Of a DNA stretch of 63,006 nucleotides, positions 1 through 63,006 are shown piece by piece. The notes beneath the pieces are model-generated. The model was given only the letters and a program-made list of their open reading frames with translations. It searched no databases and was not told the DNA's origin. This DNA comes from a virus, in the IMG/VR virus record IMGVR_UViG_3300037840_000064, positions 1 through 63,006 of that record, one strand, 5' to 3'. The position numbers were made by a program, and so were the translations under genes. Numbering within the stretch: the stretch's first letter is position 1; every line of letters starts with the position of its first letter.

Positions 1-52
1 TGATTCTTAGATTGTGCTAGACCCTGACTCCGATGGAGGGTTGCGTCAATTG

Positions 53-295
53 TTATTGTTTCGGCTCATCCTTGGGCTTCTCGGCAATCTGCTTTTGCAA
101 GTCAGCTATCGTTTTTTGCGCCTGTGCCAGTTGTGCCTCTGCCGCCGCCGCCTCATCCAAGGCGCGGTTACGTTGCGCTTGTAGAGCATTAAGCGCCTGC
201 TGTAAGAATGCTGGATCGGCACCTTGCGGGATCGGCTGCTGGGCGAGCGCCGAAGCGGCAAGCAGTGTGAGCATCATTGCGATTATGAGTTGCAT
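53..295 (-). CDS. Small secreted coiled-coil protein
   Basis: Encodes 80 residues. Residues 1-19 look like a Sec signal peptide, hydrophobic and ending in the cleavage-like ASALA-QQ. Residues about 30-75 are Ala/Gln/Glu/Lys-rich with heptad character and should form a coiled coil; the tail is charged and Lys-rich. The start overlaps the end of the preceding fibre gene by 13 nt, so it is translated as part of the leftward late operon and is its last gene in this window. Family not recognised. Secretion plus coiled coil could fit a spanin-like or virion-tip role, but that is inference. Confidence 0.75.
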   Translation of the reverse strand: MQLIIAMMLTLLAASALAQQPIPQGADPAFLQQALNALQAQRNRALDEAAAAEAQLAQAQKTIADLQKQIAEKPKDEPKQ

Positions 296-1584
296 GTTCC
301 ACCCGTGAGAACGCCGAGCGTGAAAATCAAAGTTTTTGCTTGGTTGACGGTACAGGTCTGCGTCAAGCCCGGCGACAATCCCGCCTGAAATCCTGTACCC
401 ACAATGATGCCGGCACCGCCGTCCGTGGCGATATTTGCATTACCGACCGATAATCCACCGCTCGCCTGAAATCGAAACTTCTCTGTCACGGTTGGCGAGC
501 CGCCGCCAGTCACCGCTGTAAATATGGAGCAATAAGTTCCAAATGCAGTCGTGCTCCAATTTTCAGCCGCCCAACAGTTTATGCGAGCCTTGCTTGTCTC
601 AACTGCCGAGGACGATCCCGCTCCGCTGAAATTAATCCGGCCAATCTCGTCCCCGCTTACCAGCGGAGTAGGACTAGCCTGCGTGCCGTCGTAGCGGAGA
701 AAAGTATTAACGCCAAAAGAGCCAAAAGTTTGTACAGCATGACCCGCAGCGGTAGCATCCAAACCAAATATATTAACGCCCTTGCTTATGCTGGCAAGAG
801 TTAATGCCGTTGGCGTTACTGCATTCTGGTTAATCAGAAACGCGCCAGGTGCAGCATCAAGCCCACTTTGGGGAGTGTCATTGGCATAAGTGCCAAGGTA
901 AAGTGCGCCGTCGTTGAATAGGGTTAGTTGAGGGACTTGCGTAGTGGTTCCCGCCAAAGTCACCTTCATTTCCAGGCGCGTACATTCTGACGAAGTACTC
1001 CAATTGCAATCCGCATAAACCTGATAGCTACCCCGAGCCTCTATCCAGCCGGTAGTGCTGCTGCCGGTTCCGCAAAGCGCTTGATTGCAGCCGCCGCCGC
1101 CGAAGGATACAAGAGTGTCGTTAGCCAAGATTGCGGTCGGCGCTCCCAACGTCCCATTAGCGTGCGCCCCAGTAAACGCCGGAGAATTTCCAGTGCCTGC
1201 GGTATTTGTATTTGCGAGATAGACACTAATTCTCGCGCCGCCCCCGTCTGCCCCCGCCAAGATCAAAACATTGTCGGTTTGAGATATCGGCATAACGGGA
1301 GCAAAACTGATTTTTGGAATAACCGTGCTTGGAACCGAAAAACTGATGCCGCTATCGGTCAACCCCGTTCCCGTGGCGTTGTACCACGGCAAATCTTTCG
1401 GAGTTCCAAGGGTTCCGCCATTGATCGCATTGCAAGTGTACTGCGTTGATGCCGCGCGATTATCGCAAGTCGCGGCAGGCGCAGTCGGCACGATGCAATT
1501 CGGATTCGACGGCCCGCACCCCTGCGCCGCCGCCGGCAGCGCCGAGACAATCAGGAGCGCAAGCGCAAGTAGAATCTTCTTCAT
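283..1584 (-). CDS. Secreted tail fibre-like protein
   Basis: Encodes 433 residues from the ATG at 1584; the frame stays open upstream, but this start opens a textbook signal peptide (MKKILLALALLIVSALPAAA, residues 1-20) and overlaps the previous stop. The body is Gly/Ser/Thr/Ala-rich and beta-like, with a late segment (EKFRFQASGGLSVGN) typical of distal fibre or adhesin head regions in phage and prophage proteins. A distal receptor-binding fibre is likely from position at the end of the tail module. A cleavable-looking signal peptide is odd for a virion fibre. Confidence 0.75.
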   Translation of the reverse strand: MKKILLALALLIVSALPAAAQGCGPSNPNCIVPTAPAATCDNRAASTQYTCNAINGGTLGTPKDLPWYNATGTGLTDSGISFSVPSTVIPKISFAPVMPISQTDNVLILAGADGGGARISVYLANTNTAGTGNSPAFTGAHANGTLGAPTAILANDTLVSFGGGGCNQALCGTGSSTTGWIEARGSYQVYADCNWSTSSECTRLEMKVTLAGTTTQVPQLTLFNDGALYLGTYANDTPQSGLDAAPGAFLINQNAVTPTALTLASISKGVNIFGLDATAAGHAVQTFGSFGVNTFLRYDGTQASPTPLVSGDEIGRINFSGAGSSSAVETSKARINCWAAENWSTTAFGTYCSIFTAVTGGGSPTVTEKFRFQASGGLSVGNANIATDGGAGIIVGTGFQAGLSPGLTQTCTVNQAKTLIFTLGVLTGGTCNS

Positions 1585-1913
1585 CAGACAAATTCCAGAA
1601 TAGTGAGATTGCAGTTTCCGCTCGCGATGGCCTGCCACGCGCAATTGATCTGAAAGTTTCCCTGCGCCATGATCGGCAGCGTCGCTCCGGGGAATAAGGG
1701 AATGCCTTGATTTACGGCAATCGCGCTCCCGGCCGGCGCAAGATAGATGGTCTGCGTCGCACTCGGATTTCCAAACGTAATGCCGCGGCGCTGTGCGTTC
1801 GTCCCGATGACGCTCGCAGTAAGCGCCGTCGTCAGAGCAACCGACGTAAACACCGGACTGGCAATCGGGATTATCTGGTTTTGTTGGATCAGCGGTTCGG
1901 GCATGACGTTCAT
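1584..1913 (-). CDS. Small tail-associated protein
   Basis: Encodes 109 residues. Beta-rich with no signal peptide or membrane segment; a central QRRGITFGNPSATQTIYLAP stretch resembles small phage proteins that coat or trimerise with fibre modules. The stop codon overlaps the ATG of the next fibre gene (TGATGA), implying translational coupling. Function not recognised. Lies between two fibre genes, so a virion appendage role is inferred from context. Confidence 0.75.
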   Translation of the reverse strand: MNVMPEPLIQQNQIIPIASPVFTSVALTTALTASVIGTNAQRRGITFGNPSATQTIYLAPAGSAIAVNQGIPLFPGATLPIMAQGNFQINCAWQAIASGNCNLTILEFV

Positions 1914-1965
1914 CCGACTTTCGTTAGGAAAACTCTGTTGTTGTTTGCAGGCTTAAACGCACACA

Positions 1966-3906
1966 TCAACCCATAATTTCCGTCAGCCTCATCGTACCTA
2001 TACCGAAAGTGCCAGAACCAACGTTATTATTGCCATATACAGTGTACGCCTGGCTCGAAGAAACCCCTGGTGCATCGAGAACATCGAATACGCAAGGTGC
2101 CGATACAACACCGGCGCTGTTATTGATACCCACCGCCTGCGGCTCGCCGATAGCAGTCGATGTTCCCCGTCGAACCTGCGCACTTACTTGTGAAACGCTT
2201 GTCCCACTCACACCCGCCGCAGCAACACCGATTGCATTGATCAAAATAAGGTTTGCTGCACTGGTCGGTATAATGCTTGATGTAATGGTCGTAGCGGCCG
2301 CCGTTCCAGTGAGGCTGGTAGCACTGGCCGTCGCAAAGAAAACCGTCTGCACCGGGTCACCGGGTTTTTTGCACGAGGCCGGCGCCAAGCAAAATTGCAG
2401 CGTCGTCGGGGCGGACGCCCATGTCCCTGCCGTTCCCAAGCCCGAAGCATAGTCTGCGTAGCCGAGAATAATCACACTGTCGTTGCTGGTATTGGCCGAC
2501 GTATAAAGAACACCCGCCGTTCCTGATCCAGCGGTTATTCCCGTGCCGCTTTTCTGGATCGTCTCCCAGGCCGTGCACGGAAAGATCGCCGTCGCAGTTG
2601 AACATTTTGCAACCCCCAAAATCGGCGTGCCGCCGTTGTATGCGGCAAATATCCAGATTCGGAACGGGACATTGCTGCTCGACGTTCCGAGCGTCGCACC
2701 GGATGGAATCGTGATACCCAAAGCGCCTTGCGGTATGGCCCAAAGCGGATCGCCGTTCGCCAAGGTGGTATCCCGGAAGCGCAGCGGACCTCCTGAATAG
2801 GTGATAGTCAGTGCGCTCGCACTAGCAACCGCCGCGAGGCTTCCATTGACCGGACCATGTACGTCAAGCCACCACGTCCCCGACGACAAGGCGTTGGTGC
2901 TGATCCACACCCAAGAACCGGATGGAATCGTAATCGAGGTTCCCGACCCAACACCGGGAAAATTATCGTTGGCGTTCGGCGTAATCGTGCAGATGCCAGA
3001 GATCGCGTAAATCCAGAAACCGAATCCGGCCTGCAACGTATTGGCGCGAGGCAGCGTATAGGTGATTGGTCCCGTGCAAATCCTCTGATTCAACTGAAAC
3101 GCGGACGTAACGCTCTGGCTTGTGGAATCCGCAGTCGCAACGAACGTCTGCCGAAGTGTTCCCGCCCCATCATCAGCCAGACCATAGGAACCAACATTCT
3201 CCGTCGCCGCACTGCCCAAACCCAAGTCTGTCCGAGCCGCTGCAATCGTCGGCGCATTAACCACCGGCTGCATCGCCGACGAGACCGTTCCCGCAGGCAG
3301 CGTCGAAATCGCAACCGGAACACATCCCGTCGCATCAAATCCGAGCGCCTGGTTCGCTCGCTGTGCGGCAGCGGGTAACGGCGCGAGACTCCCACAACTA
3401 TCCGAAACCGGAATTGCAATCCCTCGCCCAAATAGCGCGTTCAACTGCTGAATCTGCATCGACAGAAGATCAAGCGCCGCTTCAACCGCAGTCGGGAATG
3501 CTTGCCCCTGATTCGAGCTTACGGTTTGCAGATAGGGCAGCGTCCGCGCGATGGTGATCGTCGTTCCAGACGCGATAGGGGAACCAACGAGAGGGTATGT
3601 GACCGAGCCGCCGAGGCCCCAGATTGCTCCCGGCAGCGGTGCGGTAAGCGTGAGCGTGTATTGCGTGTTCGGCGTAAGCGTCGTCTGGTTGCCGTTCGCG
3701 TCCGTGTAGATCACAGTAATGTCGTTGGAGGCGACGCCGATAAACGGGAACGTGAAATTCGTAATCGAGCCATTGCCGCCGATCACCACGGACGATTGCG
3801 CACTCGTAACTGTCGCGCGCACGTAACCGAGCCACGCCAAGTCGGCAATCTCGCCCAGGACAATAAGGCCGATGAACGCGAGCAGGAGGCGTGCGGCTTT
3901 TTTCAT
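1966..3906 (-). CDS. Tail fibre protein with phage appendage N-terminal domain
   Basis: Encodes 646 residues. Residues 1-30 form a hydrophobic signal or anchor. Residues about 45-170 match the widespread tail-fibre N-terminal pattern: beta strands, a GVASNDITVIYTDANG segment, then LPYLQTVSSNQGQAFPTAVE and an amphipathic helix AALDLLSMQIQQL. This domain normally attaches the fibre to the tail. The remainder is repetitive beta-rich sequence expected of a trimeric shaft and tip. The start overlaps the preceding 55-codon gene (ATGA). Probably the main attachment fibre; the N-terminal hydrophobic segment is unusual for one. Confidence 0.85.
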   Translation of the reverse strand: MKKAARLLLAFIGLIVLGEIADLAWLGYVRATVTSAQSSVVIGGNGSITNFTFPFIGVASNDITVIYTDANGNQTTLTPNTQYTLTLTAPLPGAIWGLGGSVTYPLVGSPIASGTTITIARTLPYLQTVSSNQGQAFPTAVEAALDLLSMQIQQLNALFGRGIAIPVSDSCGSLAPLPAAAQRANQALGFDATGCVPVAISTLPAGTVSSAMQPVVNAPTIAAARTDLGLGSAATENVGSYGLADDGAGTLRQTFVATADSTSQSVTSAFQLNQRICTGPITYTLPRANTLQAGFGFWIYAISGICTITPNANDNFPGVGSGTSITIPSGSWVWISTNALSSGTWWLDVHGPVNGSLAAVASASALTITYSGGPLRFRDTTLANGDPLWAIPQGALGITIPSGATLGTSSSNVPFRIWIFAAYNGGTPILGVAKCSTATAIFPCTAWETIQKSGTGITAGSGTAGVLYTSANTSNDSVIILGYADYASGLGTAGTWASAPTTLQFCLAPASCKKPGDPVQTVFFATASATSLTGTAAATTITSSIIPTSAANLILINAIGVAAAGVSGTSVSQVSAQVRRGTSTAIGEPQAVGINNSAGVVSAPCVFDVLDAPGVSSSQAYTVYGNNNVGSGTFGIGTMRLTEIMG

Positions 3907-4070
3907 TCTTTGCGATCGCTTTCAGATTTCATGCGATGGTGAGCAAGCCACCCGTGCGGGTGAGGTTCGTTCGGCAGGAAAGGCGCTTTCTCCTTGCGGC
4001 GCGGCCTTACCTTCGCTCGCTGCTTCTGCGGCGCATGGACTGGCGTAATTGGCGGGCGAATATCGGCCAC
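3903..4070 (-). CDS. Small basic protein between giant virion protein and fibre
   Basis: Encodes 55 residues from a GTG that shares a base with the TAG of the giant virion gene (TAGTG). The stop overlaps the ATG of the fibre gene (ATGA). The product is strongly basic and Pro-rich (APQKQRAKVRPRRKEKAP in the centre). Overlap with both neighbours and a frame filling the whole gap are the main evidence that it is real. Function unknown. Confidence 0.6.
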   Translation of the reverse strand: MADIRPPITPVHAPQKQRAKVRPRRKEKAPFLPNEPHPHGWLAHHRMKSESDRKE

Positions 4071-7000
4071 TAGTGGGCAACCGTGCTTTGCAAGATCGCG
4101 TGCTTGGCGTCCAATGCCTGTTTCATGATCTCTGGATATTGCATCAAGATCACGGTTCGCGCCATATCCCTTGAGCCGTCCACAGCCGTTTTCAACTGTT
4201 CTTGCCGGATTTGCTGCGGGATAAGATTGAAGCCCGGATTCGACACCATGGCATTGACTCGCATTTTGGCGACGCGACCGGCGATTCGGGTGAAGTCATC
4301 GTATTGCTGATCGGTCAAAGTCACGCCGCGAATCTTCCTCTCCGGCCTAGCGGGATAGTATTCGGCCTTCTGTAGCGCGATTGTTGCCGGATCGTTTACC
4401 GCAGGCGACCACGACATCATCGACCCGCCGCGCATCGGTTCCCCCCATAGGTCGCGGACAGGGAAAAGCTGCTCGCTCATGCCCGGAATATGGGCGCGTA
4501 AGGCATCCATTTCCGAGCGCACGGAACGCCATACCGGATCGGTCATGGACGCGATTTGGCGAAGGCCGATGGAGAACGGCAGAAAATCCATCGACATATT
4601 GCGCAGGTACTTCATGCCGCTGCGGTCCCAATTGCGCGCTGCATCAATAAACGAGGAAAGCCCGCGCATCCAGGTTTCGTCGGCAACAACCTCCGAGAAT
4701 CCGAACAGGAGTGCGGCAGCGCCTTGCGCCAGACCCTTCTCGCTCATCGTATGACCGATTTCGACCATATCGGCGACGCCGGCAACGAGAGGACCAAGTG
4801 CGCTCAGATATTTCCGATAGGGGATATACTCGCCGCCAATCTTGAGGCTGTACGGCTTCCACCCCGTCATTTCCATCACTTCGCGCTGCTTCGGATCGGA
4901 AGGACCGCCCCCCGTCATGATGCCTTGCATGGTGAGGCCCATCACGCTCAATCCGAGCCCGGTCCCCACCATGATCTGCCCATATTGCCGCTGCATCGCG
5001 ACCGGCCCGTTACGACCCAACAGATTATTGCGCGCGTCTGAGGACAAGAACGCCAAAGGCGTGCGCTCTACAAAGCCCTCGCGGAGAATGTTCGCACCTA
5101 TCTGCACGAACGGCATAACGAGTTTCAAGGCGATGTGGCTATTGACCCACTTCTGAAAATGGTACTGCCCCGAATCGAAGGTCGGACGCTTCATCAGCAC
5201 CATTTCGAGCGCGGTATTATGTGCTTCTGCCATCGCCGAGTCCGGCGGCTTGCTCACAAACTCGGCCATGTGCTGATTGAATTCATCGGTGCCGGGCTCG
5301 AAGTCTTCCTTTATCGCGTCGCGAAAGGCCATCGCGGAGATTTCGGATTCGTAGTTCATGCCGTAGTGCATGGTGTGGATCGCGGCGACCGAGCGCGACG
5401 GCGTTTCCAGAACGTAGCCTACCTTGCCGGGAATCTGTTGCGGACGGTAGGCGATTTCCGAATTGAAAAGATCGACGCCGGACGGATCGCCCTTCATCAC
5501 AGATACGCCGGTTTTCAGCGCACTATATGATGGCATTATTCCTTCGCGAGCGCCGTAGAGCATTCCGTAAAGTCGCGGCACAATCTCGCCTGCAACGATT
5601 CGATCTTCCGGCTTGATCGCCCCGACTGCCGAAAGCATCCGCCCCGCAAGAGCAGACGCAGCGGTTTCAGGAACGGCCCGCCATAACTGCAAAACCTGAT
5701 TGCCGATGGAGTATCCAACGTGAGTTAGTGGTCCCGAAATTAGATTGTTGATGACGTAGCTGATAACACCGTCGCGGACCTTCTGCCCGAGCAGTTTTTG
5801 CGAGTCCTGAATCCCTCGCGCGACTTGTGCCGGTGTGCTTGCAGCACGGCCTAGCGTCATTTCCTGCTGTAGTTGAAAAAGTGTCTTGCCCGTCGCATCC
5901 TTCAAAACCGCAGCGAGTTCTTCCGCGTTCTGTGTCGCGCCCTTCATCGTGCGGAACGCGCGAAGCCCACGGCCCATTTCCGCCGTAATGCCGGACAATG
6001 TTTCGTGTGCCATCAAAAATCTTTGTCGCGCTTCCGCGTAGGCGACTTCATCCGTGCCTTGCATGGTCCGGCTGACTTCGGCGGCAAGTTTGGTAAACGT
6101 ATCGCGCATTAACCAGATACGCGCGGCAAGCGGCACACCATCCTCGACGGACATCTGCCGCAGGCGGTCCATGTTGTTTGCGACGATCCGCGGATCGACG
6201 CCCATCGCGTCCGCCAAATCCATGATGGACTGATCGGACACGACGCCTCGCGTGGCGGCGTCTAACTGTGCAGCATTTTCGTGGTAGAGCGTTCGGATTG
6301 CGTCGTTGACGGCGGCGGGAGTATCGAGGTTTTCCAGCCGGATATTTCCGACCTTATCCATCTTCGCCGCCGGCAGTGTGTCCAGCGGAACGTGAGGCCC
6401 GATGGGAAGCGGCTCTATGGTTCCTGCGCTGCCTTCTCGTGTTCGTAGCCCAGCGCCTTGCGGTACAATGTTGCCGCCGCCCTGTGGCTGCGTGCCGAGT
6501 TCCGCGCTGCCAGCGCCGCCTGGACCGATAGTGTCGGGTCTGCCGCGATCTTCTCCCAATGAGATTGGTTCGCTTGCGCTAGTTCCAATTTTCTCTGCAC
6601 TTCCTCGATGCTCATCCGCTATGTCCTTGGGCAGTTCCGCTCTGGCCCTGGCATCCTCGTTACCGATACGATCCGCCGCCCGCTCCGCTTCGTGCGGCTC
6701 GGTCAGAACGGCGTCCGACTCATGAATATCCTGCAAATCGGGCCGTTTGGCAATCTCGGGCGCAATCACGGTCCTTTGAGGCTGTTCGGCAAGCATCCGG
6801 TCGAAAACACCCCGAATATCGTCACTGATCGGAGCGCCTAAGCCCCTGATGGTCTGGTAGATATTCATCATCCATTGCTTGACCTTGGCGAATACGCCGG
6901 CAAGCTGCGGAGAGGGGGCTATGCCTTCCCGAAGATATTGCTCAAATCCCCTGGCGAACTTCTCATGGGCCTTGGTTGCCTTGATCTTGGCCGCCCGTGA

Positions 7001-10000
7001 GGCATCGGCGCCTAGGGTTAAGTCCTGTGGCCCTTTGAGTCCGAGCCAATCCATGACGGTCTGTGCGTCTGCCTTAAGGTCTGCGGGCGCGGCTTCGTGG
7101 GCGGCGTCACGGACAAGTTCCGCGAGGTATTGGTGGCCGGATTCGTGAAAGAACGTCGAGGCGTTGGCCTCGGCGGTTAGCCTCATTAGAGGGCGGACGT
7201 TCTCCATGCCGATGTAGTCGTGGCCGGGGACGGCGTTGGGGTTTAGGACGATGCCGCCGCGCGCTTGTTGGAATAGTTCTTGCTGGTCTTTTTCATCCCC
7301 GAACAGCCCCACGTCCATAGGCTTCTGTTCGGCCTTTGGCTTCAACGGCTGATCGGCCGCGCGTTGCGCACGTTCGGCGTCACTGATTCTCTCGGCGCCT
7401 GGAATCTGTTGCTGACCTTCGGCCTCGCGCTCCGCGATCAAGTCGCGTTCGCGTTTCCGCTGGTAGAACTCCGTCCAAGTCTTTTCTCGATAGCCTTCGC
7501 GATCTGTTCGTGCGCCAGCGCCAGGTGTGGCTTCTTCGCCTTTAGCAGTTGCTTCGCGCGCTTCCTGTGCTGCTCCGGTGTCATCAGGTACATCCCATCC
7601 GGGGATATACTCGGCGCGTTCGGGAGCGTTTTCGGTTTCGACGGCATGATCGTCTGCCTCCATCACGGCCCGTTCGTGGGCGATGTCGGGTTCCAGTCTT
7701 TGTCTGTCCATCAGTTCGCGCATTCTCGCTGAGATGGATGGTTCGATTTCGTTGGGTTTTATTCCAACTTCTTGCAGGTAATCGGTTATGCGAGAATCAA
7801 GTTCTGCTTGTGCGGCTCTGTGCTGTTCCAGTTCGGCGGCGTCGGGCACACGCTCGCGGGCTTCCTGCGGTTCAACACCTTGGCGATAAACTTTGGTGCC
7901 GCGTTCCTCGCGGTCCATCGCCTGCAACAGCGTGTCGAGATTCGACGTGGCCTCGCCGGCACTCACACCGCTTTGGCCGTGGTCCTGAATATAACCGGCC
8001 TCGACCGCCGCCTCGCGAGCGCGATCTAGCTCCATGCCGTCTTTGCGAATCAGCGGCCCAAATCCGGGAATCCATTTCTGGTCCTTACCGAAGATCGTTC
8101 GCACGTCGCCGATGTTCTTGTCGTCGGCTTTTATTCCACCCCGATCTGCGATGAATTGAAGGAGCGACCAGCGTTCTTGCGGCACGGCGCGCGGGCCGCG
8201 TGCGGCTTTGGGGCCGACGTGGGTTGTGGTGATTTCGGATTCGGGGATGGCCTCGGCTACCGGCGTCGGCGCAATTGCTGGCGCTCCTGTGGGCGCTGGC
8301 GCTGTAGGTCCGCCCGGCCCGCGAATCTGCGCACCCTCGGCCTTGTAAAGTTCCTCCGCGCCGCCACGCGCCCCGCCAAGCCTTGCGGCTCTTGCCTCGT
8401 ACCGCGCCGCGACAAGCTGCCCCGCCGCCTGTGCTTCCGTTTCCGGCCGCCCCGCTGCGATCAACTGGCGCTTTACGTCGTTGACGATGAAATCCCGCTG
8501 TGCCTCGATTGGCTTGATAACCTGATCTGTCGGAACGCTCGGCTTGTTCTCCGACTTGTGGTGCCCAATCGCATCTTCCGGATTGATGTGCATCTGTCCG
8601 GGCGGCGGATTCGTATTAGGCTCATGCTCGATATGATCGAGATAGCCGTCCATTTCGTCGGTATAGGCTTTCCAGTTCACGCCATCGGCTTCGACTGCGG
8701 CGCGCTCTGCGGGTGTTGCAACTTTGGTATGAGCATCGTCGTAGCTCATGCCCCGCTTCATCGCTTCGGCTTCGACGGTTTCGTGAATAGCAAGATACTT
8801 GTGCAGGTTTGCCGGATTGCCGTCTTTGTCTTTGAGAGTCGGCGAGAATTCCGGGATGCTGTGATCAACGACAACCGTTCCGTCTGCGGTCGAATTTGCG
8901 CCTGAGAGAACGGTATGCGTGGCGTCGATCTTCGCTGGCACTCCCGTCACTTCCGGCGGCGGAAACATTCCCCACGACTGCGATACAGGTGGTGCCACTG
9001 TTGCCGCGTTCGTACTTGCCGCCGCTTCCTGATACGCCGCCTTGACCTGTGGCGAGAGTTCGTCGAGTTCTTTATTCACGCCATCGAGATAAGCCTTCAC
9101 GCCCGGTTCGGACTGCCCTTGCGCCTCTCGTTCGGCAAGCCACTTTTGCAAACCGTCTTGCTGCTGCTTCAACGTGTCGTAGCGCGCAAAGACATCGGGC
9201 GCGGCTTGGCGTGCTGCTGTGTGAATGTCGGGGGTGATATTCTCAGGACTCGGCATGACTGCGGCAGGCGGCGGCGTCATCGGCGACGGCTGTTCTGATT
9301 TTCCCGCTACCGGCGGCGGCGCGGTCTCAATCTTGACCGGCTCGCCCTTTGGCACTTCGACTGGCGCCGTACCAGCCCAACCACGTTCACCGGCACCAAT
9401 CACACGCATCTGCCGCGCGGTCTCAATCAGTCCCGGCGAATTACGATAGGCTTCGCTAAAACCAAGACCCGGTATCGGCATTCCACTTACAGGACCGTGC
9501 AGACCTGTCGGGAAGGCTTCCGGCAAAGCCGCAATTTCGCGGGCAATATTTGGTGCCCCGACTTCCTCACCTAATTGCTGGACAACGGCCTGACCGCCGC
9601 GAAACATTCCCGGCAAACCACGCCTGATTACGGCATCAAGAGCGACGGCGGCGGGACGTAACAGAACCTCGTTCGCGGTCTTAACGAGGCTCGCTTGCCC
9701 TTTCTGATAATCGTTGAAAATACCAATCTTTTTCAGATACTCGGTACTTTCATCGGACAATCCCAACCGATCCGTGCCCCAGCCTTGCTCGAATCCCTGC
9801 CCGAACGAGTCCAATATCCGCGCAACCGGGCTCACCGTTTTGTCGCCGAAAATTAGATCATTGACCGGCGAATGAGAGATACCAGCGGCCTTCGCCTTCC
9901 TGTCCGCCTCGACGGAAGCCGGAAACAACGAATCAACATCCTGCGCCCCGGACTTCTCCGGGAACAAAGCATCCACATCCTGCGGGGCAGGCGCGGCGGT

Positions 10001-10030
10001 TGGCTGTTGTGCTGGAACGTCCTGCATCAC
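4070..10030 (-). CDS. Giant internal virion / large polyvalent protein
   Basis: Encodes 1986 residues, the largest gene here. It fits the giant internal virion or large polyvalent proteins that podoviruses eject into the host. The N-terminus has two copies of a D-V-D-x-LFP motif (residues about 18-37). Near residue 413 is IHETVEAEA, an HExxE-like site, and near residue 960 is FFHESGHQYL, an exact HExxH zincin motif. The middle is charged and helical. The last ~550 residues alternate hydrophobic and helical segments, as expected for a membrane-penetrating channel. It lies downstream of the virion lysozyme and overlaps it by 4 nt, the usual order for ejection proteins. Enzymatic activity is inference from the motif. 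Confidence 0.88.
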   Translation of the reverse strand: MMQDVPAQQPTAAPAPQDVDALFPEKSGAQDVDSLFPASVEADRKAKAAGISHSPVNDLIFGDKTVSPVARILDSFGQGFEQGWGTDRLGLSDESTEYLKKIGIFNDYQKGQASLVKTANEVLLRPAAVALDAVIRRGLPGMFRGGQAVVQQLGEEVGAPNIAREIAALPEAFPTGLHGPVSGMPIPGLGFSEAYRNSPGLIETARQMRVIGAGERGWAGTAPVEVPKGEPVKIETAPPPVAGKSEQPSPMTPPPAAVMPSPENITPDIHTAARQAAPDVFARYDTLKQQQDGLQKWLAEREAQGQSEPGVKAYLDGVNKELDELSPQVKAAYQEAAASTNAATVAPPVSQSWGMFPPPEVTGVPAKIDATHTVLSGANSTADGTVVVDHSIPEFSPTLKDKDGNPANLHKYLAIHETVEAEAMKRGMSYDDAHTKVATPAERAAVEADGVNWKAYTDEMDGYLDHIEHEPNTNPPPGQMHINPEDAIGHHKSENKPSVPTDQVIKPIEAQRDFIVNDVKRQLIAAGRPETEAQAAGQLVAARYEARAARLGGARGGAEELYKAEGAQIRGPGGPTAPAPTGAPAIAPTPVAEAIPESEITTTHVGPKAARGPRAVPQERWSLLQFIADRGGIKADDKNIGDVRTIFGKDQKWIPGFGPLIRKDGMELDRAREAAVEAGYIQDHGQSGVSAGEATSNLDTLLQAMDREERGTKVYRQGVEPQEARERVPDAAELEQHRAAQAELDSRITDYLQEVGIKPNEIEPSISARMRELMDRQRLEPDIAHERAVMEADDHAVETENAPERAEYIPGWDVPDDTGAAQEAREATAKGEEATPGAGARTDREGYREKTWTEFYQRKRERDLIAEREAEGQQQIPGAERISDAERAQRAADQPLKPKAEQKPMDVGLFGDEKDQQELFQQARGGIVLNPNAVPGHDYIGMENVRPLMRLTAEANASTFFHESGHQYLAELVRDAAHEAAPADLKADAQTVMDWLGLKGPQDLTLGADASRAAKIKATKAHEKFARGFEQYLREGIAPSPQLAGVFAKVKQWMMNIYQTIRGLGAPISDDIRGVFDRMLAEQPQRTVIAPEIAKRPDLQDIHESDAVLTEPHEAERAADRIGNEDARARAELPKDIADEHRGSAEKIGTSASEPISLGEDRGRPDTIGPGGAGSAELGTQPQGGGNIVPQGAGLRTREGSAGTIEPLPIGPHVPLDTLPAAKMDKVGNIRLENLDTPAAVNDAIRTLYHENAAQLDAATRGVVSDQSIMDLADAMGVDPRIVANNMDRLRQMSVEDGVPLAARIWLMRDTFTKLAAEVSRTMQGTDEVAYAEARQRFLMAHETLSGITAEMGRGLRAFRTMKGATQNAEELAAVLKDATGKTLFQLQQEMTLGRAASTPAQVARGIQDSQKLLGQKVRDGVISYVINNLISGPLTHVGYSIGNQVLQLWRAVPETAASALAGRMLSAVGAIKPEDRIVAGEIVPRLYGMLYGAREGIMPSYSALKTGVSVMKGDPSGVDLFNSEIAYRPQQIPGKVGYVLETPSRSVAAIHTMHYGMNYESEISAMAFRDAIKEDFEPGTDEFNQHMAEFVSKPPDSAMAEAHNTALEMVLMKRPTFDSGQYHFQKWVNSHIALKLVMPFVQIGANILREGFVERTPLAFLSSDARNNLLGRNGPVAMQRQYGQIMVGTGLGLSVMGLTMQGIMTGGGPSDPKQREVMEMTGWKPYSLKIGGEYIPYRKYLSALGPLVAGVADMVEIGHTMSEKGLAQGAAALLFGFSEVVADETWMRGLSSFIDAARNWDRSGMKYLRNMSMDFLPFSIGLRQIASMTDPVWRSVRSEMDALRAHIPGMSEQLFPVRDLWGEPMRGGSMMSWSPAVNDPATIALQKAEYYPARPERKIRGVTLTDQQYDDFTRIAGRVAKMRVNAMVSNPGFNLIPQQIRQEQLKTAVDGSRDMARTVILMQYPEIMKQALDAKHAILQSTVAH

Positions 10031-12708
10031 TGGCTCATCGGCACGGTTGGCATCGCAGGCGCGGGCGGCTTGCGTGTTGCCCAGCCCTTAGCAATCGCGG
10101 TCGCATCGGCGGTCGCCTTATCGACGTTGCCGGCACGATACGCCGTAACCAAATCGGCAAGCGATTTGACTTTGGTCACGTCGAAGGTTTCCGGCGACGC
10201 TTGTTCGTGAATCGTGTCGGCATACCACTGATCCATCGGTCGGCGGAATCCAGCGATGGCTTTGCCGAGATAATCGGGACTGTCGGGATTAAATAATGTC
10301 GGTGCCGACTTCCCCTCTTTCCGCGCGGCATCATACATCGGCAACACTTGCGCCAGAAACTTCAAATAAAGTTCATCGCCCTTCGGGTCTTTGATGTGCA
10401 GCCCTTCGTCCGTCCCCGTGATCTGCGCTCGCGCGTTCTTCAAAAACTGCGCCTTCATTTCGGATTCGGCGACGCCTTCGGGGGATTTGCGCGCTTGGAT
10501 TTCGGTATTCAGCTTATCGACGCCGGAAACGGTCAAATCGCCTTGCGCGGGAGGCGCGTTATATGCCTGTACGTCGCGCTCCATATAGGAATGCAAGACG
10601 TTGTATCGTTTTTCAGCCTCATCTTCGCTCGCATAGGATGGCCACTTATCCCAACCCACACCTTGAGCGCGTTTGATTGCCTCTTGCGGAGGAATAATTT
10701 TACCGTCCCACACGGTCGGAATGCTGTAAAAACGCCCGTCATGTTCGACAGATGCCTGGAACAGAGTCGATATGCTACCGTCGGCGTTTCGGACTTTCCC
10801 TGGACCAGCAAGATTATCTAGATGTCGTTGGTAGAGATTGCTTTCTTGCGGCGTCAGCGCAAGGTCGCGTTGTGCATCACTCAGAAAATTCTTCGGCGGC
10901 TGCGGTCCTACGTGGCCATACAATTGAGACGAATCCGTTATGCGATTCGGGTCGCCTTCGGGCAGATGAATGCGGCGGTACATATCGTAGAATCCCGCGC
11001 CGTAAGTTCGTTCCGTTTTCTCAGTCCCCGTCGCTTTTTCCAACTGTTCCGTCATCCTTACCTTGGCATCCTTGGTCATCGGCAATGCGTCGATCTGCGC
11101 CAAGGTCATCGTCGGCTTGTCGGAATGGATGTCCATAAACACTTTCCATTCGGTCGCGTCGGATGTGTCCTTGGCCTGCTTCGCCGCGAGCGTATCGGCG
11201 CGCGAGGCAATCGCGAGCTTCGACATGGTATCCTGCAACACCGCCTTACGCAGTTCGGGACGGTTGGCAAGCAGCGGATCGGTCGCAATCTTCCTTTCCA
11301 CATCCGCAGGATCGGGCGTTGCGCCCGCCTCCCCAGAATTGATCGCGATGTTCTTGGCAAAGCGATTCGCAAACGAAACCGTTTGTGCGTTCGGTTGAAG
11401 GCCACCCGGTAGCGAAGTCCATTCGTTGCTCAAGGCATGACCGACAGCCGATAAAAATCCAGGATTATTTTTGTTCGCCGCAAGATCGTTGTCGAGATTG
11501 CCGGTAAGATTATTGAAGCCCTTGAACGCCGCGCCGTTGAAACTTTTACCGTAGAGTTCGGACGCCTTCCGCGCCGCCCACTGATCCTGCGATTCGGCGG
11601 TAATATCCGTCAGCCCAAATCGGTCCTTGTCGGCATCCCATGTCGTCTTTGTGATCTGATAGCGACCGAACGCCGACGTAGGACCATACTGTGCCGGGAA
11701 CATCACGCGCGGATGATCGGAATAATCAAATCCCGGCCGAACCGACTGAATCGAACCGCCGCCGTACAGTGTATCGTAACCGCCGCCGGGCGTTTCGCTG
11801 CCGTGAATCGTATCCAAAAGCCCGCGCATTTCCGGGGAAAGGCTACTATCGACCGTGCGCCCCTGCGGCGCCGCGTAGTAGTCCCCGAGCCTCCCGACCG
11901 TGCGATTGAACGCGGCAGTCTTGACGTACTTATCTAGAGTCAACCGGGATGCCGGATCAATGTCCTTGCTGTATCGCTCGAAGATTTGCAGCCCATGCGT
12001 CAAGGCATCGGGGTCTTTGGTGTTTGTAACTGCGGTCTCCACCCAGTTCTTGACCGCGCTACCACGATACTTCGAGACCTCGACATCCAAGGTCTGCGGA
12101 TCGTAGCCCATCGGATCGAAATAGTTGTGAGCCTCCTTGCCGATGACATCGAATTGCTGATCGAGCTTGTTGAAATCTCCGGTTTGAATCGCGAGACCAC
12201 CGATATTCGACGCTGAGACAATATTATCGGCCGCCGTCTTGGTCGCCCACGCGGTATGCTGCGCATCGGCATGGTGCGTAGCAGCCCCGACAAGCCAATC
12301 CATCGTCCGGCGCGTATTGCCAGCGACAAGGGCTTTCGTCGGCAGATTCCCCGCCTGGGATTCGGCTGATGTTTGTAGATCGGCAATGTTCTTTTTCAGG
12401 TCCGGCAGAGCCAGTAATGCCGCGCGCCCCTGTAACTCGGAGTGCTTGGAGACCAGATCGCCGGCTTGATCGGAAAACCACGAATGCAATTCGCTGGCGT
12501 GAATCTGATTGTTGTATTCGTTCTGTTGGGTGAGATAGGACAGTCCGGCGTCCGCGCCCTTAACCAATCCTTCGCCCGTCTGCTTCAGCGCCTCGGCGCC
12601 GAATGCGCCAAATGACGCAGGCGACGACGGAATGCGCTCGTAATCGTCGGACGGGGCGCCCGAGGGATTTATCTCAGGAAAATCCACATTTAAAATGTGA
12701 CCGGCCAT
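10027..12708 (-). CDS. Virion-associated lysozyme, GH104-like
   Basis: Encodes 893 residues. Residues about 295-410 form a muramidase domain like lambda R (GH104): IHGSETPGGGYDTLYGGG with a catalytic-position Glu near residue 300, then SDHPRV and SAFGRYQITKTTWD. Flanks are long helical regions. The product should cut peptidoglycan during DNA entry, a role played in T7 by gp16. The gene overlaps the giant protein gene by 4 nt and follows a small internal virion gene, together making an ejection module. Confidence 0.88.
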   Translation of the reverse strand: MAGHILNVDFPEINPSGAPSDDYERIPSSPASFGAFGAEALKQTGEGLVKGADAGLSYLTQQNEYNNQIHASELHSWFSDQAGDLVSKHSELQGRAALLALPDLKKNIADLQTSAESQAGNLPTKALVAGNTRRTMDWLVGAATHHADAQHTAWATKTAADNIVSASNIGGLAIQTGDFNKLDQQFDVIGKEAHNYFDPMGYDPQTLDVEVSKYRGSAVKNWVETAVTNTKDPDALTHGLQIFERYSKDIDPASRLTLDKYVKTAAFNRTVGRLGDYYAAPQGRTVDSSLSPEMRGLLDTIHGSETPGGGYDTLYGGGSIQSVRPGFDYSDHPRVMFPAQYGPTSAFGRYQITKTTWDADKDRFGLTDITAESQDQWAARKASELYGKSFNGAAFKGFNNLTGNLDNDLAANKNNPGFLSAVGHALSNEWTSLPGGLQPNAQTVSFANRFAKNIAINSGEAGATPDPADVERKIATDPLLANRPELRKAVLQDTMSKLAIASRADTLAAKQAKDTSDATEWKVFMDIHSDKPTMTLAQIDALPMTKDAKVRMTEQLEKATGTEKTERTYGAGFYDMYRRIHLPEGDPNRITDSSQLYGHVGPQPPKNFLSDAQRDLALTPQESNLYQRHLDNLAGPGKVRNADGSISTLFQASVEHDGRFYSIPTVWDGKIIPPQEAIKRAQGVGWDKWPSYASEDEAEKRYNVLHSYMERDVQAYNAPPAQGDLTVSGVDKLNTEIQARKSPEGVAESEMKAQFLKNARAQITGTDEGLHIKDPKGDELYLKFLAQVLPMYDAARKEGKSAPTLFNPDSPDYLGKAIAGFRRPMDQWYADTIHEQASPETFDVTKVKSLADLVTAYRAGNVDKATADATAIAKGWATRKPPAPAMPTVPMSQ

Positions 12709-12714
12709 GATCGA

Positions 12715-13239
12715 TCAAGCCGTGCTTGCATATTTTGCGTAAGACCCGCCGACACTCGATGCCGAGCTTAGGAAACTCCCCAGCGCCGACCACGGCGCCG
12801 CGCTGCTCGCCTGGCTCGATTCCGATTGCAGCAATTCCGATTCCGCCGTGTCGCCGGTTGCAGCGACCGTATCGGCGTAAGCCTTCTTTGCCGCGTTGGA
12901 ACGGATGGTCAAAGCATCGAGCATCCCGAGTTCGCTTTCGGCCGCGCGCACCTTCGGGGCGGACCCCTTATTGACATCGATACCGGAAGCGCCTTGGCTC
13001 GCCAGCGTCGATCCGACCGCGGCGCGGGTCTTGAGTCCCTGATTCACCGCTCCAATCTCGCCGGACTGCGTATCCATCGCGGCATTGCTCAACGCAATCT
13101 TGGCGTTGTTCGCCGCAACTTGAGCCTGATAGGACGCATTCTTGGATGAAGCCTCCATCGAGCTATAGGAGCCGACTGCGTTAAGACCCGCACCGGCAAG
13201 TCCCGCAGCCAATGAAATCGGAAGGATTGCCGCGCCCAT
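12715..13239 (-). CDS. Small internal virion protein (T7 gp14-like)
   Basis: Encodes 174 residues. The N-terminus is hydrophobic and Ala/Gly-rich (residues 1-25). The rest is Ala/Ser/Gln-rich and helical, with a second weakly hydrophobic stretch near the C-terminus. This composition and the position just upstream of the lysozyme and giant protein genes match gp14-type internal proteins that form the outer-membrane part of the ejection channel. The ribosome site (AGGGG) sits inside the solo copy of the ~60-bp repeat immediately upstream. Confidence 0.8.
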   Translation of the reverse strand: MGAAILPISLAAGLAGAGLNAVGSYSSMEASSKNASYQAQVAANNAKIALSNAAMDTQSGEIGAVNQGLKTRAAVGSTLASQGASGIDVNKGSAPKVRAAESELGMLDALTIRSNAAKKAYADTVAATGDTAESELLQSESSQASSAAPWSALGSFLSSASSVGGSYAKYASTA

Positions 13240-13244
13240 TTAAG

Positions 13245-13306
13245 CCCCTATGGCCGTATGAATCTCTCGGAACGGTTGAGAGATTAGGTAGCCAAGCTAA
13301 CCAAAC
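13245..13306. repeat. Solo copy of the ~60-bp cassette-end repeat (copy 1)
   Basis: Read on the minus strand it has the family order: GGTTAGCTTGGCTACC, a variable centre, then ACGGCCATAGGGG and the ATG of the internal virion gene. The centre forms a hairpin (AATCTCTC and GAGAGATT arms). It is the upstream type of the repeat. No inverted partner is visible downstream of the gene, so this copy is unpaired. Confidence 0.8.
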
Positions 13307-13309
13307 ATT

Positions 13310-13867
13310 CTAAGCATCGAAGCCAACATGAAACCTACAATACAGCGCACCGTTAAGTCCCACAGGCTCGGCTTTTTCCACAGCAAAGCCGAGAATCCGA
13401 AGAAACTTGATCGCCTGCGCATAGTCGGCAGCCACGAACGACTCAAGTCGCGGTCTTAACTTCCTCATGGCTGCCAACTCTGCTTTCGCTACCCTGACAA
13501 ACGAGAACGGCACAGACTCGATAGCAGCCGATGTATGCAACCACGGCACGCCAAGATCGGACAAAGGACTCACACCAGCGCGCAATCCTATTCCCAATCC
13601 CCAAATCGCCGCAACCTTGTCAGCCACCAACGCCGTCTTGCACATGATCGAATTACGATACGCCCGCCACAGTGCTTTCTTGACGCCAAATCCGAGATTG
13701 AGAATTTCCAATCGGTCCTGTTCGCGCAAGGACTCCGCGAGCGCATAGATGTGCGCGATCTCGGTCGGCTGGATAGTGTACGCTCTCGGCACGGATTGAT
13801 CGTCAAACGGTATCGCGCGGTGACCGTAGCCGTTCATCCCTATGGCCTGGTCACGCATTGGGGACAT
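13310..13867 (-). CDS. Internal virion protein, GNAT-like (T7 gp13-like position)
   Basis: Encodes up to 185 residues. The first ATG overlaps the end of the tail tube B gene; in-frame ATGs follow at 13858 and 13840, and the latter has a GGCCATAGGG context resembling the repeat. Size and order match acetyltransferase-fold internal proteins of podoviruses. Hydrophobic stretches (VAAIWGLGIGL, RILGFAVEKA) and a strand-helix pattern fit that fold, but no acetyl-CoA motif is clear. Confidence 0.75.
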   Translation of the reverse strand: MSPMRDQAIGMNGYGHRAIPFDDQSVPRAYTIQPTEIAHIYALAESLREQDRLEILNLGFGVKKALWRAYRNSIMCKTALVADKVAAIWGLGIGLRAGVSPLSDLGVPWLHTSAAIESVPFSFVRVAKAELAAMRKLRPRLESFVAADYAQAIKFLRILGFAVEKAEPVGLNGALYCRFHVGFDA

Positions 13868-16800
13868 CGCCTAATTCGAGTTCCGGGATGAACGCAAGGA
13901 TTTCAGCCGGGAGAGGCAGCAATTGCTGCACCGCGACCATACCCGGCGACGCCTGACGATCCGGGGTGGCAGTGGAATAATCGCCCGCGATCACTTCGTA
14001 TCGATCACCTGAGAACAATGGCACGGCGTTGCCCGCGCCCGCAAGCGCATTCGCTTCCGTGAGTTGCGTCATTAAATTCGGCGCCTGATTCCAGGGTATC
14101 TCGATCTGATTCTGTTGCTGCGCCGCAATCGGCTGATCCTGCCCGATCATGATGCCGCGCGTATTCGCCATCCGCACGGTCACACCCTGAATCCTCTTTC
14201 TCTTGCCCTGGATCGTTTCGCCCGGCATGTCGGCGTGCATCGATTGCGCCTGTGCGATGAACGGCAAGCCAATGAGAACCTGACTGGCGGGATTCGGCAG
14301 GGTCACCGAGCCATTGACCACCACAAGCCCCACGACCGGCGTCCCGTCGCAAAGGGCATTGACCGTCATCCCCTCCAAATGCTCCAAGCCCGATATGGAA
14401 CTCACAGGCTGCGTCAAGGTCCACGATCCCGCAACCGCCGGAACCGGCATATTGTTCGGATCGTTCGCAATCGTGGTCGCAATGGCTGCCTGCGGCGCCA
14501 CCTGTGCGGTTATCAGAGTCGGGGAGACGTAGAGCACGGACGTTCCAATTCCGCCTCCCACGCGCAACACAGCCCCGTTATTGCCCGATGAGAACACGGC
14601 GCCATCCGCCGTGAAGGTCACCGTATTATCGACCACAAGGGAGATATTGACCCCGGAGCCCGTCGCGTCCGTGACGATGATTCGCGGCAGCTTGTAATTG
14701 ACGCCAGGAGTGATGGTAAGGCCGGTTATGACGCCAGCAACAACGGTAAAGCCCGTCACCATCGCACCCGAACCCGTACCGGCGTCATCAACAATCTGCC
14801 CGGCCGGCGTCGCCGAATATCCACTCCCGCCGAGAATGATTGCGCCGAGCTGCACACCGCCGGCGCCATGCGCCGCGGACGCGACAAGGTTTGCATTCGG
14901 GGCCGGCTGCGGCAGCGACAAGGCGCTGTCGAGACAATAGGATTGCTCGACGTTTTGCCACAAGCGATTGTCCATGCGCTCCTGCATGTACATCCACTGG
15001 CCTCTGCCCGTCACGTACCGCTTGACGATGAAATAAGCCGCGTTCACGGGAGGCTCGGACGCAACAGCGACGGAAGCAACCAAACCGCAAGTATCGTGTC
15101 GCGCCCATCCACGCATTTCCTGTTCGGCGATATAGGTCAGAGAGAGCATCTTGCCGTCGTTACGCACGGCCCAGATCAGCCGGTACGGACTGAACGCGAG
15201 CGCCCATTGCACGAGATTCGTGTTCTGGAAAAGCTGACTGGACAAGAGCGTGATGTCCTGCCCCGTGTAGATATTGAAATAGAAATTGTAGTTGATCTCA
15301 TTCACAAACCCGTTGAGAGAATCGACGTAGAGCAGATTGTTTCGGATTCGTATCGGAGCAATCGTCGGCGACGATCCGATGCCTTCCTGCGCTTGCGCGT
15401 TCTGTTGCGATGGCGTGATAGGAGACCCCGCGCCAGCCGTTCCAGAGACTTGCCAGGTTGTGCCGCCCGTGAATGTAACCAAACCGCCCGGCATGGGCCG
15501 CATCCACTGAATACCGTCGATCTGTTCACCCCACGGCGTTCCCGTGATCGAATCGGAATCGATGGGAGGATCGGCAGAATCGAAATTAAGATACGATCCG
15601 GGTTGCGACATTTCGTAGGTATCGGGCGCCGTCAACGAATAGGCGTAAGTGCGCCGTTGCTGAAAATAAGCCGCGACTCCGGGGAAGGTCCCGGACTGAG
15701 GACCGACCGAGAGCGTTCCCGTCGCTCCCGCCCCGCTTCCACTGTCGGCAAAGACCGGCAGATCGGTTGGCAGATAACCCTGGCCTGGATTTTCTATATA
15801 GGTGCCAATCCAACCGCCGCTGCCCGTGAACGTTATGGAAGCAACATTGGTTGGGTATTCGCTATTGGTGCCATCCGTCACGGGACCGCCAGGGCTGCCG
15901 CCGCCCGATCCCGCGGATTGAATGAATTGCGTGCTACCAAATAATTGAACGTTTATAGTTGTAGAATTCGACGCAACGACAAGCCCCTGTGCCGTCGCGG
16001 TTCCTATTTGCTGCGTGACTGTTTCCCCATTCGAGAATGGGTTGCTCGCAAACGTAATTTGCTGGCCCGTGAGCGCAGCGCCGATAATCGGGACGCCCAC
16101 GAACCCTTTGCCCGTCGCGCTATTGATCGTAATGCTGGCAGTTGCCGCCGTATAGTTGGCCCCGATATTGGTCATCGGTATGTCGAGAATCTGTCCGGCA
16201 GCAAATGGATTCGTATGCAACGGCGGTGTGGTGGCGAAGTCGGCAATGATGTTGGTGTCCTGCCAACTTGTCGTGCGCGACGAACCGACATAACCGAACA
16301 ATTGCCCGGCAAAATTGCCGACATTGGTATAATCGGGCGCGGCCCGATAGATTTTATATTCCGACGCCCCCGGAACCGACGGCCAGCTTACCGTGTTGGT
16401 GCCAAACTGCCCGGCAATATCGACAACGGTTCCGACAACGCCTATGGTTGACGGTTGGCTTTCGTCTCCTGTCGCGCTGTCGATGGCCGTCACCACATAG
16501 CCATAAGCCGCCGGTCCCGGCCCGGTCGAATACGCCGTACCGACCACCGTACAGCTTCCCGGCGCCGCAATAGCTGACGCAAAAGACGGCTGTCCTATCG
16601 TCCAGTTGTTTGCAGCAAGTCTCGCCAATTCCTGCGGCGGATATTCGGTCTGCGTCGCCTGATTAACGAGAGTGAGCGACATTGTGTCGGCGCTTTGAAC
16701 GAATTTCAGATAGGGCAGATCGGCGGCGTGATAGGGAGTGACCAGCGTGTAAATGCGCGCTGCCGTGCCGCCTGCGGTAAAAGCGCCATAGGCTGTCGAA

Positions 16801-17303
16801 TTAACCGGAGTACCAAACACGTCCTGAATCGTGACGTTATTTCCGGCCACATTGCGCACGACCACAGTCCGCGCATTAAGCTGTGTCATTCCGCCGAGAC
16901 CAATCAGAAAAATCCAATCCCCCACGACATAATTGTGTCCTGGAATCGTGAGCACACAGGGATTGGCTTGCGACGCGCCAGTGATCACAAAAGCGGCCTC
17001 GGTGACATAGCCGCCGTTGGCGACCACGCGCATATATTGTTCGCCAAATTCCAGGATGTACGACTGAAAAATATTGAATGTGAATTGGATATTGCGCGGC
17101 GGATAGGAACTGGCGGAAGCCGCCTGTTTGCAGAATCCGACGAACGCAAGGCCGCCGCGACTCAGCAAGCCTCCTTTATAAGAGACAAAGAAATTTCGGG
17201 CGACCGAACAGGCTTTGTGCCAGCCCGCGAGGTCCAACCTTCCGTAGAGCGATGGCGAGACTTCGCCGCTGGAAAATGACGATTGGATGATCGGCGTGGC
17301 CAT
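13851..17303 (-). CDS. Tail tubular protein B (tail nozzle)
   Basis: Encodes 1150 residues. The N-terminus has the family hallmark SFSSGEVSPSLYGRLDLAGW followed by an ARNF and GGLLSRGG segment, the nozzle signature of T7 gp12-type proteins. T7 gp12 is about 800 residues, so this is long; the extra length is Gly/Thr/Asn-rich beta repeats in the middle and C-terminal half. It should form the tip of the short tail. It abuts the tail tube A gene and overlaps the next gene by 17 nt. Confidence 0.9.
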   Translation of the reverse strand: MATPIIQSSFSSGEVSPSLYGRLDLAGWHKACSVARNFFVSYKGGLLSRGGLAFVGFCKQAASASSYPPRNIQFTFNIFQSYILEFGEQYMRVVANGGYVTEAAFVITGASQANPCVLTIPGHNYVVGDWIFLIGLGGMTQLNARTVVVRNVAGNNVTIQDVFGTPVNSTAYGAFTAGGTAARIYTLVTPYHAADLPYLKFVQSADTMSLTLVNQATQTEYPPQELARLAANNWTIGQPSFASAIAAPGSCTVVGTAYSTGPGPAAYGYVVTAIDSATGDESQPSTIGVVGTVVDIAGQFGTNTVSWPSVPGASEYKIYRAAPDYTNVGNFAGQLFGYVGSSRTTSWQDTNIIADFATTPPLHTNPFAAGQILDIPMTNIGANYTAATASITINSATGKGFVGVPIIGAALTGQQITFASNPFSNGETVTQQIGTATAQGLVVASNSTTINVQLFGSTQFIQSAGSGGGSPGGPVTDGTNSEYPTNVASITFTGSGGWIGTYIENPGQGYLPTDLPVFADSGSGAGATGTLSVGPQSGTFPGVAAYFQQRRTYAYSLTAPDTYEMSQPGSYLNFDSADPPIDSDSITGTPWGEQIDGIQWMRPMPGGLVTFTGGTTWQVSGTAGAGSPITPSQQNAQAQEGIGSSPTIAPIRIRNNLLYVDSLNGFVNEINYNFYFNIYTGQDITLLSSQLFQNTNLVQWALAFSPYRLIWAVRNDGKMLSLTYIAEQEMRGWARHDTCGLVASVAVASEPPVNAAYFIVKRYVTGRGQWMYMQERMDNRLWQNVEQSYCLDSALSLPQPAPNANLVASAAHGAGGVQLGAIILGGSGYSATPAGQIVDDAGTGSGAMVTGFTVVAGVITGLTITPGVNYKLPRIIVTDATGSGVNISLVVDNTVTFTADGAVFSSGNNGAVLRVGGGIGTSVLYVSPTLITAQVAPQAAIATTIANDPNNMPVPAVAGSWTLTQPVSSISGLEHLEGMTVNALCDGTPVVGLVVVNGSVTLPNPASQVLIGLPFIAQAQSMHADMPGETIQGKRKRIQGVTVRMANTRGIMIGQDQPIAAQQQNQIEIPWNQAPNLMTQLTEANALAGAGNAVPLFSGDRYEVIAGDYSTATPDRQASPGMVAVQQLLPLPAEILAFIPELELGDVPNA

Positions 17304-18098
17304 TTAAACAAACGCGCCTCCGGGAAACCCCAAACTCGACCAGCCGTAATAGCACATGGCCGTATCCCAGCCGAACCCGTAGCCGGTTATTCCCCGTACC
17401 GCCATCCAATCAGGCACATGGTCGATAGATGTAATCCCCTCATTGCCATCCGAAATTCGCGCTGACTGCACAACCGATGTTGCAATCTCGATTTGCTCCT
17501 TGAGGACTTGCGCATTGCGAGCGAGAGGATTGACCAGCCATGCGCCGAGAGTCGCAATCGCCGCGTTCTGAAAATGAGCATCCCACAGATCGACATTGGT
17601 CACGCGGCACGTATAGACAATCGCTGCAAATTCCAGATCGGTCAGGATGACTTTTATCTGATTGCCCGCAGCATCGGTATCGTTTGCTACAATAAATTTG
17701 TAGCCGGGATTACCCCACGGCCACAGCGGCGTCGTCTGGACGCCAGCCGGAAACGGATTGCCGCTTCCGGTCAACGGCTGATTGCAGAGCAAATATCGCG
17801 CGAGCAAACAATCTGGCGGGTACTGATAGGCATACTGCCAGGGATAGGGAGGAATTGGCAGCGTCGTGCCGTTGGGATTTTCAGGAGTGCCTTGCGCGGC
17901 TTTGAGGACGATACCGTTTTGTTGTTTTCTTGTGAAATTCCAATGTGCTGAACGATGCAGGGCATCAATCCGAATCTGGTATTGGCGCGCAACGACTATC
18001 GCGTTCGGCGGCGGGAGCGGGGGTTGTAGTGACGTAATGGAAAATCGCGCGCCGATGTTGTCCAAACTGATGTTGGCAATATCGACATCCGAAGTCAT
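17304..18098 (-). CDS. Tail tubular protein A (head-tail adaptor ring)
   Basis: Encodes 264 residues. The start contains the adaptor-like pattern DIANISLDNIGA and later ALHRSAHWNFTRKQ, typical of T7 gp11-type tubular proteins that bind under the portal. Length is slightly above the usual ~200. It ends directly at the start of the nozzle gene, giving the standard A-B order. Confidence 0.88.
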   Translation of the reverse strand: MTSDVDIANISLDNIGARFSITSLQPPLPPPNAIVVARQYQIRIDALHRSAHWNFTRKQQNGIVLKAAQGTPENPNGTTLPIPPYPWQYAYQYPPDCLLARYLLCNQPLTGSGNPFPAGVQTTPLWPWGNPGYKFIVANDTDAAGNQIKVILTDLEFAAIVYTCRVTNVDLWDAHFQNAAIATLGAWLVNPLARNAQVLKEQIEIATSVVQSARISDGNEGITSIDHVPDWMAVRGITGYGFGWDTAMCYYGWSSLGFPGGAFV

Positions 18099-18133
18099 CC
18101 CCCGCCTCCCGCCGTCCAGTCATAACCGCAGCA

Positions 18134-18805
18134 TTACACCGGATTGCTCGGCTGCGGGAACGGCATCTGCCGCGGCAAATCCTGACGCGGCGGCGGCGGG
18201 TAGGTCGCATCGACCGGAGACGGCATCGGCAGGATTCCGCTATCATCTTCCCGCGCTGGATCGGCTGTGTCATCCGACGCTTCCGCTTCCGGGACAGGCT
18301 CAAGCGCCTTCTGCTCGCCTTCCTGCTTGACTTTCAGCGCCTCGGCTTCCGCCTTGTGCCGCGCTTCCAAATCTTCCTTGACGGTCTCGGCAGGCGGATT
18401 GGCGGCAGTGAGAACTTCGGCGCGCTTGTCGAAGGCGGCGACTTCGGCTTCCTGCCGATGCTGCAAGGTCTCGGCTTCGACCTTGTGCCGCGCTTCGGTT
18501 TCGGCGACCAATTGCTTGTGGCGAAGCTCGGCGGATTCCTTGGCGTGTTTCAAGGCCAATTCGCGGCGTTCCGTAGTGCCGTCCAATGCCTCGGTTTCGG
18601 CAAGGTGACGCAGGCGCATATCCTCGCGTTCTTTCTCCATTGCCTCATCGACCGGGACGTACAGCGGTTCGTCGTGAAGCACGCCGCCCACGGACACGGA
18701 ACGGTGCGGACCGCGAACGCCATCGGGCAGCGCGACCACTTCGCCGGGACCGTAGACGTGATTGCTGATCTGCGCGGAAGTGAGTAGGCGGATTCTCTGT
18801 GGCAT
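18134..18805 (-). CDS. Coiled-coil structural protein
   Basis: Encodes 223 residues. Residues 1-60 are a small beta-rich head. Residues about 60-175 are a long charged coiled coil with repeated RHKxEAE units (HKVEAE, RHKAEAEALK). The C-terminus is Pro-rich. Lies between the cement-type genes and the tail tube gene. Family unknown; repeats and location suggest a virion or morphogenesis role. Confidence 0.75.
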   Translation of the reverse strand: MPQRIRLLTSAQISNHVYGPGEVVALPDGVRGPHRSVSVGGVLHDEPLYVPVDEAMEKEREDMRLRHLAETEALDGTTERRELALKHAKESAELRHKQLVAETEARHKVEAETLQHRQEAEVAAFDKRAEVLTAANPPAETVKEDLEARHKAEAEALKVKQEGEQKALEPVPEAEASDDTADPAREDDSGILPMPSPVDATYPPPPRQDLPRQMPFPQPSNPV

Positions 18806-18862
18806 TTGATTCCTCCTGGAATCGGATTGGGATTTAGATTAACGCGGGGCGCTTCCTTTGGT

Positions 18863-19258
18863 TCACGCGGCCTTGGTCTCGCCCGAGCCATAGAAGCGGG
18901 AGCGGCGCGCTTCCTGCTCGCCTTCGTCGTCCTCGTTCTCGGTGGCCAAGTGAGTGAACTGCAATTCGATCCGGCGGCATTTCTGTTTGCTGCCGTCGCT
19001 CATTTCACGCTCGTTCTCAGAAGCGGATGTGACCTTGGCCATGCCTGCGATATGGAGCATATCCCCAACTGACGGCAGTTCGCCGTCAAGGCCGAGCTTT
19101 TCAAGCTGCTCATCTTCGAGGCTGATACAGAGGCCGTAAGGATAGACCGGCACTGACGGCTTGGCATCCGCCGGCATCGGCTCCGCCGTCTGTGCCGTTT
19201 CCTTTTTCACTTCATCGATATCCTTGGCCATATCGATCATCGCACTGAAACGAGCCAT
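18863..19258 (-). CDS. Capsid-associated protein (staple-like)
   Basis: Encodes 131 residues. The centre reads YPYGLCISLEDEQLEKLGLD then PSVGDMLHIAGMAKVTSAS, a pattern I associate with a widespread phage head protein often called capsid staple; the link is from memory. The acidic C-terminus ends in an SRFYGSG motif. It lies in the head-completion region behind a strong intergenic hairpin. Confidence 0.75.
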   Translation of the reverse strand: MARFSAMIDMAKDIDEVKKETAQTAEPMPADAKPSVPVYPYGLCISLEDEQLEKLGLDGELPSVGDMLHIAGMAKVTSASENEREMSDGSKQKCRRIELQFTHLATENEDDEGEQEARRSRFYGSGETKAA

Positions 19259-19330
19259 CTGATCTTCCTTTCCGAATAAGTGGCGGCTTCGCCCGATTAA
19301 GCGTTCGTCATGACCGAGGCTTGCGCCTCA

Positions 19331-19406
19331 CCTGATTTCAGCGCCGACATCGGGCGCGTGTGTGTCCTGCGGGCCGCCGGCCGAACAGGGAGGAACTGAA
19401 ATCAGG
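19331..19406. other. Intergenic 11-bp inverted repeat enclosing smaller hairpins
   Basis: CCTGATTTCAG at 19331-19341 is perfectly complementary to CTGAAATCAGG at 19396-19406. The enclosed 54 nt contain GC-rich palindromes (GCGCCGACATCGGGCGCG). It sits directly after the stop of the 94-residue gene. No T-run follows on the transcribed strand, so it is more like an RNA processing or stability element than an intrinsic terminator. Confidence 0.5.
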
Positions 19407-19413
19407 CTGGATT

Positions 19414-19698
19414 TCATGCTGCTGCGGCTCCTGCGGCCGGGGCTGCGGCTGCCGCCGCTGCGGGTGGTCCTGCTGGTGCTGCGGCAGCGGGTGGGGCCTG
19501 TGCGGCACCTTGGTTCTCCATCGCCGCCTCCTGAGACTGCCGTTCGGCCATCTGGCCAATCTCGTCCTCGTGCTGCTTGTGCAGTGCATCGCGCATCTTC
19601 GAGTGGCGCGTGTGCATTTCCTTGCGCTCGCGGGAATGGCGCTCGTGAGTCCCTTCCCCGCCACCACCCTCTTTGCCGTACCATTTGCGTTCGGCCAT
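19414..19698 (-). CDS. Small protein with WYGK motif and Ala/Pro tail
   Basis: Encodes 94 residues. Opens with MAERKWYGKEGGGGEG, continues as a His/Arg/Glu-rich amphipathic helix (RHSRERKEMHTRHSKMRDAL), and ends in an Ala/Pro/Gly low-complexity tail. The KWYGK motif recurs in two neighbouring small proteins. Located between capsid-type and secreted appendage genes. Function unknown. Confidence 0.65.
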   Translation of the reverse strand: MAERKWYGKEGGGGEGTHERHSRERKEMHTRHSKMRDALHKQHEDEIGQMAERQSQEAAMENQGAAQAPPAAAAPAGPPAAAAAAAPAAGAAAA

Positions 19699-19707
19699 TT
19701 TCTTCTC

Positions 19708-19920
19708 CTATGATCGGACTGAATAAGTTTTACCGCGCAATCGCTTTTCAACTTCCACTGCCTGCGCTGCAGCAGCTTCTTCGGTTAGATCGCCGCCGTT
19801 CAAAACAATAAACGGAGGATTCGCAAGCAGTTGAAGCGTCTGTGTAATCAAGTGAAGTGAATCGCGGATTGCCGCGAAGGCTTCGACAATATCGGCATCT
19901 GATAATTGCCGTTCGGCCAT
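19708..19920 (-). CDS. Hypothetical 70-residue protein
   Basis: Opens with MAERQLSD, like its downstream neighbour MAERKWYG, then two short helices (VEAFAAIRDSLHLITQTLQLL) and a polar tail. Fits tightly between neighbours with clear AAGGA-type ribosome sites. No family recognised. Confidence 0.65.
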   Translation of the reverse strand: MAERQLSDADIVEAFAAIRDSLHLITQTLQLLANPPFIVLNGGDLTEEAAAAQAVEVEKRLRGKTYSVRS

Positions 19921-19922
19921 TT

Positions 19923-20189
19923 TCAGTCCTTTCCATACCAGCGTTCGCCGCGTGATTTCTTGCTTTTCGCCGACAATGCTAGCCCGAGGCGGCCAGCGGC
20001 GGCGAGTGACTTGTTCTTGCTGTGGCTGTCGCTTTCCATTTGTTCGTGAGTTGAAACGCCGTGTTCCTTGGCGCGGCGCGTCTCTCTGCCGGGATGCTTG
20101 ATCGCTCCCTTGATCCAGTGTTTCTTCGCCACAGCCTTATTCCCCGGCACCATCCGTCTAGCCATGTCGGCGAGCGTTAACGAGGCCAT
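19923..20189 (-). CDS. Small basic protein carrying the coat protein N-terminal peptide
   Basis: Encodes 88 residues from the ATG at 20189, which shares a base with the preceding stop (TGATG). Residues 1-16, MASLTLADMARRMVPG, match the first 16 residues of the major capsid protein (MASLTLADVGRRMDPG) at 13 positions. After that it diverges into a very basic helix-rich protein ending RGERWYGKD. The shared peptide might be a capsid targeting or assembly signal, or a trace of an old duplication. Confidence 0.75.
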   Translation of the reverse strand: MASLTLADMARRMVPGNKAVAKKHWIKGAIKHPGRETRRAKEHGVSTHEQMESDSHSKNKSLAAAGRLGLALSAKSKKSRGERWYGKD

Positions 20190-20395
20190 CAACCGTACCA
20201 CTTCTTATGGCGGGATTGCACTCTGTCCCCCGTTTTATTTGCGACCGCAATTGCTTCGCTTTCGGGAATTCCCTTTCTAATCAAAGCTTCGGCTTGGTTC
20301 TTCGCTGTGGTCGCGGCTTCGCCTTTCAGTTTCTTGTTGTGCTTCGAGGCGAAGGCTTTGCCGGATTTCCAGGGCATGACTAAAAATTCACCCAT
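20189..20395 (-). CDS. Small basic protein ending in WYG
   Basis: Encodes 68 residues with repeated Lys/Ala (MPWKSGKAFASKHNKKLKGE) and a C-terminus of HKKWYG. A later in-frame ATG (MPWKSG) is a possible start. The pattern resembles a small basic protein family found in many bacteria and phages, whose function I do not know. Overlaps the next gene by one base. Confidence 0.7.
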   Translation of the reverse strand: MGEFLVMPWKSGKAFASKHNKKLKGEAATTAKNQAEALIRKGIPESEAIAVANKTGDRVQSRHKKWYG

Positions 20396-20425
20396 TCGTC
20401 GCGCTGCGCATATTGGCGAGCATGT

Positions 20426-21265
20426 TCATGGATGATCCGTTGATTGGTTGGCCGTGGTCATATTGTTAAGCGTCCAATTATTGCCCTCGCCAGAACTATC
20501 GGCGCCGAGCGTCGCGGTAGACGTGCCATTGGAGAACGATAGGAAAAAATCGAACGTGCCAGTATAGGTGCCGCTGTACGTCTTGGGAACGCCCGGCGTC
20601 CCGGTGATGAAGCTCGTCGGCGTGAGTTGCTGGCCGTCAATGTAATAGAACATCGCCATCTTCATGTTGGCGAAGTTTGCGGGCACCTGATTGGAGCCGA
20701 TGCGATAGGTTGCGGCAAAATTGTTCGACAGATTTGCGTTTTGTGCCGGGTAGGTTGCCGTGCCGAACGCCGTAATCAGCGTGCCGTCGACATAGATTTG
20801 AACGCGATTAGCTGCCGTAGCCTGCGTCGTGTCAAAGGCTACGTGCAGATTGTGCCATGTCGTTGTGTCGGTGAAAGTCGCGGTGGTTTGCAGATTAACG
20901 ACAGTCGTGCTGGCCGTGCTGCCTAGAACTTGGACGATACCCGCGCCGAGCAAGCGAAGCGTCAATTCATTGGTTGCGGTCCCGTCGCCGGAGTAATAAA
21001 AGACCTGAGTAGCGCCGGTAGCCGTGTTTTTCCACCACAGATTGACCGTGGACTTCTGCTGGTTAATCCCGACCTTGCCGGTAGCGGAGAGACTCTGCGA
21101 CGACGCTGACGTGAAGATCAGAGAATTTGTCGCCGATGAAACAATTCCTGAGGGCAATATACAAAATCCCGCCGAACACCCGTTGAACTGCGCTTTAGAT
21201 GTATTAAGCGCGAGCAGCGAGAGTGCCACCGTCAGCCAAATGACAAGAGCGACGCGCCATGTCAT
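20426..21265 (-). CDS. Secreted LamG-like lectin domain protein
   Basis: Encodes 279 residues. Residues 1-25 are a signal peptide (ends NTSKAQF). The body has a concanavalin/LamG fold pattern: a sandwich opening near SLSATGKV, then TVNLWWKN, TTTWHNLHVAFD and RVQIYVDG. Such domains bind carbohydrate. It is the first of four consecutive secreted-looking proteins and may decorate the virion, or act outside the cell. The stop overlaps nothing; its start overlaps the next gene by 4 nt. Confidence 0.78.
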   Translation of the reverse strand: MTWRVALVIWLTVALSLLALNTSKAQFNGCSAGFCILPSGIVSSATNSLIFTSASSQSLSATGKVGINQQKSTVNLWWKNTATGATQVFYYSGDGTATNELTLRLLGAGIVQVLGSTASTTVVNLQTTATFTDTTTWHNLHVAFDTTQATAANRVQIYVDGTLITAFGTATYPAQNANLSNNFAATYRIGSNQVPANFANMKMAMFYYIDGQQLTPTSFITGTPGVPKTYSGTYTGTFDFFLSFSNGTSTATLGADSSGEGNNWTLNNMTTANQSTDHP

Positions 21266-21777
21266 GTAAGGTCATTTCCGATCACATAGAAATCGCACGT
21301 CGCAGCGCCTCCGGTTCCTGTCGTCAATGAAAGGTAAACCGTATTGATGGTCAGCCGGGTAGTTGCAATATTCGCGGCTAGCGTTAGTCCCAAAACAACT
21401 GCTGCACCTGTCAGCGCCGTGTAGGCTTGAGCAGCCGCAACGAGTGCCGTGCCGCCTTTGCTGGTCGCAGGATAAACGCCGCCCGCAGCCAAGGTGAAGG
21501 TGCCAGAACAATTCGTTACGACGATGGATGTTGGCACCCACGCCGTGATCGAGGCCGGGATGATGCAGGATTGATCCGTCGTGATGTTGAAATTCGCCGC
21601 GCGGATCGAGCAGAGAACGCGATTGACCCCGATATGAAGATTCGTGACTTGGCACGACGTATTGAGGTCGCCAGTGCAAGGCGAAACCGAACCGCCGCCG
21701 CCGAACTGAGCATTGCTCGGAGAAATCAGCGACGATGAAAGAAGGAGCGCAGCGAGCGTCCTTTTTATGCGGCCCAT
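21262..21777 (-). CDS. Secreted small beta-rich appendage protein
   Basis: Encodes 171 residues from the ATG at 21777 (two bases after the preceding stop); a GTG at 21795 is an alternative. A signal peptide ends near SPSNAQFGGG. The mature part is beta-rich with paired Cys. No family recognised. Part of the run of exported-looking proteins between cement and staple-type genes. Confidence 0.7.
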   Translation of the reverse strand: MGRIKRTLAALLLSSSLISPSNAQFGGGGSVSPCTGDLNTSCQVTNLHIGVNRVLCSIRAANFNITTDQSCIIPASITAWVPTSIVVTNCSGTFTLAAGGVYPATSKGGTALVAAAQAYTALTGAAVVLGLTLAANIATTRLTINTVYLSLTTGTGGAATCDFYVIGNDLT

Positions 21778-21779
21778 GA

Positions 21780-22595
21780 CTACCACCACGTGCACGTAAA
21801 CTTGTGGCTAGTCGTTGCCGCGATCACGGACAGTGCGTGATTGAGGCCGAAGCCCGGTGGCGCCGTGAACGAGCCGAAGCCAGCAAACGTCGTCGCCGTT
21901 GCGGCCGGCAGTGGATAGCTGCCCGCGCCGGATGCTGCCGCCGTTGTGGTGAATGAAATCCATAGCGGCTCGGTCGCGTCGATGTTGGCGATGGTGAATC
22001 CGTGCAACGTCGTCTGCGCCGTGAAGGCGTTCTGCGCGCCGCCGCCGGACGTTATCGTACCGGAGCAATCGGTCGCGGTGACATTCGAGGGGCCGGCATT
22101 TTGCACTATGCCGTTCGTCGTTCCCGGCGTCGTTTGGTCTATACCTACCTTGCCGATGATCGCCGATCCAGCAACAACACCGACCGTTGCGCCAGTCTGT
22201 TGCGCTGGTGCCGCGCCTTGTGCCGCGAGAATAGCCGCGAGCGTCGTCTGTGTTGCGGCGCCGGTCGGAAGCACGCTCGCCTTGACGTTCACCCATTGGC
22301 CGTTTGTCGTATCGCCGAGCAGCGGCTGAAAATTTCCCGATCCGTCCTTGAAACCGACCGGCGTGCCGTTGGCGCCGATTGGGCCAGCGAACGCGACCGA
22401 AAGACCACCGCCGCCCCCACCGCCAGTTTGGCAAAGGTTGCCGTTCACATCGATGGTGAAAGGTCCAGGATTTCCCGCCTTAAACGCCGTTACGACCGTT
22501 CCGCACGTCGCAACCACAAGCCCGGTTGTATTTTGCGCCCACCCTGGTACTCCCGCGAGCAACAACCACGCAAGAGCAAAGATCAATCTGCGCAT
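21780..22595 (-). CDS. Secreted beta-rich structural protein
   Basis: Encodes 271 residues. Residues 1-20 (MRRLIFALAWLLLAGVPGWA) are a clear signal peptide. The mature region starts NTTGLVVATCG, has a GGGGGG linker, and then resembles small phage decoration or minor tail proteins with a GFKDGSGNFQPLLGD segment. Function by context only: virion surface or distal tail. Confidence 0.72.
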   Translation of the reverse strand: MRRLIFALAWLLLAGVPGWAQNTTGLVVATCGTVVTAFKAGNPGPFTIDVNGNLCQTGGGGGGGLSVAFAGPIGANGTPVGFKDGSGNFQPLLGDTTNGQWVNVKASVLPTGAATQTTLAAILAAQGAAPAQQTGATVGVVAGSAIIGKVGIDQTTPGTTNGIVQNAGPSNVTATDCSGTITSGGGAQNAFTAQTTLHGFTIANIDATEPLWISFTTTAAASGAGSYPLPAATATTFAGFGSFTAPPGFGLNHALSVIAATTSHKFTCTWW

Positions 22596-22624
22596 GGCGC
22601 CATCGCTCCAATGCTTGTCCCAGA

Positions 22625-23908
22625 TCAGAACCGCGCACTGACTTTTATACGGCCCGTGGTCGAAGAACCATTGAGAAAGGCCGCCCCGCCTGCGGTGGCC
22701 GTCACGGTATCGCCGATGGTTACGATACTCGGCGTGCTCGCGCTGTTACAGGTCAGCGTCCCTACCGCCGTATTGGTCCCTGCAAGGTTCCATTTCAGGC
22801 CGCCTGCGGTAAATGCACAGGTCGGCACGGCGCGCATGGTCACCGGCAAATGAAGAACACCCACTTCTACGTTGGTGGCAGAGACCATCCCCGCAGCCAG
22901 GTAGGCCCCGTTGGTTTCGGGAATGAGATAGTAGTAAGCCTCTTGCAGCGCCATTTCTTGGGACGCGGGACGCCGCGCAAACGACCTTGCATTTCCTGCG
23001 TTCGCCGCGAGCAACGCTCCGCTCGTTCCGGCAGCGGTCGTTAGCGACGGGTTGCGGACCAGTTGCGCGCCGGTAAACTCGAACCAGTCGGTCGCACCGC
23101 CATTCCCAACAGGGGTATAGCAGATCACGACTGCAAGCTCGGTCGCCGTTGCCGGGATCGGCGCAACAACGGTATAGCGCGTCCACGTCGTCGTGATCGG
23201 GACCGCTATATTGCTTGCCGCATTGGCTTGGCCGGCCCAGGTCGAAGAACCACCACCACCGCCGTTGAAGGCGAATGCGAGCTTGGAAATGCCTTCGTCA
23301 GTCCCGGTACCATAGACGATGGAGACATTCAGGGCAGAACCAGCAGCGGAGAATCCCGCGCCGGCCTTCACATGAAAGTCAAACTCGGCAGTCTGCGACT
23401 GAAATTTCGTGCTATCGGCGCTCGATATCTCCTGTAGGACACAGGCCGGAATCGTCCCGCCGGTCCCGGACGCTTTGTTGATTCGCAGTGAGGCTGCGTA
23501 GGAAACCGGAATATCAGCCGCGCCAGTCTGCTGGGTTCCCGTGATAACCGTCGTCGAGCCGCCCCATGCCGCCCATTGATCGGCGACATAGGTAATTGTG
23601 GTGGAGACCGAACCCACCGACGTTCCGTCCTGGAACAGATTCGTTCCAAAATCCCCGCCGATCAAAGCATTCTCGGCATTGCCGCCGGCAATCGACTGGC
23701 CGTAGGCACTCAGCGTCGCGCTTGTTGCAAAGCACGACACCGTGCAGGGGTAATTCAAGGAGACTTGCTCAGTGCCATTGAGCGTAAAAAGCTGCTGCAT
23801 CCCCTGGCCGATGGCGCGTTGCACCGGCCCGACAGTTCCGAGCGCCGCCAGAACAATCCCGGTAAGCGCGCAGAGCACCACAACACGCAGGCGAGAGAAG
23901 ATTTTCAT
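22625..23908 (-). CDS. Secreted appendage protein with carbohydrate-binding-like region
   Basis: Encodes 427 residues. A long hydrophobic N-terminus (residues 8-33) looks like a signal or anchor. The region from ENALIGGDFGTNLFQDG to AELVVICYTPVG has the jelly-roll rhythm seen in phage carbohydrate-binding minor tail proteins (GGDF.TN..QDG start, WTRYTV, DWFEFTGAQL). Likely a virion appendage binding host glycans; inferred from pattern. Confidence 0.72.
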   Translation of the reverse strand: MKIFSRLRVVVLCALTGIVLAALGTVGPVQRAIGQGMQQLFTLNGTEQVSLNYPCTVSCFATSATLSAYGQSIAGGNAENALIGGDFGTNLFQDGTSVGSVSTTITYVADQWAAWGGSTTVITGTQQTGAADIPVSYAASLRINKASGTGGTIPACVLQEISSADSTKFQSQTAEFDFHVKAGAGFSAAGSALNVSIVYGTGTDEGISKLAFAFNGGGGGSSTWAGQANAASNIAVPITTTWTRYTVVAPIPATATELAVVICYTPVGNGGATDWFEFTGAQLVRNPSLTTAAGTSGALLAANAGNARSFARRPASQEMALQEAYYYLIPETNGAYLAAGMVSATNVEVGVLHLPVTMRAVPTCAFTAGGLKWNLAGTNTAVGTLTCNSASTPSIVTIGDTVTATAGGAAFLNGSSTTGRIKVSARF

Positions 23909-23950
23909 CGTGCTATCGCCGTTTGCTGCGGCGCTCCTGTCAGAATGCGA

Positions 23951-24556
23951 TTAGGTTGTGGTCTGTGCCGGCGCGGCAGGCACGGTATTCGGCATTGGCG
24001 GCCGGCGCTGCTGGCGTTGCGCGCGAGCGTCCATGGTTGCGCGAGCCTGCGGCTGGTGCATTGCGGGAGCGCGGCCCGGATCGGGAGCGATAGGCCCGAC
24101 CGAAGCAAACGGCATCGGCGGTGTATTCGGCGCCATCGGCCGGAAGCCGGGAGTCACGGCGGCGGGACGGCCACGCTTTTCGTCCGCCATCTTCGCGGCG
24201 AGCCGAAGCACATGCGGCCACCACTGATCCATCGGGAATTCCGGGTCGCCCTCGCGCGGGCGCAACTGGAACGCCGCTTCGGTGATGAGTTCTTGCGGGA
24301 TGTTCTTGCCGTCCAGCGGAAGCGAATTCACCCAGTTCTCGAATCGTTCACCCGCCGCGCGGTTGAGCGGCAACCACGCATGAGACGGGATAGCGTCGCT
24401 GGTGAAGATTTCGCCGACTTCAAGGAGCGTAGGCCCGGCTTGGCCGGTCTCGGCGGAAGCGAGGATCAATTGCACTTGGGCCAGTGCTTCGTAAGTCGGC
24501 GCCGTCACGCGGCGTCCGTCATCGGACACAAAGGCTTCGGGAAGCTGTTCGGTCAT
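23951..24556 (-). CDS. Virion-region protein with Pro-rich tail
   Basis: Encodes 201 residues from the ATG at 24556, chosen because GGAG lies at ribosome-site distance; the frame is open 26 codons further. The N-terminal half is globular (TYEALAQVQLILASAETG) and the last 70 residues are Pro/Ala/Met/Gln-rich and disordered. Follows the cement gene. Function not recognised. The 108 bp between it and the cement gene show no clear site. Confidence 0.72.
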   Translation of the reverse strand: MTEQLPEAFVSDDGRRVTAPTYEALAQVQLILASAETGQAGPTLLEVGEIFTSDAIPSHAWLPLNRAAGERFENWVNSLPLDGKNIPQELITEAAFQLRPREGDPEFPMDQWWPHVLRLAAKMADEKRGRPAAVTPGFRPMAPNTPPMPFASVGPIAPDPGRAPAMHQPQARATMDARAQRQQRRPPMPNTVPAAPAQTTT

Positions 24557-24664
24557 CGGTAACTCCAATTTTGAAAAGTCGAACAAGGTTTGCGCCGTGC
24601 CCTGAAACTTTTTTGCGGGCGGTCTCATGGACACGGCGCGTCACAGCACGGGGAGGCCGCGCTG

Positions 24665-25225
24665 TTAGGAGGCGACTTTGTAGTTCGAGCCGTAGAACGC
24701 CAAGGTGCTCTGCGCGTCGTCGTCGCCCAGCGTCACGTCCGAAGTCACGGTTCCGGTCGTGGCATTCGAGCCCGCGACCGCATAGTTCAACTGCACGAAT
24801 CGCGGCAATGCCTGGCCGGTCTTGCGCATCGGCCAATCGAAGGATGCGATTCGGGTATTCGCCGTGAGCAGCGCCGCGGCGATGGTGTCGGTCTGGATGT
24901 AAGTGACGAACGTCAAATCCGACCGCAGGCCGGAGACGTGAGAGGTCGCATTTTCCGGCGCACCCTGGAACTGAATCTGCAACGACGTGAGTGTTGCAAA
25001 CGCGGTCCCGACATTGACCACGACGCGGGGCGTGCCTTCGCCCTTGCCGATGCCCAAATCCTCGCCGAAGTAGGTCTCGTTGACCGAGAAGATCGCCGAA
25101 GGCGACGGCGTGTAGGTCGTCGTCAGGCTTTGCCCGGTCAACTGATCGTAGAAGTTGGTCGATTGCGCCGACGCCGTGATGGCCTGCGCGGAAGAAAACT
25201 GTAGTGCCAGATCGAGCATACCCAT
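24665..25225 (-). CDS. Bbp16-like capsid cement protein
   Basis: Encodes 186 residues. The opening MGMLDLALQFSSAQAITASA and the following jelly-roll-like sequence match the cement proteins of BPP-1-type phages, which bind at the outer capsid and stabilise it. It follows the coat gene by 31 bp, as expected for this family. Confidence 0.85.
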   Translation of the reverse strand: MGMLDLALQFSSAQAITASAQSTNFYDQLTGQSLTTTYTPSPSAIFSVNETYFGEDLGIGKGEGTPRVVVNVGTAFATLTSLQIQFQGAPENATSHVSGLRSDLTFVTYIQTDTIAAALLTANTRIASFDWPMRKTGQALPRFVQLNYAVAGSNATTGTVTSDVTLGDDDAQSTLAFYGSNYKVAS

Positions 25226-25256
25226 CGGGCGCTCTCCTTTCGGTTCTGAGTTGCGC

Positions 25257-26291
25257 TTAGACCACGCGGCTTTCGGTATCGAGAATCTGATCGACCACGC
25301 CGATTGCGATGTTGCGGAAGTTCACAATCGGGCGGCCGGCGTAATCTTCCGGACGCAACAATACATTTTTATCTCTGATGGCCTGGATGTCCATGTACTC
25401 CCGCGAGGTACGATCGCAGTAGAATTTCAGGCGGATCGAGGGAGCGACGCGATCCGGCGCGTCCGTCTTGACGATGCCGGAGACCATGCGGCCGGCGGTC
25501 GGAAGCCGGACAACCGACTTCGACATGATCGCGAAGATGTCCGGGGGAGTCGGGCCGGCGAGCCCTGCGGTCGTGGTGTCGAAGTTCGCCATGCGGATGA
25601 CGTAGCGCCAGTCCTCGATGGCGAGACCGCCGTTGCGCGAGAAGTAGGACGTATAGGCTTCGTAGCGCGCCGTGCCGTTCGACGTGAGGGCCGGAACCAA
25701 GTCGCCCTTGTTCTCGAAGATCAATCCGGCTTTCGTGCCATCCGGATAAATCTCGTAACAGGTCTGGTCGCCCCAGCCGATGAGCCAGATCGACGTATTC
25801 GACGATCCGGTGCCGCCGGCATCGAACACATTGACGCCGTTCGGGGTATTGGCGATTGCGGAGAAATACGTCGAGAAACCGGAGAACTGTTCCGGCGTCG
25901 TCCAGGCATTGCCGTAAACGAGGAAACCGGTCCACTGCTGGGACATGCCCTCCATATGGGCCACGTCCTCTTTCTCGCGGTTGGCGTTGGTATTGCCGCC
26001 AAGATCGGCGAGGCGCTTGTCGATCTGCGAGTAGGCGTCCAGCATTGCCATGCCGAACGTGATCTGCGCGGCACTCGACTTGGTGTAGCCGACGCCTTGG
26101 TTGAAGCGGCGCAGCGTGCCCTTGGGCAGCGCAGTGCGCAGCGTGACAACGTGGCCGGTTGTGAGGTTACCCTTGACCAGCGGGGCATCCTCGTCGATCT
26201 CGTTGCATTGAGACATCAATTCGGCCATGTCGGCGATCTTGCCGCCAGGGTCCATGCGACGGCCGACATCGGCCAGGGTCAAGGAAGCCAT
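25257..26291 (-). CDS. Major capsid protein (Bbp17-like)
   Basis: Encodes 344 residues. The sequence has the organisation of BPP-1-type HK97-fold coats: a short N-arm (MASLTLADVGRRMDPGG), an ALPKGTLRRFNQGVGYTKS segment, a central domain near YGNAWTTPEQFSGF and IWLIGWGDQTCYEIYP, and a C-terminal REYMDIQAIRDKNVLLRPED segment. Preceded by the scaffold gene and followed by the cement gene. Pieces of this protein recur elsewhere: its N-arm in the gene at 19923, its middle at 33384, and its C-terminal segment at 33073. Confidence 0.93.
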   Translation of the reverse strand: MASLTLADVGRRMDPGGKIADMAELMSQCNEIDEDAPLVKGNLTTGHVVTLRTALPKGTLRRFNQGVGYTKSSAAQITFGMAMLDAYSQIDKRLADLGGNTNANREKEDVAHMEGMSQQWTGFLVYGNAWTTPEQFSGFSTYFSAIANTPNGVNVFDAGGTGSSNTSIWLIGWGDQTCYEIYPDGTKAGLIFENKGDLVPALTSNGTARYEAYTSYFSRNGGLAIEDWRYVIRMANFDTTTAGLAGPTPPDIFAIMSKSVVRLPTAGRMVSGIVKTDAPDRVAPSIRLKFYCDRTSREYMDIQAIRDKNVLLRPEDYAGRPIVNFRNIAIGVVDQILDTESRVV

Positions 26292-26322
26292 GGATTAGAA
26301 GCCTTTCAAACTTGGCCGTCTG

Positions 26323-27255
26323 CTACGTCGTCTTGACCGAATCGTACCAGCCGCGTTGGCCGGGTTCCTTCGAGGTCGTTGCGTGCAGAGGCAGGGTTCC
26401 GGGAACGGGTTCAGGCTCGCGCAAAAGCTCATAGATTCCATTGAGCGCCTTAATCATCAAACGATGGTGAGAAACCCCACCCGCGTCCATGACGGCAATC
26501 AAAGTGGTGGCTTCGTCTTTCGACAATCCCACCATGGTTTCCAGAGCGTACTTAGCGTTACCCAGCGTGGTTTCGATGCGGTTGCCGCCTAGCTGTGGGT
26601 CTGCTTTGAGTTCGTTGACCCGCTGCTCGACAAGTCTATTCCACACGTCATGCTGGTGCTTTGCGACCTGTTGTCCGATGCGATTGACTTCCTCGACATA
26701 GAGATTGGCCAAATCCTGCCGCATGGCACTCATGGCGGCGTGATCGGCCTTGCTGGACAGTTCGGCTTTGCCGATAAGCTCGTCGAATTTAGCGACGCGC
26801 TCCTTGTCCAACTTCACTGTGTCGGGGATTTTCAACGCTTCGTAAACAGGAGGGGCCTGCGGCGTTGCTTCCGGGGCTTCCTTGGTATCCGCCGGCTTCG
26901 TCTCAGGCTTGACTTCCCCTTCGGGCTTGGTCTCGGCCTTCGCTTCTACGGGCGGCTTGGTCTCCCCACTTTCCGTGGGGGACTTCGTTGCATCGGGCTT
27001 AGTCTCCGACGCTGAATCTGGTTTGGCTTCGGGTTTGGTCTCGACTTTGGTCTCTGCCGGCTTCGCCTCTGTGGCGGCGGCATCGTGGCCGTTGGCCTTC
27101 GGATCGGGCTTCACTTCGGCAGCAGGCGCCGCGCCTTCGTGCTTTGCCGAATCGGCGGTCGCCAAAGGCGACGCGGGCAAAGTCGGCGAATCGACAGCTT
27201 TCGTCTCCGCAGGAACAGCGGCAGCCGGATCGGGTTTTACTTCGCTATCAGCCAT
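26323..27255 (-). CDS. Scaffolding protein
   Basis: Encodes 310 residues. The first ~135 are low complexity, built from ETKPE/KPD/AE repeats. The last ~170 are helical and charged, with a basic C-terminus ending GQRGWYDSVKTT. This layout, with the position directly upstream of the coat gene, is typical of phage scaffolds whose C-terminal helices bind coat protein. It overlaps the Bbp19-like gene by 8 nt. Confidence 0.82.
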   Translation of the reverse strand: MADSEVKPDPAAAVPAETKAVDSPTLPASPLATADSAKHEGAAPAAEVKPDPKANGHDAAATEAKPAETKVETKPEAKPDSASETKPDATKSPTESGETKPPVEAKAETKPEGEVKPETKPADTKEAPEATPQAPPVYEALKIPDTVKLDKERVAKFDELIGKAELSSKADHAAMSAMRQDLANLYVEEVNRIGQQVAKHQHDVWNRLVEQRVNELKADPQLGGNRIETTLGNAKYALETMVGLSKDEATTLIAVMDAGGVSHHRLMIKALNGIYELLREPEPVPGTLPLHATTSKEPGQRGWYDSVKTT

Positions 27256-27637
27256 TATCGCTGTCTTGCTTGTCGTTCTGCTTTAGCAGTTGCGCGTTGT
27301 GCGATTGACGGTCGATTTCCTGTTCCTTGAGCATCAGCATATAGAGTTCTGCGTGCCTGCGAAGCCTTTCGTCCCACCATGCACCGATATTTCTTTCGCC
27401 AAGGTCCAGATAGGTCCGGTGGGTGTCGGAGTGGCCGCTCTCATCCACGGCAACAAAGGTCCGGCCCAGGTGACAAGTCTCGTAAACGTGACGGTACAGA
27501 AGATCGCGGCCCTTTGGATGATTCATCCATACCCGGATCGTTTCGTCGTCGTCGTGGTCGCGGCGAGCGGCGTCGCTGGCCGCGGCGTCGATTGCGGCGG
27601 GGTCGGTTGAGTCGTAGATGCCTTGGGGACCGGGCAT
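27248..27637 (-). CDS. Bbp19-like head-region protein
   Basis: Encodes 129 residues. Pattern ETIRVWMNHPKGRDLLYRHV followed by LGERNIGAWWDERL fits the small protein placed between portal and scaffold in BPP-1-like phages (Bbp19 family). Role in head assembly is inferred from conserved position. The C-terminus is Gln/Asp-rich and overlaps the scaffold start. Confidence 0.78.
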   Translation of the reverse strand: MPGPQGIYDSTDPAAIDAAASDAARRDHDDDETIRVWMNHPKGRDLLYRHVYETCHLGRTFVAVDESGHSDTHRTYLDLGERNIGAWWDERLRRHAELYMLMLKEQEIDRQSHNAQLLKQNDKQDSDNG

Positions 27638-27889
27638 TTATGCGGCGATATTAAGCGGTTTGCCGTTTTCGTCCTTTTGCCACGCGCGATAGAGCATCGT
27701 AGCATCGAGGATGATTATCTCGTCGTATTCTGCCGCATAGGAGAATGCCGTTTTCTTGGCTTGTTCAAATTGATTGAGGCCGAAGCCGGTCAAGTAAGTT
27801 ATTTTATCGCCCTTGCGCGCGAGTAGCCAAAGAGCAACTGATCCCGGCTGCTGCACTCCTGGCATTGGCTCATCCGTTACAACGGTCAT
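27638..27889 (-). CDS. Hypothetical head-region protein
   Basis: Encodes 83 residues. Alternating strand-helix pattern (VALWLLARKGDKITYLTGFG, then AAEYDEIIILDATMLYRAW) suggests a small alpha/beta fold. Directly abuts the Bbp19-like gene. No family recognised. Confidence 0.72.
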   Translation of the reverse strand: MTVVTDEPMPGVQQPGSVALWLLARKGDKITYLTGFGLNQFEQAKKTAFSYAAEYDEIIILDATMLYRAWQKDENGKPLNIAA

Positions 27890-27901
27890 TTTTTCCTCTT
27901 G

Positions 27902-28324
27902 TCAGTTGATTTCCGCCAAGTTCGTCATCACCTTGCCGCGACCGTTCTTGAATTCCGCCCATTCGACAAAGCCACGGATCATCGTCTTATCATTGGCAAA
28001 ACCCGTCAGTTCCAGCCACTTCTTGAATCCCGGCGCGGAGATTTCGAGGGCATCGACGATTTCGGCGGTCAGCGCGAGTTTCACGTCGAGTTCGGCGCCG
28101 AAGAACTTGATCGATTCGTCTGCGCCGCCGCGCGAAGGACCATTATGGAGCGCATTGCGGATATGGAAGCGCGCCGCAGCGTTGGCTTGCCGTGCCGCCG
28201 CTTCGGTCAGTATCTTGCGAAATTTCTCATCCACATCCTTGCGGATGTGGCTTTGGCCGCCTTTGACGAACGCGGAGATATTCTGCCCGATAGGAAGATT
28301 CGTCATGGCTTTCTTCGGTTGCAT
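27902..28324 (-). CDS. Hypothetical head-region protein
   Basis: Encodes 140 residues from the ATG at 28324, which has GGGGA at good spacing; a TTG at 28339 and an ATG at 28306 are alternatives. Basic N-terminus, helical middle with an AARFHIRNALHNGPS stretch, C-terminus ending VMTNLAEIN. Lies in the portal-to-scaffold interval. No function recognised. Confidence 0.72.
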   Translation of the reverse strand: MQPKKAMTNLPIGQNISAFVKGGQSHIRKDVDEKFRKILTEAAARQANAAARFHIRNALHNGPSRGGADESIKFFGAELDVKLALTAEIVDALEISAPGFKKWLELTGFANDKTMIRGFVEWAEFKNGRGKVMTNLAEIN

Positions 28325-28387
28325 TAGCATCCCCGGCAAATTGACGGAGTTTCCCGCAGATCGGGAGGGATCGGCGCTATCTGGCTT

Positions 28388-28582
28388 TCACCGAAAGGGA
28401 CTACCTGCACCGCCTTGCAGGATGAAGCCGAAATCGTGCCAGCCCAAAAGAAAGAGTAACACGAACAGCAAGAGAAGATTGCCACCCCAGCCGTAGCTCC
28501 AAGTCGATCCGCGCTGCCACCAGATGCCGCCGAAGATCAACCAGAGAATCATCAACATCCAGAACAAAAGACCGATAGGCAT
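28388..28582 (-). CDS. Small two-segment membrane protein
   Basis: Encodes 64 residues with two hydrophobic segments (residues 3-22 and about 35-47) separated by a Trp/Ser/Gly turn. Good GGAGG-type site upstream. Could be a holin-like or superinfection protein, but it is far from the lysis genes and nothing identifies it. Confidence 0.65.
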   Translation of the reverse strand: MPIGLLFWMLMILWLIFGGIWWQRGSTWSYGWGGNLLLLFVLLFLLGWHDFGFILQGGAGSPFR

Positions 28583-28594
28583 CGTAGCCTCCTT

Positions 28595-29140
28595 TTAGTT
28601 CCTCGCAAACCCCGGCGGCAGAATCAAAGGCGTCCCCTTTCTACTCTGCACCACGCGCCCAAGCAATAATCCCCGGAACGTCTTTTCCTGCCGCTCAAGC
28701 CGCTGCGCCATCATTGACCACATATAATCGCCACGGAAGCACGTCGCCAGTTGGCGCATTCCGCCGGTCGTTTGTTTGATGCCGTCAAGAAACTTTTCCC
28801 GAGCAGCACGCCACGATAGCGGCTCGCCCCGCACAGCCTCAGTCTCTTGTTGCTTCATGACCAGATCGACGCCGCCCAGAGCCACGGCATCGCGGCGTAT
28901 CTTATCGAGCATCTGCGCAATCTCGTTCCACACCGAAGCAGTCAGAGGTTCCCGCTTCGCAAGGTGCACGCAAGCGTCGCTCGCCATCTTCAAGCCTTCA
29001 ACCACGCGCTCATACGATTCTTTCTCGATCATGGCCGTGCCAGACGGATGCGGAATCGGATCGCCGTCGCGCCCGCGAACAACGAGGTTGTTCGGGTTCT
29101 GCGGATCGTCGGCTTCGTAGGTTTTGACTTCTTCGGTCAT
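28595..29140 (-). CDS. Helical head-region protein
   Basis: Encodes 181 residues. Mostly helical and charged. Contains VVRGRDGDPIPHPSGTAMIE near the N-terminus and a basic C-terminus. Overlaps the upstream 55-codon gene (ATGA). Function unknown; position between portal and scaffold suggests head morphogenesis. Confidence 0.72.
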   Translation of the reverse strand: MTEEVKTYEADDPQNPNNLVVRGRDGDPIPHPSGTAMIEKESYERVVEGLKMASDACVHLAKREPLTASVWNEIAQMLDKIRRDAVALGGVDLVMKQQETEAVRGEPLSWRAAREKFLDGIKQTTGGMRQLATCFRGDYMWSMMAQRLERQEKTFRGLLLGRVVQSRKGTPLILPPGFARN

Positions 29141-29304
29141 TGTTCTTCGGCAGCCGCTTTTCGTAATTCTTGCGTGAACTTCTTTAGACCGCGCCGCAAA
29201 TCCTCCAACACTTGATCGCGATATTCAACGCTCCCATCTTTCCTTTTGATTTCGTAGCAAGGAAAGAATACACCATTGCAATCAGGAGCGGTTATCAGTT
29301 TCAT
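29137..29304 (-). CDS. Small hypothetical protein
   Basis: Encodes 55 residues (starts MKLITAPDCNG, ends AAAEEQ). AGGGG lies seven bases before the ATG and its stop overlaps the next start, so the frame fills the gap exactly. N-terminal strands with two Cys, then a basic helix. No family recognised. Confidence 0.6.
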   Translation of the reverse strand: MKLITAPDCNGVFFPCYEIKRKDGSVEYRDQVLEDLRRGLKKFTQELRKAAAEEQ

Positions 29305-29313
29305 CGCAAACCC

Positions 29314-29523
29314 CTACTGCAACTGATTCTGCGGCCCAAACATTTCCAGAAACTCGTGTTGCGTCAGCATGACGCGCTCAAGGTTCGGATTGCCCGTTCC
29401 GATCATCTTGCCACTGATGACGACGAAATGCCGATGCGGATGCCTATCCTCTTTTGGACAGGTCATAAGCATGGCAACCGTGCGATCAAGCAATAGCGCC
29501 GTGATTGCACTGATCTGGTTCAC
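29314..29523 (-). CDS. Small hypothetical protein after portal
   Basis: Encodes 69 residues from a GTG that overlaps the portal stop (GTGA), with GGGAGG just upstream. A short N-terminal hydrophobic stretch precedes PKEDRHPHRHFVVISGKM. The coupling to the portal gene is the main support. Function unknown. Confidence 0.62.
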   Translation of the reverse strand: MNQISAITALLLDRTVAMLMTCPKEDRHPHRHFVVISGKMIGTGNPNLERVMLTQHEFLEMFGPQNQLQ

Positions 29524-31364
29524 TGCCCGCCTCCCGCTGGCGGCGCAGCGCCCGTGCCGCCGCCGCTCAGCATCAATTGCAACGCATTCTGGCCGCCGCC
29601 CGTATCCGTTTGTGACAGATTTTGTGCGGCGGATGCAATGGCCGGAGTGACCTTTTCGGCAACGTGTGCCTGTTGCGCCGCCTGTTGGGCTTGCGTTCGC
29701 TGCCCGCGAATCTGCTGGATCGTCGCCTGATCGTTCCAATCCTCCGGCGGAAACTCGACGGCCTCGCCATAGTCGCGGATGTATTTGTCTGCGTTGATGT
29801 TGTCGAGAACGCCGGGCATCGCCGCTTCCATGCGGCCCGCCATAACCATCGTGCGCTCCATGCCGGCGGTTTTTGCGGCCTGCTGGATCAATGCGAGCTT
29901 GGACACGAATTTGACCTGGATCGGAACACCTTGCAGCGAGGCCGGCTTTGGCGGGATCAATCCGCGGCGATTCATGATCGAAACGATTCGGGTAAGTCCA
30001 ATGCCATCCTCGCGAAGATTGCGCTCGATGACAGGACCAAGCCGCAACAGTTTCTCGCCGCGGCGCTCTTGCAATTCCAACTCGTTGCGCGGCTGCACGC
30101 CTTCCATCTGCGAGATCATTTCAAACACGTCGTTGGCGAACCATCGCTCGATGCGCTTCTGCAACGTGACGATCTTGTTCTCGATGAATTCCACAAAGCG
30201 CGGATCGACCGTATAAGCGGCTTTCATGCCGGCGTTCTGCGCCAGGTTCGGGACGTATGTGACCTTGCCGGGAAGCGTCGAAGCCGGTTCGTTCTTCAAC
30301 GTCGCGTCCGCGAGCATCGGCGGACGAACGCCCTTGTCGATGGCCTCGGCCTCGCGCCGCGTCATCTGGTTTAACTGACTGATGTCCGGCAGCGCATCCA
30401 TGCCGAGTCCGCGACCATAGGGCTCGCTTGATCGTTGCGTCCAAGGCGCATACATGAACGGCTTTTCGCGGTAGCCCCGCACCGACAACGGCTGTGGCGT
30501 GTTGAGACCGCGCAGCCAATACGTCTCGCGATAGGCATAACCGCCCGGCACCACGCCGAGTCTCGGCTTCTGTCCGTACTGATTCGCGGGAAAATTCGGT
30601 TCGATTGAGTGCGCGACGATGAATTCGGTTTCGAGATTCGCGCCCTTGGTATTCCAAAGTTGTGCAACGTCGCTGCCCGCGACAGCCTTTGGCCCGAATC
30701 GCTGCACGATGGAGCGCACGGTCAGAACGAATTCCCGATCAAATGTCTCAATGGAATTGTCCGACCCCGCCGCCCCAAAATATTCCCCGGCGCACGGCAC
30801 TTCGCAATTGATGATTCGCTCGCGATTCTCGTAGATCAACATCGGCGCGGTTCCGAACGTGATCTGATCCTCGTAATACTGATGTTTGCGGTCGTAGTAA
30901 TTTGATCCCGCCAGAACATCGTAAGTGATCTGCTGAAACTCGTTGAGCCATCGCTTACCGGCGGTATCCAGTTCGACGCCTTCGGGCGCTTCGAACTTGA
31001 ACCAGACTTTTGTCGGCGATGACAGGCCGTCCATCATACCGGCGGCACAGACGCCGATTGCTTGGGTCGTTGTCGAATCCACGACGTTCTGATTGATCGG
31101 CAACCCGCGCGTCATGTTGTTGGGCGTGATGACCCAATAATAGCGCCGCGGCAGCGCCTGCTCGGCTATCGCGCCCCAATGCATCCACCATGGCGTGCGC
31201 CAGTTGCGCATTCCAAGGAGCACCTGTTCGAGATAATTGCGAAAGTCCTCCCAATCCTGATTGGAAGTCCAGGTCTTGCCGTCGATGATCGCGGGCGTGA
31301 GCGCCAACAGCGACGCGCTGGCGTTCTCATAATAGACTTCGGCGCGTTCGGCGGTGAGCGCCAT
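29520..31364 (-). CDS. Portal (head-to-tail connecting protein)
   Basis: Encodes 614 residues, the usual length of podovirus head-to-tail connecting portals. Hallmarks include LTPNNM-type TPNNMTRGLPINQNVVDST, a WFKFEAPEG segment, and a Gln-rich C-terminal helix region ending in Gly-rich sequence. Twelve copies form the DNA channel at the unique vertex. Upstream of it is the terminase block, downstream the scaffold and coat, the expected packaging-head order. Confidence 0.9.
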   Translation of the reverse strand: MALTAERAEVYYENASASLLALTPAIIDGKTWTSNQDWEDFRNYLEQVLLGMRNWRTPWWMHWGAIAEQALPRRYYWVITPNNMTRGLPINQNVVDSTTTQAIGVCAAGMMDGLSSPTKVWFKFEAPEGVELDTAGKRWLNEFQQITYDVLAGSNYYDRKHQYYEDQITFGTAPMLIYENRERIINCEVPCAGEYFGAAGSDNSIETFDREFVLTVRSIVQRFGPKAVAGSDVAQLWNTKGANLETEFIVAHSIEPNFPANQYGQKPRLGVVPGGYAYRETYWLRGLNTPQPLSVRGYREKPFMYAPWTQRSSEPYGRGLGMDALPDISQLNQMTRREAEAIDKGVRPPMLADATLKNEPASTLPGKVTYVPNLAQNAGMKAAYTVDPRFVEFIENKIVTLQKRIERWFANDVFEMISQMEGVQPRNELELQERRGEKLLRLGPVIERNLREDGIGLTRIVSIMNRRGLIPPKPASLQGVPIQVKFVSKLALIQQAAKTAGMERTMVMAGRMEAAMPGVLDNINADKYIRDYGEAVEFPPEDWNDQATIQQIRGQRTQAQQAAQQAHVAEKVTPAIASAAQNLSQTDTGGGQNALQLMLSGGGTGAAPPAGGGQ

Positions 31365-31365
31365 G

Positions 31366-31581
31366 TCAGCCCAGCAATTGCGAGTTCGTCGTGGTGGGCG
31401 CTACAAGCGTACCCTGCGCGCTGGTCTTGGTCGTGGCGTCGGCAAGCGCCGCGGCTTTGCTGGTTTGATTGGTTCCGGCGGCCGTCACGGTGGCGTTCGC
31501 CATGGTGGGCGGTATTGCCGCAGCCGGAATTGCCGGCGGCGGGGGTGGCGTTTCAGAAGGAGGGGAGAGCATTGCACCCAT
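31366..31581 (-). CDS. Small Pro/Ala/Thr-rich protein
   Basis: Encodes 71 residues from the ATG at 31581 with GAGGA upstream. Low-complexity Pro run then Ala/Thr-rich sequence ending TTTNSQLLG. Ends two bases before the portal start. Probably real by position and ribosome site; function unknown. Confidence 0.55.
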   Translation of the reverse strand: MGAMLSPPSETPPPPPAIPAAAIPPTMANATVTAAGTNQTSKAAALADATTKTSAQGTLVAPTTTNSQLLG

Positions 31582-31592
31582 TGTGATTTTCC

Positions 31593-31907
31593 TCAGATGA
31601 CGAGCAGGCTGACACCTGCCGCAAAGCCAAGTACGATGGAAGCTGCGACGAATGCGTAGATTAACGGCGTCGGCATCTTCATTAGTTGCACGTAATAGGA
31701 CAGATAGGTCATGCCCATCGCGGCGATCGAGCAACGCCAGGCGAAGGGATTGCCGACAATCAATCCAGCATACATTACAGCGACCAGATAAATCGCACTA
31801 TTGACGATGACGGCAACAACCAGCGACCAATACAGATCGCGCGCTTGCGTGGGGTGCGGGTCAACGCCCATGGCTTTTTCGTAATCGACTGGACGGTGTG
31901 CGTTCAT
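31593..31907 (-). CDS. Membrane protein, three to four segments
   Basis: Encodes 104 residues: a polar N-terminus of ~25 residues, then hydrophobic segments near residues 28-48, 52-70 and 82-102. No catalytic motif. Lies between terminase and portal, an unusual spot for a membrane protein. Could act in exclusion; inference only. Confidence 0.68.
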   Translation of the reverse strand: MNAHRPVDYEKAMGVDPHPTQARDLYWSLVVAVIVNSAIYLVAVMYAGLIVGNPFAWRCSIAAMGMTYLSYYVQLMKMPTPLIYAFVAASIVLGFAAGVSLLVI

Positions 31908-31910
31908 AAT

Positions 31911-32117
31911 CTACCTCCCAAGCGGATCGTACTCGGCTGTAAACATCGGCCGCCGCGGTTTCAATTCCTGTTCGAGCATCCACAGTTGCGGGCCATTCAA
32001 GCTCTGTAACGCCTTTGACGCAACCTCGCGAGTCACATGATCGCGGCGCATGATGTAGCCGATGGCGCGCTCGCGCTGCGCTTGATCGTCATCGGGTTTG
32101 GTAGGCGAGGGGATCAT
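31911..32117 (-). CDS. Small protein overlapping terminase 3' end
   Basis: Encodes 68 residues from the ATG at 32117 (MIPSPTKPDDDQ), overlapping the terminase end by 29 nt. Helical and charged, with a RRDHVTREVASKALQSLNG stretch. No family recognised; common arrangement after terminase in related phages is my impression only. Confidence 0.65.
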   Translation of the reverse strand: MIPSPTKPDDDQAQRERAIGYIMRRDHVTREVASKALQSLNGPQLWMLEQELKPRRPMFTAEYDPLGR

Positions 32118-32907
32118 ATTCCGCTTGCCATGAGACTTGCGATTTCCCGGTAGTCCACTGATCGGCCGGCCGCACGCACGCAACGCTTAACCCGGACATG
32201 ATGAGGTATCTCGTGTCGTCCATCAAGTGATCGGCCTGCCCATCCTTGATCCGACCATGCTCGTCGCGCTGGTAGAACCGATATTCCTTGATCCAGTTGA
32301 CCAGGGTCCGAAAGACTTTCAGGCGTCCGGTTGTGAGTCGTTGCCACACGGCGACGATACCCGATTCAGGTCCGGTCATCGTATTATCCGCAGGCGTCAA
32401 ATTCAAGCCCAGATCGTTGACGTAGATTGAAAACAACGCCTGACCGTCCTTTTGTCCACGTCCGCGCGCTGCCGGATCGATGACTCCGGGAATCCATAAG
32501 CCACGAGCACGAATTGCTGCGGCATGGATCGGCGGTTCGGCCTGCCCCCGATAGTGTTCGCCGTACAGATACACCACATCGTTGTCGCGGTCCCACGCGC
32601 CCCACAGCGCGGCGGTTCGCTTCCAGCCCACGTCGAGCGCATAGCACTGCGGCATCCAATCGGGGATGATGAACGGATCGCAGAGGATTTCGGATTCGGG
32701 TACCGGATAGACCGCGCCTTGACCGAGGGATGGTTTTCCGAGTGAGCGCGCTTCGAATTCGTGCGGCGGGATGCGGGATTTTTCTTCCGCGATCATTTCG
32801 GGGGTTAGGTGCGGAACGTCATTCCAGCCGGCCATCACGACAAAGCGGGAACGTTTGGCGATGACTTCTTCGGCTGGGCCGGATGAGAGCGAGGGAGCGT
32901 CAGTCAT
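32089..32907 (-). CDS. terL: Large terminase, C-terminal nuclease part (split gene)
   Basis: Encodes 272 residues from the ATG at 32907; an upstream start (32940) is possible. It holds the nuclease domain: RFVVMAGWNDVPHL, then YALDVGWKRTAALWGA (Asp 92), GVIDPAARGR (Asp 144) and DHLMDDTRYL (Asp near 226-231), so the metal-binding acids are all present. No ATPase motifs. The ATPase half is a separate gene at 33735-34613, and about 830 bp with three other frames lie between them. Added together the halves make a normal-length terminase with no obvious missing segment. Confidence 0.88.
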   Translation of the reverse strand: MTDAPSLSSGPAEEVIAKRSRFVVMAGWNDVPHLTPEMIAEEKSRIPPHEFEARSLGKPSLGQGAVYPVPESEILCDPFIIPDWMPQCYALDVGWKRTAALWGAWDRDNDVVYLYGEHYRGQAEPPIHAAAIRARGLWIPGVIDPAARGRGQKDGQALFSIYVNDLGLNLTPADNTMTGPESGIVAVWQRLTTGRLKVFRTLVNWIKEYRFYQRDEHGRIKDGQADHLMDDTRYLIMSGLSVACVRPADQWTTGKSQVSWQAEYDPLAYQTR

Positions 32908-33073
32908 GCAGTGACCGAAACAATAGCCACGTTTCATCACCGGGGCGCGATGCAGGATCGAATTTCATTTCGCACCAATGTCCGACCGGAATATCGTCAA
33001 GTTCGGGGCGATTACCGATGTGGATGCCGCATTGGAGGTTTCCCGCGCGTTCCCAATTCTCAAGACCAGCCAT
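32900..33073 (-). CDS. Small protein in terminase insert
   Basis: Encodes 57 residues. Its ATG overlaps the stop of the Tat-capsid gene (ATGA-type) and its stop overlaps the start of the terminase nuclease part. Sequence starts MAGLENWERAGNLQCGIHIG and ends LLFRSLHD. Soluble, with two Cys. Unknown; the double overlap argues that the insert is translated as one coupled unit. Confidence 0.5.
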   Translation of the reverse strand: MAGLENWERAGNLQCGIHIGNRPELDDIPVGHWCEMKFDPASRPGDETWLLFRSLHD

Positions 33074-33387
33074 CACCAAGCCTCGACTTGTAATCCGACG
33101 CGGCCATATGCAATCGCCTCAGGTGCGGTGATGATAAGAACGTTGCGAAAGTTCACGATTGGCTGGCCCGCATAGTCATCCGGGCGCAACAGTATGTTCA
33201 TATCGCGAATGGTTTTGATGTCCACAAATCGCCGAATTGTCCGATTGCTATAGAATATCGGCCGGATGACTGGCGTAAGCAGCGCTCGCACCGGCATCAA
33301 ATTTGCCGCCTTGACAAGGGCGGGTGCTGCGAGCGCTGCGCCAAGTCCAAACAAAAAACCACGACGAGAAGAAACGATTTTGCTCAT
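33073..33387 (-). CDS. Tat-signal protein carrying a coat-protein C-terminal segment
   Basis: Encodes 104 residues. Residues 7-28 are a Tat signal: SRRGFLFG followed by a hydrophobic Ala/Leu stretch ending LVKAANL. Residues 41-85 align without gaps to coat protein residues 286-330, with 29 of 45 identical by hand count; for example RDMNILLRPDDYAGQPIVNF here against RDKNVLLRPEDYAGRPIVNF in the coat. The rest of the coat fold is absent, so it cannot be a coat by itself. Overlaps both neighbours by 1-4 nt inside the split terminase. Predicted to be exported folded to the periplasm. Confidence 0.85.
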   Translation of the reverse strand: MSKIVSSRRGFLFGLGAALAAPALVKAANLMPVRALLTPVIRPIFYSNRTIRRFVDIKTIRDMNILLRPDDYAGQPIVNFRNVLIITAPEAIAYGRVGLQVEAW

Positions 33388-33734
33388 TGAGTTCCCGCCT
33401 CAAGTTTCGCCACTACCCGCCAGCCGCTAGAGTCCTCTAAGATGCTGTTGGATTCTTCAACCATTTGCGCAAACGCAGTCACGAATGGCTGGCCGTATTT
33501 TACCTCTAATTCCTCGAAAGTCGAACAGAGCGGCGGATCGATGCTTGGAATGGGATAAACATTGTAGCCGTTGACACCCGGAACTTCCGCCCAACTGATT
33601 CTCCACAAATTTCTCGAATCGCCGCCATCAAGCACATTCATGGCATTCAGTGCTTTAGCCTTCGGCAGTCCGATAAGCGCAATCGCTGCACTACCAAACA
33701 GCCAATTAAAAAACTTTCGCCGAGTTCCGTTCAT
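33384..33734 (-). CDS. Tat-signal protein resembling coat-protein middle
   Basis: Encodes 116 residues. The N-terminus has TRRKFFNWLFGSAAIALIGL, a Tat-like signal. Residues about 32-115 look like coat residues 152-237: NVLDGG with LWRISWAEV and YNVYP against NVFDAGG, IWLIGWGDQ and YEIYP, and a late WRVVAKL against WRYVIRM. Similarity is weaker than for its partner and needs a profile search. The ATG directly follows the TAG of the terminase ATPase half. Together with the next gene it covers most of the coat's C-terminal half as two exported pieces. Confidence 0.75.
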   Translation of the reverse strand: MNGTRRKFFNWLFGSAAIALIGLPKAKALNAMNVLDGGDSRNLWRISWAEVPGVNGYNVYPIPSIDPPLCSTFEELEVKYGQPFVTAFAQMVEESNSILEDSSGWRVVAKLEAGTQ

Positions 33735-34613
33735 CTAAAACTCCGATTCCCCCGGCAACCGCCCGCCAGGAAGGAACGCCTGCACTACATCCGACATGCC
33801 TTCGAGCGGCGTAAAGGTCAAGAGCGAGAGACCGCGTTTGGTCATGAGCCGAATCGACGCCTCAGTGTAAATTTCTAGGGGAGGTTCCTCGTCTCCCCAG
33901 AAAACGTCCTTTGCGGTTCCCTCGAACGATCCGCGTCCCTGCTCATACGATTTGATGCCGAGGCTCGACCAGCCACCAAATTGAGACTTGATCGCAGCCG
34001 TATCAATAAAATCCGGGATGCCGCGCTTCCAGGTTATGTCGCCGATGTCCTCTGCGGGAATCAGTCCCGTACCCGCGACGGTCTTAGATCGCCCGTTCCA
34101 TTTGACCGGACCAAACAACGTCTCGCGCTGAATAATATCGCGCGTCGTTTCGTTGGTCTTACCGGCGGCCCACGCCTCAATTGGTCGATCAAACCGATAG
34201 CCCGGCCACCAAACAGGATAGCGGCCAGTCAGATGCAGTGTAAGTTCGTAACCGCCGAGGCCAAAAGTTTTTCCTATTCGATTGGCGCACAGAGCTAATC
34301 TTTCACGATGCGGTGACCCATCGCAACCTTCGGGACACCATGTCTCGATTGGATCGTGCTGACCGCCTGCCGCAAAGAACGCCATGTGGCGGTCGTAAAG
34401 CTCGCGCCGCAATGGCCCATCATTAGGATAGAGGGTGTAGAGCCTACGGAACGGCGCCTGCTTCGCTATGTTCTCGCGAAGCTTCGTGCTCAATAATTTC
34501 CGGCCCTCCGGGGAGAGCGTCGAGAGCATCGGCAAGAGCGCGTTGATCTTCGACACTGAGACCTGCGAAGAAATTGTAATTATTCGTCGTCGCTGGAACT
34601 TTATCGGGTTCAT
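33735..34613 (-). CDS. terL: Large terminase, N-terminal ATPase part (split gene)
   Basis: Encodes up to 292 residues. Walker A is ALCANRIGKTFG (residues 108-118) and the Walker B/catalytic acids are VFWGDEEPP (237-245), followed by a motor-coupling LLTFTPLEGMSDVV. It stops with a TAG just after the ATPase core, at LPGESEF, where intact homologues continue to the nuclease. Start is uncertain because it overlaps the small terminase by up to 170 nt; GTG 34556 and ATG 34529 are alternatives. Trans-complementation with the nuclease half is inferred. Confidence 0.85.
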   Translation of the reverse strand: MNPIKFQRRRIITISSQVSVSKINALLPMLSTLSPEGRKLLSTKLRENIAKQAPFRRLYTLYPNDGPLRRELYDRHMAFFAAGGQHDPIETWCPEGCDGSPHRERLALCANRIGKTFGLGGYELTLHLTGRYPVWWPGYRFDRPIEAWAAGKTNETTRDIIQRETLFGPVKWNGRSKTVAGTGLIPAEDIGDITWKRGIPDFIDTAAIKSQFGGWSSLGIKSYEQGRGSFEGTAKDVFWGDEEPPLEIYTEASIRLMTKRGLSLLTFTPLEGMSDVVQAFLPGGRLPGESEF

Positions 34614-35094
34614 CGTCCTGCGGCAAGCCGCCGAGATTCTTCAAGAGCGTGAAATTGGCTTGATTCTTGTCGTGCAGCTTGATCTTCGGACGCCCCTCGT
34701 CGTCCCATTCGATTGAGGCCAAGGCTTCGCTCAGTTCCGGCGGCAGCGCCGTGATGTCCTTGAGGGTGTAGCGGCCAGTGCGGTTGCCGTCTTGGTCTAG
34801 GACAGGCTCGAAATAGTCGGGGAGCCGAGCCTTGCCAACGCGATCAATCCGCATCACGACAGTCGCCAAGCGCACGTCCCGGAACGCAATGGCTTCCTCG
34901 AACAGATGTTTGATGCGCTTTTTGACGACGGGAGAATTTGCCAGACGGCGCGCGTTGTGCTTGTTGCCTGGATAACCGGCTTTCTCGTAGCCTACTTTTC
35001 GGGCATTACGGCGCACATTTGGGTCGGAACTCAGCAGAGCTTCGACGACCTCTCGCGCAAAAATCTCATGCGCTGGATTGTGCAGTGCACCCAT
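34444..35094 (-). CDS. terS: Small terminase subunit
   Basis: Encodes 216 residues. The N-terminus (REVVEALLSSDPNVRRNARKVGYEKAG in part) is a helix-turn-helix DNA-recognition region; the middle has HNARRLANSPVVKKRI and LKDITALPPELSEALASIEW, typical of TerS of this phage type. It recognises the packaging site and recruits TerL, encoded immediately downstream and overlapping. Confidence 0.82.
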   Translation of the reverse strand: MGALHNPAHEIFAREVVEALLSSDPNVRRNARKVGYEKAGYPGNKHNARRLANSPVVKKRIKHLFEEAIAFRDVRLATVVMRIDRVGKARLPDYFEPVLDQDGNRTGRYTLKDITALPPELSEALASIEWDDEGRPKIKLHDKNQANFTLLKNLGGLPQDDEPDKVPATTNNYNFFAGLSVEDQRALADALDALPGGPEIIEHEASREHSEAGAVP

Positions 35095-35127
35095 GACGCT
35101 GATTCTTTTCGAGTCCGCTTTGCCTCA

Positions 35128-35514
35128 TTATCGCCCCGGATTATATCGTTCCCGCTGAACTCTGCGCAAGGGGATGGCGGCGGATTCTTGGGGCTGGTCG
35201 GATTCGGCTTCGTTGGCTGGCGGAAGGTTGGCTTCGGCTTCGGCGGCGCGTTGGGCGAGGATGTCGTTCGTTACGCCGTCTACTGGCGTTGATCCCTCGT
35301 TATGCGGCTGGTAGTGTGTAGGCAACGTCACTTGAGCGAGAATTTGAGACTGCATCATCCCGATCAGCGGCGCCCTGCCCTTACTCAATCGGTCGAGCAC
35401 CACGCGCACAAACGTTGCGTTGTCCATGCCTTCATCGGCCGCCATTTCGCCGATCCATGCGAGTTGTTCGTCCGTGACGCGGACCATGATTCGCTTGGTT
35501 AAGTCGGCGCTCAT
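35128..35514 (-). CDS. Ribbon-helix-helix-like regulator
   Basis: Encodes 128 residues. Residues 1-45 (KRIMVRVTDEQLAWIGEMAA then NATFVRVVLDRL) have the strand-helix-helix rhythm of ribbon-helix-helix DNA-binding proteins. The rest is polar and probably disordered. Located just before the packaging genes, so it may regulate late transcription; inferred. Confidence 0.65.
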   Translation of the reverse strand: MSADLTKRIMVRVTDEQLAWIGEMAADEGMDNATFVRVVLDRLSKGRAPLIGMMQSQILAQVTLPTHYQPHNEGSTPVDGVTNDILAQRAAEAEANLPPANEAESDQPQESAAIPLRRVQRERYNPGR

Positions 35515-35530
35515 TGGGCCTTTGCGGAAT

Positions 35531-35566
35531 CAGGACGGTCGCTCAGTATCCCAAACGACCGTCCTG
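35531..35566. other. Perfect 11-bp intergenic hairpin
   Basis: CAGGACGGTCG (35531-35541) and CGACCGTCCTG (35556-35566) are exact complements with a 14-nt loop. It lies between the early leftward genes and the ribbon-helix-helix/terminase block. No T-run follows, so it is not a standard intrinsic terminator; it could be an operator or an RNA processing site. Confidence 0.55.
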
Positions 35567-35624
35567 CAAGCTGGGGGCTTATCACCACGTAACGCGCACA
35601 ATATTGCCCCTTACGCTACAACCG

Positions 35625-35816
35625 TCAAGAGGCTTCGCGCTCGCCGAGGATGCGCTGTGACTTGGCTTTCGAGACTTTGTCGCCTGGAATGTTGTAGTTT
35701 TGCCCACTTGGCGTGGCTTTGCGACGATTGTGGATAGTTTCGAGACCGCGCTGGCGAATCTGATCGTCGCGCTCGCGTTCGGCATCGGTGTAGGGTTGGG
35801 CTGAGGCGTATTTCAT
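35625..35816 (-). CDS. Small polar protein
   Basis: Encodes 63 residues, highly charged (DAERERDDQIRQRGLETIHN), ending ILGEREAS. Its ATG overlaps the stop of the replication-like gene (ATGA). A basic small protein, possibly DNA-binding; not recognised. The 110 bp downstream contain only the hairpin above. Confidence 0.65.
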   Translation of the reverse strand: MKYASAQPYTDAERERDDQIRQRGLETIHNRRKATPSGQNYNIPGDKVSKAKSQRILGEREAS

Positions 35817-36559
35817 GCGGTTTTTCTTCGTCGGTAGACTCTTTTGGGCCTCGCGGCTTCACCGAGCCACACAAACCAATTCCCCTTACCCTCCATTCTT
35901 GTCTCAGGGAATATAGCGCTTCCCTTCACGTCGCGGTAGTCCCTCTCGAAGTCCATCCATTCCGTGGTTCCGTAGTCGAACCACACGTATTTGTGGCATT
36001 TGCTCTTGGCACCGTGGTTGGGCTTGTTCAAGAGCCGCGTTTGCGTGGCCTCTTTACCATTTAATATTGGTTGGTTATGCTGGTTAGCATCAGATTCCGC
36101 AATAATTCCGGGCAGATTCGGCATTTCTTGTCCGACTCTTTGTCCGACTCCTTGTCCCAATTTTCCGCTTCTGACGCGCGGCATTGCGTTGAATTTGTTG
36201 TAATTGCAAATGGTTATGATGGTAACCCTCTGGGAGCTTTTAATCGTGTCTTTTGTATTAATCCTTGTCCGAATCGAATTGACCACGATCATCTGGGCGT
36301 CTTGCAGGCGGCGCAGGAAATATTCGACGCTTGACTTGGGCCACCCTAAAAGCGTCGCCAGCGCTCTAATCGTGCTCGCCAATTGCCCGCGCTCAACGTG
36401 CGCTGATCCCCAGCGCCCAGCATGGGCCTGTGGCTTCCACGCGGCGGCGGCAATGAGTTTTTCCCAAGCGACGTGCCAATCGGGACGATTCTTGAATAGC
36501 GGATGGTCGAAGATGCTACGCGATACAGCGATGTAGCCTAGCTGCCGCGTGCTGCTCAC
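35813..36559 (-). CDS. Replication initiator-like winged-helix protein
   Basis: Encodes 248 residues. Residues 1-45 (GYIAVSRSIFDHPLFKNR, WEKLIAAAAWKP) and 55-95 (RGQLASTIRALATLLGWPKS, then a FLRRLQDAQMIVV wing) match the N-terminal winged helix of phage replication initiators and helix-turn-helix replication regulators. The C-terminal half is polar. No helicase or primase motifs. It is the only replication-initiation candidate in the window. Overlaps both neighbours by 4 nt. Confidence 0.72.
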   Translation of the reverse strand: MSSTRQLGYIAVSRSIFDHPLFKNRPDWHVAWEKLIAAAAWKPQAHAGRWGSAHVERGQLASTIRALATLLGWPKSSVEYFLRRLQDAQMIVVNSIRTRINTKDTIKSSQRVTIITICNYNKFNAMPRVRSGKLGQGVGQRVGQEMPNLPGIIAESDANQHNQPILNGKEATQTRLLNKPNHGAKSKCHKYVWFDYGTTEWMDFERDYRDVKGSAIFPETRMEGKGNWFVWLGEAARPKRVYRRRKTA

Positions 36560-36861
36560 CTGAACCCCCTCGGTCCCGGATGAACCGGAGTCAATGCTGT
36601 CGGCCGCGACGTACCCAGCGTCATATTGAGGCAGGCATTGGCGCTGGACGACATCGGTGAGTGTAGGAGTTGTCTGTCGAAATGAACGCCTACGAGTGGC
36701 GTTAAATCAACTTTTGGTCCGATGGTGAAATGTTCTTCGCCTCGTTCTCTTGCTTTGAGCATGGCGTGGGCGAAGTTTAGGTTCATTTCGATACATTCTC
36801 GGCGGTCGAAGAAACCTAGGGATGAGTCTGTTGGTTGGTTGGGGTCTGATGAAAATGGCAT
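36556..36861 (-). CDS. Hypothetical early protein
   Basis: Encodes 101 residues. Helical N-terminal half with FDRRECIEMNLNFAHAMLKA, then FTIGPKVDLTPLVGVHFD; Pro-rich end. Sits just outside the left end of the first repeat-bounded cassette and overlaps the replication-like gene. No family recognised. Confidence 0.68.
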   Translation of the reverse strand: MPFSSDPNQPTDSSLGFFDRRECIEMNLNFAHAMLKARERGEEHFTIGPKVDLTPLVGVHFDRQLLHSPMSSSANACLNMTLGTSRPTALTPVHPGPRGFR

Positions 36862-36874
36862 GGGGATTCCAATT

Positions 36875-36936
36875 GTTTGGTTAGACTGGCTACCTTGGCT
36901 GTCGATTCGGTTGTTAGGACTTTACGGCCATAGAGG
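36875..36936. repeat. Cassette 1 left end: ~60-bp inverted repeat (copy 2)
   Basis: GTTTGGTTAGACTGGCTACC, TTGGCTGTCGATT, a variable centre, then TTTACGGCCATAGAGG. It lies at the 3' end of the DUF5131 gene and supplies its last seven codons plus stop (TSMAVKS). It is the downstream type, with TTAGACTGG at the outer end. Inverted relative to copy 3. Confidence 0.85.
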
Positions 36937-37852
36937 TTTTAGGAAACCCGTTGTATTCGACGCCATCGAGTAGACGACCAGCGATCTTTTTGCCGCCGCG
37001 CACAAGGCGATCATCTTCGTGTTTGGTACCGTGGAATTCCGCAGGCTGAGCTTGTGCGGCAGGCCACCACTCGCCCCATTGCTTGAAGAAAAATTCGACG
37101 CCTGCAGCGGCGCATTGGTCACGAATGTTGCGCGCCCATTCCGGGTGCATCGGCCGTGCGTCGTAGCCGCTTTCGCCGCCTACTATTACCCAATCAAGTT
37201 TGGTTCCATTAATGAGGCGCAGCCCATCGCGACCGTCCGAGAGATCATCTGATTCTGGAAATCCGATATGATCTTTAGGCCAACGAATGCTGCGAAGATC
37301 GATCGGCGCTAACAATGGTTCGGCCGAAATAAATCTGACCACCGCCGGAGTCTGCAATAAGAATGCGATTCGTTCGTCAGCTTCCTCTTGGCGCTCGCAC
37401 GAAACGCCAAACCACACATTCGATAATGGCCAGGATTCCGGGTGTCTATTATCGCGCGAATAGTGCAGCAATCTCTCCGCGCGCTTCGTCAGCACTTGGA
37501 ACGTATGCTGCGGACAATGTCTGATGACGGCGAAAATCTCATTGATCCATTCGTCTTTCATAAACTCCGCAAAAAGATCAGTCATCGAGCAAACGAACAC
37601 CATGCGCGGCTTTTTCCAATGGAACGGCGCCTGCAACATTTTCTCGTCAAGAAAAATCTCTATGTCTTTGCGGTGCCCAGGCTTGAACGGCAGGCCGGTG
37701 CCGAGCCGCAAATTCATTGCCTCAGAATAGCAATGGATACAGCCCGTCGTATCGTGCTCGCAGTGCCAGCCGAGTTTTCCGGTCGCAAGATTCTTGGCGC
37801 GAATCGGAGTCCAACTCGCATCGGTCCACTCAATATCGCTTTTTGCTCCCAC
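36914..37852 (-). CDS. DUF5131 (phage Gp37/Gp68) protein, cassette 1 cargo
   Basis: Encodes 312 residues from a GTG at 37852 with AGAGG in the right-hand repeat as ribosome site. Hallmarks of the family: SDIEWTDASWTPIRA, a Cys/His cluster HCEHDTTGCIHCYSEAM, VFVCSMTDLFAEFM, TFQVLTKRAERLL, WFGVSCE, FISAEPLLAPIDL and WVIVGGESGYDARPM. The family is thought to be related to radical-SAM enzymes; its substrate is unknown to me. The whole gene sits between inverted ~60-bp repeats, and the left repeat encodes its C-terminus. Confidence 0.88.
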   Translation of the reverse strand: MGAKSDIEWTDASWTPIRAKNLATGKLGWHCEHDTTGCIHCYSEAMNLRLGTGLPFKPGHRKDIEIFLDEKMLQAPFHWKKPRMVFVCSMTDLFAEFMKDEWINEIFAVIRHCPQHTFQVLTKRAERLLHYSRDNRHPESWPLSNVWFGVSCERQEEADERIAFLLQTPAVVRFISAEPLLAPIDLRSIRWPKDHIGFPESDDLSDGRDGLRLINGTKLDWVIVGGESGYDARPMHPEWARNIRDQCAAAGVEFFFKQWGEWWPAAQAQPAEFHGTKHEDDRLVRGGKKIAGRLLDGVEYNGFPKTSMAVKS

Positions 37853-37861
37853 TTTCTCAAT

Positions 37862-37925
37862 CCTCTATGGCCGTAAGAATCTCACAGAACAATCGAGCGC
37901 CAAGGTAGCCAAGCTAACAAACAAA
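37862..37925. repeat. Cassette 1 right end: ~60-bp inverted repeat (copy 3)
   Basis: On the minus strand TTTGTTTGTTAGCTTGGC, TACCTTGGCGCTCGATT, centre, TTACGGCCATAGAGG, followed 7 nt later by the GTG of the DUF5131 gene. Upstream type. On the plus strand its outer half is a 9-bp direct repeat GCCAAGGTA GCCAAGCTA. Almost identical to copy 7. Confidence 0.88.
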
Positions 37926-37928
37926 TAA

Positions 37929-39278
37929 CTAAGACACCACGCGCGCCTGCGGGTTTGTTAGATCAGTGAACGCTGCAAATTCCGCAAACGTCGGCGCCAT
38001 ACCCGGCAAGATTATCTCCGAAAGGCAAGAAGGTGAACCCGCGTCCGCCACAGGAGGGTTTGAGGACTGACGGTCAGACGCGGGTTCGGACACTGACGCT
38101 ACGGCGAGGTGAGCGTCAGTGCCAACCGAATCAGGAACGGATTTGGTATCGTGATTCGTTTCCGATTCGTCAGCGATTTGTTCTGCTGAATTTTTCGATT
38201 GGTTGCCCCAGGTGTAAAAGTTAGGTGGCAAAACGTGTTCGTCATCTTCGCGCGCAAACAATTCGAGCGCAGGGAGATTGCCCGTCATCGCATTAATCAT
38301 GTCGCGATAATAGGTCGGCTTTGCTGAGTGATCCGTGGCGCGCTCACGGTGATTCGATCCGACTTTTACGTCGGTATCCGGCTTGGGGAGGCCGCGCCCG
38401 CGTTTGAATAAGCACAGGACTTCATCCTGATCCCAAACGATAAGCCCGAGCCCATGATCTTCGGGGCATTCCTCATCGGTTTTTGTCCAGATGAAGCACG
38501 TCGAATAGGCGTCGAAGCCCCATGCTTGCGCGACCGCGTAGGCGAGCGGGAGTTTGACCTTGCAGCGGCCTAGAGGCGTATCGATTTCCGTGGGGTGGAG
38601 CGCGAGAAGGTGGGCGCGGGGTATCCAGAGGAATAGCCACGAATCAGGCAGGGCGCGATTCACGATCGGCATTGCGAGGATTTCGTCCCAAGTCTCTGTT
38701 GCGTAGTGGTTTTCGTAGGCGCGGTTGCCGATGCCGGCTTTGCGGCGCCAAGCGGGGTCGGCATAGATCACGGGGAACTTGCGGCCGGTCGGTTGGAGGG
38801 CTGTGGCATCGGAAAGGGTTTGAGCCAAGTTGCGGCGGCTTTCGGCGTTCCGTGGGCCTTCTTCATCCTCGATAATCTTGGCGCGGCCGGATGAAATTCG
38901 TTCCCGAGTCGCCTTTTTCACGTCATTTAAGGCTTCGTCGGACATTTCGGCATATCGCTGCGCTCGTGAGGATAGGTTTTTGCCCACCCCTAAATCCGCA
39001 AGGGTTGCGCTTGGAAACGGTTTTTCGGATGTACCGTTTTTCTTGGGGCGCCCTTCCCGAATTTCCCCGGCCTGTTTCGCCGCCGCTAAAATCTTACCGA
39101 GTTTCGTTTCCGTGTCGATTTGGAAAACCGTAGCCTCAGTCAGAAGCGCCCTATCCTGGATTTGCTTGGCATAGAGCTTCACATGCTCAAGCTCATCGCG
39201 AATCGAAAGAACTTCTTGGACTTCGACCGCCGCTGCCAGGGCCGTGCGCAAGCGCGCATATTGGGCGAGGCTGCTCAT
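37929..39278 (-). CDS. MT-A70-type DNA adenine methyltransferase
   Basis: Encodes 449 residues. Residues about 1-150 are helical, resembling N-terminal regulatory regions of phage MT-A70 proteins. The methylase core begins FPVIYADPAWRRKAG, where DPAW (174-177) replaces the usual DPPW; later NHYATETWDEI, SWLFLWIPRAHL and DEVLCLFKRGRG follow the family. The last ~90 residues are polar. It should methylate N6-adenine in phage DNA and protect it from restriction. Overlaps the upstream gene by 4 nt. Confidence 0.85.
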   Translation of the reverse strand: MSSLAQYARLRTALAAAVEVQEVLSIRDELEHVKLYAKQIQDRALLTEATVFQIDTETKLGKILAAAKQAGEIREGRPKKNGTSEKPFPSATLADLGVGKNLSSRAQRYAEMSDEALNDVKKATRERISSGRAKIIEDEEGPRNAESRRNLAQTLSDATALQPTGRKFPVIYADPAWRRKAGIGNRAYENHYATETWDEILAMPIVNRALPDSWLFLWIPRAHLLALHPTEIDTPLGRCKVKLPLAYAVAQAWGFDAYSTCFIWTKTDEECPEDHGLGLIVWDQDEVLCLFKRGRGLPKPDTDVKVGSNHRERATDHSAKPTYYRDMINAMTGNLPALELFAREDDEHVLPPNFYTWGNQSKNSAEQIADESETNHDTKSVPDSVGTDAHLAVASVSEPASDRQSSNPPVADAGSPSCLSEIILPGMAPTFAEFAAFTDLTNPQARVVS

Positions 39279-39586
39279 ATCAGCCCCTTATCCTTCGCCA
39301 GCCATTGCGGAATCGTCAAAAGGATCACTCCGCCTTCGGCCTTGACATACTCAATCTGTGAACGGGGAAGCCAAATCCACTGCGGCTTGCCCTTTTTCGC
39401 CGGGTCGGAAACCGCAATCGCCTTCTTTTCGGGGTTGTCCATCATCAATCGCACGGTCAGATCGATCAGGTCCGAAGCGCCAGTGACGCGCGGACCGCGA
39501 CCAGGCCGATGCTGTTCCTCGTTCTCGCCGAATCGCCCGCGCTCGCGTGGAGCGAACATATCGTCGGTGCCAATTTCTCGCGGCAT
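39275..39586 (-). CDS. Hypothetical early protein
   Basis: Encodes 103 residues. Polar N-terminus with ERGRFGENEEQHRPGRGPRV; the rest is a compact strand-rich domain (QWIWLPRSQIEYVKAEGGVI, LLTIPQWLAKDKGLI) of the kind seen in small phage proteins. Not recognised. Coupled to the methyltransferase gene. Confidence 0.7.
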   Translation of the reverse strand: MPREIGTDDMFAPRERGRFGENEEQHRPGRGPRVTGASDLIDLTVRLMMDNPEKKAIAVSDPAKKGKPQWIWLPRSQIEYVKAEGGVILLTIPQWLAKDKGLI

Positions 39587-39587
39587 G

Positions 39588-40052
39588 TCATTGGCCTTTC
39601 GGGTTATGAGTTGCCAACGGCCTCAACTCCCCGCGATAGCTCGGCATGTCCTTGATGCCCAGGTGCATCCGTTCGTCGAAATGCCGATCTTCGATTCGCT
39701 TCGTCATTTTCATGCTCGCCGGGTCGAGATCGAAGATCGGTTTTTTCTCGCGCTCGAAGAACGCAATCTCATGTTTGACGCCGATGCTTTCGTGCCAGCC
39801 CTGCATGTGAGCGACGATGAGAATATCCGCGCGCTCCATCATTGCTTCGTCGAATGGGAGCCAGATTGTTAGGTCGAGCAGGTCTAAACCGCCGTAGAAT
39901 CCGATTGGGTGAGTGTGCGCGATTGGACTGTAAACTTTGATGCCGGACGTTAAGAGCTTTGCGGCGATCTGTGAGGCTTCGATGAATGCGACTTCGAGAC
40001 CGAAAGGAAAGCGGGAATAAGGAGTCGCTAAATAGGCCAATGAATTCGCCAC
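39588..40052 (-). CDS. DUF1937-like protein (deoxyribosyltransferase-like fold)
   Basis: Encodes 154 residues. Opens LAYLATPYSRFPFG, followed by KVYSPIAHTHPIGFYG, ILIVAHMQGWHESIGVKHEI and an acidic helix. This matches DUF1937, whose fold is like nucleoside 2-deoxyribosyltransferase. Possibly handles nucleotides or a modified base; substrate unknown. Confidence 0.78.
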   Translation of the reverse strand: MANSLAYLATPYSRFPFGLEVAFIEASQIAAKLLTSGIKVYSPIAHTHPIGFYGGLDLLDLTIWLPFDEAMMERADILIVAHMQGWHESIGVKHEIAFFEREKKPIFDLDPASMKMTKRIEDRHFDERMHLGIKDMPSYRGELRPLATHNPKGQ

Positions 40053-40064
40053 TTTCTTGCCTCC

Positions 40065-40277
40065 CTACGAAAAGTCGAGATTATCGAACAGCGTTTCCCG
40101 CTCGTAATTAGGATACGGGTTAGGCCGTCGCGTCGTCAGGCTCTCATCAACAAAACGCCTTCTATGGGCATCGCGCAAGTCCCTTCGTTCTGAGGAAGAT
40201 AGAGCGCTGAATGTTTCCATCGTTTCCATTACGAACGCTGTGATTTGTTGGTCGGTTTTTGTTAGATCGTGACTCAT
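40065..40277 (-). CDS. Small early protein
   Basis: Encodes 70 residues from the ATG at 40277, which overlaps the previous stop (ATGA); the longer frame upstream overlaps another gene. Sequence MSHDLTKTDQQITAFVMETM then polar and Arg-rich. Function unknown. Confidence 0.6.
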   Translation of the reverse strand: MSHDLTKTDQQITAFVMETMETFSALSSSERRDLRDAHRRRFVDESLTTRRPNPYPNYERETLFDNLDFS

Positions 40278-40498
40278 GCACGCAGCACTCTGGTTTCTTT
40301 TTCCTCGGCAAGTCGAACAGCGTCTATGGCGAGAGTCAATTGTGCGACGGTTTGGAGGTACATCCTCCACCGATTATAGACGTTGAGCCATTCCTTCTTG
40401 CCTTCGAGTCGTTCAAGCGCCTTGCCGACAGTTTCGGCTCTGCGGAAGGCCCAGGCCCGCTTGCGGGTGAGGATGGTTATGGCGGGGGTTTGGGTCAC
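40274..40498 (-). CDS. Small helical early protein
   Basis: Encodes 74 residues from a GTG at 40498 overlapping the preceding TGA. Basic helical segment TRKRAWAFRRAETVGKALER and a hydrophobic helix MYLQTVAQLTLAIDAVRLAE. Start chosen for coupling. Function unknown. Confidence 0.6.
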   Translation of the reverse strand: MTQTPAITILTRKRAWAFRRAETVGKALERLEGKKEWLNVYNRWRMYLQTVAQLTLAIDAVRLAEEKETRVLRA

Positions 40499-40770
40499 GA
40501 GGGTTTGTTCCCAGCGGTTAGACCGGACTCGGTCACCGTTGCGCTGTCCAGACGAATCAGATTTTGCCGCGCCCAAGTGCGATACTTGCCCTTCCACGTG
40601 CGAACGCAGACCCATAGATCGGGGCGCCGGCCAAAGCCGGTCACTTCGGCGATTCGGTCCGCCGAAGCCTGGTTTTTGTGCATCGCGAGAGCGCCAATGG
40701 CCAAATTAGGCCCACCTGGACGCGCTTTGGCGTTCCAATTACGAGGGATTTCAACGGGGTATGGCATCAT
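40495..40770 (-). CDS. Hypothetical early protein
   Basis: Encodes 91 residues. N-terminus MMPYPVEIPRNWNAKARPGG, middle ADRIAEVTGFGRRPDLWVCV suggesting a small DNA-binding helix-turn-helix, C-terminal helix. Overlaps both neighbours by 4 nt. Not recognised. Confidence 0.62.
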   Translation of the reverse strand: MMPYPVEIPRNWNAKARPGGPNLAIGALAMHKNQASADRIAEVTGFGRRPDLWVCVRTWKGKYRTWARQNLIRLDSATVTESGLTAGNKPS

Positions 40771-41156
40771 TCTAACCCACTATCGAGAAGTGTTTCCCGT
40801 GAAACATTGGAATCCGGCCCTTCTGCAGCTACTTCATCCGAAAATGGCCAATCGACCTTCCGAAAGTCGGGATTATCCTTTGCCAACATAATCATAGCCC
40901 AACCGCTGCAGAGGTGGCCGGCACGGTCGGGTTGATGGCAGTGGAACTCGACACCCTCCATGAGGCATTTCAGGGCGTCCATTTGGGTCTCTGGCGATCC
41001 GTTGGCGACGTGATTACCCTTGCGGAAAGCGCAGGAATTGCAGCGGGGCGGTAGTTCCGGGAACCGCAGCCGCGCCTTTGGCTCGGCATCGTCACAAAAG
41101 CGGGCCAAGTGAACGCCAAGCTCGCGGCCTTCGTCGGTGGCGCGATTGCGAATCAT
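40767..41156 (-). CDS. Cys-rich early protein
   Basis: Encodes 129 residues with a likely zinc site: CNSCAFRKG, an isolated Cys, then FHCHQPDRAGHLCSGW. The C-terminus includes a KVDWPFSDE stretch. First structural gene after the Cro-like regulator in the leftward operon. Function unknown. Confidence 0.68.
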   Translation of the reverse strand: MIRNRATDEGRELGVHLARFCDDAEPKARLRFPELPPRCNSCAFRKGNHVANGSPETQMDALKCLMEGVEFHCHQPDRAGHLCSGWAMIMLAKDNPDFRKVDWPFSDEVAAEGPDSNVSRETLLDSGLE

Positions 41157-41356
41157 GCTGCACCTGGAGGCGGATAAAAGTCCGGCCGCTGCTCATGCCG
41201 GGGGATTTGGAGGGCCTTTTCGATCTTAAGCACCTGCGCCACGGGGATTTGCTCCCACTGGTCCACAGCCTGGGGGGTAATCTTCAAAATCCGAGCTAGG
41301 GCGCTAGGACCGCCCGCCCGAACGATGGCCGTCTTGAGTGCCTGTTTTGTCGTCAT
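41153..41356 (-). CDS. Cro-like helix-turn-helix regulator
   Basis: Encodes 67 residues from the ATG at 41356. A Cro/YdaS-type helix-turn-helix spans GGPSALARILKITPQAVDQW and EQIPVAQVLKIEKAL. It should bind the divergent control region immediately upstream. The leftward -10 box ends seven bases before this ATG, so the message is probably leaderless. No long repressor partner is visible. Confidence 0.82.
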   Translation of the reverse strand: MTTKQALKTAIVRAGGPSALARILKITPQAVDQWEQIPVAQVLKIEKALQIPRHEQRPDFYPPPGAA

Positions 41357-41362
41357 TGCCAC

Positions 41363-41391
41363 AGGTAATCACAGTTCGAAAATAATTTCAA
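41363..41391 (-). promoter_or_regulatory. Leftward promoter of the Cro-like gene
   Basis: Minus strand -35 TTGAAA (41391-41386), 17-bp spacer, -10 TTACCT (41368-41363). The predicted start lies at the ATG of the Cro-like gene (41356), giving a leaderless transcript. The -35 boxes of this and the rightward promoter are only seven bases apart, so the two should be regulated together. Confidence 0.6.
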
Positions 41392-41397
41392 GTAGTG

Positions 41398-41427
41398 CTT
41401 GACAACATTCAAGGGCGCCTTTAATCT
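41398..41427 (+). promoter_or_regulatory. Rightward early promoter with operator
   Basis: TTGACA at 41399-41404, 17-bp spacer, TAATCT at 41422-41427. A dyad CTTGA-N6-TCAAG (41398-41413) covers the -35 and is a likely operator for the Cro-like product; a second TCAAG half-site occurs at 41388. It should drive the long rightward operon beginning with the gene at 41456. Confidence 0.65.
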
Positions 41428-41455
41428 CCAATTATCGAACACAGGGGACTGAGCC

Positions 41456-41614
41456 ATGACGAAGCAGATTTACCGCGGCTACGACATCGAAGAGAGGGAC
41501 GGCAAATGGATCGTCAGCCTCGGCGGCGTGGTCAAAGCAACTGCCGATAGGGAACAGGCCGCCATCGACTTTATCAATATCGAAAAGCGCCAGCATCCCA
41601 CAGCGCAACGTTGA
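41456..41614 (+). CDS. Small first gene of rightward operon
   Basis: Encodes 52 residues (MTKQIYRGYDIEERDGKWIV then a helix ending HPTAQR). The ATG follows CAGGGGACTGAGCC, a fair ribosome site. The strand-rich start resembles small phage proteins of unknown function. First gene after the rightward promoter. Confidence 0.6.
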   Translation: MTKQIYRGYDIEERDGKWIVSLGGVVKATADREQAAIDFINIEKRQHPTAQR

Positions 41615-41677
41615 CCGACATCCGGCGGCAAAGAACACTCCTATCCCTCGTGACCCAAGACATAGAGACAAAACCCC

Positions 41678-41932
41678 ATGCTCCCCGAACAAACAAAGAC
41701 GATCATCGCCAACGGCCTCAACGCCGCAGCCTTGGCACATCACTCCGATCCGATGTTCAACCACGCTAAACTGTTAGGCGCGGAGCTTCGGAGGGAACAA
41801 CTGGAACGCAGATACGAGCATATCGTCTTGGCGCTGGCGGGTCTGTTGGCGATTAGCGTCGGCATCATTGTTTGGTTCGTGTTGGATCAGGAAGGGGCTT
41901 GCCTCATTCTTGAACACGGGCTCGCGCGCTGA
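41678..41932 (+). CDS. Small membrane protein
   Basis: Encodes 84 residues. A polar amphipathic N-terminal half is followed by one transmembrane segment (VLALAGLLAISVGIIVWFVL). Immediate-early position suggests action on the host membrane; function unknown. Confidence 0.62.
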   Translation: MLPEQTKTIIANGLNAAALAHHSDPMFNHAKLLGAELRREQLERRYEHIVLALAGLLAISVGIIVWFVLDQEGACLILEHGLAR

Positions 41933-41964
41933 ACGGAAAGTCACACGGGGTTTGGGAGAGTGAA

Positions 41965-42282
41965 ATGAGAACCACCATCGCACAGTGTTGTTTAAACGCC
42001 GCCGCCATGCTCGATATAGCGGACGATGGCCAGCGGCGTGACATCAACGCCATGCAACGTTTGCAGAAAGCCAATCGCGGTCAAGCTGAGCTATTACGCG
42101 AAGCCGCACGCATTGCGGACGAACTTGCCGCAGCGCTTCTCGCACTCGCAGTATTGGGCGAACAGGGAATGAAGCCGGACTACAACGAGTGGCTGACATT
42201 TCACGACAAGGTCGCACACGTCGCCCGCGAAGCGCTTAGCAAAGTCACCATCTTTTCGGATGCAAAGGTGACCTCACCATAA
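41965..42282 (+). CDS. Helical early protein
   Basis: Encodes 105 residues, nearly all helical (AAMLDIADDGQRRDINAMQR, AARIADELAAALLALAVLGE). Follows a GGGAGAGTGAA ribosome site. No family recognised. Confidence 0.62.
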   Translation: MRTTIAQCCLNAAAMLDIADDGQRRDINAMQRLQKANRGQAELLREAARIADELAAALLALAVLGEQGMKPDYNEWLTFHDKVAHVAREALSKVTIFSDAKVTSP

Positions 42283-42335
42283 CCACAGAATACCCGTGAC
42301 CCAAATCGTACCTTAAAAACCAACAGGGGCTTACA

Positions 42336-42791
42336 ATGAGCAATGACATTCTCAGGGGCTTTGAAGGCTCCGAATTCTCCGAGCCGGTGCGCAACGACCG
42401 CCAGACCTTGATCGACGTTCTCAGCAGGACGTGCCAAGCGCGCCATAACTCGATTGCGACCGTGCATCGCGAGGCCGTTCAAACGCTGGCAAGGCTTTAC
42501 ATTCCCCATATCTCGACTTCACCATCGCCGGATCAGTTCCGCGACGTTGCCGACTTTCTGCTCCATTGGGCGCGGATCGCGGATCGGGTTTTGAAGATCG
42601 TCGGCGAGGAAGCCAATTCCAACACGTCGGAAGTTCTCGATATGTCGGATTTCGACGGGTCATTCATCGGCGCCATCGAAGGCAATGCGACGTTCCAGCT
42701 TGAGAAATGCGCGCAAGCGGTCGAGGCTGAGGAAGAGTATGGCGATTATTACGCGGACGATTCCTCCTACGAGGAAAGGGCCGAGTCGTGA
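42336..42791 (+). CDS. Hypothetical early protein, acidic C-terminus
   Basis: Encodes 151 residues. Helical core (FRDVADFLLHWARIADRVLK) and an acidic Tyr-rich tail (EEEYGDYYADDSSYEERAES). An acidic tail like this can mimic DNA; no family recognised. Overlaps the next GTG. Confidence 0.65.
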   Translation: MSNDILRGFEGSEFSEPVRNDRQTLIDVLSRTCQARHNSIATVHREAVQTLARLYIPHISTSPSPDQFRDVADFLLHWARIADRVLKIVGEEANSNTSEVLDMSDFDGSFIGAIEGNATFQLEKCAQAVEAEEEYGDYYADDSSYEERAES

Positions 42792-43003
42792 GCGATCACA
42801 AAGCAGCACTCATGCAAATCCAGGGCATTCTCGGCGCCTGTGTCAGACAGCGCGCGGCCTCTGACGACAAGATCATCGCCGATCATATCGAGGAAGCCTA
42901 CAAGATCGCGCTTGCGGCGCTTCACGGTCCCGATACGGCACCGCTCATGGTGAAACATACCGAAGATGTGTTGCGGTTTGTGATGTTTGGAGAACGGCCG
43001 TGA
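42788..43003 (+). CDS. Small helical early protein
   Basis: Encodes 71 residues from a GTG overlapping the previous stop. Two helices (AALMQIQGILGACVRQRAAS, HIEEAYKIALAALHG). Not recognised. Coupled to both neighbours. Confidence 0.62.
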   Translation: MSDHKAALMQIQGILGACVRQRAASDDKIIADHIEEAYKIALAALHGPDTAPLMVKHTEDVLRFVMFGERP

Positions 43004-43230
43004 GAAACCTCAACCGTCACAACCGCCCCACGCGCTGCGTCGATGGCCGGATCATGCGCCACGATCCCCAGCCTGACGATCCGGGTTTAGAAACCGACAT
43101 TGGCGAATGTCCCGACTGTGATGGTCAAGGCTGCCAAGAGTGCGATTGCTGCGGCAAGAAAGGTTTCACGTCACGCTGTTGGCTTGGCCCACTCGAAACT
43201 TTCGCCTGCGACGCCTGCCGAAATGTGTAA
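43000..43230 (+). CDS. Small zinc-ribbon protein
   Basis: Encodes 76 residues from a GTG. Zinc-finger pattern like DnaJ-type: ECPDCDGQGCQECDCCGKKG, then RCWLGPLETFACDACRNV, giving four CxxC pairs. Likely a zinc-bound scaffold; partner unknown. Confidence 0.68.
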   Translation: MRNLNRHNRPTRCVDGRIMRHDPQPDDPGLETDIGECPDCDGQGCQECDCCGKKGFTSRCWLGPLETFACDACRNV

Positions 43231-43393
43231 AGACCTCTGGATCATCGACTATGAAAGTTGTTTCAACGATTACGGCGATCACGTCGAACGATTTGGCGAA
43301 GAAGAAGCTCGCCAGCGGTTCCGCGCCAGCCTCAAAGCCTTGGGCTTTGATCCGCACGAGATCAACGATCACTTGAACGATCTGACTTCCTAA
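43223..43393 (+). CDS. Small acidic protein
   Basis: Encodes 56 residues from the ATG at 43223 inside the end of the zinc-ribbon gene. Charged helices (FGEEEARQRFRASLKALGFD) ending HLNDLTS. Overlap and position support it; function unknown. A longer in-frame start would overlap the zinc-ribbon gene much more. Confidence 0.6.
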   Translation: MCKDLWIIDYESCFNDYGDHVERFGEEEARQRFRASLKALGFDPHEINDHLNDLTS

Positions 43394-43417
43394 CGAGCAA
43401 CACAACAGGAGCACGCA

Positions 43418-44644
43418 ATGGACCTCTTTCAACCTGCTACAAACACCGCCGCATTTGTCAAAATGGGCATCATGGGCAAGGAAGGAGCCGGCAAGACCAA
43501 GACTGCGGTTAAGGTTGCAATTGGGCTGGTACAATATCTTAAGAAACTCGGCATCAACTATGCCGACAAGCCGGTTGCCTTTTTCGATACCGAGACTGGG
43601 TCTGACTATGTCATCCCGGATTTCCAAGCCGCGGGCATTCCGTTTGTCGTCACCAAGACAAAGACGCTCGCTGACTTGGTCCAAGCAATCGATTGGGCGG
43701 AAAAGAATGCTTCCGTTCTCATCATCGATTCCATCACTCATCCCTACCGCGAAATGATAGCGGCCTATCTCAAGTCGAAGAAACGGACCTTTTTGCAAAT
43801 CGACGACTGGAATTATCTCAAGGGTGATTACGGATGGTCGATGTTTACCAAGCGCTACATCAACAGCAAGCTTCACATCATCATGTGCGGCCGAGCGGGG
43901 GATAATCTGGAACAATATACCGATGACGAAGGCAAGCGCCAGCTTGAAAAAGTTGGCACCAAAATGAAAACTGAAACCGAAACCAGTTTCGAGCCGTCGT
44001 TGTTGGTATTGATGGAACTTCTGGAACGCAACACCCGCGAGCAAGGGTCGCGTAAGCGCAAATTCATCAACCGCGCAACCATCGTCAAAGATCGCTGGGA
44101 TAAGATCAACGGCGACGAAATCGACGATCCAGACTTTGCAGATTTTCTCCCCCACATCGAGCTGCTCAACATCGGCGGCGAACACGTGGGCGTGCGCGAC
44201 ACTGGCGACAGCCAGAGCATTCTCAAGACAGAACCTCGCGATTGGGCGCCAGTGCAAAAGAGCATCGTCCTCGACGAAATCGAAACGCTGCTCACACTGA
44301 AATATCCTTCGACCGGCAAGGAGGACAAGGTTGCCAAGCTCAAGCTCATCCTCAAGCACTTCAATGCGACGTGGACCGAGATTGAGACCACCATGCAACT
44401 CATTGATCTTCGCGCCGGCTACGACAGCCTCTATCAGGAACTCGAAGGCAAGCCCTCGAAATACGCCCGCATTCTCACGGGCGAGCCGCAGGGGGACTTC
44501 ACAGTCATCACCGAGCCCGTGACACACTCGAACGCAACGCAAACCGCGCTCGCGCTCAACGACGATCTGCCGGACTTTGTGAAGGGTCCGCTGCCTCCTG
44601 GAATTCACGTCATCCAGGACAACAGCAAGGGTCTGGGCGAGTAG
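43418..44644 (+). CDS. RecA-like phage ATPase (Sak4-type)
   Basis: Encodes 408 residues. Walker A is GKEGAGKT (20-27); VAFFDTETGSDYV and ASVLIIDSITHPYREM provide the Walker B region; KRYINSKLHIIMCGRAGDN follows. This matches the phage nucleotide-binding (AAA_24/Sak4) family, RecA-related proteins used in single-strand annealing and replication-linked recombination. It is longer than usual; the last ~170 residues are an extra helical domain. It is the largest early enzyme; the phage has no polymerase of its own. Confidence 0.85.
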   Translation: MDLFQPATNTAAFVKMGIMGKEGAGKTKTAVKVAIGLVQYLKKLGINYADKPVAFFDTETGSDYVIPDFQAAGIPFVVTKTKTLADLVQAIDWAEKNASVLIIDSITHPYREMIAAYLKSKKRTFLQIDDWNYLKGDYGWSMFTKRYINSKLHIIMCGRAGDNLEQYTDDEGKRQLEKVGTKMKTETETSFEPSLLVLMELLERNTREQGSRKRKFINRATIVKDRWDKINGDEIDDPDFADFLPHIELLNIGGEHVGVRDTGDSQSILKTEPRDWAPVQKSIVLDEIETLLTLKYPSTGKEDKVAKLKLILKHFNATWTEIETTMQLIDLRAGYDSLYQELEGKPSKYARILTGEPQGDFTVITEPVTHSNATQTALALNDDLPDFVKGPLPPGIHVIQDNSKGLGE

Positions 44645-44668
44645 CAGGAACAATGCGAGGGTCAAGGA

Positions 44669-44728
44669 TTGGGTAGCTTGGCTACCTTGGCCCTCGAATA
44701 TCCTGCCAGGATTTTACGGCCATAGAGG
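44669..44728. repeat. Cassette 2 left end: ~60-bp inverted repeat (copy 4)
   Basis: TTGGGTAGCTTGGCTACC, TTGGCCCTCGAATA, a palindromic ATCCTGCCAGGAT followed by TTTTACGGCCATAGAGG, then the cargo ATG nine bases later. Upstream type. Its outer part also folds locally, because GAGGGTCAAGG just upstream can pair with CCTTGGCCCTC inside it. Confidence 0.85.
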
Positions 44729-44737
44729 ATTGAGAAA

Positions 44738-45034
44738 ATGAGCAAAGGTCCGGCAGAAAAACTGGAAGGCGCCGCACACGCCATTTCGACGGCTGCAATG
44801 CTTCTGCGGAAGGAGGAACCAACCATCAAAGACTTTCTCAAGGAATGCCGCGACATGGAGAACTTTGGGCACGTTCTCGACCCGACGCTTTACAATAAAT
44901 CTGAGCGCCGAGCCGTTAGCGCGTTGATGGAGCCGTTGTTTAAGGCTGCGGTTGACTTCCTGACAGCTTACGACATTCATCTGAGCCAAGCCCGCGCGGC
45001 GCTCGATAAAGTCTCTATGGCGGTAAAGCCCTAA
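44738..45034 (+). CDS. Hypothetical protein, cassette 2 cargo
   Basis: Encodes 98 residues, helical (AEKLEGAAHAISTAAMLLRK, IKDFLKECRDMENFGHVL). Ribosome site AGAGG lies in the left repeat; the right repeat encodes the last residues SMAVKP, similar to the SMAVKS end of the cassette 1 protein. Unknown family. The gene fills the space between two inverted repeats. Confidence 0.72.
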   Translation: MSKGPAEKLEGAAHAISTAAMLLRKEEPTIKDFLKECRDMENFGHVLDPTLYNKSERRAVSALMEPLFKAAVDFLTAYDIHLSQARAALDKVSMAVKP

Positions 45035-45076
45035 CGGCACGATCGACAGCCAAGGTAGCCAGTCCAACAAACAAAC
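45012..45076. repeat. Cassette 2 right end: ~60-bp inverted repeat (copy 5)
   Basis: Plus strand: TCTCTATGGCGGTAAAG, centre, GATCGACAGCCAAGGTAGCC, AGTCCAACAAACAAAC. Downstream type (AGTCCAAC outer end corresponds to TTGGACTGG on the minus strand). Begins inside the cargo gene and ends five bases before the next ATG. Confidence 0.85.
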
Positions 45077-45080
45077 ACCC

Positions 45081-45509
45081 ATGAAGCCCGATCACCCCCA
45101 AAGATTCATGTCACTGTCAGAGCCCGGCACGCTGCTCAAGCGCGCCTTCGGCATAACGCAGCGGATCAAACTGAAAGTCGTCGGCGATTCCGATCCGATG
45201 TATTTGGCGATGGTGAGACAACTTCCGTGTTTGGGTTGTAACGATGAACCGAGTGAAGCCGCTCACGTTCGCATGCAATCTGGACCGCACAACAAACACG
45301 GCGGCATCGGCATGAAGCCTCACGATAAATGGGCGCTCCCATTGTGCCAGGACTGCCACAGAGAACAACATCGGATCGGCGAGCGCGCGTTCTGGTCAAT
45401 CGTCGGCATTCATCCACTTTTCGTCTGCGAAAGACTCTATGCGGCGCGCGGAGATTTGGTTAAGATGCGAGACGTTATCTTCAACGCCCGCGCCGGAACA
45501 CTTTCGTAG
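45081..45509 (+). CDS. DUF968/Ref-like HNH protein
   Basis: Encodes 142 residues. Cys/His pattern of DUF968 and Ref-type nucleases: LPCLGC (50-53), AAHVR (His 62), GGIGMKPHDKWALPLC, CQDCHREQH (89-97) and ERAFWSIVG. Ref of phage P1 cuts DNA at RecA filaments, so a role with the upstream RecA-like ATPase is plausible. ATG lies directly after the cassette 2 right repeat. Confidence 0.8.
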   Translation: MKPDHPQRFMSLSEPGTLLKRAFGITQRIKLKVVGDSDPMYLAMVRQLPCLGCNDEPSEAAHVRMQSGPHNKHGGIGMKPHDKWALPLCQDCHREQHRIGERAFWSIVGIHPLFVCERLYAARGDLVKMRDVIFNARAGTLS

Positions 45510-45530
45510 TCGCTTAAACAGGAGCCAACA

Positions 45531-45746
45531 ATGGCAGTCACAGGCAAGGTCAAGTTCTTCAACGAGCAAAAAGGTTACGGGTTCTTCACCCGCGACGAGG
45601 GCTCGGGCGACGTGTTCGTGCATCGTACCGATCTTCCGCCGAGTCCTGGAAATCTATACGAAGGCCAGCCTGTAACTTTCGAAATCGAGCGGACGCACCG
45701 CGGGCTGCGGGCGACCAACATCAGTTTGGGCGTGCTGCCGCTTTAG
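45531..45746 (+). CDS. Cold-shock domain protein
   Basis: Encodes 71 residues, exactly one CspA-type OB fold: GKVKFFNEQKGYGFF (RNP1) and DVFVHRTDL (RNP2). Binds single-stranded RNA or DNA. A good AGGAG site precedes it. Phage-borne copies may assist translation or transcription antitermination; inferred. Confidence 0.9.
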   Translation: MAVTGKVKFFNEQKGYGFFTRDEGSGDVFVHRTDLPPSPGNLYEGQPVTFEIERTHRGLRATNISLGVLPL

Positions 45747-45755
45747 GAGGGTGGA

Positions 45756-45953
45756 ATGGCGATGACAGCTTTTGAACGGCAAATCCTCGCTGGATTAAAG
45801 GCCTCAACGGGCAATAGAAAACTTCGAGAAAAAGACATGCTCGAATGGCGAACTGGCGGAATTAAACCACGCAGCGGTGAACAAATTATCGAATTGCCAG
45901 TTCTTGGAGTCCAGGTCGCAATTCCAGCCGAATTGATGAGTGTGAAAAAGTAA
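45756..45953 (+). CDS. Small hypothetical protein
   Basis: Encodes 65 residues (MAMTAFERQILAGLKASTGN, IIELPVLGVQVAIPAELMSV). An ATG with GGAGGG upstream. Resembles small DNA-associated proteins but no family recognised. Confidence 0.65.
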   Translation: MAMTAFERQILAGLKASTGNRKLREKDMLEWRTGGIKPRSGEQIIELPVLGVQVAIPAELMSVKK

Positions 45954-45981
45954 CGACAGGTTAACAGGGAGATTTGAGAAA

Positions 45982-46536
45982 ATGACGACACCTGAATTTT
46001 TGGAATTTCCGAAGATCGCCCGGCTGGCCCGCGAGATCATCGTCACCGAGAAGATCGACGGCAGCAACGGCGTGATATACGTCGGCGAGGATGGCGAGGT
46101 TCTGGCTGGCTCGCGCTCGCAATGGCTTATCGGCTCCGACAATTTCGGCTTTGCCAAGTGGGTGCAAGAACATAAAGACGAACTGCGCACGCTCGGCCCC
46201 GGTCGTCACTATGGCGAGTGGTGGGGATCGGGCATCCAACGTGGCTACGGGCTTCCCAAAGGCGAGAAAAGGTTCTCCCTGTTCAATACGTCCAAGTGGT
46301 CCGACGACGCTATACGGCCGCCCTGCTGCCACCTCGTGCCTGTTCTCTACACCGGCATCTTCACCACCTACTACATCGAAGATGCATTGCAGCAATTGAA
46401 GGAAGGCGGATCGCGTGCCGCCCCTGGATTCATGAAGCCCGAGGGCGTCGTGATCTTCCATCCGCAGGGCAACGTCGGCTTCAAAAAAACTATTGAGAAA
46501 GATGAAGAGTGGAAGGGCAAATCCGCAGCGGCCTAA
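45982..46536 (+). CDS. RNA ligase family protein
   Basis: Encodes 184 residues with nucleotidyltransferase motifs: TEKIDGSNG (catalytic Lys 24), RHYGEWWGSGIQ, a later KPEGVVIFHP and VGFKKTIEKDEEW. These are motifs I, III, IV and V of RNA ligases of the Rnl2-type group; the C-terminal domain is short. It joins RNA ends after AMP transfer. No polynucleotide kinase accompanies it in this window. Confidence 0.83.
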   Translation: MTTPEFLEFPKIARLAREIIVTEKIDGSNGVIYVGEDGEVLAGSRSQWLIGSDNFGFAKWVQEHKDELRTLGPGRHYGEWWGSGIQRGYGLPKGEKRFSLFNTSKWSDDAIRPPCCHLVPVLYTGIFTTYYIEDALQQLKEGGSRAAPGFMKPEGVVIFHPQGNVGFKKTIEKDEEWKGKSAAA

Positions 46537-46569
46537 AACGGGCACTGTCAACAAGTTAACACGGAGATT

Positions 46570-46638
46570 CATGTGGCGAGGGGTAAGCTAGGCCAGCCTC
46601 GGTGGGGAAAGCCCCGGCAAACGACCACCGGCCACATG
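46570..46638 (+). ncRNA. Candidate structured RNA element
   Basis: A perfect 8-bp closing stem CATGTGGC/GCCACATG (46570-46577 with 46631-46638) encloses two arms: GAGG/CCTC (46578-46581 with 46597-46600) and GGTGG/CCACC (46601-46605 with 46625-46629), plus a competing GGGG-AAAG-CCCC hairpin. This is a three-way-junction shape, 20 bp before a gene start. It could be a riboswitch-like leader or small RNA. I do not recognise a named motif. Confidence 0.45.
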
Positions 46639-46657
46639 GATTGAAAGGGAAGAAAAA

Positions 46658-46837
46658 ATGAATGCCAAAGTGGACGAAGCCAAAACCTACTTAGAGACAG
46701 GCGGCCTCGGCGAGGTTGTTGGTCTCGCGACCATGGCAATAGATGCCGGCCATCCGAAAGTGCAGATGGATTCGGATATGGCCCTCGCGCTTTGTTTGTT
46801 GGCGGGCGAGGCATTAAAGCGCCGTGCCGCGCACTAG
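46658..46837 (+). CDS. Small protein downstream of structured RNA
   Basis: Encodes 59 residues (MNAKVDEAKTYLETGGLGEV, ending EALKRRAAH). GGGAAG precedes the ATG. Helical and mildly acidic. Function unknown; placed between RNA ligase and DNA methylase genes. Confidence 0.62.
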   Translation: MNAKVDEAKTYLETGGLGEVVGLATMAIDAGHPKVQMDSDMALALCLLAGEALKRRAAH

Positions 46838-46870
46838 CCGGCTGATACGGAATATGTCGGGAGAAACTAA

Positions 46871-47431
46871 GTGAACTTTAGCCAACCTATTGTTGCCATG
46901 AGCCGGGTGTTTGCGATGCCTAACGCAGACACGTTTTCGGTTGGGCCGATTGGCGACTTTGTGCGCGGCTATCTCGCGAAGGCGAAAGTCAGCGTCGATC
47001 CGTTTGCCCGGAATCGCGACTGGTTTACCCACACGAACGATCTAAACCCCGCGACAACAGCACACCGCCATATGGACGCCGAAGCATTTTGCAGGGCGCT
47101 GGCCTCGGAAGGTATCAAGGCTGACCTAGGCATCTTTGATCCGCCATACTCACCCCGGCAAATCAGCGAGTGCTATAAATCGATTGGGTTGAAGGTTGGC
47201 ATTGAGGAAACGCAGAACGCTCGGCTTTATAAGCGCGTGCGCGATGCACTCGACACCATCATCGTCCCTGGTGGCCTCGTGCTTTCGTTCGGCTGGCAAT
47301 CTGCCGGCATGGGCATCAAACGCAATTATGAAATGATTGCGCTTCTTCTGGTCGCCCATGGCGGCGGTCATAACGACACCATCTGCGTTGCCGAGCGAAA
47401 GCGCGGCGATTTGTTTGACCGCTCCGAGTAA
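46871..47431 (+). CDS. DNA adenine methylase-like (DPPY)
   Basis: Encodes 186 residues from a GTG with GGGAGA upstream. Motif IV is LGIFDPPYSPRQ (DPPY at 90-93), followed by a methylase-like VPGGLVLSFGWQSAGMG. Resembles phage N6-adenine methylases or DNA methylase-like proteins. A clear motif I (FxGxG) is not obvious, so the protein may be partial or divergent. Confidence 0.75.
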   Translation: MNFSQPIVAMSRVFAMPNADTFSVGPIGDFVRGYLAKAKVSVDPFARNRDWFTHTNDLNPATTAHRHMDAEAFCRALASEGIKADLGIFDPPYSPRQISECYKSIGLKVGIEETQNARLYKRVRDALDTIIVPGGLVLSFGWQSAGMGIKRNYEMIALLLVAHGGGHNDTICVAERKRGDLFDRSE

Positions 47432-47454
47432 TGACAGATTAGCCGGGAAAAACC

Positions 47455-47607
47455 ATGGAACCAATTTTTACCTGTTTACGCTGTGAGACGGTCTACGAAA
47501 CGCGCCATCTGCCGCAGCCGGTGACGGAATGTCCTGTGTGCGGCTGGCGCCGACCAGAAGATCGCTCACCCACCGAACGCTATCTCGACGCCACGCAGGG
47601 CGAATAG
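47455..47607 (+). CDS. Small zinc-ribbon protein
   Basis: Encodes 50 residues: MEPIFTCLRCETVYETRHLP then ECPVCGWRRPED, a two-CxxC zinc ribbon. CGGGAAAAACC precedes the ATG, the usual leader of this operon. Abuts the next methyltransferase gene. Confidence 0.65.
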   Translation: MEPIFTCLRCETVYETRHLPQPVTECPVCGWRRPEDRSPTERYLDATQGE

Positions 47608-48360
47608 ATGACCAGGATTTATACAGGCGACGTTCTGGAAGTTCTCCCCCGGCTGGTGCCGAAGGAGAGCGTCGACTGTTTGATTGTTGATCCGCCCTAT
47701 GGCGAGACCAGCCTGGAATGGGACCGGCGCGTGCCGGGTTGGCCGTCCGAGGTTCGGCGCATCCTCAAGCCGACTGGCTCCATGTGGGTTTTTGGGTCCG
47801 CTCGCATGTTCCTTGAGACTGCGGCGGAATTTGAGGGCTGGCGGCTGGCGCAAGACGTGGTGTGGGAAAAGCACAACGGCGCCGGGTTCTTCGCCGACCG
47901 ATTCCGGCGTGTCCATGAGTTCGCTTGGCAGTTCTACCGCTCCGATGCACAATGGGCCGATGTCTATAAGGCCCCTCAGTTCACCAATGACGCCGCGCCG
48001 CGCACGGTGCGCCGCAAGGGGCGGCCGGCGCATTGGACTGGCGAGCGCGGGGATTCGGTCTATCGTTCCGAGGATGGCGGTCCGCGCCTGCAGCGCAGCG
48101 TCCTCTACGTCCGCAGCGAACACGGCAGCGCCGAACACCCAACACAGAAGCCGCTCGCCATCGTCGAGCCGCTGTTGCTCTATTCCTGCCCCCAGGGCGG
48201 TCATGTGCTTGATCCATTCGCCGGCAGCGGCACGGTTGGCATCCTCGCCAAACGCCACGGCATGACCTGCACATTGATCGAGGCAAATCTAAAATATCGA
48301 ACGCTGATCGAACGCCGGCTGCAGGACGATGCGCCATTGCTCGCGGAGGTCGGAACATGA
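47608..48360 (+). CDS. Site-specific DNA methyltransferase (N4/N6 type)
   Basis: Encodes 250 residues. DPPY at 28-31 (IVDPPYGETSLEWDR) lies before the SAM site DPFAGSGTVGI near residue 200, the order of beta-class amino methyltransferases. The region EHPTQKPLAIVEPLL is also typical. Probably methylates phage DNA to evade restriction; the sequence recognised cannot be read from the gene. Overlaps the next gene by 4 nt. Confidence 0.87.
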   Translation: MTRIYTGDVLEVLPRLVPKESVDCLIVDPPYGETSLEWDRRVPGWPSEVRRILKPTGSMWVFGSARMFLETAAEFEGWRLAQDVVWEKHNGAGFFADRFRRVHEFAWQFYRSDAQWADVYKAPQFTNDAAPRTVRRKGRPAHWTGERGDSVYRSEDGGPRLQRSVLYVRSEHGSAEHPTQKPLAIVEPLLLYSCPQGGHVLDPFAGSGTVGILAKRHGMTCTLIEANLKYRTLIERRLQDDAPLLAEVGT

Positions 48361-48620
48361 CCGATCTTGTCGAACGTCTGCGCAGTCGTCCAGGGCCAGG
48401 GCTATGCCAGGACTGTTTCAGTACGGTCATGGAAGAAGCGGCCGACAAAATCGAAAAACTGGAAACCGAATGTTCCGACTTAGTTGTGGCGCTAGTCGCA
48501 ATGCTGGACCTATACGGCAAGCCTCATCGCGAGGCATGGCTGAGCCACAAGGGGTGGGAAGAAGCAATCATCATCACCGAACGGGCGCAGACTGCGCTCG
48601 CAAAAGCCAGTTTTGTGTGA
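48357..48620 (+). CDS. Small helical phage protein
   Basis: Encodes 87 residues (TVMEEAADKIEKLETECSDL in the centre), consistent with small coiled proteins common in phage early regions that begin MTDLVERLR. Function unknown. Coupled to the methyltransferase. Confidence 0.68.
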   Translation: MTDLVERLRSRPGPGLCQDCFSTVMEEAADKIEKLETECSDLVVALVAMLDLYGKPHREAWLSHKGWEEAIIITERAQTALAKASFV

Positions 48621-48673
48621 AGTTGGCGGCTAACTTCTGCAATGTCGGAAACTTCAACCGAAAGGAACGCAAC

Positions 48674-48853
48674 ATGAAATTTCCCAAGACCCTGTACGTG
48701 AAGATCGAGAAGGATGACGCGGCGGATTATTTCGTGGCCGACGCGGCAGGTTATGGCCTCGCTGAGCATGGTCAGAAGATCAAGATCGCGACCTACAAGC
48801 TGGTCGAGATCAACGAGGCCGAGCTTCTGATGGACGTGCGCAAGGTGAAGTAG
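48674..48853 (+). CDS. Small beta-rich protein
   Basis: Encodes 59 residues (MKFPKTLYVKIEKDDAADYF, then AEHGQKIKIATYKLVEINEA). ATG at 48674 follows GAAAGGAACG. Similar small proteins are common in phages; function unknown. The frame is open upstream but only this start has a site. Confidence 0.68.
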   Translation: MKFPKTLYVKIEKDDAADYFVADAAGYGLAEHGQKIKIATYKLVEINEAELLMDVRKVK

Positions 48854-48893
48854 CCGACATACTGAGGTTTAGTCGGGACGGGACACAAGGGGC

Positions 48894-48928
48894 TTGACAT
48901 AGGATAAACGCAATCCTATATAGGGATT
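48894..48928 (+). promoter_or_regulatory. Strong promoter with palindromic operator and leaderless start
   Basis: TTGACA (48894-48899), 17-bp spacer and TATATA (48917-48922) make a near-ideal sigma-70 promoter. Between and across the boxes ATAGGAT-N7-ATCCTAT (48899-48919) is a perfect 7+7 palindrome, a likely operator. The ATG of the next gene begins at 48929, exactly where transcription should start, so the transcript would have no leader. Confidence 0.75.
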
Positions 48929-49198
48929 ATGGCAATTCACCACGCAGACCGTGCCGCCGATAATCCCCGCCTCCAATGTGCTTGTTGCGGGAAGTGGAAG
49001 CGCCTGCATGGTCGCAACCCCGATGGTTCGATGTTTTATCGGTTCTTCGGCGGATGCGGCTACACGGGCGGCGATCACCTGTGCGCCAAGACCGCAGACA
49101 CGAATGATGTTTGCGACGACTGTTGCCAGACAGAATGCAAGCGAATTGCGGAGCAAAGAGCCAATGCCAAACGCGCCCAAGAAACAGCCCAAGCGTAG
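48929..49198 (+). CDS. Cys-rich protein from leaderless promoter
   Basis: Encodes 89 residues. Cys pattern QCACCGKWKRLHGRNPDG, CGYTGGDHLC and DVCDDCCQTECK suggests one or two zinc sites. No ribosome site fits before the ATG, in line with a leaderless message from the adjacent promoter. The next gene overlaps its end in another frame. Confidence 0.7.
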   Translation: MAIHHADRAADNPRLQCACCGKWKRLHGRNPDGSMFYRFFGGCGYTGGDHLCAKTADTNDVCDDCCQTECKRIAEQRANAKRAQETAQA

Positions 49199-49334
49199 CG
49201 TCGAAACGCATATCTACATGACGCCGGCATTGAAGCGCCAGCTTGAACAGGCAGCGGAACGGGGATGCCGTAGCGTTAACGGGCAAATCCTGCATTACGT
49301 GCAGCGTGGCATCGAACAGGATGCGCGGCCATGA
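49164..49334 (+). CDS. Arc-like ribbon-helix-helix protein
   Basis: Encodes 56 residues from the ATG at 49164. Residues 12-52 (ETHIYMTPALKRQLEQAAER, NGQILHYVQRGIEQ) fit a ribbon-helix-helix repressor with a basic N-terminal arm. It may bind the palindrome at 48899-48919 just upstream; inferred. Overlaps the next ATG by 4 nt. Confidence 0.68.
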   Translation: MPNAPKKQPKRSVETHIYMTPALKRQLEQAAERGCRSVNGQILHYVQRGIEQDARP

Positions 49335-49531
49335 ACCTCACCCCCGACAAAATCCCAACCGACGCCCCGTCATTTCGGAAATGGGCCGATGCTGCCTGCC
49401 CGCAATGGCCCGGCGAACTGCAAGTCCTCGCCTATCGCGCTTGGCAAGGGCTGGAAGGCATGTCGTTTCGGTCGGCTGCGGATCATGAAGCGTTTATGAC
49501 CAAGTACAAGCAACACATCGGAGCAGTGTGA
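49331..49531 (+). CDS. Small hypothetical protein
   Basis: Encodes 66 residues (MNLTPDKIPTDAPSFRKWAD, LQVLAYRAWQGLEGM). Soluble, Trp-rich, helical. No family recognised. Coupled to both neighbours. Confidence 0.65.
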   Translation: MNLTPDKIPTDAPSFRKWADAACPQWPGELQVLAYRAWQGLEGMSFRSAADHEAFMTKYKQHIGAV

Positions 49532-49740
49532 TGGCGAGATCAAAAAAGAAGCCTGAGCTTCGCGAGTTCATGTTTACCGGCACGGTCGAGCTACGTGGTG
49601 TTGTGTTTTTTGTTAATGCCGAAGATGAGGATGAGGCCCGCGAAAAAGCCAAGGCTGGAGAATACGACGATTACGATTCGAACGGCGCCGAAACCGTCAA
49701 TTGGGAAATGAACCCTGACTCGTTGGAAGTGAACGAGTAA
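49531..49740 (+). CDS. Small acidic protein
   Basis: Encodes 69 residues from the ATG sharing its A with the preceding stop (TGATG). Beta-rich start ELREFMFTGTVELRGVVFFV followed by an acidic DEDEAREKAKAGEYDDYD. Function unknown. Confidence 0.66.
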   Translation: MARSKKKPELREFMFTGTVELRGVVFFVNAEDEDEAREKAKAGEYDDYDSNGAETVNWEMNPDSLEVNE

Positions 49741-49764
49741 TGTGCGCCAGCCGGGAGAACACCC

Positions 49765-49887
49765 ATACCGTGCAGCGGATGCGGATGGAAAAGAGCAGCG
49801 AGAAGGTGGCGTGATGAATTTGGCGGACTACTCATCGGGAACAGAACCGCTGAAAATTTGCGGGGCGGACTCGGAGGTCATAAGTGA
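49765..49887 (+). CDS. Possible small zinc-finger protein with ATA start
   Basis: A 41-codon frame beginning with ATA at 49765, eight bases after CGGGAG: IPCSGCGWKRAARRWRDEFG then LLIGNRTAENLRGGLGGHK. It has no ATG/GTG/TTG, yet looks protein-like with a CxxC and its stop overlaps the next GTG. Listed with low confidence. Confidence 0.3.
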   Translation: MPCSGCGWKRAARRWRDEFGGLLIGNRTAENLRGGLGGHK

Positions 49888-50285
49888 ACCGCGGCAACGC
49901 GGCTATATCGGAATGCGAGGACGCTCGCGGCCCGCCAAACTTTCCATGCTTCTGCGTCGTTAGTCGGGAACTGAGCATGATCGCACTTTGGTTTTGGGAT
50001 TCAACCATCGCGCTAAATAAGCGGAGGTGGTGTTATGTCCAGTCTCCCGCGATCTATGAAATGGCGGGGTGTCCAATCTGTGGGCATCCAGCGAGGGCAT
50101 GGTCAGAGTACGAACGTCACCTATGGTGCGACGCATGTAAAATTGATTTCATTCCTGAACATGCTGGGGTTTTTGACGGGCCAATCCCTGTCGCTACCTG
50201 CGCCATGCTAGGCATACGGTTTGACCGGCTTAATCTCGAAACGAACGAGATTGAGCCATTTGTGGTGGATTTCGGAAGAGGATAG
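49884..50285 (+). CDS. Zinc-ribbon protein
   Basis: Encodes 133 residues from a GTG overlapping the preceding frame; the ATG at 49977 with CGGGAA upstream (102 residues) is an equally good start. The body contains MAGCPICGHPARAWSEYERH and LWCDACKIDF, a zinc ribbon. The C-terminus ends EPFVVDFGRG. Function unknown. Confidence 0.62.
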   Translation: MNRGNAAISECEDARGPPNFPCFCVVSRELSMIALWFWDSTIALNKRRWCYVQSPAIYEMAGCPICGHPARAWSEYERHLWCDACKIDFIPEHAGVFDGPIPVATCAMLGIRFDRLNLETNEIEPFVVDFGRG

Positions 50286-50287
50286 CT

Positions 50288-50638
50288 GTGGGGCAGAACA
50301 AGAAAAAGAAGGCTCAGCTTTGGAAGCTGTTTCGTCGCCAAGAGGGGCGATGCTGTTGGTGCGGTATGAAGATGCTCCCGCCCGGCAGCTATAACGGCAA
50401 AGGCAAGCCACCGCCGCTATTGTGCACCTACGATCACTTAGACTGCCGATTGAGTGAAGATCGAGGAAAGCACGCGGGAGAATATCGGAACTGCGCCGCC
50501 TGTTGGACCTGCAATAATAATCGAGCGCAGATGCAACAGGCAAACACGTCGAAACAAGTGCTGTGGGAGAAATCAGGTGCCTATCCCCGAGAATTACGAG
50601 CTTTGCGTCAAGGCGCGGACGGCGGGGACTCGCCATGA
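50288..50638 (+). CDS. HNH-like nuclease domain protein
   Basis: Encodes 116 residues from a GTG. Pattern RCCWCGMKML (Cys 23/25), TYDHLDCRLS (Asp-His 49-50), NCAACWTCNNNRA (69-79) fits an HNH fold with a zinc site; related to small phage HNH proteins. Overlaps the next gene, also nuclease-like. Confidence 0.75.
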   Translation: MGQNKKKKAQLWKLFRRQEGRCCWCGMKMLPPGSYNGKGKPPPLLCTYDHLDCRLSEDRGKHAGEYRNCAACWTCNNNRAQMQQANTSKQVLWEKSGAYPRELRALRQGADGGDSP

Positions 50639-50886
50639 CTGATCCAATAGAGGCGATTGTAGCCAATGCCCTTCGCGGCGCTGGTCTGGATTTCACTACC
50701 GGCGACGGCGGCGGCAACGCTGCCGACCTGGATTTCTATTTGACCGGCTACGACGTCCATATCGAGGTCAAGCAGTTTCATAGCCCGCGCATTGCTAAGC
50801 AAATGGCACGGGCGCCGAATGTGATCGCCATACAAGGCCGAGCGGCAGCGGAGTGGTTCGCCAGTCGGCTGCTTACACGGGGTTAA
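50635..50886 (+). CDS. PD-(D/E)xK nuclease-like protein
   Basis: Encodes 83 residues from the ATG at 50635. The core strand pair DLDFYLTGYDVHIEVKQF gives Asp 33 with Glu 44-Val-Lys 46, the (D)...(E)xK motif of restriction-like nucleases, followed by helices ending WFASRLLTRG. Small enough to be a VRR-NUC-type or Holliday-junction-like enzyme; inferred. Overlaps the HNH gene by 4 nt. Confidence 0.72.
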   Translation: MTDPIEAIVANALRGAGLDFTTGDGGGNAADLDFYLTGYDVHIEVKQFHSPRIAKQMARAPNVIAIQGRAAAEWFASRLLTRG

Positions 50887-50887
50887 C

Positions 50888-51238
50888 ATGGAACCAAAAA
50901 GCAACATGGTCATACACGCTGGCGTCGCCACCAACCTCTATCCGCAAGGCCCGACATTCCATTGGCGCGACGGATGGATGTTTGCCCGCGGTGAGGGAAT
51001 GAATGTCCACGTCTGGAAAAATTCTCAGAAAGGTCCCCCTGATGTCAGCCTGTGTATCCCGCGTGGCGAATGGGATTCGATAGTGGGGTTTCTCTCTTAC
51101 CCGGAAAGTCCCCGCACCTCCAAAGCCACGAGACCGCGACGCAACTTCTTTTGGCAATGGCCGCGCGATGGAATGGTTTGGTTTGGGAATTATATACTTC
51201 ATGCTTTTCGGGTTGACACATACAGGCACTTGTGCTAG
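50888..51238 (+). CDS. Hypothetical protein with 3' end replaced by IS insertion
   Basis: Encodes 116 residues (MEPKSNMVIHAGVATNLYPQ; IPRGEWDSIVGFL). Up to residue 104 the frame is phage sequence. The IS left end supplies the last 12 codons. Removing the IS and one 8-bp repeat restores codons for NSRTP and a TAG at 53115-53117, seven bases before the next gene. So the protein has lost about five native residues and gained twelve foreign ones. Confidence 0.72.
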   Translation: MEPKSNMVIHAGVATNLYPQGPTFHWRDGWMFARGEGMNVHVWKNSQKGPPDVSLCIPRGEWDSIVGFLSYPESPRTSKATRPRRNFFWQWPRDGMVWFGNYILHAFRVDTYRHLC

Positions 51239-51287
51239 TGCCATGGGCATATCCGGGCAATCCTGCCCGGCTCCTATGGAGGGTTAG

Positions 51288-51677
51288 ATGAGTGACAGCT
51301 ATCAGGCGATTTATGATGCAGTGCGAAGCCGGATCAGCGGCGGCAACATCAGCGAGGCCGTTAGCGACGCGCTCCGCAGCGGCTTCGACTTTTCGCACGC
51401 GCGGGCCATGCTGCAAGAGCAAATCGGGGCCGTTGGCTACGAAATGGCCCGGCCATCGGCGATTTTTCGGCCGGTTTTGAGTGAAGATGGCGATCATTGG
51501 TGCGCGCTCTACGGCGCGGATATTGCATCGGGCTTGGCCGCCTACGGCAAGACGCCAGAGGCCGCAATGACGGCCTTTGACAAGGCTTGGTATTCCCAAA
51601 AGACCGGCGCAGCCATGAAGGCCGAAGAAATAGCCGAAGAACGAGCGGCCAACGGACAATTCGGGGTAGGAGCCTAG
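51288..51677 (+). CDS. IS passenger: phage-like hypothetical protein
   Basis: Encodes 129 residues (SYQAIYDAVRSRISGGNISE, then FRPVLSEDGDHWCALYGADI and AAYGKTPEAAMTAFDKAWYS). GGAGGG precedes the ATG. It is inside the IS ends and unrelated to transposition. Similar small proteins occur in phage early regions as far as I recall. Passenger cargo. Confidence 0.72.
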   Translation: MSDSYQAIYDAVRSRISGGNISEAVSDALRSGFDFSHARAMLQEQIGAVGYEMARPSAIFRPVLSEDGDHWCALYGADIASGLAAYGKTPEAAMTAFDKAWYSQKTGAAMKAEEIAEERAANGQFGVGA

Positions 51678-51680
51678 GTC

Positions 51681-51989
51681 ATGGCAATCGAATTGGAGGA
51701 CGGAAAGATCGTCAAGTTGCCGCCGTTGACGATCTACCAGCACGAAGTCAACCTGGAATGTTTCCTTGGCGAAGCCGAGCACTTCGAACTGACTGATGAC
51801 AGCACAGTCGATACGACGGAAGCGTTCGCGGCCTTCGAAGCCATGAAGGCTAAGATTGCCAGTCAACGTCAAGCACTTGAAGCCGCATATCGCTTTCTGC
51901 GCAGGATCGAAGGCGATGGCTACGGCGGTATGGCGGATTTCGAGACTACCCGCCAGCTTTGCCGCGATCACGTCAGCGATAGCGATTGA
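51681..51989 (+). CDS. IS passenger: hypothetical protein
   Basis: Encodes 102 residues (MAIELEDGKIVKLPPLTIYQ; KIASQRQALEAAYRFLRRIE). Helical second half. Begins four bases after the first passenger. Not recognised. Carried with the transposase. Confidence 0.7.
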   Translation: MAIELEDGKIVKLPPLTIYQHEVNLECFLGEAEHFELTDDSTVDTTEAFAAFEAMKAKIASQRQALEAAYRFLRRIEGDGYGGMADFETTRQLCRDHVSDSD

Positions 51990-52001
51990 GGGGAAACGAT
52001 C

Positions 52002-53048
52002 ATGCCTCCCCACGCCGACGTGCTGCAATGGGAACACCTGCCGTTCCCCAAATCGCTCCGGGACTTTCAGCGGCTGTTCCCGGACGACGCGGCCTGCGCT
52101 CGCTATCTTGAGGGCGCCAAGTGGCCGAAAGGCCTTGAATGCCCGCATTGCCATGAACGCGGCGAGCCGTTCCGCATGGCGACGCGGACCAGCGTCCTGA
52201 CCTGCCGCAAGTGCCGCAAGCAAACGTCGCTGACAACCGGGACCGTGATGGCCCGGACTCACTCGCCCCTGACGACGTGGTTTTGGGGTGCCTATCTGGT
52301 CGCTACGGTTACCCCCGGCATTTCGACGGTCCAATTCGAGCGCCAGCTTGGCTTGACCCGCGAGACGGCGTTCCAAATCCTGCACAAGCTGAGGGCCGGC
52401 ATGGTGCGCCAGAACCGCGACAGGATAGGTGGCAATCTGGCGCGCGGGGATCATGTCGAAATCGACGAAACGTACATAGGCGGCAAGGTGCGGGGCGAAG
52501 GCAGCGGTCCTAAGCCCGATCATACCGTCCTGGTCTGTGCCGCCGTCGAAGTCCGCACGCGGCCAGCAAAGAAAGGCGACAAGCCCATGCGGCGCGGCGG
52601 GCGCTATGCCGGGCGCCTGCGCCTCGAAATCGTCGAAGGCCGAAGCGAGAAAGACCTGTGCGGCTTTGTCGAGCAGGCCGTAGAGCCGGGCGCCATCGTG
52701 ATTACGGACGCCTACCGGAGCTACAATTCGCTTGGCAAGCGCGGCTACCAGCATTTGCCGGTGATCGAAGGCGGCAAGCCGGAAGTGGCAGAGGAATATC
52801 TGCCAATCGTCCACTTGGTTTTCAGCAACCTCAAAAGCTGGTTGCAGGGCACGCACCACGGCCGGGTCAGCCCCAAGCATTTGCAGGCTTACCTCAATGA
52901 GTTCGTGTTCCGCTTTAACCGACGCTTCTACCCGTTCAATTCGTTCCGCAGCTTGCTCGGCATCGGCGCCAATGGCGAAGCGCCAACCTATGACGGGCTG
53001 TACGACGGAACTTGGAAGCATCCGACAATGGCTAGTCATCATGCCTGA
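52002..53048 (+). CDS. IS1595/ISXO2-like transposase
   Basis: Encodes 348 residues. An N-terminal zinc ribbon (CPHC at 47-50, CRKC at 68-71) is followed by the catalytic domain: HVEIDETYIGGK (Asp 155), VITDAYRSYNSL (Asp 236) and VHLVFSNLKSWLQG (Asn 276 and Lys), the DDN(K) arrangement of the family. Downstream THHGRVSPKHLQAYLNEFVF is also characteristic. Stop lies 15 bp before the right inverted repeat. Appears intact. Confidence 0.93.
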   Translation: MPPHADVLQWEHLPFPKSLRDFQRLFPDDAACARYLEGAKWPKGLECPHCHERGEPFRMATRTSVLTCRKCRKQTSLTTGTVMARTHSPLTTWFWGAYLVATVTPGISTVQFERQLGLTRETAFQILHKLRAGMVRQNRDRIGGNLARGDHVEIDETYIGGKVRGEGSGPKPDHTVLVCAAVEVRTRPAKKGDKPMRRGGRYAGRLRLEIVEGRSEKDLCGFVEQAVEPGAIVITDAYRSYNSLGKRGYQHLPVIEGGKPEVAEEYLPIVHLVFSNLKSWLQGTHHGRVSPKHLQAYLNEFVFRFNRRFYPFNSFRSLLGIGANGEAPTYDGLYDGTWKHPTMASHHA

Positions 53049-53123
53049 CCATCAACCCGTGGGGCCTGTATGTGTAAAGCCGAAAAGCATGATATACTTA
53101 ACTCCCGGACCCCCTAGATGTAG

Positions 53124-53837
53124 ATGACCGCATATTACAACGAAAACGACCCCTACGCCGCGCAATGGCTGCGCAATCTCATCGCGGCCGGGCACATCGC
53201 GCCCGGCGACGTTGATGCACGCTCGATTGTGGATGTAAAGGCCGATGACCTTGAAGGATACGAGCAAGCGCATTTCTTCGCCGGTATCGGCGGATGGTCC
53301 CATGCCCTCAGACTTGCGGGCTGGCCCGACGATCGATCTGTCTGGACCGGCTCCTGCCCGTGTCAGCCGCTTTCGTGCGCGGGACAGCGAAAAGGCCATG
53401 CCGACGAACGACACCTCTGGCCCGCTTTTCACGACATCATCGCCAAGTGCGGACCTGCAATCGTGTTTGGAGAACAAGTTGCGGGCGCGGATGGGCGGGA
53501 ATGGTTCGCCGGGGTACGCGCTGACTTGGAAGCATTGGGATATGCCTGCGGGGCCGCCGATTTGTGCGCTGCGGGCGTCGGCGCGGACCATATCCGACAG
53601 CGAATTTATTGGCTGGCCCACGCCTACGGCCCCCGTCCGAACGAACGGCCATCAGGCCGGAAACAATCGCTACGTGACATGGGTGCAAAGGACTTTTGGC
53701 GGGAAAATAAACCCGGCCCGAACCCTGTGGCAGATGGGGTTTCCTGCCGCATGGATAGGGTGCGCGGCGGCGGACAGGCCATCGTCCCGCAAGTCGCATC
53801 GGAGTTCATAGGTGCCTTCATGGAGTGCCAGCCATGA
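53124..53837 (+). CDS. C5 cytosine DNA methyltransferase
   Basis: Encodes 237 residues. Motif I HFFAGIGGWSHAL (50-62), motif IV GSCPCQPLSCAGQRK (77-90) with the catalytic Cys, an ENV-like VFGEQVAG, QRIYWLAH, and a C-terminal GQAIVPQVASEFIGAF. Compact phage form with a short recognition region. It methylates cytosine C5. The gene would follow directly after the IS-interrupted gene. A second frame overlaps 53245-53811. Confidence 0.88.
   Translation: MTAYYNENDPYAAQWLRNLIAAGHIAPGDVDARSIVDVKADDLEGYEQAHFFAGIGGWSHALRLAGWPDDRSVWTGSCPCQPLSCAGQRKGHADERHLWPAFHDIIAKCGPAIVFGEQVAGADGREWFAGVRADLEALGYACGAADLCAAGVGADHIRQRIYWLAHAYGPRPNERPSGRKQSLRDMGAKDFWRENKPGPNPVADGVSCRMDRVRGGGQAIVPQVASEFIGAFMECQP
53245..53811 (+). 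CDS. Overlapping reading frame inside the C5 methyltransferase gene
   Basis: Encodes 188 residues in the +1 frame relative to the methyltransferase. It reads like a phage protein family: SPGYALTWKHWDMPAGPPIC, ALRASARTISDSEFIGWPTP, then INPARTLWQMGFPAAWIGCA and PSSRKSHRSS. I recall proteins with such ALTWK...GPPIC...WPTP and LNPA..LWLMG patterns in other phages. Both frames look coherent, so this may be a dual-coding gene. It has no obvious ribosome site at 53245. Confidence 0.5.
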   Translation: MTLKDTSKRISSPVSADGPMPSDLRAGPTIDLSGPAPARVSRFRARDSEKAMPTNDTSGPLFTTSSPSADLQSCLENKLRARMGGNGSPGYALTWKHWDMPAGPPICALRASARTISDSEFIGWPTPTAPVRTNGHQAGNNRYVTWVQRTFGGKINPARTLWQMGFPAAWIGCAAADRPSSRKSHRSS

Positions 53838-53929
53838 CCCGTATCGACGGGCTGAATGATCGCGAAAGCAAGTTCAAGCTATTTCCCGGCGCCATGATTG
53901 CGAGCCTCGACATAACGAACAGGCACTAA
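53834..53929 (+). CDS. Very small overlapping protein
   Basis: A 31-residue frame whose ATG overlaps the methyltransferase stop (ATGA): MTRIDGLNDRESKFKLFPGA then MIASLDITNRH. Coupled start is the only support. Low confidence. Confidence 0.35.
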   Translation: MTRIDGLNDRESKFKLFPGAMIASLDITNRH

Positions 53930-53941
53930 CCGCCGAACAGC

Positions 53942-54142
53942 ATGGAGCTTTTAATGCGTGTCGTTCGACCAATCCAATTCGACAGCACAAGAAAGCGCCG
54001 TCGAAATGAGAAGGCCGCAGCAGCTCGCAAGAAAAGAGAGGCGCGCAAGTTTTACCTGGAACGAGCGATCTGCCGAATGACATGCTTCATAGAGCCGGAA
54101 TGCCAATGGCTCGAAGGCGACGCCGCCAACGACAATCAGTGA
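53942..54142 (+). CDS. Small basic protein
   Basis: Encodes 66 residues with a strongly basic helix (TRKRRRNEKAAAARKKREAR) then a Cys-containing tail ending GDAANDNQ. Probably nucleic-acid binding. An in-frame ATG at 53954 is an alternative start. Confidence 0.62.
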   Translation: MELLMRVVRPIQFDSTRKRRRNEKAAAARKKREARKFYLERAICRMTCFIEPECQWLEGDAANDNQ

Positions 54143-54149
54143 GGCCCCG

Positions 54150-54344
54150 ATGGTTCTCTTAGAGTGCAGCCCGCCGTTTCAATGGAAGCCGTCGCTACGA
54201 ACCGACATCGGCGACGGCTGGCGGTTCATGTGGGGATGGTTCGCTGTCGCCTATGTGCCGTATGGGTTTGGTGAATACATCGAAGGCTTGGCCCAAGCGG
54301 GAATTGAACTTTACGACAAAGGCGAAATTGAAATCAGGCGTTAA
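54150..54344 (+). CDS. Small Trp-rich protein
   Basis: Encodes 64 residues (MVLLECSPPFQWKPSLRTDI, GDGWRFMWGWFAVAYVPYGF). Aromatic, borderline membrane-active. Function unknown. Confidence 0.62.
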   Translation: MVLLECSPPFQWKPSLRTDIGDGWRFMWGWFAVAYVPYGFGEYIEGLAQAGIELYDKGEIEIRR

Positions 54345-54369
54345 CCCGTCCAAAGCATGGAGGTTCAAA

Positions 54370-54603
54370 GTGGAACTGACTTATCCTTCCGACATTGAAG
54401 CGGTCGCCAAAATTCCAGATGAACGCAAGGAAGCGTTTGAAAAATGGATGGCCGCGCTCGACGCCGAATACGTCAAGGCTGGATCGCCCTACGGTACAGG
54501 TCCGCTGGCAACGGTGACTGGCGTGGAGTGTTGGCTATCCTACTTCGATGACGAATACGATCCGGCCGATGCAATGGCCGACGACCTGTCCAGCGCCGAC
54601 TAA
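54370..54603 (+). CDS. Small acidic protein
   Basis: Encodes 77 residues from a GTG with GGAGG seven bases upstream. Starts MELTYPSDIEAVAKIPDERK, ends with an acidic DDEYDPADAMADDLSSAD tail. Not recognised. Confidence 0.62.
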   Translation: MELTYPSDIEAVAKIPDERKEAFEKWMAALDAEYVKAGSPYGTGPLATVTGVECWLSYFDDEYDPADAMADDLSSAD

Positions 54604-54609
54604 ACCCCC

Positions 54610-54780
54610 ATGAGCGCCTGTCCACACAGTTTTGATGATCGAGAGAGTTCTGTGTACACGGAAGGACTTTGCCCTCTGTGCTTATGCGCCAAGTTGGAAC
54701 GCTATCGGATAGCTTTCTCTTGGATGGAAGATCAGGACCCACAGCTTGTCGAAGCTGCCCGCGAAAAATTTGGATGTTGA
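54610..54780 (+). CDS. Small Cys-containing protein
   Basis: Encodes 56 residues (MSACPHSFDDRESSVYTEGL, CPLCLCAKLERYRIAFSWME). A CPLCLC pair with CPH gives a possible zinc site. Ends just before the next gene. Confidence 0.6.
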   Translation: MSACPHSFDDRESSVYTEGLCPLCLCAKLERYRIAFSWMEDQDPQLVEAAREKFGC

Positions 54781-54782
54781 CG

Positions 54783-54947
54783 ATGACAAAGCAGGAACCT
54801 CCAACCGAACTTACACTTTGGCTCACCGAGGCCATTGATAGATGGCGCAAGGTTGACCCAGATGTGAAGGTATCGGAGATTTTGGAGTCGCTTGAAGATA
54901 TTCGCTACACTCTGACGGAATCACTTACGCGGCATACGCCGAGATAA
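54783..54947 (+). CDS. Small helical protein
   Basis: Encodes 54 residues (MTKQEPPTELTLWLTEAIDR, VSEILESLEDIRYTLTESLT), starting two bases after the preceding stop. Helical, acidic. Unknown. Confidence 0.6.
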   Translation: MTKQEPPTELTLWLTEAIDRWRKVDPDVKVSEILESLEDIRYTLTESLTRHTPR

Positions 54948-54960
54948 CCGGGAACAACAA

Positions 54961-55143
54961 ATGCTGAAATGGTGGTTTCTGATCTTCCTTCGTGGCATCG
55001 CCATGGGCGGCCCATACGATAATCAGCAGGAATGCCTTGATGCACTCAAGAAGGAAATGGTGCTGCCATTTGTTGATCCCGGCTTCGATAACGCCAAGCC
55101 CCACGGGCTTTGCTTCCAAGCTGCACAGCCGACTCATCCCTGA
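54961..55143 (+). CDS. Small protein with hydrophobic start
   Basis: Encodes 60 residues. CGGGAACAACAA precedes the ATG. N-terminus LKWWFLIFLRGIAMGG is short and hydrophobic, with two Cys later (ECLDALKK, GLCFQAAQ); it could be a secreted or membrane-tethered small protein. Unknown. Confidence 0.62.
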   Translation: MLKWWFLIFLRGIAMGGPYDNQQECLDALKKEMVLPFVDPGFDNAKPHGLCFQAAQPTHP

Positions 55144-55158
55144 ACAGCGGGCAGAATC

Positions 55159-55368
55159 ATGAGCGAAGGCAAGCTATTGGAATCGGACGAGAGGCGCCTT
55201 GAACAGCTTCACACAAAGCTGCTCGACTACCTCGTGCGCCAGCAGATGGACGGGAAGCGCGGCATTCGCGGTCCCGGCATCGAGTTTTCAGATACCGAAC
55301 TACACGCGCTGCTACGATTGACCAGAGTGCGTGCCGCTAATGAGCAGACAGCAGGGGGAAAATCGTGA
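55159..55368 (+). CDS. Small helical protein
   Basis: Encodes 69 residues, charged helices (DERRLEQLHTKLLDYLVRQQ) and TELHALLRLTRVRAANEQ. Overlaps the next GTG by 4 nt. Unknown. Confidence 0.64.
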   Translation: MSEGKLLESDERRLEQLHTKLLDYLVRQQMDGKRGIRGPGIEFSDTELHALLRLTRVRAANEQTAGGKS

Positions 55369-55577
55369 GCGAACTTGACGACACGATCAAACACTTGGAT
55401 AGGGCTTTAGAGCTTACCAAAGAAATTGATGAGCTAAACGACCGCTGCATCAAACAGGCTAGGCTTCGAGGTCTGGTCTTGGGATTTGGTACAGGCTTCG
55501 TTCTTGGCCCGATATATTTCTGGTACGTCTATCCGTTCCTATACCATATCCCAACATGGCTCGCAGGCGGCCGCTGA
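55365..55577 (+). CDS. Small membrane protein
   Basis: Encodes 70 residues from a GTG. Acidic coiled N-terminus (LDRALELTKEIDELNDR) then a hydrophobic segment LVLGFGTGFVLGPIYFWYVY. Single-span; unknown. Confidence 0.64.
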   Translation: MSELDDTIKHLDRALELTKEIDELNDRCIKQARLRGLVLGFGTGFVLGPIYFWYVYPFLYHIPTWLAGGR

Positions 55578-55600
55578 TAAGCGAATAGCCGGAAACCGAT

Positions 55601-56056
55601 ATGCGCCAGACCATCGAAGATTTTGTCCGCGAATCGAACCGGATCGAAGGCATCACGCGCGACCCAACGCAGGATGAAATCGACGCAGCCAATCGATTCA
55701 TGATCCTATTCCAAGTCAGTCGCCATACGATCGGGCTCTATCAATCTGTGATCGCGCCGGACAAGCCACTCCGGGCCGAGAAGGGGTTTGATGTTCGCGT
55801 GGGCAACCACATTGCGCCGGCCGGCGGCCCGCAAATTGTGAAGGCCCTGGAAGCCATTCTAAAGCGCGCCAATAAGGGCGCCGAGCCGTGGCTAATCCAC
55901 ACCGAGTTTGAGAGGGTGCATCCCTACATGGACGGCAACGGCCGCACGGGGCGGATGCTGTGGGCTTGGCAGATGCGCGGGCTGGGGCGCGATCCTTTCG
56001 CGCTGCCCTTCCTGCATCGGTTCTATTATCAGACGCTCGATCACATCGGGCGCTAA
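55601..56056 (+). CDS. fic: Fic/DOC-family protein
   Basis: Encodes 151 residues. The catalytic Fic motif is HPYMDGNGRTGR (107-118), with the His, Asp and both Arg present. Near the N-terminus SNRIEG (12-17) fits the inhibitory [S/T]xxxE[G/N] helix, so activity is probably self-inhibited until released. A typical activity is transfer of AMP to a Ser/Thr/Tyr. The target is unknown; possible roles are host-process modification or toxin-like defence. The frame is intact. Confidence 0.85.
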   Translation: MRQTIEDFVRESNRIEGITRDPTQDEIDAANRFMILFQVSRHTIGLYQSVIAPDKPLRAEKGFDVRVGNHIAPAGGPQIVKALEAILKRANKGAEPWLIHTEFERVHPYMDGNGRTGRMLWAWQMRGLGRDPFALPFLHRFYYQTLDHIGR

Positions 56057-56074
56057 TGGCCAACAAGCAGGGGA

Positions 56075-56311
56075 ATGAAAATGCTGCTTGAAACAATCTT
56101 CTTAGCTCAGGTGTTTGGTTGCATGGCGCCGGGCAATCCCGATCACTGCTACATTTCAGGCCATCAGAATCCGCCGACTCTTGTTGGCGATGGCACAGCT
56201 ACGACAACCTCGGCGCCCCTACCAACGTGCCCGGACGGATATACGCTGATGTCAGATTTGACGATGCACCCTAAGTGCGCCAAGGACATCATCGAGCCGT
56301 CGTACAAATAG
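56075..56311 (+). CDS. Small possibly secreted protein
   Basis: Encodes 78 residues (MKMLLETIFLAQVFGCMAPG; ATTTSAPLPTCPDGYTLMSD). The N-terminus may be a weak signal with a Cys at 16, followed by a Cys-rich mature part. Ends KDIIEPSYK. Unknown. Confidence 0.6.
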   Translation: MKMLLETIFLAQVFGCMAPGNPDHCYISGHQNPPTLVGDGTATTTSAPLPTCPDGYTLMSDLTMHPKCAKDIIEPSYK

Positions 56312-56336
56312 GCACATACAAGAGATTGACCGAAGC

Positions 56337-56382
56337 ATGCTTATCCGGTTTAGACACACATGCTTATCCGGGTTAGACACAC
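56337..56382. repeat. Tandem duplication of a 23-bp unit
   Basis: Two adjacent copies of ATGCTTATCCGGTTTAGACACAC (56337-56359 and 56360-56382) with one difference. They sit in the gap before the gene at 56395. Tandem 23-mers could be paired protein-binding sites or replication slippage. Confidence 0.7.
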
Positions 56383-56394
56383 AGGAGCTACATC

Positions 56395-56733
56395 ATGACT
56401 GAGGCAACCGATCGCGATGGGGCTATCGAAATGGCTAGCGCGTTGACGATCAAAGTCGATCAGATTTACGAGCGCAACGACAGCTTGGAAGCGGAGAACG
56501 ACTCGCTCAAAACCGCATTCCAGGCAGTGTCGCAAGAGAATGAACATTTGCGCAAATACGCCGAAAAGCTGGTACGGCAACGCGACGCGGCCATGCGCAA
56601 GGTCGATCTGTACGAGTCCAAGATGAAGGTGATCTTTGCGGAAGCACAAGAGACGTTGCGCGCGACGCATCCGCCCAAACAGGACGCGGCTGTCGTTAAG
56701 TTTGCGCCGGCCAATGTTAGAAACGAAAGTTAA
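56395..56733 (+). CDS. Coiled-coil protein
   Basis: Encodes 112 residues. Long coiled coil with heptads (YERNDSLEAENDSLKTAFQA, QENEHLRKYAEKLVRQRD). Ends KFAPANVRNES. Probably a self-assembling small phage protein; unknown. Confidence 0.7.
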   Translation: MTEATDRDGAIEMASALTIKVDQIYERNDSLEAENDSLKTAFQAVSQENEHLRKYAEKLVRQRDAAMRKVDLYESKMKVIFAEAQETLRATHPPKQDAAVVKFAPANVRNES

Positions 56734-56749
56734 CACGGGGTTAATGCCC

Positions 56750-56992
56750 ATGAGCGATCCGGGAGACGAATTGTGGGACTTGGACGACTATCCAACGGAG
56801 GATTTTATGGCGGGTGGTAAAAAAGAGACTGACCCCGAAGTGCTCGCAAAGCACTGTGAACTATTTGCTCAAGGAGCGAAGCGAAAATACGACGCCGAAG
56901 CAGGTGGTGATATGTGGCTCTTTGAATTGTTCCACCATATGAACGATTGTGCAGAGGCATTGCGCAAACAGGCGCAGTTAGGACGGGAATGA
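56750..56992 (+). CDS. Small acidic protein
   Basis: Encodes 80 residues from the ATG at 56750, preceded by a CGGGG site (ATG 56744 is an alternative). Very acidic start SDPGDELWDLDDYPTEDFMA, then a helix FELFHHMNDCAEALRKQA. Unknown. Confidence 0.64.
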   Translation: MSDPGDELWDLDDYPTEDFMAGGKKETDPEVLAKHCELFAQGAKRKYDAEAGGDMWLFELFHHMNDCAEALRKQAQLGRE

Positions 56993-56993
56993 A

Positions 56994-57185
56994 ATGGGCA
57001 TTCTGACAATCACGCAAGACCTCACAAAGGCAACAAGCCGGCGCGAAGATGATGCCGCGAGTAAACTGCTCGCCGCCGCTCTGCAAAACGATGCCGAAAC
57101 TGTTGGGCATATGCTGACCAACAACCGCACAGTCATGGCGTTGGTTGATCGTGGCGTCCTGAAACTCTCTGGTATGAAAACCTAA
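56994..57185 (+). CDS. Small helical protein
   Basis: Encodes 63 residues (SKLLAAALQNDAETVGHMLT, MALVDRGVLKLSGMKT), starting one base after the previous stop. Unknown. Confidence 0.62.
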   Translation: MGILTITQDLTKATSRREDDAASKLLAAALQNDAETVGHMLTNNRTVMALVDRGVLKLSGMKT

Positions 57186-57200
57186 AGGACGTATGTCACC

Positions 57201-57422
57201 ATGAGTAAGCAAGGAAAGATTCAAGGGCCAATGTCTGCCGATGATGCCCCGATCGTTTTAAAATGTTGGGGATGTTCCGGTGAAGGAGGCGGTCGCGTTG
57301 GAATAGTCGGCTGCAATAAATGCGCCGGAACGGGCGCTATCTTTTGGGTCGGGGGTCGCACCTTCTCCTATACGCCGGAAGGTGAAAAACGAGCGAAAAA
57401 AATTCTTAAAGTTTACGACTAA
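57201..57422 (+). CDS. DnaJ-type zinc-finger protein
   Basis: Encodes 73 residues. Two CxxCxGxG motifs: CWGCSGEGGG and CNKCAGTGAIF, the DnaJ central zinc-finger pattern in minimal form. May bind unfolded protein or serve as a zinc-ribbon adaptor. Last clear gene of the rightward operon. Confidence 0.7.
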   Translation: MSKQGKIQGPMSADDAPIVLKCWGCSGEGGGRVGIVGCNKCAGTGAIFWVGGRTFSYTPEGEKRAKKILKVYD

Positions 57423-57479
57423 CAGGACGCTAGTCGTCTTTCTTGATACCGATATCCCACACCCTGACCAGCACCGGCC

Positions 57480-57504
57480 CGGCATTAGGTAGCAAACTCA
57501 CCTG
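57480..57504. repeat. Left arm of 25-bp inverted repeat around tRNA island
   Basis: Starts CGGCATTAGGTAGCAAACTC and ends ACCTG; the exact complement is at 58833-58857. It bounds a 1378-bp segment with two tRNAs and one host-like gene. Next to it are imperfect direct repeats (ACCTGGTGCTGGGG and ACCTGGTGCCGAGG). Confidence 0.85.
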
Positions 57505-57591
57505 GTGCTGGGGGCTGGAAAGCCTTCAAAATCGGGCAAGTTTACTGACCTGGTGCCGAGGAGTTCTCGGCATGGTAGAATTTCGGACAAT

Positions 57592-57723
57592 ATGTCACCG
57601 GATAAGCCGCGCCTCGGTACGAGCGAGACAATCGCTTTTATCGCCCTCATTCTTGCGCTGCTTGGGATAGCGCCCGCGCGCCATCCGGGAGCGTCACCTG
57701 GATTTTGCGAGTATCCGGCTTAG
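57592..57723 (+). CDS. Possible small membrane protein
   Basis: A 43-residue frame with one hydrophobic segment (TIAFIALILALLGIAPA). No convincing ribosome site. Lies inside the tRNA island. Low confidence. The surrounding 57423-57591 stretch shows no other gene. Confidence 0.35.
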   Translation: MSPDKPRLGTSETIAFIALILALLGIAPARHPGASPGFCEYPA

Positions 57724-57748
57724 AAGGCTTTTTTGGCACGCTCGGCTA

Positions 57749-57792
57749 CAAGGTTCTTGGGGGTATCTCCTAGGATGCTCCAAAGAACCTTG
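57749..57792. other. 10-bp inverted repeat of unknown role
   Basis: CAAGGTTCTT (57749-57758) and AAGAACCTTG (57783-57792) enclose 24 nt. It lies between the small frame and the tRNA terminator. It could be a terminator for the rightward operon, but no T-run follows. Confidence 0.4.
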
Positions 57793-57867
57793 AAGGGCGA
57801 GTCCTTCTGTGAGACTATTATGAGACTATAAGCGCGATTGATTCGCAGCCCTGAATGGGCTGCAATG

Positions 57868-57898
57868 AAAAAGGCCCCGTCCCGCGAGGGAAAGGGCC
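57868..57898 (-). terminator. Intrinsic terminator for the tRNA operon
   Basis: On the minus strand GGCCC(TT)TCCC-TCGC-GGGA(CG)GGGCC is followed by TTTTTC. It lies 12 bp after the second tRNA. The stem-loop plus T-run fits a rho-independent terminator. Confidence 0.8.
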
Positions 57899-57909
57899 AG
57901 TCTTGAAGG

Positions 57910-57983
57910 CGCGGACGGCAGGACTCGGACCTACGACCTCTGGCTTAGCAAGCCAGCGCTCTCTCCAACTGAGCTACGCCCGC
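57910..57983 (-). tRNA. tRNA with GCU anticodon (Ser codons) but class I body
   Basis: Acceptor GCGGGCG pairs with CGTCCGC (one G-U). D-arm GCTC/GAGC, anticodon stem CTGGC/GCCAG with loop TTGCTAA giving GCU, T-arm GTAGG/CCTGC with loop TCCGAGT, discriminator G. The variable loop is only five bases (AGGTC), whereas bacterial tRNA-Ser has a long arm. The body resembles glycine tRNA with one anticodon change. No CCA is encoded. Identity is therefore uncertain. Confidence 0.8.
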
Positions 57984-57993
57984 AAACGGTGGA

Positions 57994-58065
57994 TACCGGA
58001 GTCCCGAGTTGAACGGGGGTCACGCAGTTAACAGCCACGCGCTCTACCGTTGAGCTATCTCCGGC
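57994..58065 (-). tRNA. tRNA-Asn(GUU)
   Basis: Acceptor GCCGGAG/CTCCGGT, D-arm GCTC/GAGC, anticodon stem CGTGG/CTGCG with loop CTGTTAA giving GUU, T-loop TTCAACT on a stem with one mismatch (CCCCG/CGGGA). Discriminator A, no encoded CCA. Ten bases upstream of the GCU tRNA, so both should be processed from one transcript. Confidence 0.85.
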
Positions 58066-58080
58066 ACCGACCGTCAGTCC

Positions 58081-58107
58081 TCACCCTGCCCTCATCCGGC
58101 AGGGTGA
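58081..58107. other. 10-bp hairpin upstream of the tRNAs
   Basis: TCACCCTGCC and GGCAGGGTGA are perfect complements around a 7-base loop. It falls in the leader of the tRNA transcript on the minus strand; on the plus strand it is followed by ACTGCTTTT and might stop rightward transcription. Confidence 0.55.
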
Positions 58108-58129
58108 ACTGCTTTTAAGCAGCATCGCC

Positions 58130-58159
58130 AAGCTAGGCGTCGCAGAGATTGTTCGTCAA
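58130..58159 (-). promoter_or_regulatory. Candidate tRNA promoter
   Basis: Minus strand TTGACG (58159-58154), 18-bp spacer, TAGCTT (58135-58130), about 65 bp upstream of tRNA-Asn. Reasonable but unconfirmed; the 138 bp between the hairpin and the next gene hold no other feature. Confidence 0.4.
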
Positions 58160-58245
58160 GGAACAGTATTAGAATCGCGCTTAACCCACCACATTTTGGG
58201 GGTAGCGGGGATAAGCTGTGAATAGCCCGTTTTGAGCAAACAAAC

Positions 58246-58788
58246 TCAATCGTTCGGAAACCCCATAACCATCGGTATTTCTTGCCGATTCTGAGTGAGA
58301 AGGCCAATAAAGAAAGGGATTTTCTCGGCTTTGATGCTCACGTTAGCCGTAAGGCTTTGAAATAACAGCGCGACCATGTACTGGCCCGGCCCCTGGTCAG
58401 CCTTCACGACGCCCTTCTCCCGCTGGCCGCGCAGCGCGACTCCCACGCGCTTCGTCATAAGCCGTAGGAGCTTTTGATCCTCGCGGTTCAAGGCGCGCTC
58501 TGTGAGCAATTGCAGGGCAACGTCGCGGCACGTAAGCGGCTCGTTCGCTTGCCGTAGGATGGACAGGCAAATCCGGGTCATCTGGCCCCGGTTGCTCCAA
58601 TCCTTGGGCGGGCGGAACGCCTTCGGCTGGATCGTTTCGAGCTTAAAATCCGGCTCAAATTGCAGGATCGTGGCGTCGATGTTTTCCAGGTCCAGAACCA
58701 TGCGCCGTAAGGCTTCATGGGCCTTCTCAATATCGCCCGCCAGTTGGGCGCGGCGCTTGACCAGTCCTGAAACAACGAAGGCGTTCAT
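58246..58788 (-). CDS. Host-like winged-helix protein
   Basis: Encodes 180 residues. The sequence MNAFVVSGLVKRRAQLAGDI, ATILQFEPDFKLETIQPKAF and KDWSNRGQMTRICLSILRQA then LLRLMTKRVGVALRGQREKG is of a type I know as common in Bradyrhizobium and relatives, probably a DNA-binding winged-helix. The final ~35 residues (SLTANVS...GFPND) look unlike the usual short ending. A host-derived gene inside the tRNA island is inferred. Confidence 0.75.
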   Translation of the reverse strand: MNAFVVSGLVKRRAQLAGDIEKAHEALRRMVLDLENIDATILQFEPDFKLETIQPKAFRPPKDWSNRGQMTRICLSILRQANEPLTCRDVALQLLTERALNREDQKLLRLMTKRVGVALRGQREKGVVKADQGPGQYMVALLFQSLTANVSIKAEKIPFFIGLLTQNRQEIPMVMGFPND

Positions 58789-58832
58789 GCCGGAATCGGT
58801 AGCATTTCCGGTAGGATAGGCCTATAGTCTGG

Positions 58833-58857
58833 CAGGTGAGTTTGCTACCTAATGCCG
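58833..58857. repeat. Right arm of 25-bp inverted repeat
   Basis: Exact complement of 57480-57504 (starts CAGGTGAGTTTGCTACCTAA). Lies between the host-like gene and the coiled-coil membrane gene. No target-site duplication is visible beside either arm. Confidence 0.85.
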
Positions 58858-58863
58858 CATTTT

Positions 58864-59376
58864 TCATTTGAGGGTATGCAAAACCAACGGCATGACGATG
58901 GAAATAATGAGTGCCAAGCCAGCAATCAGCATAGTTACGCCGCTGTTTGTGACTGCCGTCGTTTCATTCCTGACGCGCGTTGCTCCTAATTGTTGGTCAA
59001 CCTGCTTGGTCTGTCCCGCCATATTGGCAACATACGTCGAGAGAGGCTGAATCGATGCGGCAACTTCTCGCAACGCCGAAGCCAAATCTTCCTTGGTTGC
59101 GTAGCTGCCGCGCTCGCTGCTTATTTGCTCGCGGAGTTGATTGGCCTTCTCGTCCTTATAGCTTTGAATTTCGCGCGCCAGTCCAAGTGCGGCCTTGTCG
59201 GCTTCTTCCTTGATCTTTAGCGCCTTCTCACGCTCAATGTTGACTTCGGAATAGCGTCTATCGCGCTCGGCCGCGAATTTCTCATTGGCAGTCTCGAGTG
59301 CCTCCCAATGTTCTTGGAGAGTGATTGTGCCTTCTCGTTTGAGAAGGTGTTGATTATTGTCCCCGGCCCCAGCCAT
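58864..59376 (-). CDS. Coiled-coil protein with C-terminal membrane anchor
   Basis: Encodes 170 residues: a long charged coiled coil (residues 20-125, e.g. REKALKIKEEADKAALGLAR) and one C-terminal transmembrane segment (TMLIAGLALIISIVMPLVL). Tail-anchored topology. Neighbour of another coiled-coil membrane protein and the lysis region. Unknown role. Confidence 0.75.
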   Translation of the reverse strand: MAGAGDNNQHLLKREGTITLQEHWEALETANEKFAAERDRRYSEVNIEREKALKIKEEADKAALGLAREIQSYKDEKANQLREQISSERGSYATKEDLASALREVAASIQPLSTYVANMAGQTKQVDQQLGATRVRNETTAVTNSGVTMLIAGLALIISIVMPLVLHTLK

Positions 59377-59378
59377 CG

Positions 59379-59708
59379 CTATGCCACCGAAGGTTTCCCA
59401 AAATGCCCGTTGACGTAGGTGTTCAGCCGCGAGTTTATTTCGTCGACGCGCCTGCCTTCGGCCATCTGCCGGTCCTCGATGCGATCGATCCGGCCGCTTT
59501 GCTGGGCGAGCGTAACGAGCACGCTGCTTAACGCTTCGATGCCTTTTTTTAATTCCTGGATTTCCTTGGATTGCTGGGCGCCGATCATTTCAAATCTGGT
59601 AGCCATGTTGGCCATGCGCCAGACAATTGCGCCTCCCCCCGCTATAACGCTGATAATTTCCAGCGCTCGCAAGATGTTTTCCAAATCCGCGCTGCTCATC
59701 CAATCCAT
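59379..59708 (-). CDS. Membrane-anchored coiled-coil protein
   Basis: Encodes 109 residues from the ATG at 59708 with AGGA upstream (the frame is open 30 codons earlier). One membrane segment (LEIISVIAGGGAIVWRMA) then coiled coil (IQELKKGIEALSSVLVTLAQ). Two base pairs separate it from the tail-anchored protein gene, with which it may pair. Confidence 0.72.
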   Translation of the reverse strand: MDWMSSADLENILRALEIISVIAGGGAIVWRMANMATRFEMIGAQQSKEIQELKKGIEALSSVLVTLAQQSGRIDRIEDRQMAEGRRVDEINSRLNTYVNGHFGKPSVA

Positions 59709-59824
59709 CGTTATCCTAACAAACCCGCCAATACTTTCGCATTCATCCACAAGTCCCAAGACTAAGGTATGGCCGGCATTGTCGCGCGGCCATACCATAC
59801 CGACTGACGCTACTCCCCCGGCGC

Positions 59825-60577
59825 TTACCAGAGAACGCTAAATCCAGCGAGCACCTGATTGGTCAAACCGCCACTGGCCACTTTGGTTGGGATAGGGCCG
59901 ACGGTGATTGATTGCTGCGAAACAACGTCTTTGATGTAGGTTCGCAGTGCGAGGCCGTTGGACAACTGCTCCATCTGAACAATGCCGAACATAGGCGCTG
60001 CCCGGAATTCCTTGTTGCTCGACAGACCTTGGAAGTTGAGAGAAACGTCATTCCAGTGTACACCGCCCATGAGACCCACCTGGATATTCGATGCAGTCAC
60101 GCCCGCCGGCAGAACATTGAACGGCGGCAGTGTGCCCAGGTTGGGAGCGTTGGGAAGCCACTGCATCAGATTGGCGGCCGGTGTATAGGCAACGACCCTG
60201 AATTCGCCTTCGAGTGGGCCGCCAATGCTAAAGCCCTGTTGCGAGCCGTTGAAGTTTGTGCCGCCGACGTCGGCTTCGACAGAGTAAGCAAAGGGGCTGT
60301 TTTTTGCGCCCCAAGCGTAGCCTACGGTCGCGCCGAACGCGGCGTTCAGTTCAACGAGGCCATTGGGATTGACGGCACCACCGGGCACCGCTGCGGCACC
60401 ATTGACGGGACCACCGCCGCCTTCGGTATAGAGACCGAAGATGACGCCCGAACTTCCGTAAGGATAGCCGGTGAAAAGCGGGCTTGGCGGATTCGCCTTG
60501 GCCGCCATATCCGCCGCCATCGCCGCCGTCGAACTCAGGAGCGCAAGCGCCCCGAGGATTCCAAACAACTTGCGCAT
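59825..60577 (-). CDS. Outer-membrane beta-barrel-like protein
   Basis: Encodes 250 residues. Signal peptide MRKLFGILGALALLSSTAAMA. The mature region is Gly/Asn/aromatic-rich with alternating strands and ends VLAGFSVLW, with the terminal aromatic expected of outer-membrane barrels. Resembles short rhizobial OMPs (ADMAAKA start after the signal). On a phage it could mask or alter the surface receptor. GGAGAGA ribosome site. Confidence 0.8.
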   Translation of the reverse strand: MRKLFGILGALALLSSTAAMAADMAAKANPPSPLFTGYPYGSSGVIFGLYTEGGGGPVNGAAAVPGGAVNPNGLVELNAAFGATVGYAWGAKNSPFAYSVEADVGGTNFNGSQQGFSIGGPLEGEFRVVAYTPAANLMQWLPNAPNLGTLPPFNVLPAGVTASNIQVGLMGGVHWNDVSLNFQGLSSNKEFRAAPMFGIVQMEQLSNGLALRTYIKDVVSQQSITVGPIPTKVASGGLTNQVLAGFSVLW

Positions 60578-60676
60578 GATTCTCTCTCCACTTGTGAAGT
60601 TACGATCATACGCCTAACAGAAAATACCGTGACTTTATTACAACATCACAGATTAAACGACGGGACCGAAAAAGTT

Positions 60677-60737
60677 TCTGGTTAGACTGGCTACCTTGGC
60701 GCTCGATTTTGTTGCGAGGATTTTACGGCCATAGAGG
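60677..60737. repeat. Cassette 3 left end: ~60-bp inverted repeat (copy 6)
   Basis: TCTGGTTAGACTGGCTACC, TTGGCGCTCGATTTTG, centre, GATTTTACGGCCATAGAGG. Downstream type. It lies six bases beyond the stop of the cassette 3 gene, unlike cassettes 1 and 2 where the repeat encodes the C-terminus. Confidence 0.85.
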
Positions 60738-60743
60738 TCAATT

Positions 60744-60956
60744 TCAGTAAGCCTTCGGGTTCTGAAATGGCCAATAAAGCGCATCGGCGCGGCCCGTAAA
60801 GACAGCCCAAGCATGTTTCAGTCGCGAGCCGAGTGTGAACATGCCGTAGGGTCGCGCTGGTTCATAATCCCCGCCTTTGACTTGGCACGATGGCCCTTCT
60901 TTAATGTGTTTTATCAATTGCCGGATTGTCCATCCGTAAGGAGCTTGGTTCAACAT
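60744..60956 (-). CDS. Hypothetical phage protein, cassette 3 cargo
   Basis: Encodes 70 residues from the ATG at 60956, with AGAG in the right repeat. Contains GPSCQVKGGDYEPARPYGMF and WAVFTGRADALYWPFQNP, a pattern I have seen in small phage proteins of unknown function. Bounded by inverted ~60-bp repeats. Confidence 0.75.
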   Translation of the reverse strand: MLNQAPYGWTIRQLIKHIKEGPSCQVKGGDYEPARPYGMFTLGSRLKHAWAVFTGRADALYWPFQNPKAY

Positions 60957-60964
60957 TTTTCCAC

Positions 60965-61028
60965 TCTCTATGGCCGTAAGAATCCCAAAGAACAATCGCA
61001 CGCCAAGGTAGCCAAGCTAACAAACAAA
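60965..61028. repeat. Cassette 3 right end: ~60-bp inverted repeat (copy 7)
   Basis: Minus strand TTTGTTTGTTAGCTTGGC, TACCTTGGCGTGCGATT, centre, CTTACGGCCATAGAGA. Upstream type, nearly identical to copy 3. Its outer end touches the stop codon of the next gene at 61030. Confidence 0.88.
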
Positions 61029-61029
61029 C

Positions 61030-61182
61030 TTACTTTCCTGTCGGCGGCGCTTCCTGCACCGTTTTCAGAATGTTCATGAAGTTCGGGACCAGCGCCAAAA
61101 GAGTTGGCATCCCTATCTTTGGCACGATGGCTTCGATGTCTGCCGCATTCTTTTGCAGGACCAATGCGATTGTCGGATTCAT
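61030..61182 (-). CDS. Small lysis-region protein
   Basis: Encodes 50 residues (MNPTIALVLQKNAADIEAIV, then MPTLLALVPNFMNILKTVQE). The ATG overlaps the end of the holin-like gene. Amphipathic helices; could be a small holin partner. Unknown. Confidence 0.58.
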   Translation of the reverse strand: MNPTIALVLQKNAADIEAIVPKIGMPTLLALVPNFMNILKTVQEAPPTGK

Positions 61183-61520
61183 GCTGCCACCTTTGCGGCG
61201 ACCGCCTGCGCCGCCTGGATCGTAGGGACCACCTTATCGCTTGGCGCGGCAGATGCCTCGGCAGCAGTGGTCACGATGGCCTTGACGGAAGGATCGGCCG
61301 CCGCGCTCGCCAACCGGCTCTGCGTAGTCATGCCCATGCCGCTCAAGGTGCTCATGACGGCCGAGCCAACAAAAGCGATGATGCCGCACCATGCCGTGAT
61401 CGGCTTGATGAGTTCGGGCGGGACGGCATTGGTCAAGACCAGCGTGCCGCTGGAAATACCGATAGCGACGGTCACAAGAATGCTGATCCAAAAGCGTACA
61501 GTCGGGTCAATGTGAGGCAT
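61179..61520 (-). CDS. Holin-like membrane protein
   Basis: Encodes 113 residues. Two strong membrane segments (FWISILVTVAIGISSGTLVL; ITAWCGIIAFVGSAVMSTL) and an Ala-rich polar tail. Close to the endolysin gene, so it is the best holin candidate. GGAG ribosome site. Function by context. Confidence 0.75.
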   Translation of the reverse strand: MPHIDPTVRFWISILVTVAIGISSGTLVLTNAVPPELIKPITAWCGIIAFVGSAVMSTLSGMGMTTQSRLASAAADPSVKAIVTTAAEASAAPSDKVVPTIQAAQAVAAKVAA

Positions 61521-61773
61521 TGCGATCTCCTGTCATAGTGCAGCCAATTTCAACCCACTCCGATCCTTCGACCGCATACGGCTTGTGCCGGTCGAATTCG
61601 AGCGGGATAGCATTCATGCAATCGCCGGGATTATCAAACACCAAAGGCGGCGACGGGACGGTGTATCTGAGATCGGTCACGCGCATGGGTTGGTCGAACA
61701 CAACGCGCGTGCAGTCTGTCGGCGCATTGACCATGCAAGCCACGCCGAAGAAAAACCAGTGTAGCGGAGTCAT
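61507..61773 (-). CDS. Small lysis-region protein with hydrophobic start
   Basis: Encodes 88 residues. N-terminus LHWFFFGVACMV is short and hydrophobic with a Cys-containing end, then a soluble region (RVVFDQPMRVTDLRYTVPSP). Could be a lipoprotein-like spanin partner, but evidence is weak. Confidence 0.6.
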   Translation of the reverse strand: MTPLHWFFFGVACMVNAPTDCTRVVFDQPMRVTDLRYTVPSPPLVFDNPGDCMNAIPLEFDRHKPYAVEGSEWVEIGCTMTGDRNASH

Positions 61774-61938
61774 CTAGCTGCATCCCGTCGTCAAACAATC
61801 AAGGTGAAGTTTTATCACGTAGAGCAGCCCAAGGCCAATGACGGGCATAGCGAGCTCGTAGATTGCAAAGGCAACGATGCCAATTACAGCGGCAACGGCG
61901 CCTAAACGCCAAGCTCGCGCTTCCAAAGTGCCGTCCAT
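61774..61938 (-). CDS. Small membrane protein
   Basis: Encodes 54 residues from the ATG at 61938 with GCGGGAA upstream. Two hydrophobic stretches (LGAVAAVIGIVAFAIYELAM, PVIGLGLLYVIKLHL). Overlaps the endolysin end by 37 nt. Possibly a holin or lysis regulator. Confidence 0.6.
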   Translation of the reverse strand: MDGTLEARAWRLGAVAAVIGIVAFAIYELAMPVIGLGLLYVIKLHLDCLTTGCS

Positions 61939-62531
61939 CGTTCCCGCTCCGCAAGGCCATTGAGACCGCCATTGAGCCGTTTGGTGGTATTGATGATGTC
62001 GCCCTTCTCCGCGAACGGCAGACAGCCGCACAGCACGAAATCCGCGACGCCACATTCGAGCGCGTGTTCGGGTGACGATAGGAGCCCTGGATCGGCGATC
62101 ACGTCAAGGCCAGTCGCTTCCTTGACTTTCTGATAGCCTTCCTTGCCGGTGCATTGAGATAGCCCGCGGCCCTGGAAATTGTAGCCATCGTCGGAGGGCG
62201 GCGGCGCATTGCCCATGCGGCCTCCATAGGCCACGTCGCAGATCATGCGCGGGTTATGCGCGTAGCGTTGTGCCATCGTGCCGGTGAAATGCGACGGCCA
62301 CAACCGCAGCAATTGCTCGGCGGTGAAGTTGTCGTTCTCCACCATTTCGAGGCCGGCGCCGCATTCCTCGCTGAATTGGCCAAACATCATGGCGACGGTC
62401 AGCGGCGCTTCAATCTTGTATTTCTCGAATACCGCGGGCGCGCTCGCCGCCATTCCCTCAATCAAACCGGGGACATGCTGGTCGCCGTGGGGCCAGAGCT
62501 TTTGAAGATGAAGCAGAAGTTCGATTGTCAT
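61902..62531 (-). CDS. GH19-type endolysin
   Basis: Encodes 209 residues from the ATG at 62531, overlapping the upstream gene. Family 19 pattern: MFGQFSEECGAGLEMVENDN (catalytic Glu near 56), AQRYAHNPRMICDVAYGGRM, GYNFQGRGLSQCTGKEGY, and an ending AERERWTALWKREL. It cuts peptidoglycan glycan strands for lysis. Size is standard. Confidence 0.88.
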   Translation of the reverse strand: MTIELLLHLQKLWPHGDQHVPGLIEGMAASAPAVFEKYKIEAPLTVAMMFGQFSEECGAGLEMVENDNFTAEQLLRLWPSHFTGTMAQRYAHNPRMICDVAYGGRMGNAPPPSDDGYNFQGRGLSQCTGKEGYQKVKEATGLDVIADPGLLSSPEHALECGVADFVLCGCLPFAEKGDIINTTKRLNGGLNGLAERERWTALWKRELGV

Positions 62532-62707
62532 TGGAGCATCCATACATAATACCAGTGAGCCACCATGAAGGAGAATCCACCCGCAGCAACGATGCAAACA
62601 CCGAGAATGACTTGCTGGCCGCGCGTCAGTTTCTCCGACTCATCCAATAACCGAAATGGAACCTCGCACGGATATTCTCTCTGATATTCGTCGGGAGGTT
62701 TGCGCAT
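62528..62707 (-). CDS. Small membrane protein upstream of endolysin
   Basis: Encodes 59 residues (MRKPPDEYQREYPCEVPFRL, VILGVCIVAAGGFSFMVAHW). GGAGA precedes the ATG and the stop overlaps the endolysin start. One membrane segment; perhaps a holin/antiholin-type helper. Confidence 0.6.
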   Translation of the reverse strand: MRKPPDEYQREYPCEVPFRLLDESEKLTRGQQVILGVCIVAAGGFSFMVAHWYYVWMLQ

Positions 62708-62781
62708 TGTCTCCTACCAGATGGTTGAACGTGAGACCGTGACCGCTCGTTCGGATTCTAATGACCCAGACAACCTAACGA

Positions 62782-62976
62782 TCATTGCATTTCCGTCCTG
62801 GCCGGAATGTCCTTTTCAATCGCAGGTACGAGCCCCTCACTTTTCTTAATCAGAATACTCGCACGCCGCACAGATTCAACCCCTGCGTCCAGTGCTGTCC
62901 ACATCGGAACCGATATAATCAGTTCGGTCGGTTCTCCCTTGTTCACGATCCAGCATACCCCTTCGACGCCATCCAT
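62782..62976 (-). CDS. Hypothetical protein at window end
   Basis: Encodes 64 residues (MDGVEGVCWIVNKGEPTELI, VRRASILIKKSEGLVPAIEK). Soluble alpha/beta pattern. If the ends of the window join, it is the gene following the structural operon. No family recognised. Confidence 0.6.
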   Translation of the reverse strand: MDGVEGVCWIVNKGEPTELIISVPMWTALDAGVESVRRASILIKKSEGLVPAIEKDIPARTEMQ

Positions 62977-63006
62977 GAAGCCTACAACAACTTTTTGAGC
63001 GGAAAG

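Follow-up and report, generated by a model that had tools for sequence, protein, structure and literature searches.

Predicted Tat leaders joined to pieces of the phage's own virion proteins form a putative gene class that recurs across unrelated coat families

Why should a phage carry, inside its terminase locus, two small genes whose products appear to join a twin-arginine (Tat) leader to pieces of its own coat protein? The locus lies in a stretch of 63,006 nucleotides (positions 1 to 63,006 of the IMG/VR virus record IMGVR_UViG_3300037840_000064), which is called the window here; all window genes named below are on the minus strand. The frames P1 (33384..33734, 116 aa) and P2 (33073..33387, 104 aa) overlap by ATGA and form one operon inside a large terminase that is encoded by two genes. 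The ATPase half, a separate gene upstream of P1 (33735..34613, 292 aa), ends just before P1, and the nuclease half is a separate downstream gene (32089..32907, ATG at 32907; Terminase_6C in Pfam). Between P2 and the nuclease gene lies a 57-aa ORF (32900..33073) coupled to both, with its ATG overlapping the P2 stop (TGATG) and its stop overlapping the ATG of the nuclease gene; a search gave no known relative of this ORF. In related phages the large terminase is split likewise, and the variable cargo that separates the halves amounts to 0 to 6.7 kb; the split is therefore a trait of the phage group. Labeled by reading only, the cargo between the terminase halves (window 32089-34613; L005-L108) includes HNH-like frames in L024, L040, and L060, a deaminase-like and a transposase-like frame in L008, and methylase- and glycosyltransferase-like frames in L011. 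The P1/P2 region was identical in two further metagenome assemblies, L003 and L004 (0 differences over 900 bp), and since three assemblies agree in sequence, an assembly artefact was ruled out.

The source of the P2 piece is the major coat protein of the epsilon15/BPP-1 type encoded at 25257..26291 (PF20911 GP7, NF045672, phrog_212). The coat gene matched PF20911 with an E-value of 1e-90 (304 bits), and its structure model (pLDDT 69) had the BPP-1, Carin1, and epsilon15 capsids as best matches. P2 consists of a predicted Tat leader (SRRGFLFGLGAALAAPALVKA-ANLMPV), 49 aa homologous to residues 282-330 of the coat, and a unique tail of 19 aa. Residues 37-85 of P2 were identical to coat residues 282-330 at 30 of 49 positions (61%; BLASTP E 4e-20), and the coat profile detected P2 with an i-E of about 1e-15, so that the alignment to the coat claimed in the original prediction turned out to be stronger than stated there. 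In the comparison with the Pfam family GP7 capsid (PF20911), P2 reached 22.9 bits, below the cut-off of 27 bits, and only residues 23-85 were covered; it contains a homologous segment and is not a full member of the family. Its residues 37-85 correspond to the C-terminal part of the epsilon15/BPP-1 type coats (PDB 3j4u, 3j40, 8cjz), but P2 differs from these in spanning about one seventh of a coat and in having a predicted Tat leader in front.

At the DNA level, P2 and the coat gene were 65% identical with codon position 3 being least similar, and dN was 0.27 and dS 2.62. From these values we infer that P2 is an old copy of a coat segment held under protein-level constraint. A coat pseudogene or decaying duplicate was ruled out by the open frames and the leader, by matches in the coding frame, and by dN/dS ratios of 0.1-0.45 where defined. 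Chance similarity was ruled out as well, for P2 by the E-value of 4e-20 and for the class described below by the own-contig and own-coat-family comparisons. When modeled alone on a thin alignment, P2 gave a low-confidence structure (pLDDT 51, pTM 0.18), which does not support the notion that folded coat fragments are exported. A tblastn search with P1 and P2 in a collection of isolate phages gave no match.

A Tat signal sequence was recognized by its RR motif, by the uncharged and moderately hydrophobic stretch behind it, and by a cleavage site of the AxA type close to the N-terminus. By reading, both P1 (TRRKFFNWLFGSAAIALIGLPKAKA) and P2 begin with such a putative signal, with RR and an uncharged h-region, as the original prediction had proposed. 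The leader of P2 has the appearance of a textbook Tat leader and belongs to a leader family A-P-A-[LIV]-V-[RK]-A-x-[SN]-L-M-P; its score for Pfam TAT_signal was 15.5 bits, under the cut-off of 22.7. The viral collection was searched with a degenerate DNA pattern for A-P-A-[ILV]-V-x-A-[AS]-x-L-M-P, which represents the C-region and leaves out RR. This search identified 53 stretches in metagenomic phages, corresponding to 46 distinct proteins, and all 46 possessed RR at the correct distance even though the pattern had omitted it. The leader had no credible match in the isolate phage collection. Moreover, neither 10 prophage-bearing genomes nor 385 bacterial genomes of the class of G205, a set that may not include the host's, contained the pattern; within this sample, an acquisition of host Tat proteins by the phages was rejected. 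A subgroup of the Tat-leader proteins (L343, L351, L357, L377) has a common cysteine-containing mature part (PRCxxCFxxxGMCxxTGGPL).

The source of the P1 piece is less clear. Behind the predicted leader, P1 has a part weakly similar to coat residues 150-188 (BLASTP E 0.007). With the coat profile, full-length P1 scored 8.7 bits and the mature part 6.2 bits, a score reached by 0 of 2000 shuffles with a narrow margin; a second coat profile gave 3.8 bits (p about 0.003 from shuffles). A segment W..VPG..YNVY, present in homologues of the 1150-aa tail protein (13851..17303, stop-to-stop frame), fits P1 nearly as well as the coat does. Taken together, the P1 piece is probably derived from the coat, and P1 probably belongs to the same class as P2. 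Of the similarity to coat residues 152-237 that had been proposed for P1, the stretch 150-188 thus received weak support and the remainder none. The idea that P1 and P2 form a planned pair making up the larger share of the coat's C-terminal half was not supported, as P1 accounts for at most about 40 coat residues and other phages carry single, different pieces.

A search for the combination of a Tat leader and a coat fragment next to terminase genes of other phages had been suggested. The coat profile was run over the open frames of 270-335 loci, and about 150 virus records were scanned as a whole. Predicted Tat leaders were found in front of coat residues 292-336 in L104, where the gene adjoins a different terminase, and in front of residues 298-341 in G051, 204-243 in L200, 10-44 in L214, and 21-41 in L267. 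In G003 and G016, whose own coats are 99% identical to that of the window, the piece comprises coat residues of about 229-335 and the gene is located at another site. When the leader was defined strictly, it was present in 3 of 11 coat-fragment frames compared to 16 of 27,289 similar-sized frames (p 3e-8), and reading added further cases. A tree of the C-terminal piece, which is rough due to few columns and long branches, indicated at least three origins, and many related phages lack Tat-coat chimeras. Small frames with single coat pieces and without a Tat leader were also present (L094:5388-5684, which equals L009:8710-9006; L090:12931-13161; L214:1544-2068). A 233-aa frame without a Tat leader at L214:5322-6023 strings together motifs of the coat in their original order but without the spacers (coat 122-191 and 224-273; E 6e-15). 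The 317-aa coat gene at L094:8764-9717, near a contig end, diverges from the family at its C-terminus after MDIQA, either as a true variant or through an effect of the assembly end. A genome scan for prophages with a coat of the window type revealed none by simple patterns, and by profile only more distant coats.

The design extends to phages with unrelated coats. In a sample consisting of viral contigs from metagenomes, 14 of 56 mature parts matched a protein of their own contig by BLASTP below 1e-3, compared to 89 of 3192 comparisons with other contigs; E-values here and in the coding-frame test refer to a fixed search space. The matched proteins were major head proteins of phrog_9953, 334, 1357, 283 (P22 type), and 371 (Mu type), an SU10-type portal, and one 1020-aa protein with NHL repeats. 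When profiles of six coat families were applied (p ≤ 0.01), a match to the own family was seen for 21 of the 25 Tat proteins with an identified own coat, and a match to another family in 1 of 125 tests. Some of these 25 cases had entered the set by way of their coat similarity or had served to seed a profile; without them, the numbers were 9 of 13 for the own family and 0 of 65 for the others (Fisher p 4e-9). This mismatched-family control carries more weight than the shuffle controls, because the latter preserve composition only. Portal pieces behind a predicted Tat leader occurred in L382, L365, and L011, tail-collar pieces in L335 and L371, and tailspike-like pieces were also seen. A source was identified for about half of the leader proteins. 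For the short mature parts, PHROG scans gave little information in most cases, and a number of weak matches fell on added GS linkers.

Matches were confined to the coding frame except for one short repeat and for two of the coat matches, which were mirrored on the antisense strand; a random capture of DNA was rejected, as other reading frames had no independent matches. The dN/dS ratios were far below 1 (0.40/2.28 for L362, 0.39/2.68 for L382), and in 50 of 56 cases the upstream gene ended ≤ 40 nt away, in many with a 4-nt overlap, as expected for operon genes. On this basis, P2 is a member of a widespread class of proteins composed of a strongly kept putative Tat leader and a short piece of an own virion protein, mostly the major coat and sometimes a portal or tail protein. 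The core of the original prediction, Tat leaders on pieces of the own coat, therefore appears right for P2 and plausible for P1, and it seems to reach far beyond the phage of the window.

We know of no system that explains a gene class copying its own coat across unrelated coats, nor of any virion-protein piece in the Ltp-type lipoproteins. A search of the open-access literature found no such gene class. The Gol peptide of the T4 coat, acting with Lit, is an example of a short coat part serving as ligand of a host immune protein. For CapRel and related capsid sensors, short coat parts are likewise specific ligands of host immune proteins, but those sensors are triggered by the coat itself, whereas here a separate phage gene bears the coat piece behind a predicted export leader (PMC9712102). 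The Ltp-type prophage superinfection-exclusion proteins are, in the accessible part of the source, also small exported phage proteins, as predicted for P1 and P2, but they are surface lipoproteins (PMC3952083). Tab (tail assembly blocker) of Pseudomonas phage JBD26, a prophage protein that blocks the tail assembly of rivals, is, like P1 and P2, the small product of a gene located in the terminase region, and it targets virion proteins. It differs from them in hitting the tape measure protein of rivals and in having its own minus-strand promoter and an anti-Tab, and a Tat leader is not reported in the accessible part of that paper (PMC10884400). The tab genes are invariably located between the small and large terminase genes, with their own opposite-strand promoter, whereas P1 and P2 lie between the halves of the large terminase on the same strand and overlap. 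None of the families matched in phrogs, pfam, and ncbifam was named Tab.

What might such proteins do? A decoy role and an evasion of capsid sensing, both suggested in the original prediction, are possible. Our tentative preference, which we regard as possible, is that the class provides bait for capsid-sensing immunity. A P2-type protein would be made late, from the structural operon and alongside the real coat, and its coat-derived piece would bind a cytoplasmic protein recognizing that part of the coat without triggering it. The likeliest partner would be an immune sensor of the host, of the CapRel or Avs kinds, that responds to capsid, portal, or tail proteins. The Tat leader might then take the bait, together with the protein bound to it, to the inner membrane or outside by co-export, to the presumed benefit of the phage. 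Sensors of the CapRel and Avs kinds are cytoplasmic, whereas the destination of the mature part behind a Tat leader is the periplasm, and the hitchhiking that would reconcile the two is conjecture. We prefer the bait because host sensors recognize the coat directly, and the terminase or portal in other systems (PMC9712102), and because Tat can export bound partners by hitchhiking, as described in the accessible part of PMC4273604. The sequence comparisons that argue for it are the own-coat specificity over six families, the coding-frame constraint, the invariant RR, the operon position, the at least three changes on the tree, and the near relative G003 with its other piece at another site. The leader motif was also absent from the 385 sampled bacterial genomes. 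Swapping of pieces as host sensors change would account for different pieces and sites in near relatives, and the change among relatives together with the constraint within each suggests an arms race in preference to a core function. Tat favors folded cargo, however, and P2 alone was modeled without a confident fold. Furthermore, tail-collar proteins, the source in L335 and L371, are to our knowledge not sensor triggers, and about half of the leader proteins are without an identified source. The more specific claim, that in unrelated capsid families a Tat leader with an exchangeable self-virion piece captures capsid-sensing immune proteins and clears them from the cytoplasm via Tat, is correspondingly more doubtful.

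A rather doubtful alternative is an interference with assembly, in which the piece has a dominant-negative effect: it would bind to the matching interface and block or remove virion proteins of co-infecting or superinfecting relatives, with Tat pulling them to the membrane. The pieces do come from self-assembling virion proteins and are most similar to the own lineage, and the tab genes between the terminase genes are a precedent for P1 and P2 inside the terminase locus. Nevertheless, a piece of the own coat expressed from the own structural operon would harm own assembly unless countered, and no counter-protein was identified; for Tab, no report was found of a derivation from the tape measure protein that it targets. 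An action of the mature piece in the periplasm or after lysis, e.g., by titrating envelope factors or other binders of the virion surface, is the plain reading of a Tat leader and agrees with the tail-collar and tailspike-like pieces. We consider it unlikely, as the pieces stem from the whole length of the coat, some of them from regions that should not be exposed on the capsid, and we know of no periplasmic coat-binding factor. Quite unlikely, too, is a role in the own cycle, in which the late protein is targeted to the membrane, senses the supply of coat by binding its unassembled form, and thereby times lysis or regulates assembly: the genes are operonic with late genes and match the own coat and not an unrelated protein, but the fast turnover of pieces and sites in near relatives and the absence from many related phages are ill-suited to a core function. 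A neutral by-product, i.e., a mobile Tat-leader module recombined onto stray pieces of phage genes, would fit the conserved leader, the highly variable C-terminal part, and the half of the family without identified source, yet it is already strained by the restriction of matches to the coding frame, by dN/dS ratios well below 1, and by the strong bias to the single coat gene, and is very improbable.

The recurrence of the design would mean that there has been repeated selection for exported or membrane-targeted pieces of self-virion proteins. If these are bait, they would represent a novel kind of counter-immunity, and each phage's piece would mark the part of the coat that is read by host sensors; if they poison assembly, they would represent a novel mode of competition among phages. 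The combination of a Tat leader and a self-virion piece is small, is common among environmental phage contigs, and lends itself to direct tests.

Follow-up and report, generated by a model that had tools for sequence, protein, structure and literature searches.

The window analyzed here, a 63,006-base virus record (IMGVR_UViG_3300037840_000064), contains a C5 cytosine methyltransferase gene (alpha) within which a second open reading frame (beta) is wholly enclosed. The two frames are as follows:

53124..53837, + strand: alpha, C5 cytosine methyltransferase; frame 0, 237 residues, with motifs I-VIII and X, motif IX not found
53245..53811, + strand: beta, probable second subunit; nested +1 open reading frame of 188 residues, identified by stop depletion, regional conservation and phrog_1008

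The frame 0 product matches phrog_363 (3.5e-74) and PF00145 (1.7e-13), and the +1 product matches phrog_1008 (5.4e-16) and phrog_31772 (2.5e-7), both of which are labelled DNA methyltransferase; searched against Pfam and NCBIfam, the +1 product matched no family. Both open reading frames had been proposed in a first-pass annotation of the sequence, and every peptide quoted there is present in the translations. An IS1595-family transposase gene (PF12762, PF12760; window 52002-53048) ends 75 bases before the methyltransferase start, and inverted repeats marking an IS end beside that start were sought and not found. Two tRNA genes lie close together on the minus strand at 57910-57983 and 57995-58064.

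Taken alone, the window is unremarkable: its +1 frame has no stops where 1.6 are expected (p ~0.14), and long antisense open reading frames are also open over the methyltransferase gene. The evidence for dual coding is comparative.

Conservation of the second frame among relatives

Relatives were collected by the frame 0 protein alone, which gave 212 loci, or 213 with the window, and 202 distinct loci after removal of 8 identical and 3 short ones. Expected stop counts were obtained by shuffling synonymous codons within each gene. Between codons 45 and 165, the +1 frame of these 202 loci contains 2 stops versus 355 expected, whereas the +2 frame, used as a control, contains 777 versus 759. Routine interruption of the +1 frame in homologous methyltransferases, the observation named in the first-pass annotation as counting against dual coding, is thus not what the relatives display. 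The two early stops (L139 at codon 91 and L224 at codon 61) both precede a conserved +1 core, codons 95-160, that is open in all 202 loci. Over the longer interval from codon 45 to 18 before the end there are 31 stops versus 651 expected, nearly all of them close to or past the point where the +1 frame naturally ends. The depletion is present in every G+C class from 0.50 upward, and it is absent upstream of the beta start, where codons 3-28 contain 257 stops versus 199 expected.

Ordinary C5 methyltransferases of the PF00145 family, taken from the same bacterial order as one of the relatives, contain 241 +1 stops versus 235 expected in the 24 usable loci of 30, one of the 24 (L326) being itself a member of the family studied here. 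The motif pattern used for this control missed 6 of the 30 control loci as well as 7 of 9 distant loci, which were left unscored; a stricter pattern gives 136 stops versus 138.4 expected (16 loci). The antisense open reading frames at 53052-53621 and 53437-53799 were also considered as genes. Stops in the three antisense frames number 705, 1126 and 1263, versus 780, 1066 and 1132 expected, and since there is no family-wide depletion these frames are taken to be spurious. Chance or codon usage as the reason for the open +1 frame, with the methyltransferase as the only gene, has a negligible probability and is rejected: the high G+C content, the unexceptional openness of the window itself and the presence of other long spurious frames would allow it, but the 2 stops against 355, the +2 and antisense frames near expectation, the undepleted ordinary enzymes and the selection of the variable modules in the +1 frame (see below) all speak against it.

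Residue conservation was scored in 300 random distant pairs from 199 loci (274 usable for the C-terminal stretch), and both this and the codon-position test used an alignment in which 239 of 244 rows matched the input codons exactly. The +1 residues score 1.67 versus 0.37 in shuffles over codons 105-165, and 2.25 versus 0.46 over the C-terminal stretch. The +2 residues of codons 105-165 also rise, to 1.08 versus 0.15, so that part of the +1 signal there reflects shared codon choice. The share of differences at codon position 3 is equal in codons 45-105 and upstream of the overlap (0.60 and 0.61). It is 0.47 in codons 105-165, against 0.52 in neighbour genes of the same pairs, a weak control in which 22 of 90 pairs were usable, so that the position test does not give a clean answer for codons 105-165. 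Expected stops calculated by half and for the whole differ by the one +1 codon that spans the border between codons 104 and 105.

The second frame is conserved beyond what the first frame forces, and the dual-coding claim for 53245-53811 is confirmed. The reading of the overlap as conserved dual coding is likewise supported, both frames being conserved, though unevenly: conservation of the +1 frame is clear in codons 105-165 and towards the C-terminus, while codons 45-105 are stop-free in the +1 frame but their +1 residues show no more conservation than the +2 residues. The overlap had been called rare, which is true of it as a design, but inside this methyltransferase family it is common.

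A catalytic chain and a candidate DNA-reading chain

The alpha chain has the following motifs:

53277..53294, + strand: FAGIGG, which we take to be motif I; from the translation and alignment to C5 methyltransferases
53358..53375, + strand: catalytic motif IV, PCQPLS; C80 invariant in alignment A2, PCQ in 198 of 199 relatives
53595..53609, + strand: motif VIII, RQRIY; R158 and R160 invariant in alignment A2
53772..53792, + strand: motif X, GQAIVPQ; GN[AS] in 188 of 199 relatives

Alpha belongs to the C5 methyltransferases (PF00145) by its motifs I, IV, VI and VIII, which occur in order, and by its AdoMet-methyltransferase fold; motif VI reads EQV rather than ENV. The alpha model superimposes on M.HhaI (VIA) with a Z score of 13.0 (159 aligned, rmsd 2.8). 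A recognition domain and motif IX, by contrast, are not found in the same chain: the profile alignment to ordinary C5 methyltransferases (hhalign, 9.4e-18) covers residues 42-170 only, that is, motifs I-VIII, and residues 174-217 mostly fall below 50 in an AF2 model with an overall pLDDT of 79. The confident parts of that model are residues 1-167, except for the loop after the catalytic Cys and part of 151-160, and the motif X helix. Motif X of the window departs from the consensus in having Q in place of N, and activity may be affected. In two relatives (L009 and L021) a stop cuts alpha in the variable region while beta is open throughout and the alpha motif X is retained downstream, which would be either decay or a three-piece enzyme. 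The catalytic motif itself varies in a few loci: in L274 and L276, PCP replaces PCQ and is followed by a CxxC...CxxC zinc-ribbon-like insert, and L283 has APCPPWS.

The features assigned to beta are:

53237..53241, + strand: weak ribosome-site-like AAAGG, 3 nt upstream of the beta ATG
53443..53583, + strand: beta core, with a helix (67-86), a hairpin (91-113) and ...YALTWKHWDMPAGPPICALR...; from the AF2 model and near-invariant columns in alignment A1
53614..53700, + strand: variable region with one WPTP module (WPTPTAPVRTNGHQAGNN...), the presumed target recognition region
53704..53754, + strand: motif IX-like segment KINPARTLWQMGFPAAW; similar segments occur in Float294 gp61, Arturo gp75 and L435

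When the +1 family is compared with ordinary C5 methyltransferases by hhalign, the sole match places the C-terminal GKINPARTLWQMGFPAAWIG on motif IX with an E value of 0.054, which is weak alone. The end of beta is probably motif IX, an identification that leans more on the relatives described below; a strict motif IX pattern is missed in 36 of 199 beta C-termini. The AF2 model of beta is poor (pLDDT 65, pTM 0.28), and a fold search with it gave nothing above Z 3.0, the best unrelated PDB entry being GnsA (Z 3.0, 54 aligned, rmsd 4.5). In BFVD, the named matches of the model at E <0.001 are the FoX4 and eiDWF phage proteins.

In some relatives the two chains are arranged differently. In Mycobacterium phage Arturo (gp76/gp75) and Gordonia phage Float294 (gp62/gp61), beta is a separate gene downstream of alpha, and the alpha partner stops after motif VIII; the match of a tandem alpha to PF00145 takes in positions 3-161 of the 324 in the profile. 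Arturo gp75 and Float294 gp61 each contain, in one chain, PTP modules followed by ...SEWMMG... and then GNGVV (motif X). In contig L435, alpha and beta are fused in a single 574-residue open reading frame with LSPPFVEWLMGLPAGHVTD and then LKALGNGVVPQQA. Beta proteins of the nested and of the tandem kind both fall in phrog_1008. Of 18 Arturo gp75 relatives, 16 are tandem alpha-beta pairs with a frame difference of 1, beta lying in the +1 frame and overlapping the end of alpha, and the other two (L435 and L429) are single open reading frames. Motif IX was looked for in L429 and not seen, and the motif IX pattern has no match in 9 of the 16 tandem relatives (L426-L428, L430-L434 and L436); the alpha motif found in L426 is not convincing. 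In L334 and L335 the genes are in tandem and the second chain has motifs IX and X, whereas motif X of the window belongs to alpha.

The variable middle of beta is modular. Splitting 245 distinct +1 proteins at WxTx yields 219 modules with a median of 35 residues, and there are between 0 and 6 WxTx sites per protein. Module types recur across loci, WPTPMAG...DSSRKTV occurring in 12 and WPTPTAALADKGVRS... in 8. The modules sit between motifs VIII and IX, the position given for the recognition domain of C5 methyltransferases in a published account (PMC3404938). When modules were paired according to the similarity of their DNA, positions 1, 2 and 3 of the beta codons differed at 294, 206 and 959 sites (190 pairs of 80-90% identity) and at 17, 10 and 105 sites (48 pairs of 90-99.9% identity). 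This concentration at the third position of +1 codons indicates that +1 is the selected frame there; no other frame looks constrained in the variable middle. The WPTP modules would be candidates for setting sequence specificity.

With regard to the beta start, an in-frame ATG within codons 22-46, preceded by AGGA, GGAG or GAGG at a suitable distance, occurs in 153 of 202 loci versus 48.1 expected, with codons 36, 40 and 30 favoured. The beta ATG of the window is codon 40; AGGA, GGAG and GAGG are absent upstream of it. Beta is presumably translated in the window phage, with the internal ATG and ribosome site of the 153 relatives as indirect support.

Distribution and annotation of the nested frame

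When 199 genomes from a single bacterial order were searched with a +1 profile, 17 gave matches, all of which lie over a C5 methyltransferase; a stand-alone beta away from such a gene was not found in these genomes. The +1 register is kept in them except in L278, which is broken in both frames. Among named phages, 212 records match the +1 protein, those of the laboratory coliphages Bas70-Bas80 included, and their annotation varies between both frames, only +1 and only frame 0. Some GenBank records annotate the +1 product as 'Mte8-like' or 'g62 internal gene', and together with PHROG 1008/31772 these entries mean that it has already been filed as a protein family; the PHROG entries and the GenBank records carry only the DNA methyltransferase label, and neither a subunit role nor conserved dual coding is stated in them. 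Mycobacterium phage OwlsT2W (L338:1291-2004) has an unannotated +1 frame ending in ...RPNPTWLAWLMGFPVEW..., which means that nested beta-like frames occur in actinobacteriophages too.

Streptococcus-type phage C5 methyltransferases (L337:1297-2532 and L339-L418) contain another nested +1 gene, at codons 62-187, which belongs to phrog_16143. In 71 distinct loci of 42% G+C, this frame has 0 stops versus 446.6 expected; after codon 187 there is no depletion (1016 versus 806). Similarity between this nested protein and beta was not detected by hhalign (E 0.5), and the frame 0 product appears to retain its own C-terminal motifs. A nested frame therefore need not mean a motif IX subunit, and C5 methyltransferase genes may be repeated hosts of nested genes.

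A probable two-chain methyltransferase and its relation to known systems

We consider it highly probable that the nested +1 protein, to which the first-pass annotation gave no function, is a second subunit and that the enzyme specified by this locus is a two-chain C5 cytosine DNA methyltransferase. Frame 0 would produce alpha, consisting of an AdoMet-binding catalytic domain with motifs I-VIII and an unstructured linker to the motif X helix. The internal +1 start would produce beta, consisting of the helix-hairpin core, one or more WPTP target-recognition modules and motif IX, which together would form the small DNA-reading domain missing from alpha. The two chains are predicted to assemble into one active enzyme, and the resulting methylation would probably shield phage DNA from host restriction. 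We also favour, with moderate confidence, a more specific version in which the nested protein is the specificity subunit: the DNA-reading modules of a widespread phage family would be encoded outside the frame of the catalytic domain, as tandem cassettes (0-6 of them, shared by distant phages), which would make the middle of alpha a free spacer, and the family would record a path from fused to tandem to nested genes.

Alternatively, a programmed +1 frameshift during translation of alpha could yield beta as part of one fused chain that comprises motifs I-VIII, the modules and motif IX, as the order of parts in the single frame of L435 and the tandem beta genes, in the +1 frame and overlapping the end of alpha, might suggest. 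This is very unlikely, in that stops are already depleted in the +1 frame from around codon 45 onward, long before a shift would be of use, internal ATGs with a ribosome site occur three times as often as expected, and a fused nested product would be without motif X, which remains in frame 0. That beta is an independent protein, such as a regulator or an anti-restriction factor, and only resembles motif IX is unlikely as well. This explanation would accommodate the extra N-terminal core, which matches no assigned fold, and the Streptococcus-type enzymes, in which a nested +1 gene is present although frame 0 looks complete, but not the confinement of all 17 beta matches to C5 methyltransferase genes, nor a tandem beta that holds motifs IX and X, nor an alpha chain that has neither motif IX nor an ordered recognition domain.

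If the two-chain reading is right, alpha expressed alone would look inactive, and it is the overlapped frame that would have to be searched for the methylation specificity of such phages. Recognition cassettes that can be interchanged within a second frame would, in addition, offer a model, open to experiment, of the way in which overlapping genes are maintained and trade parts. Long conserved same-strand overlaps in which the functions of both products are known are rare in DNA phages, and many annotated phages carry the overlap described here, often with just one of its frames listed. The +1 sequence family, in PHROGs and some records, and two-chain C5 methyltransferases are already known. 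In a literature search that mostly left subscription papers outside, we found no account of this conserved overlap, nor a description of a modular recognition region in a nested frame with wide phage distribution.

Several known systems share parts of this design. The multispecific phage C5 methyltransferases of SPR and phi3T have tandem recognition domains in a single frame and a single chain. Like the family described here, they have a variable region built of interchangeable segments, about 35-40 residues long and arranged in tandem, but here two frames and two predicted chains are involved. The smaller gene of M.EcoHK31I was reportedly located by Lee, Kam and Shaw in 1995 in another frame within the larger gene. 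M.EcoHK31I, the precedent for the two-chain reading, is a two-polypeptide C5 methyltransferase recognizing YGGCCR; its larger chain carries motifs I-VIII and X and is also assigned the predicted recognition domain, while its smaller chain carries motif IX (PMC3404938). The window is similar in that motifs I-VIII and X are in the larger chain (motif X reading GQA) and motif IX is probably in the smaller one, as suggested by the hhalign match and by Arturo gp75, Float294 gp61 and L435 with their adjoining motif X. It differs in that selection on its variable region acts in the beta frame, the corresponding part of alpha being modelled as disordered, so that the recognition region, too, appears to lie in the nested frame. 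M.AquI, according to the same account (PMC3404938), is an alpha/beta C5 methyltransferase split in the variable region after motif VIII; Arturo gp76/gp75 and Float294 gp62/gp61 have a similar layout, the second chain holding motifs IX and X, whereas the window has motif X in alpha and a beta that is nested rather than downstream.

A second reading frame within a phage methylase gene also occurs in ShiLan-type phage methylases, whose out-of-frame HNH inserts are mobile endonucleases (PMC11855218), not parts of the enzyme as proposed for beta. One relative, L093 (730-2070), has within its +1 beta frame an insert resembling HNH endonucleases that recalls these inserts, and a Proteo-phage-1 RNA (RF03044, E 3.3e-11) lies upstream of it at 251-339.
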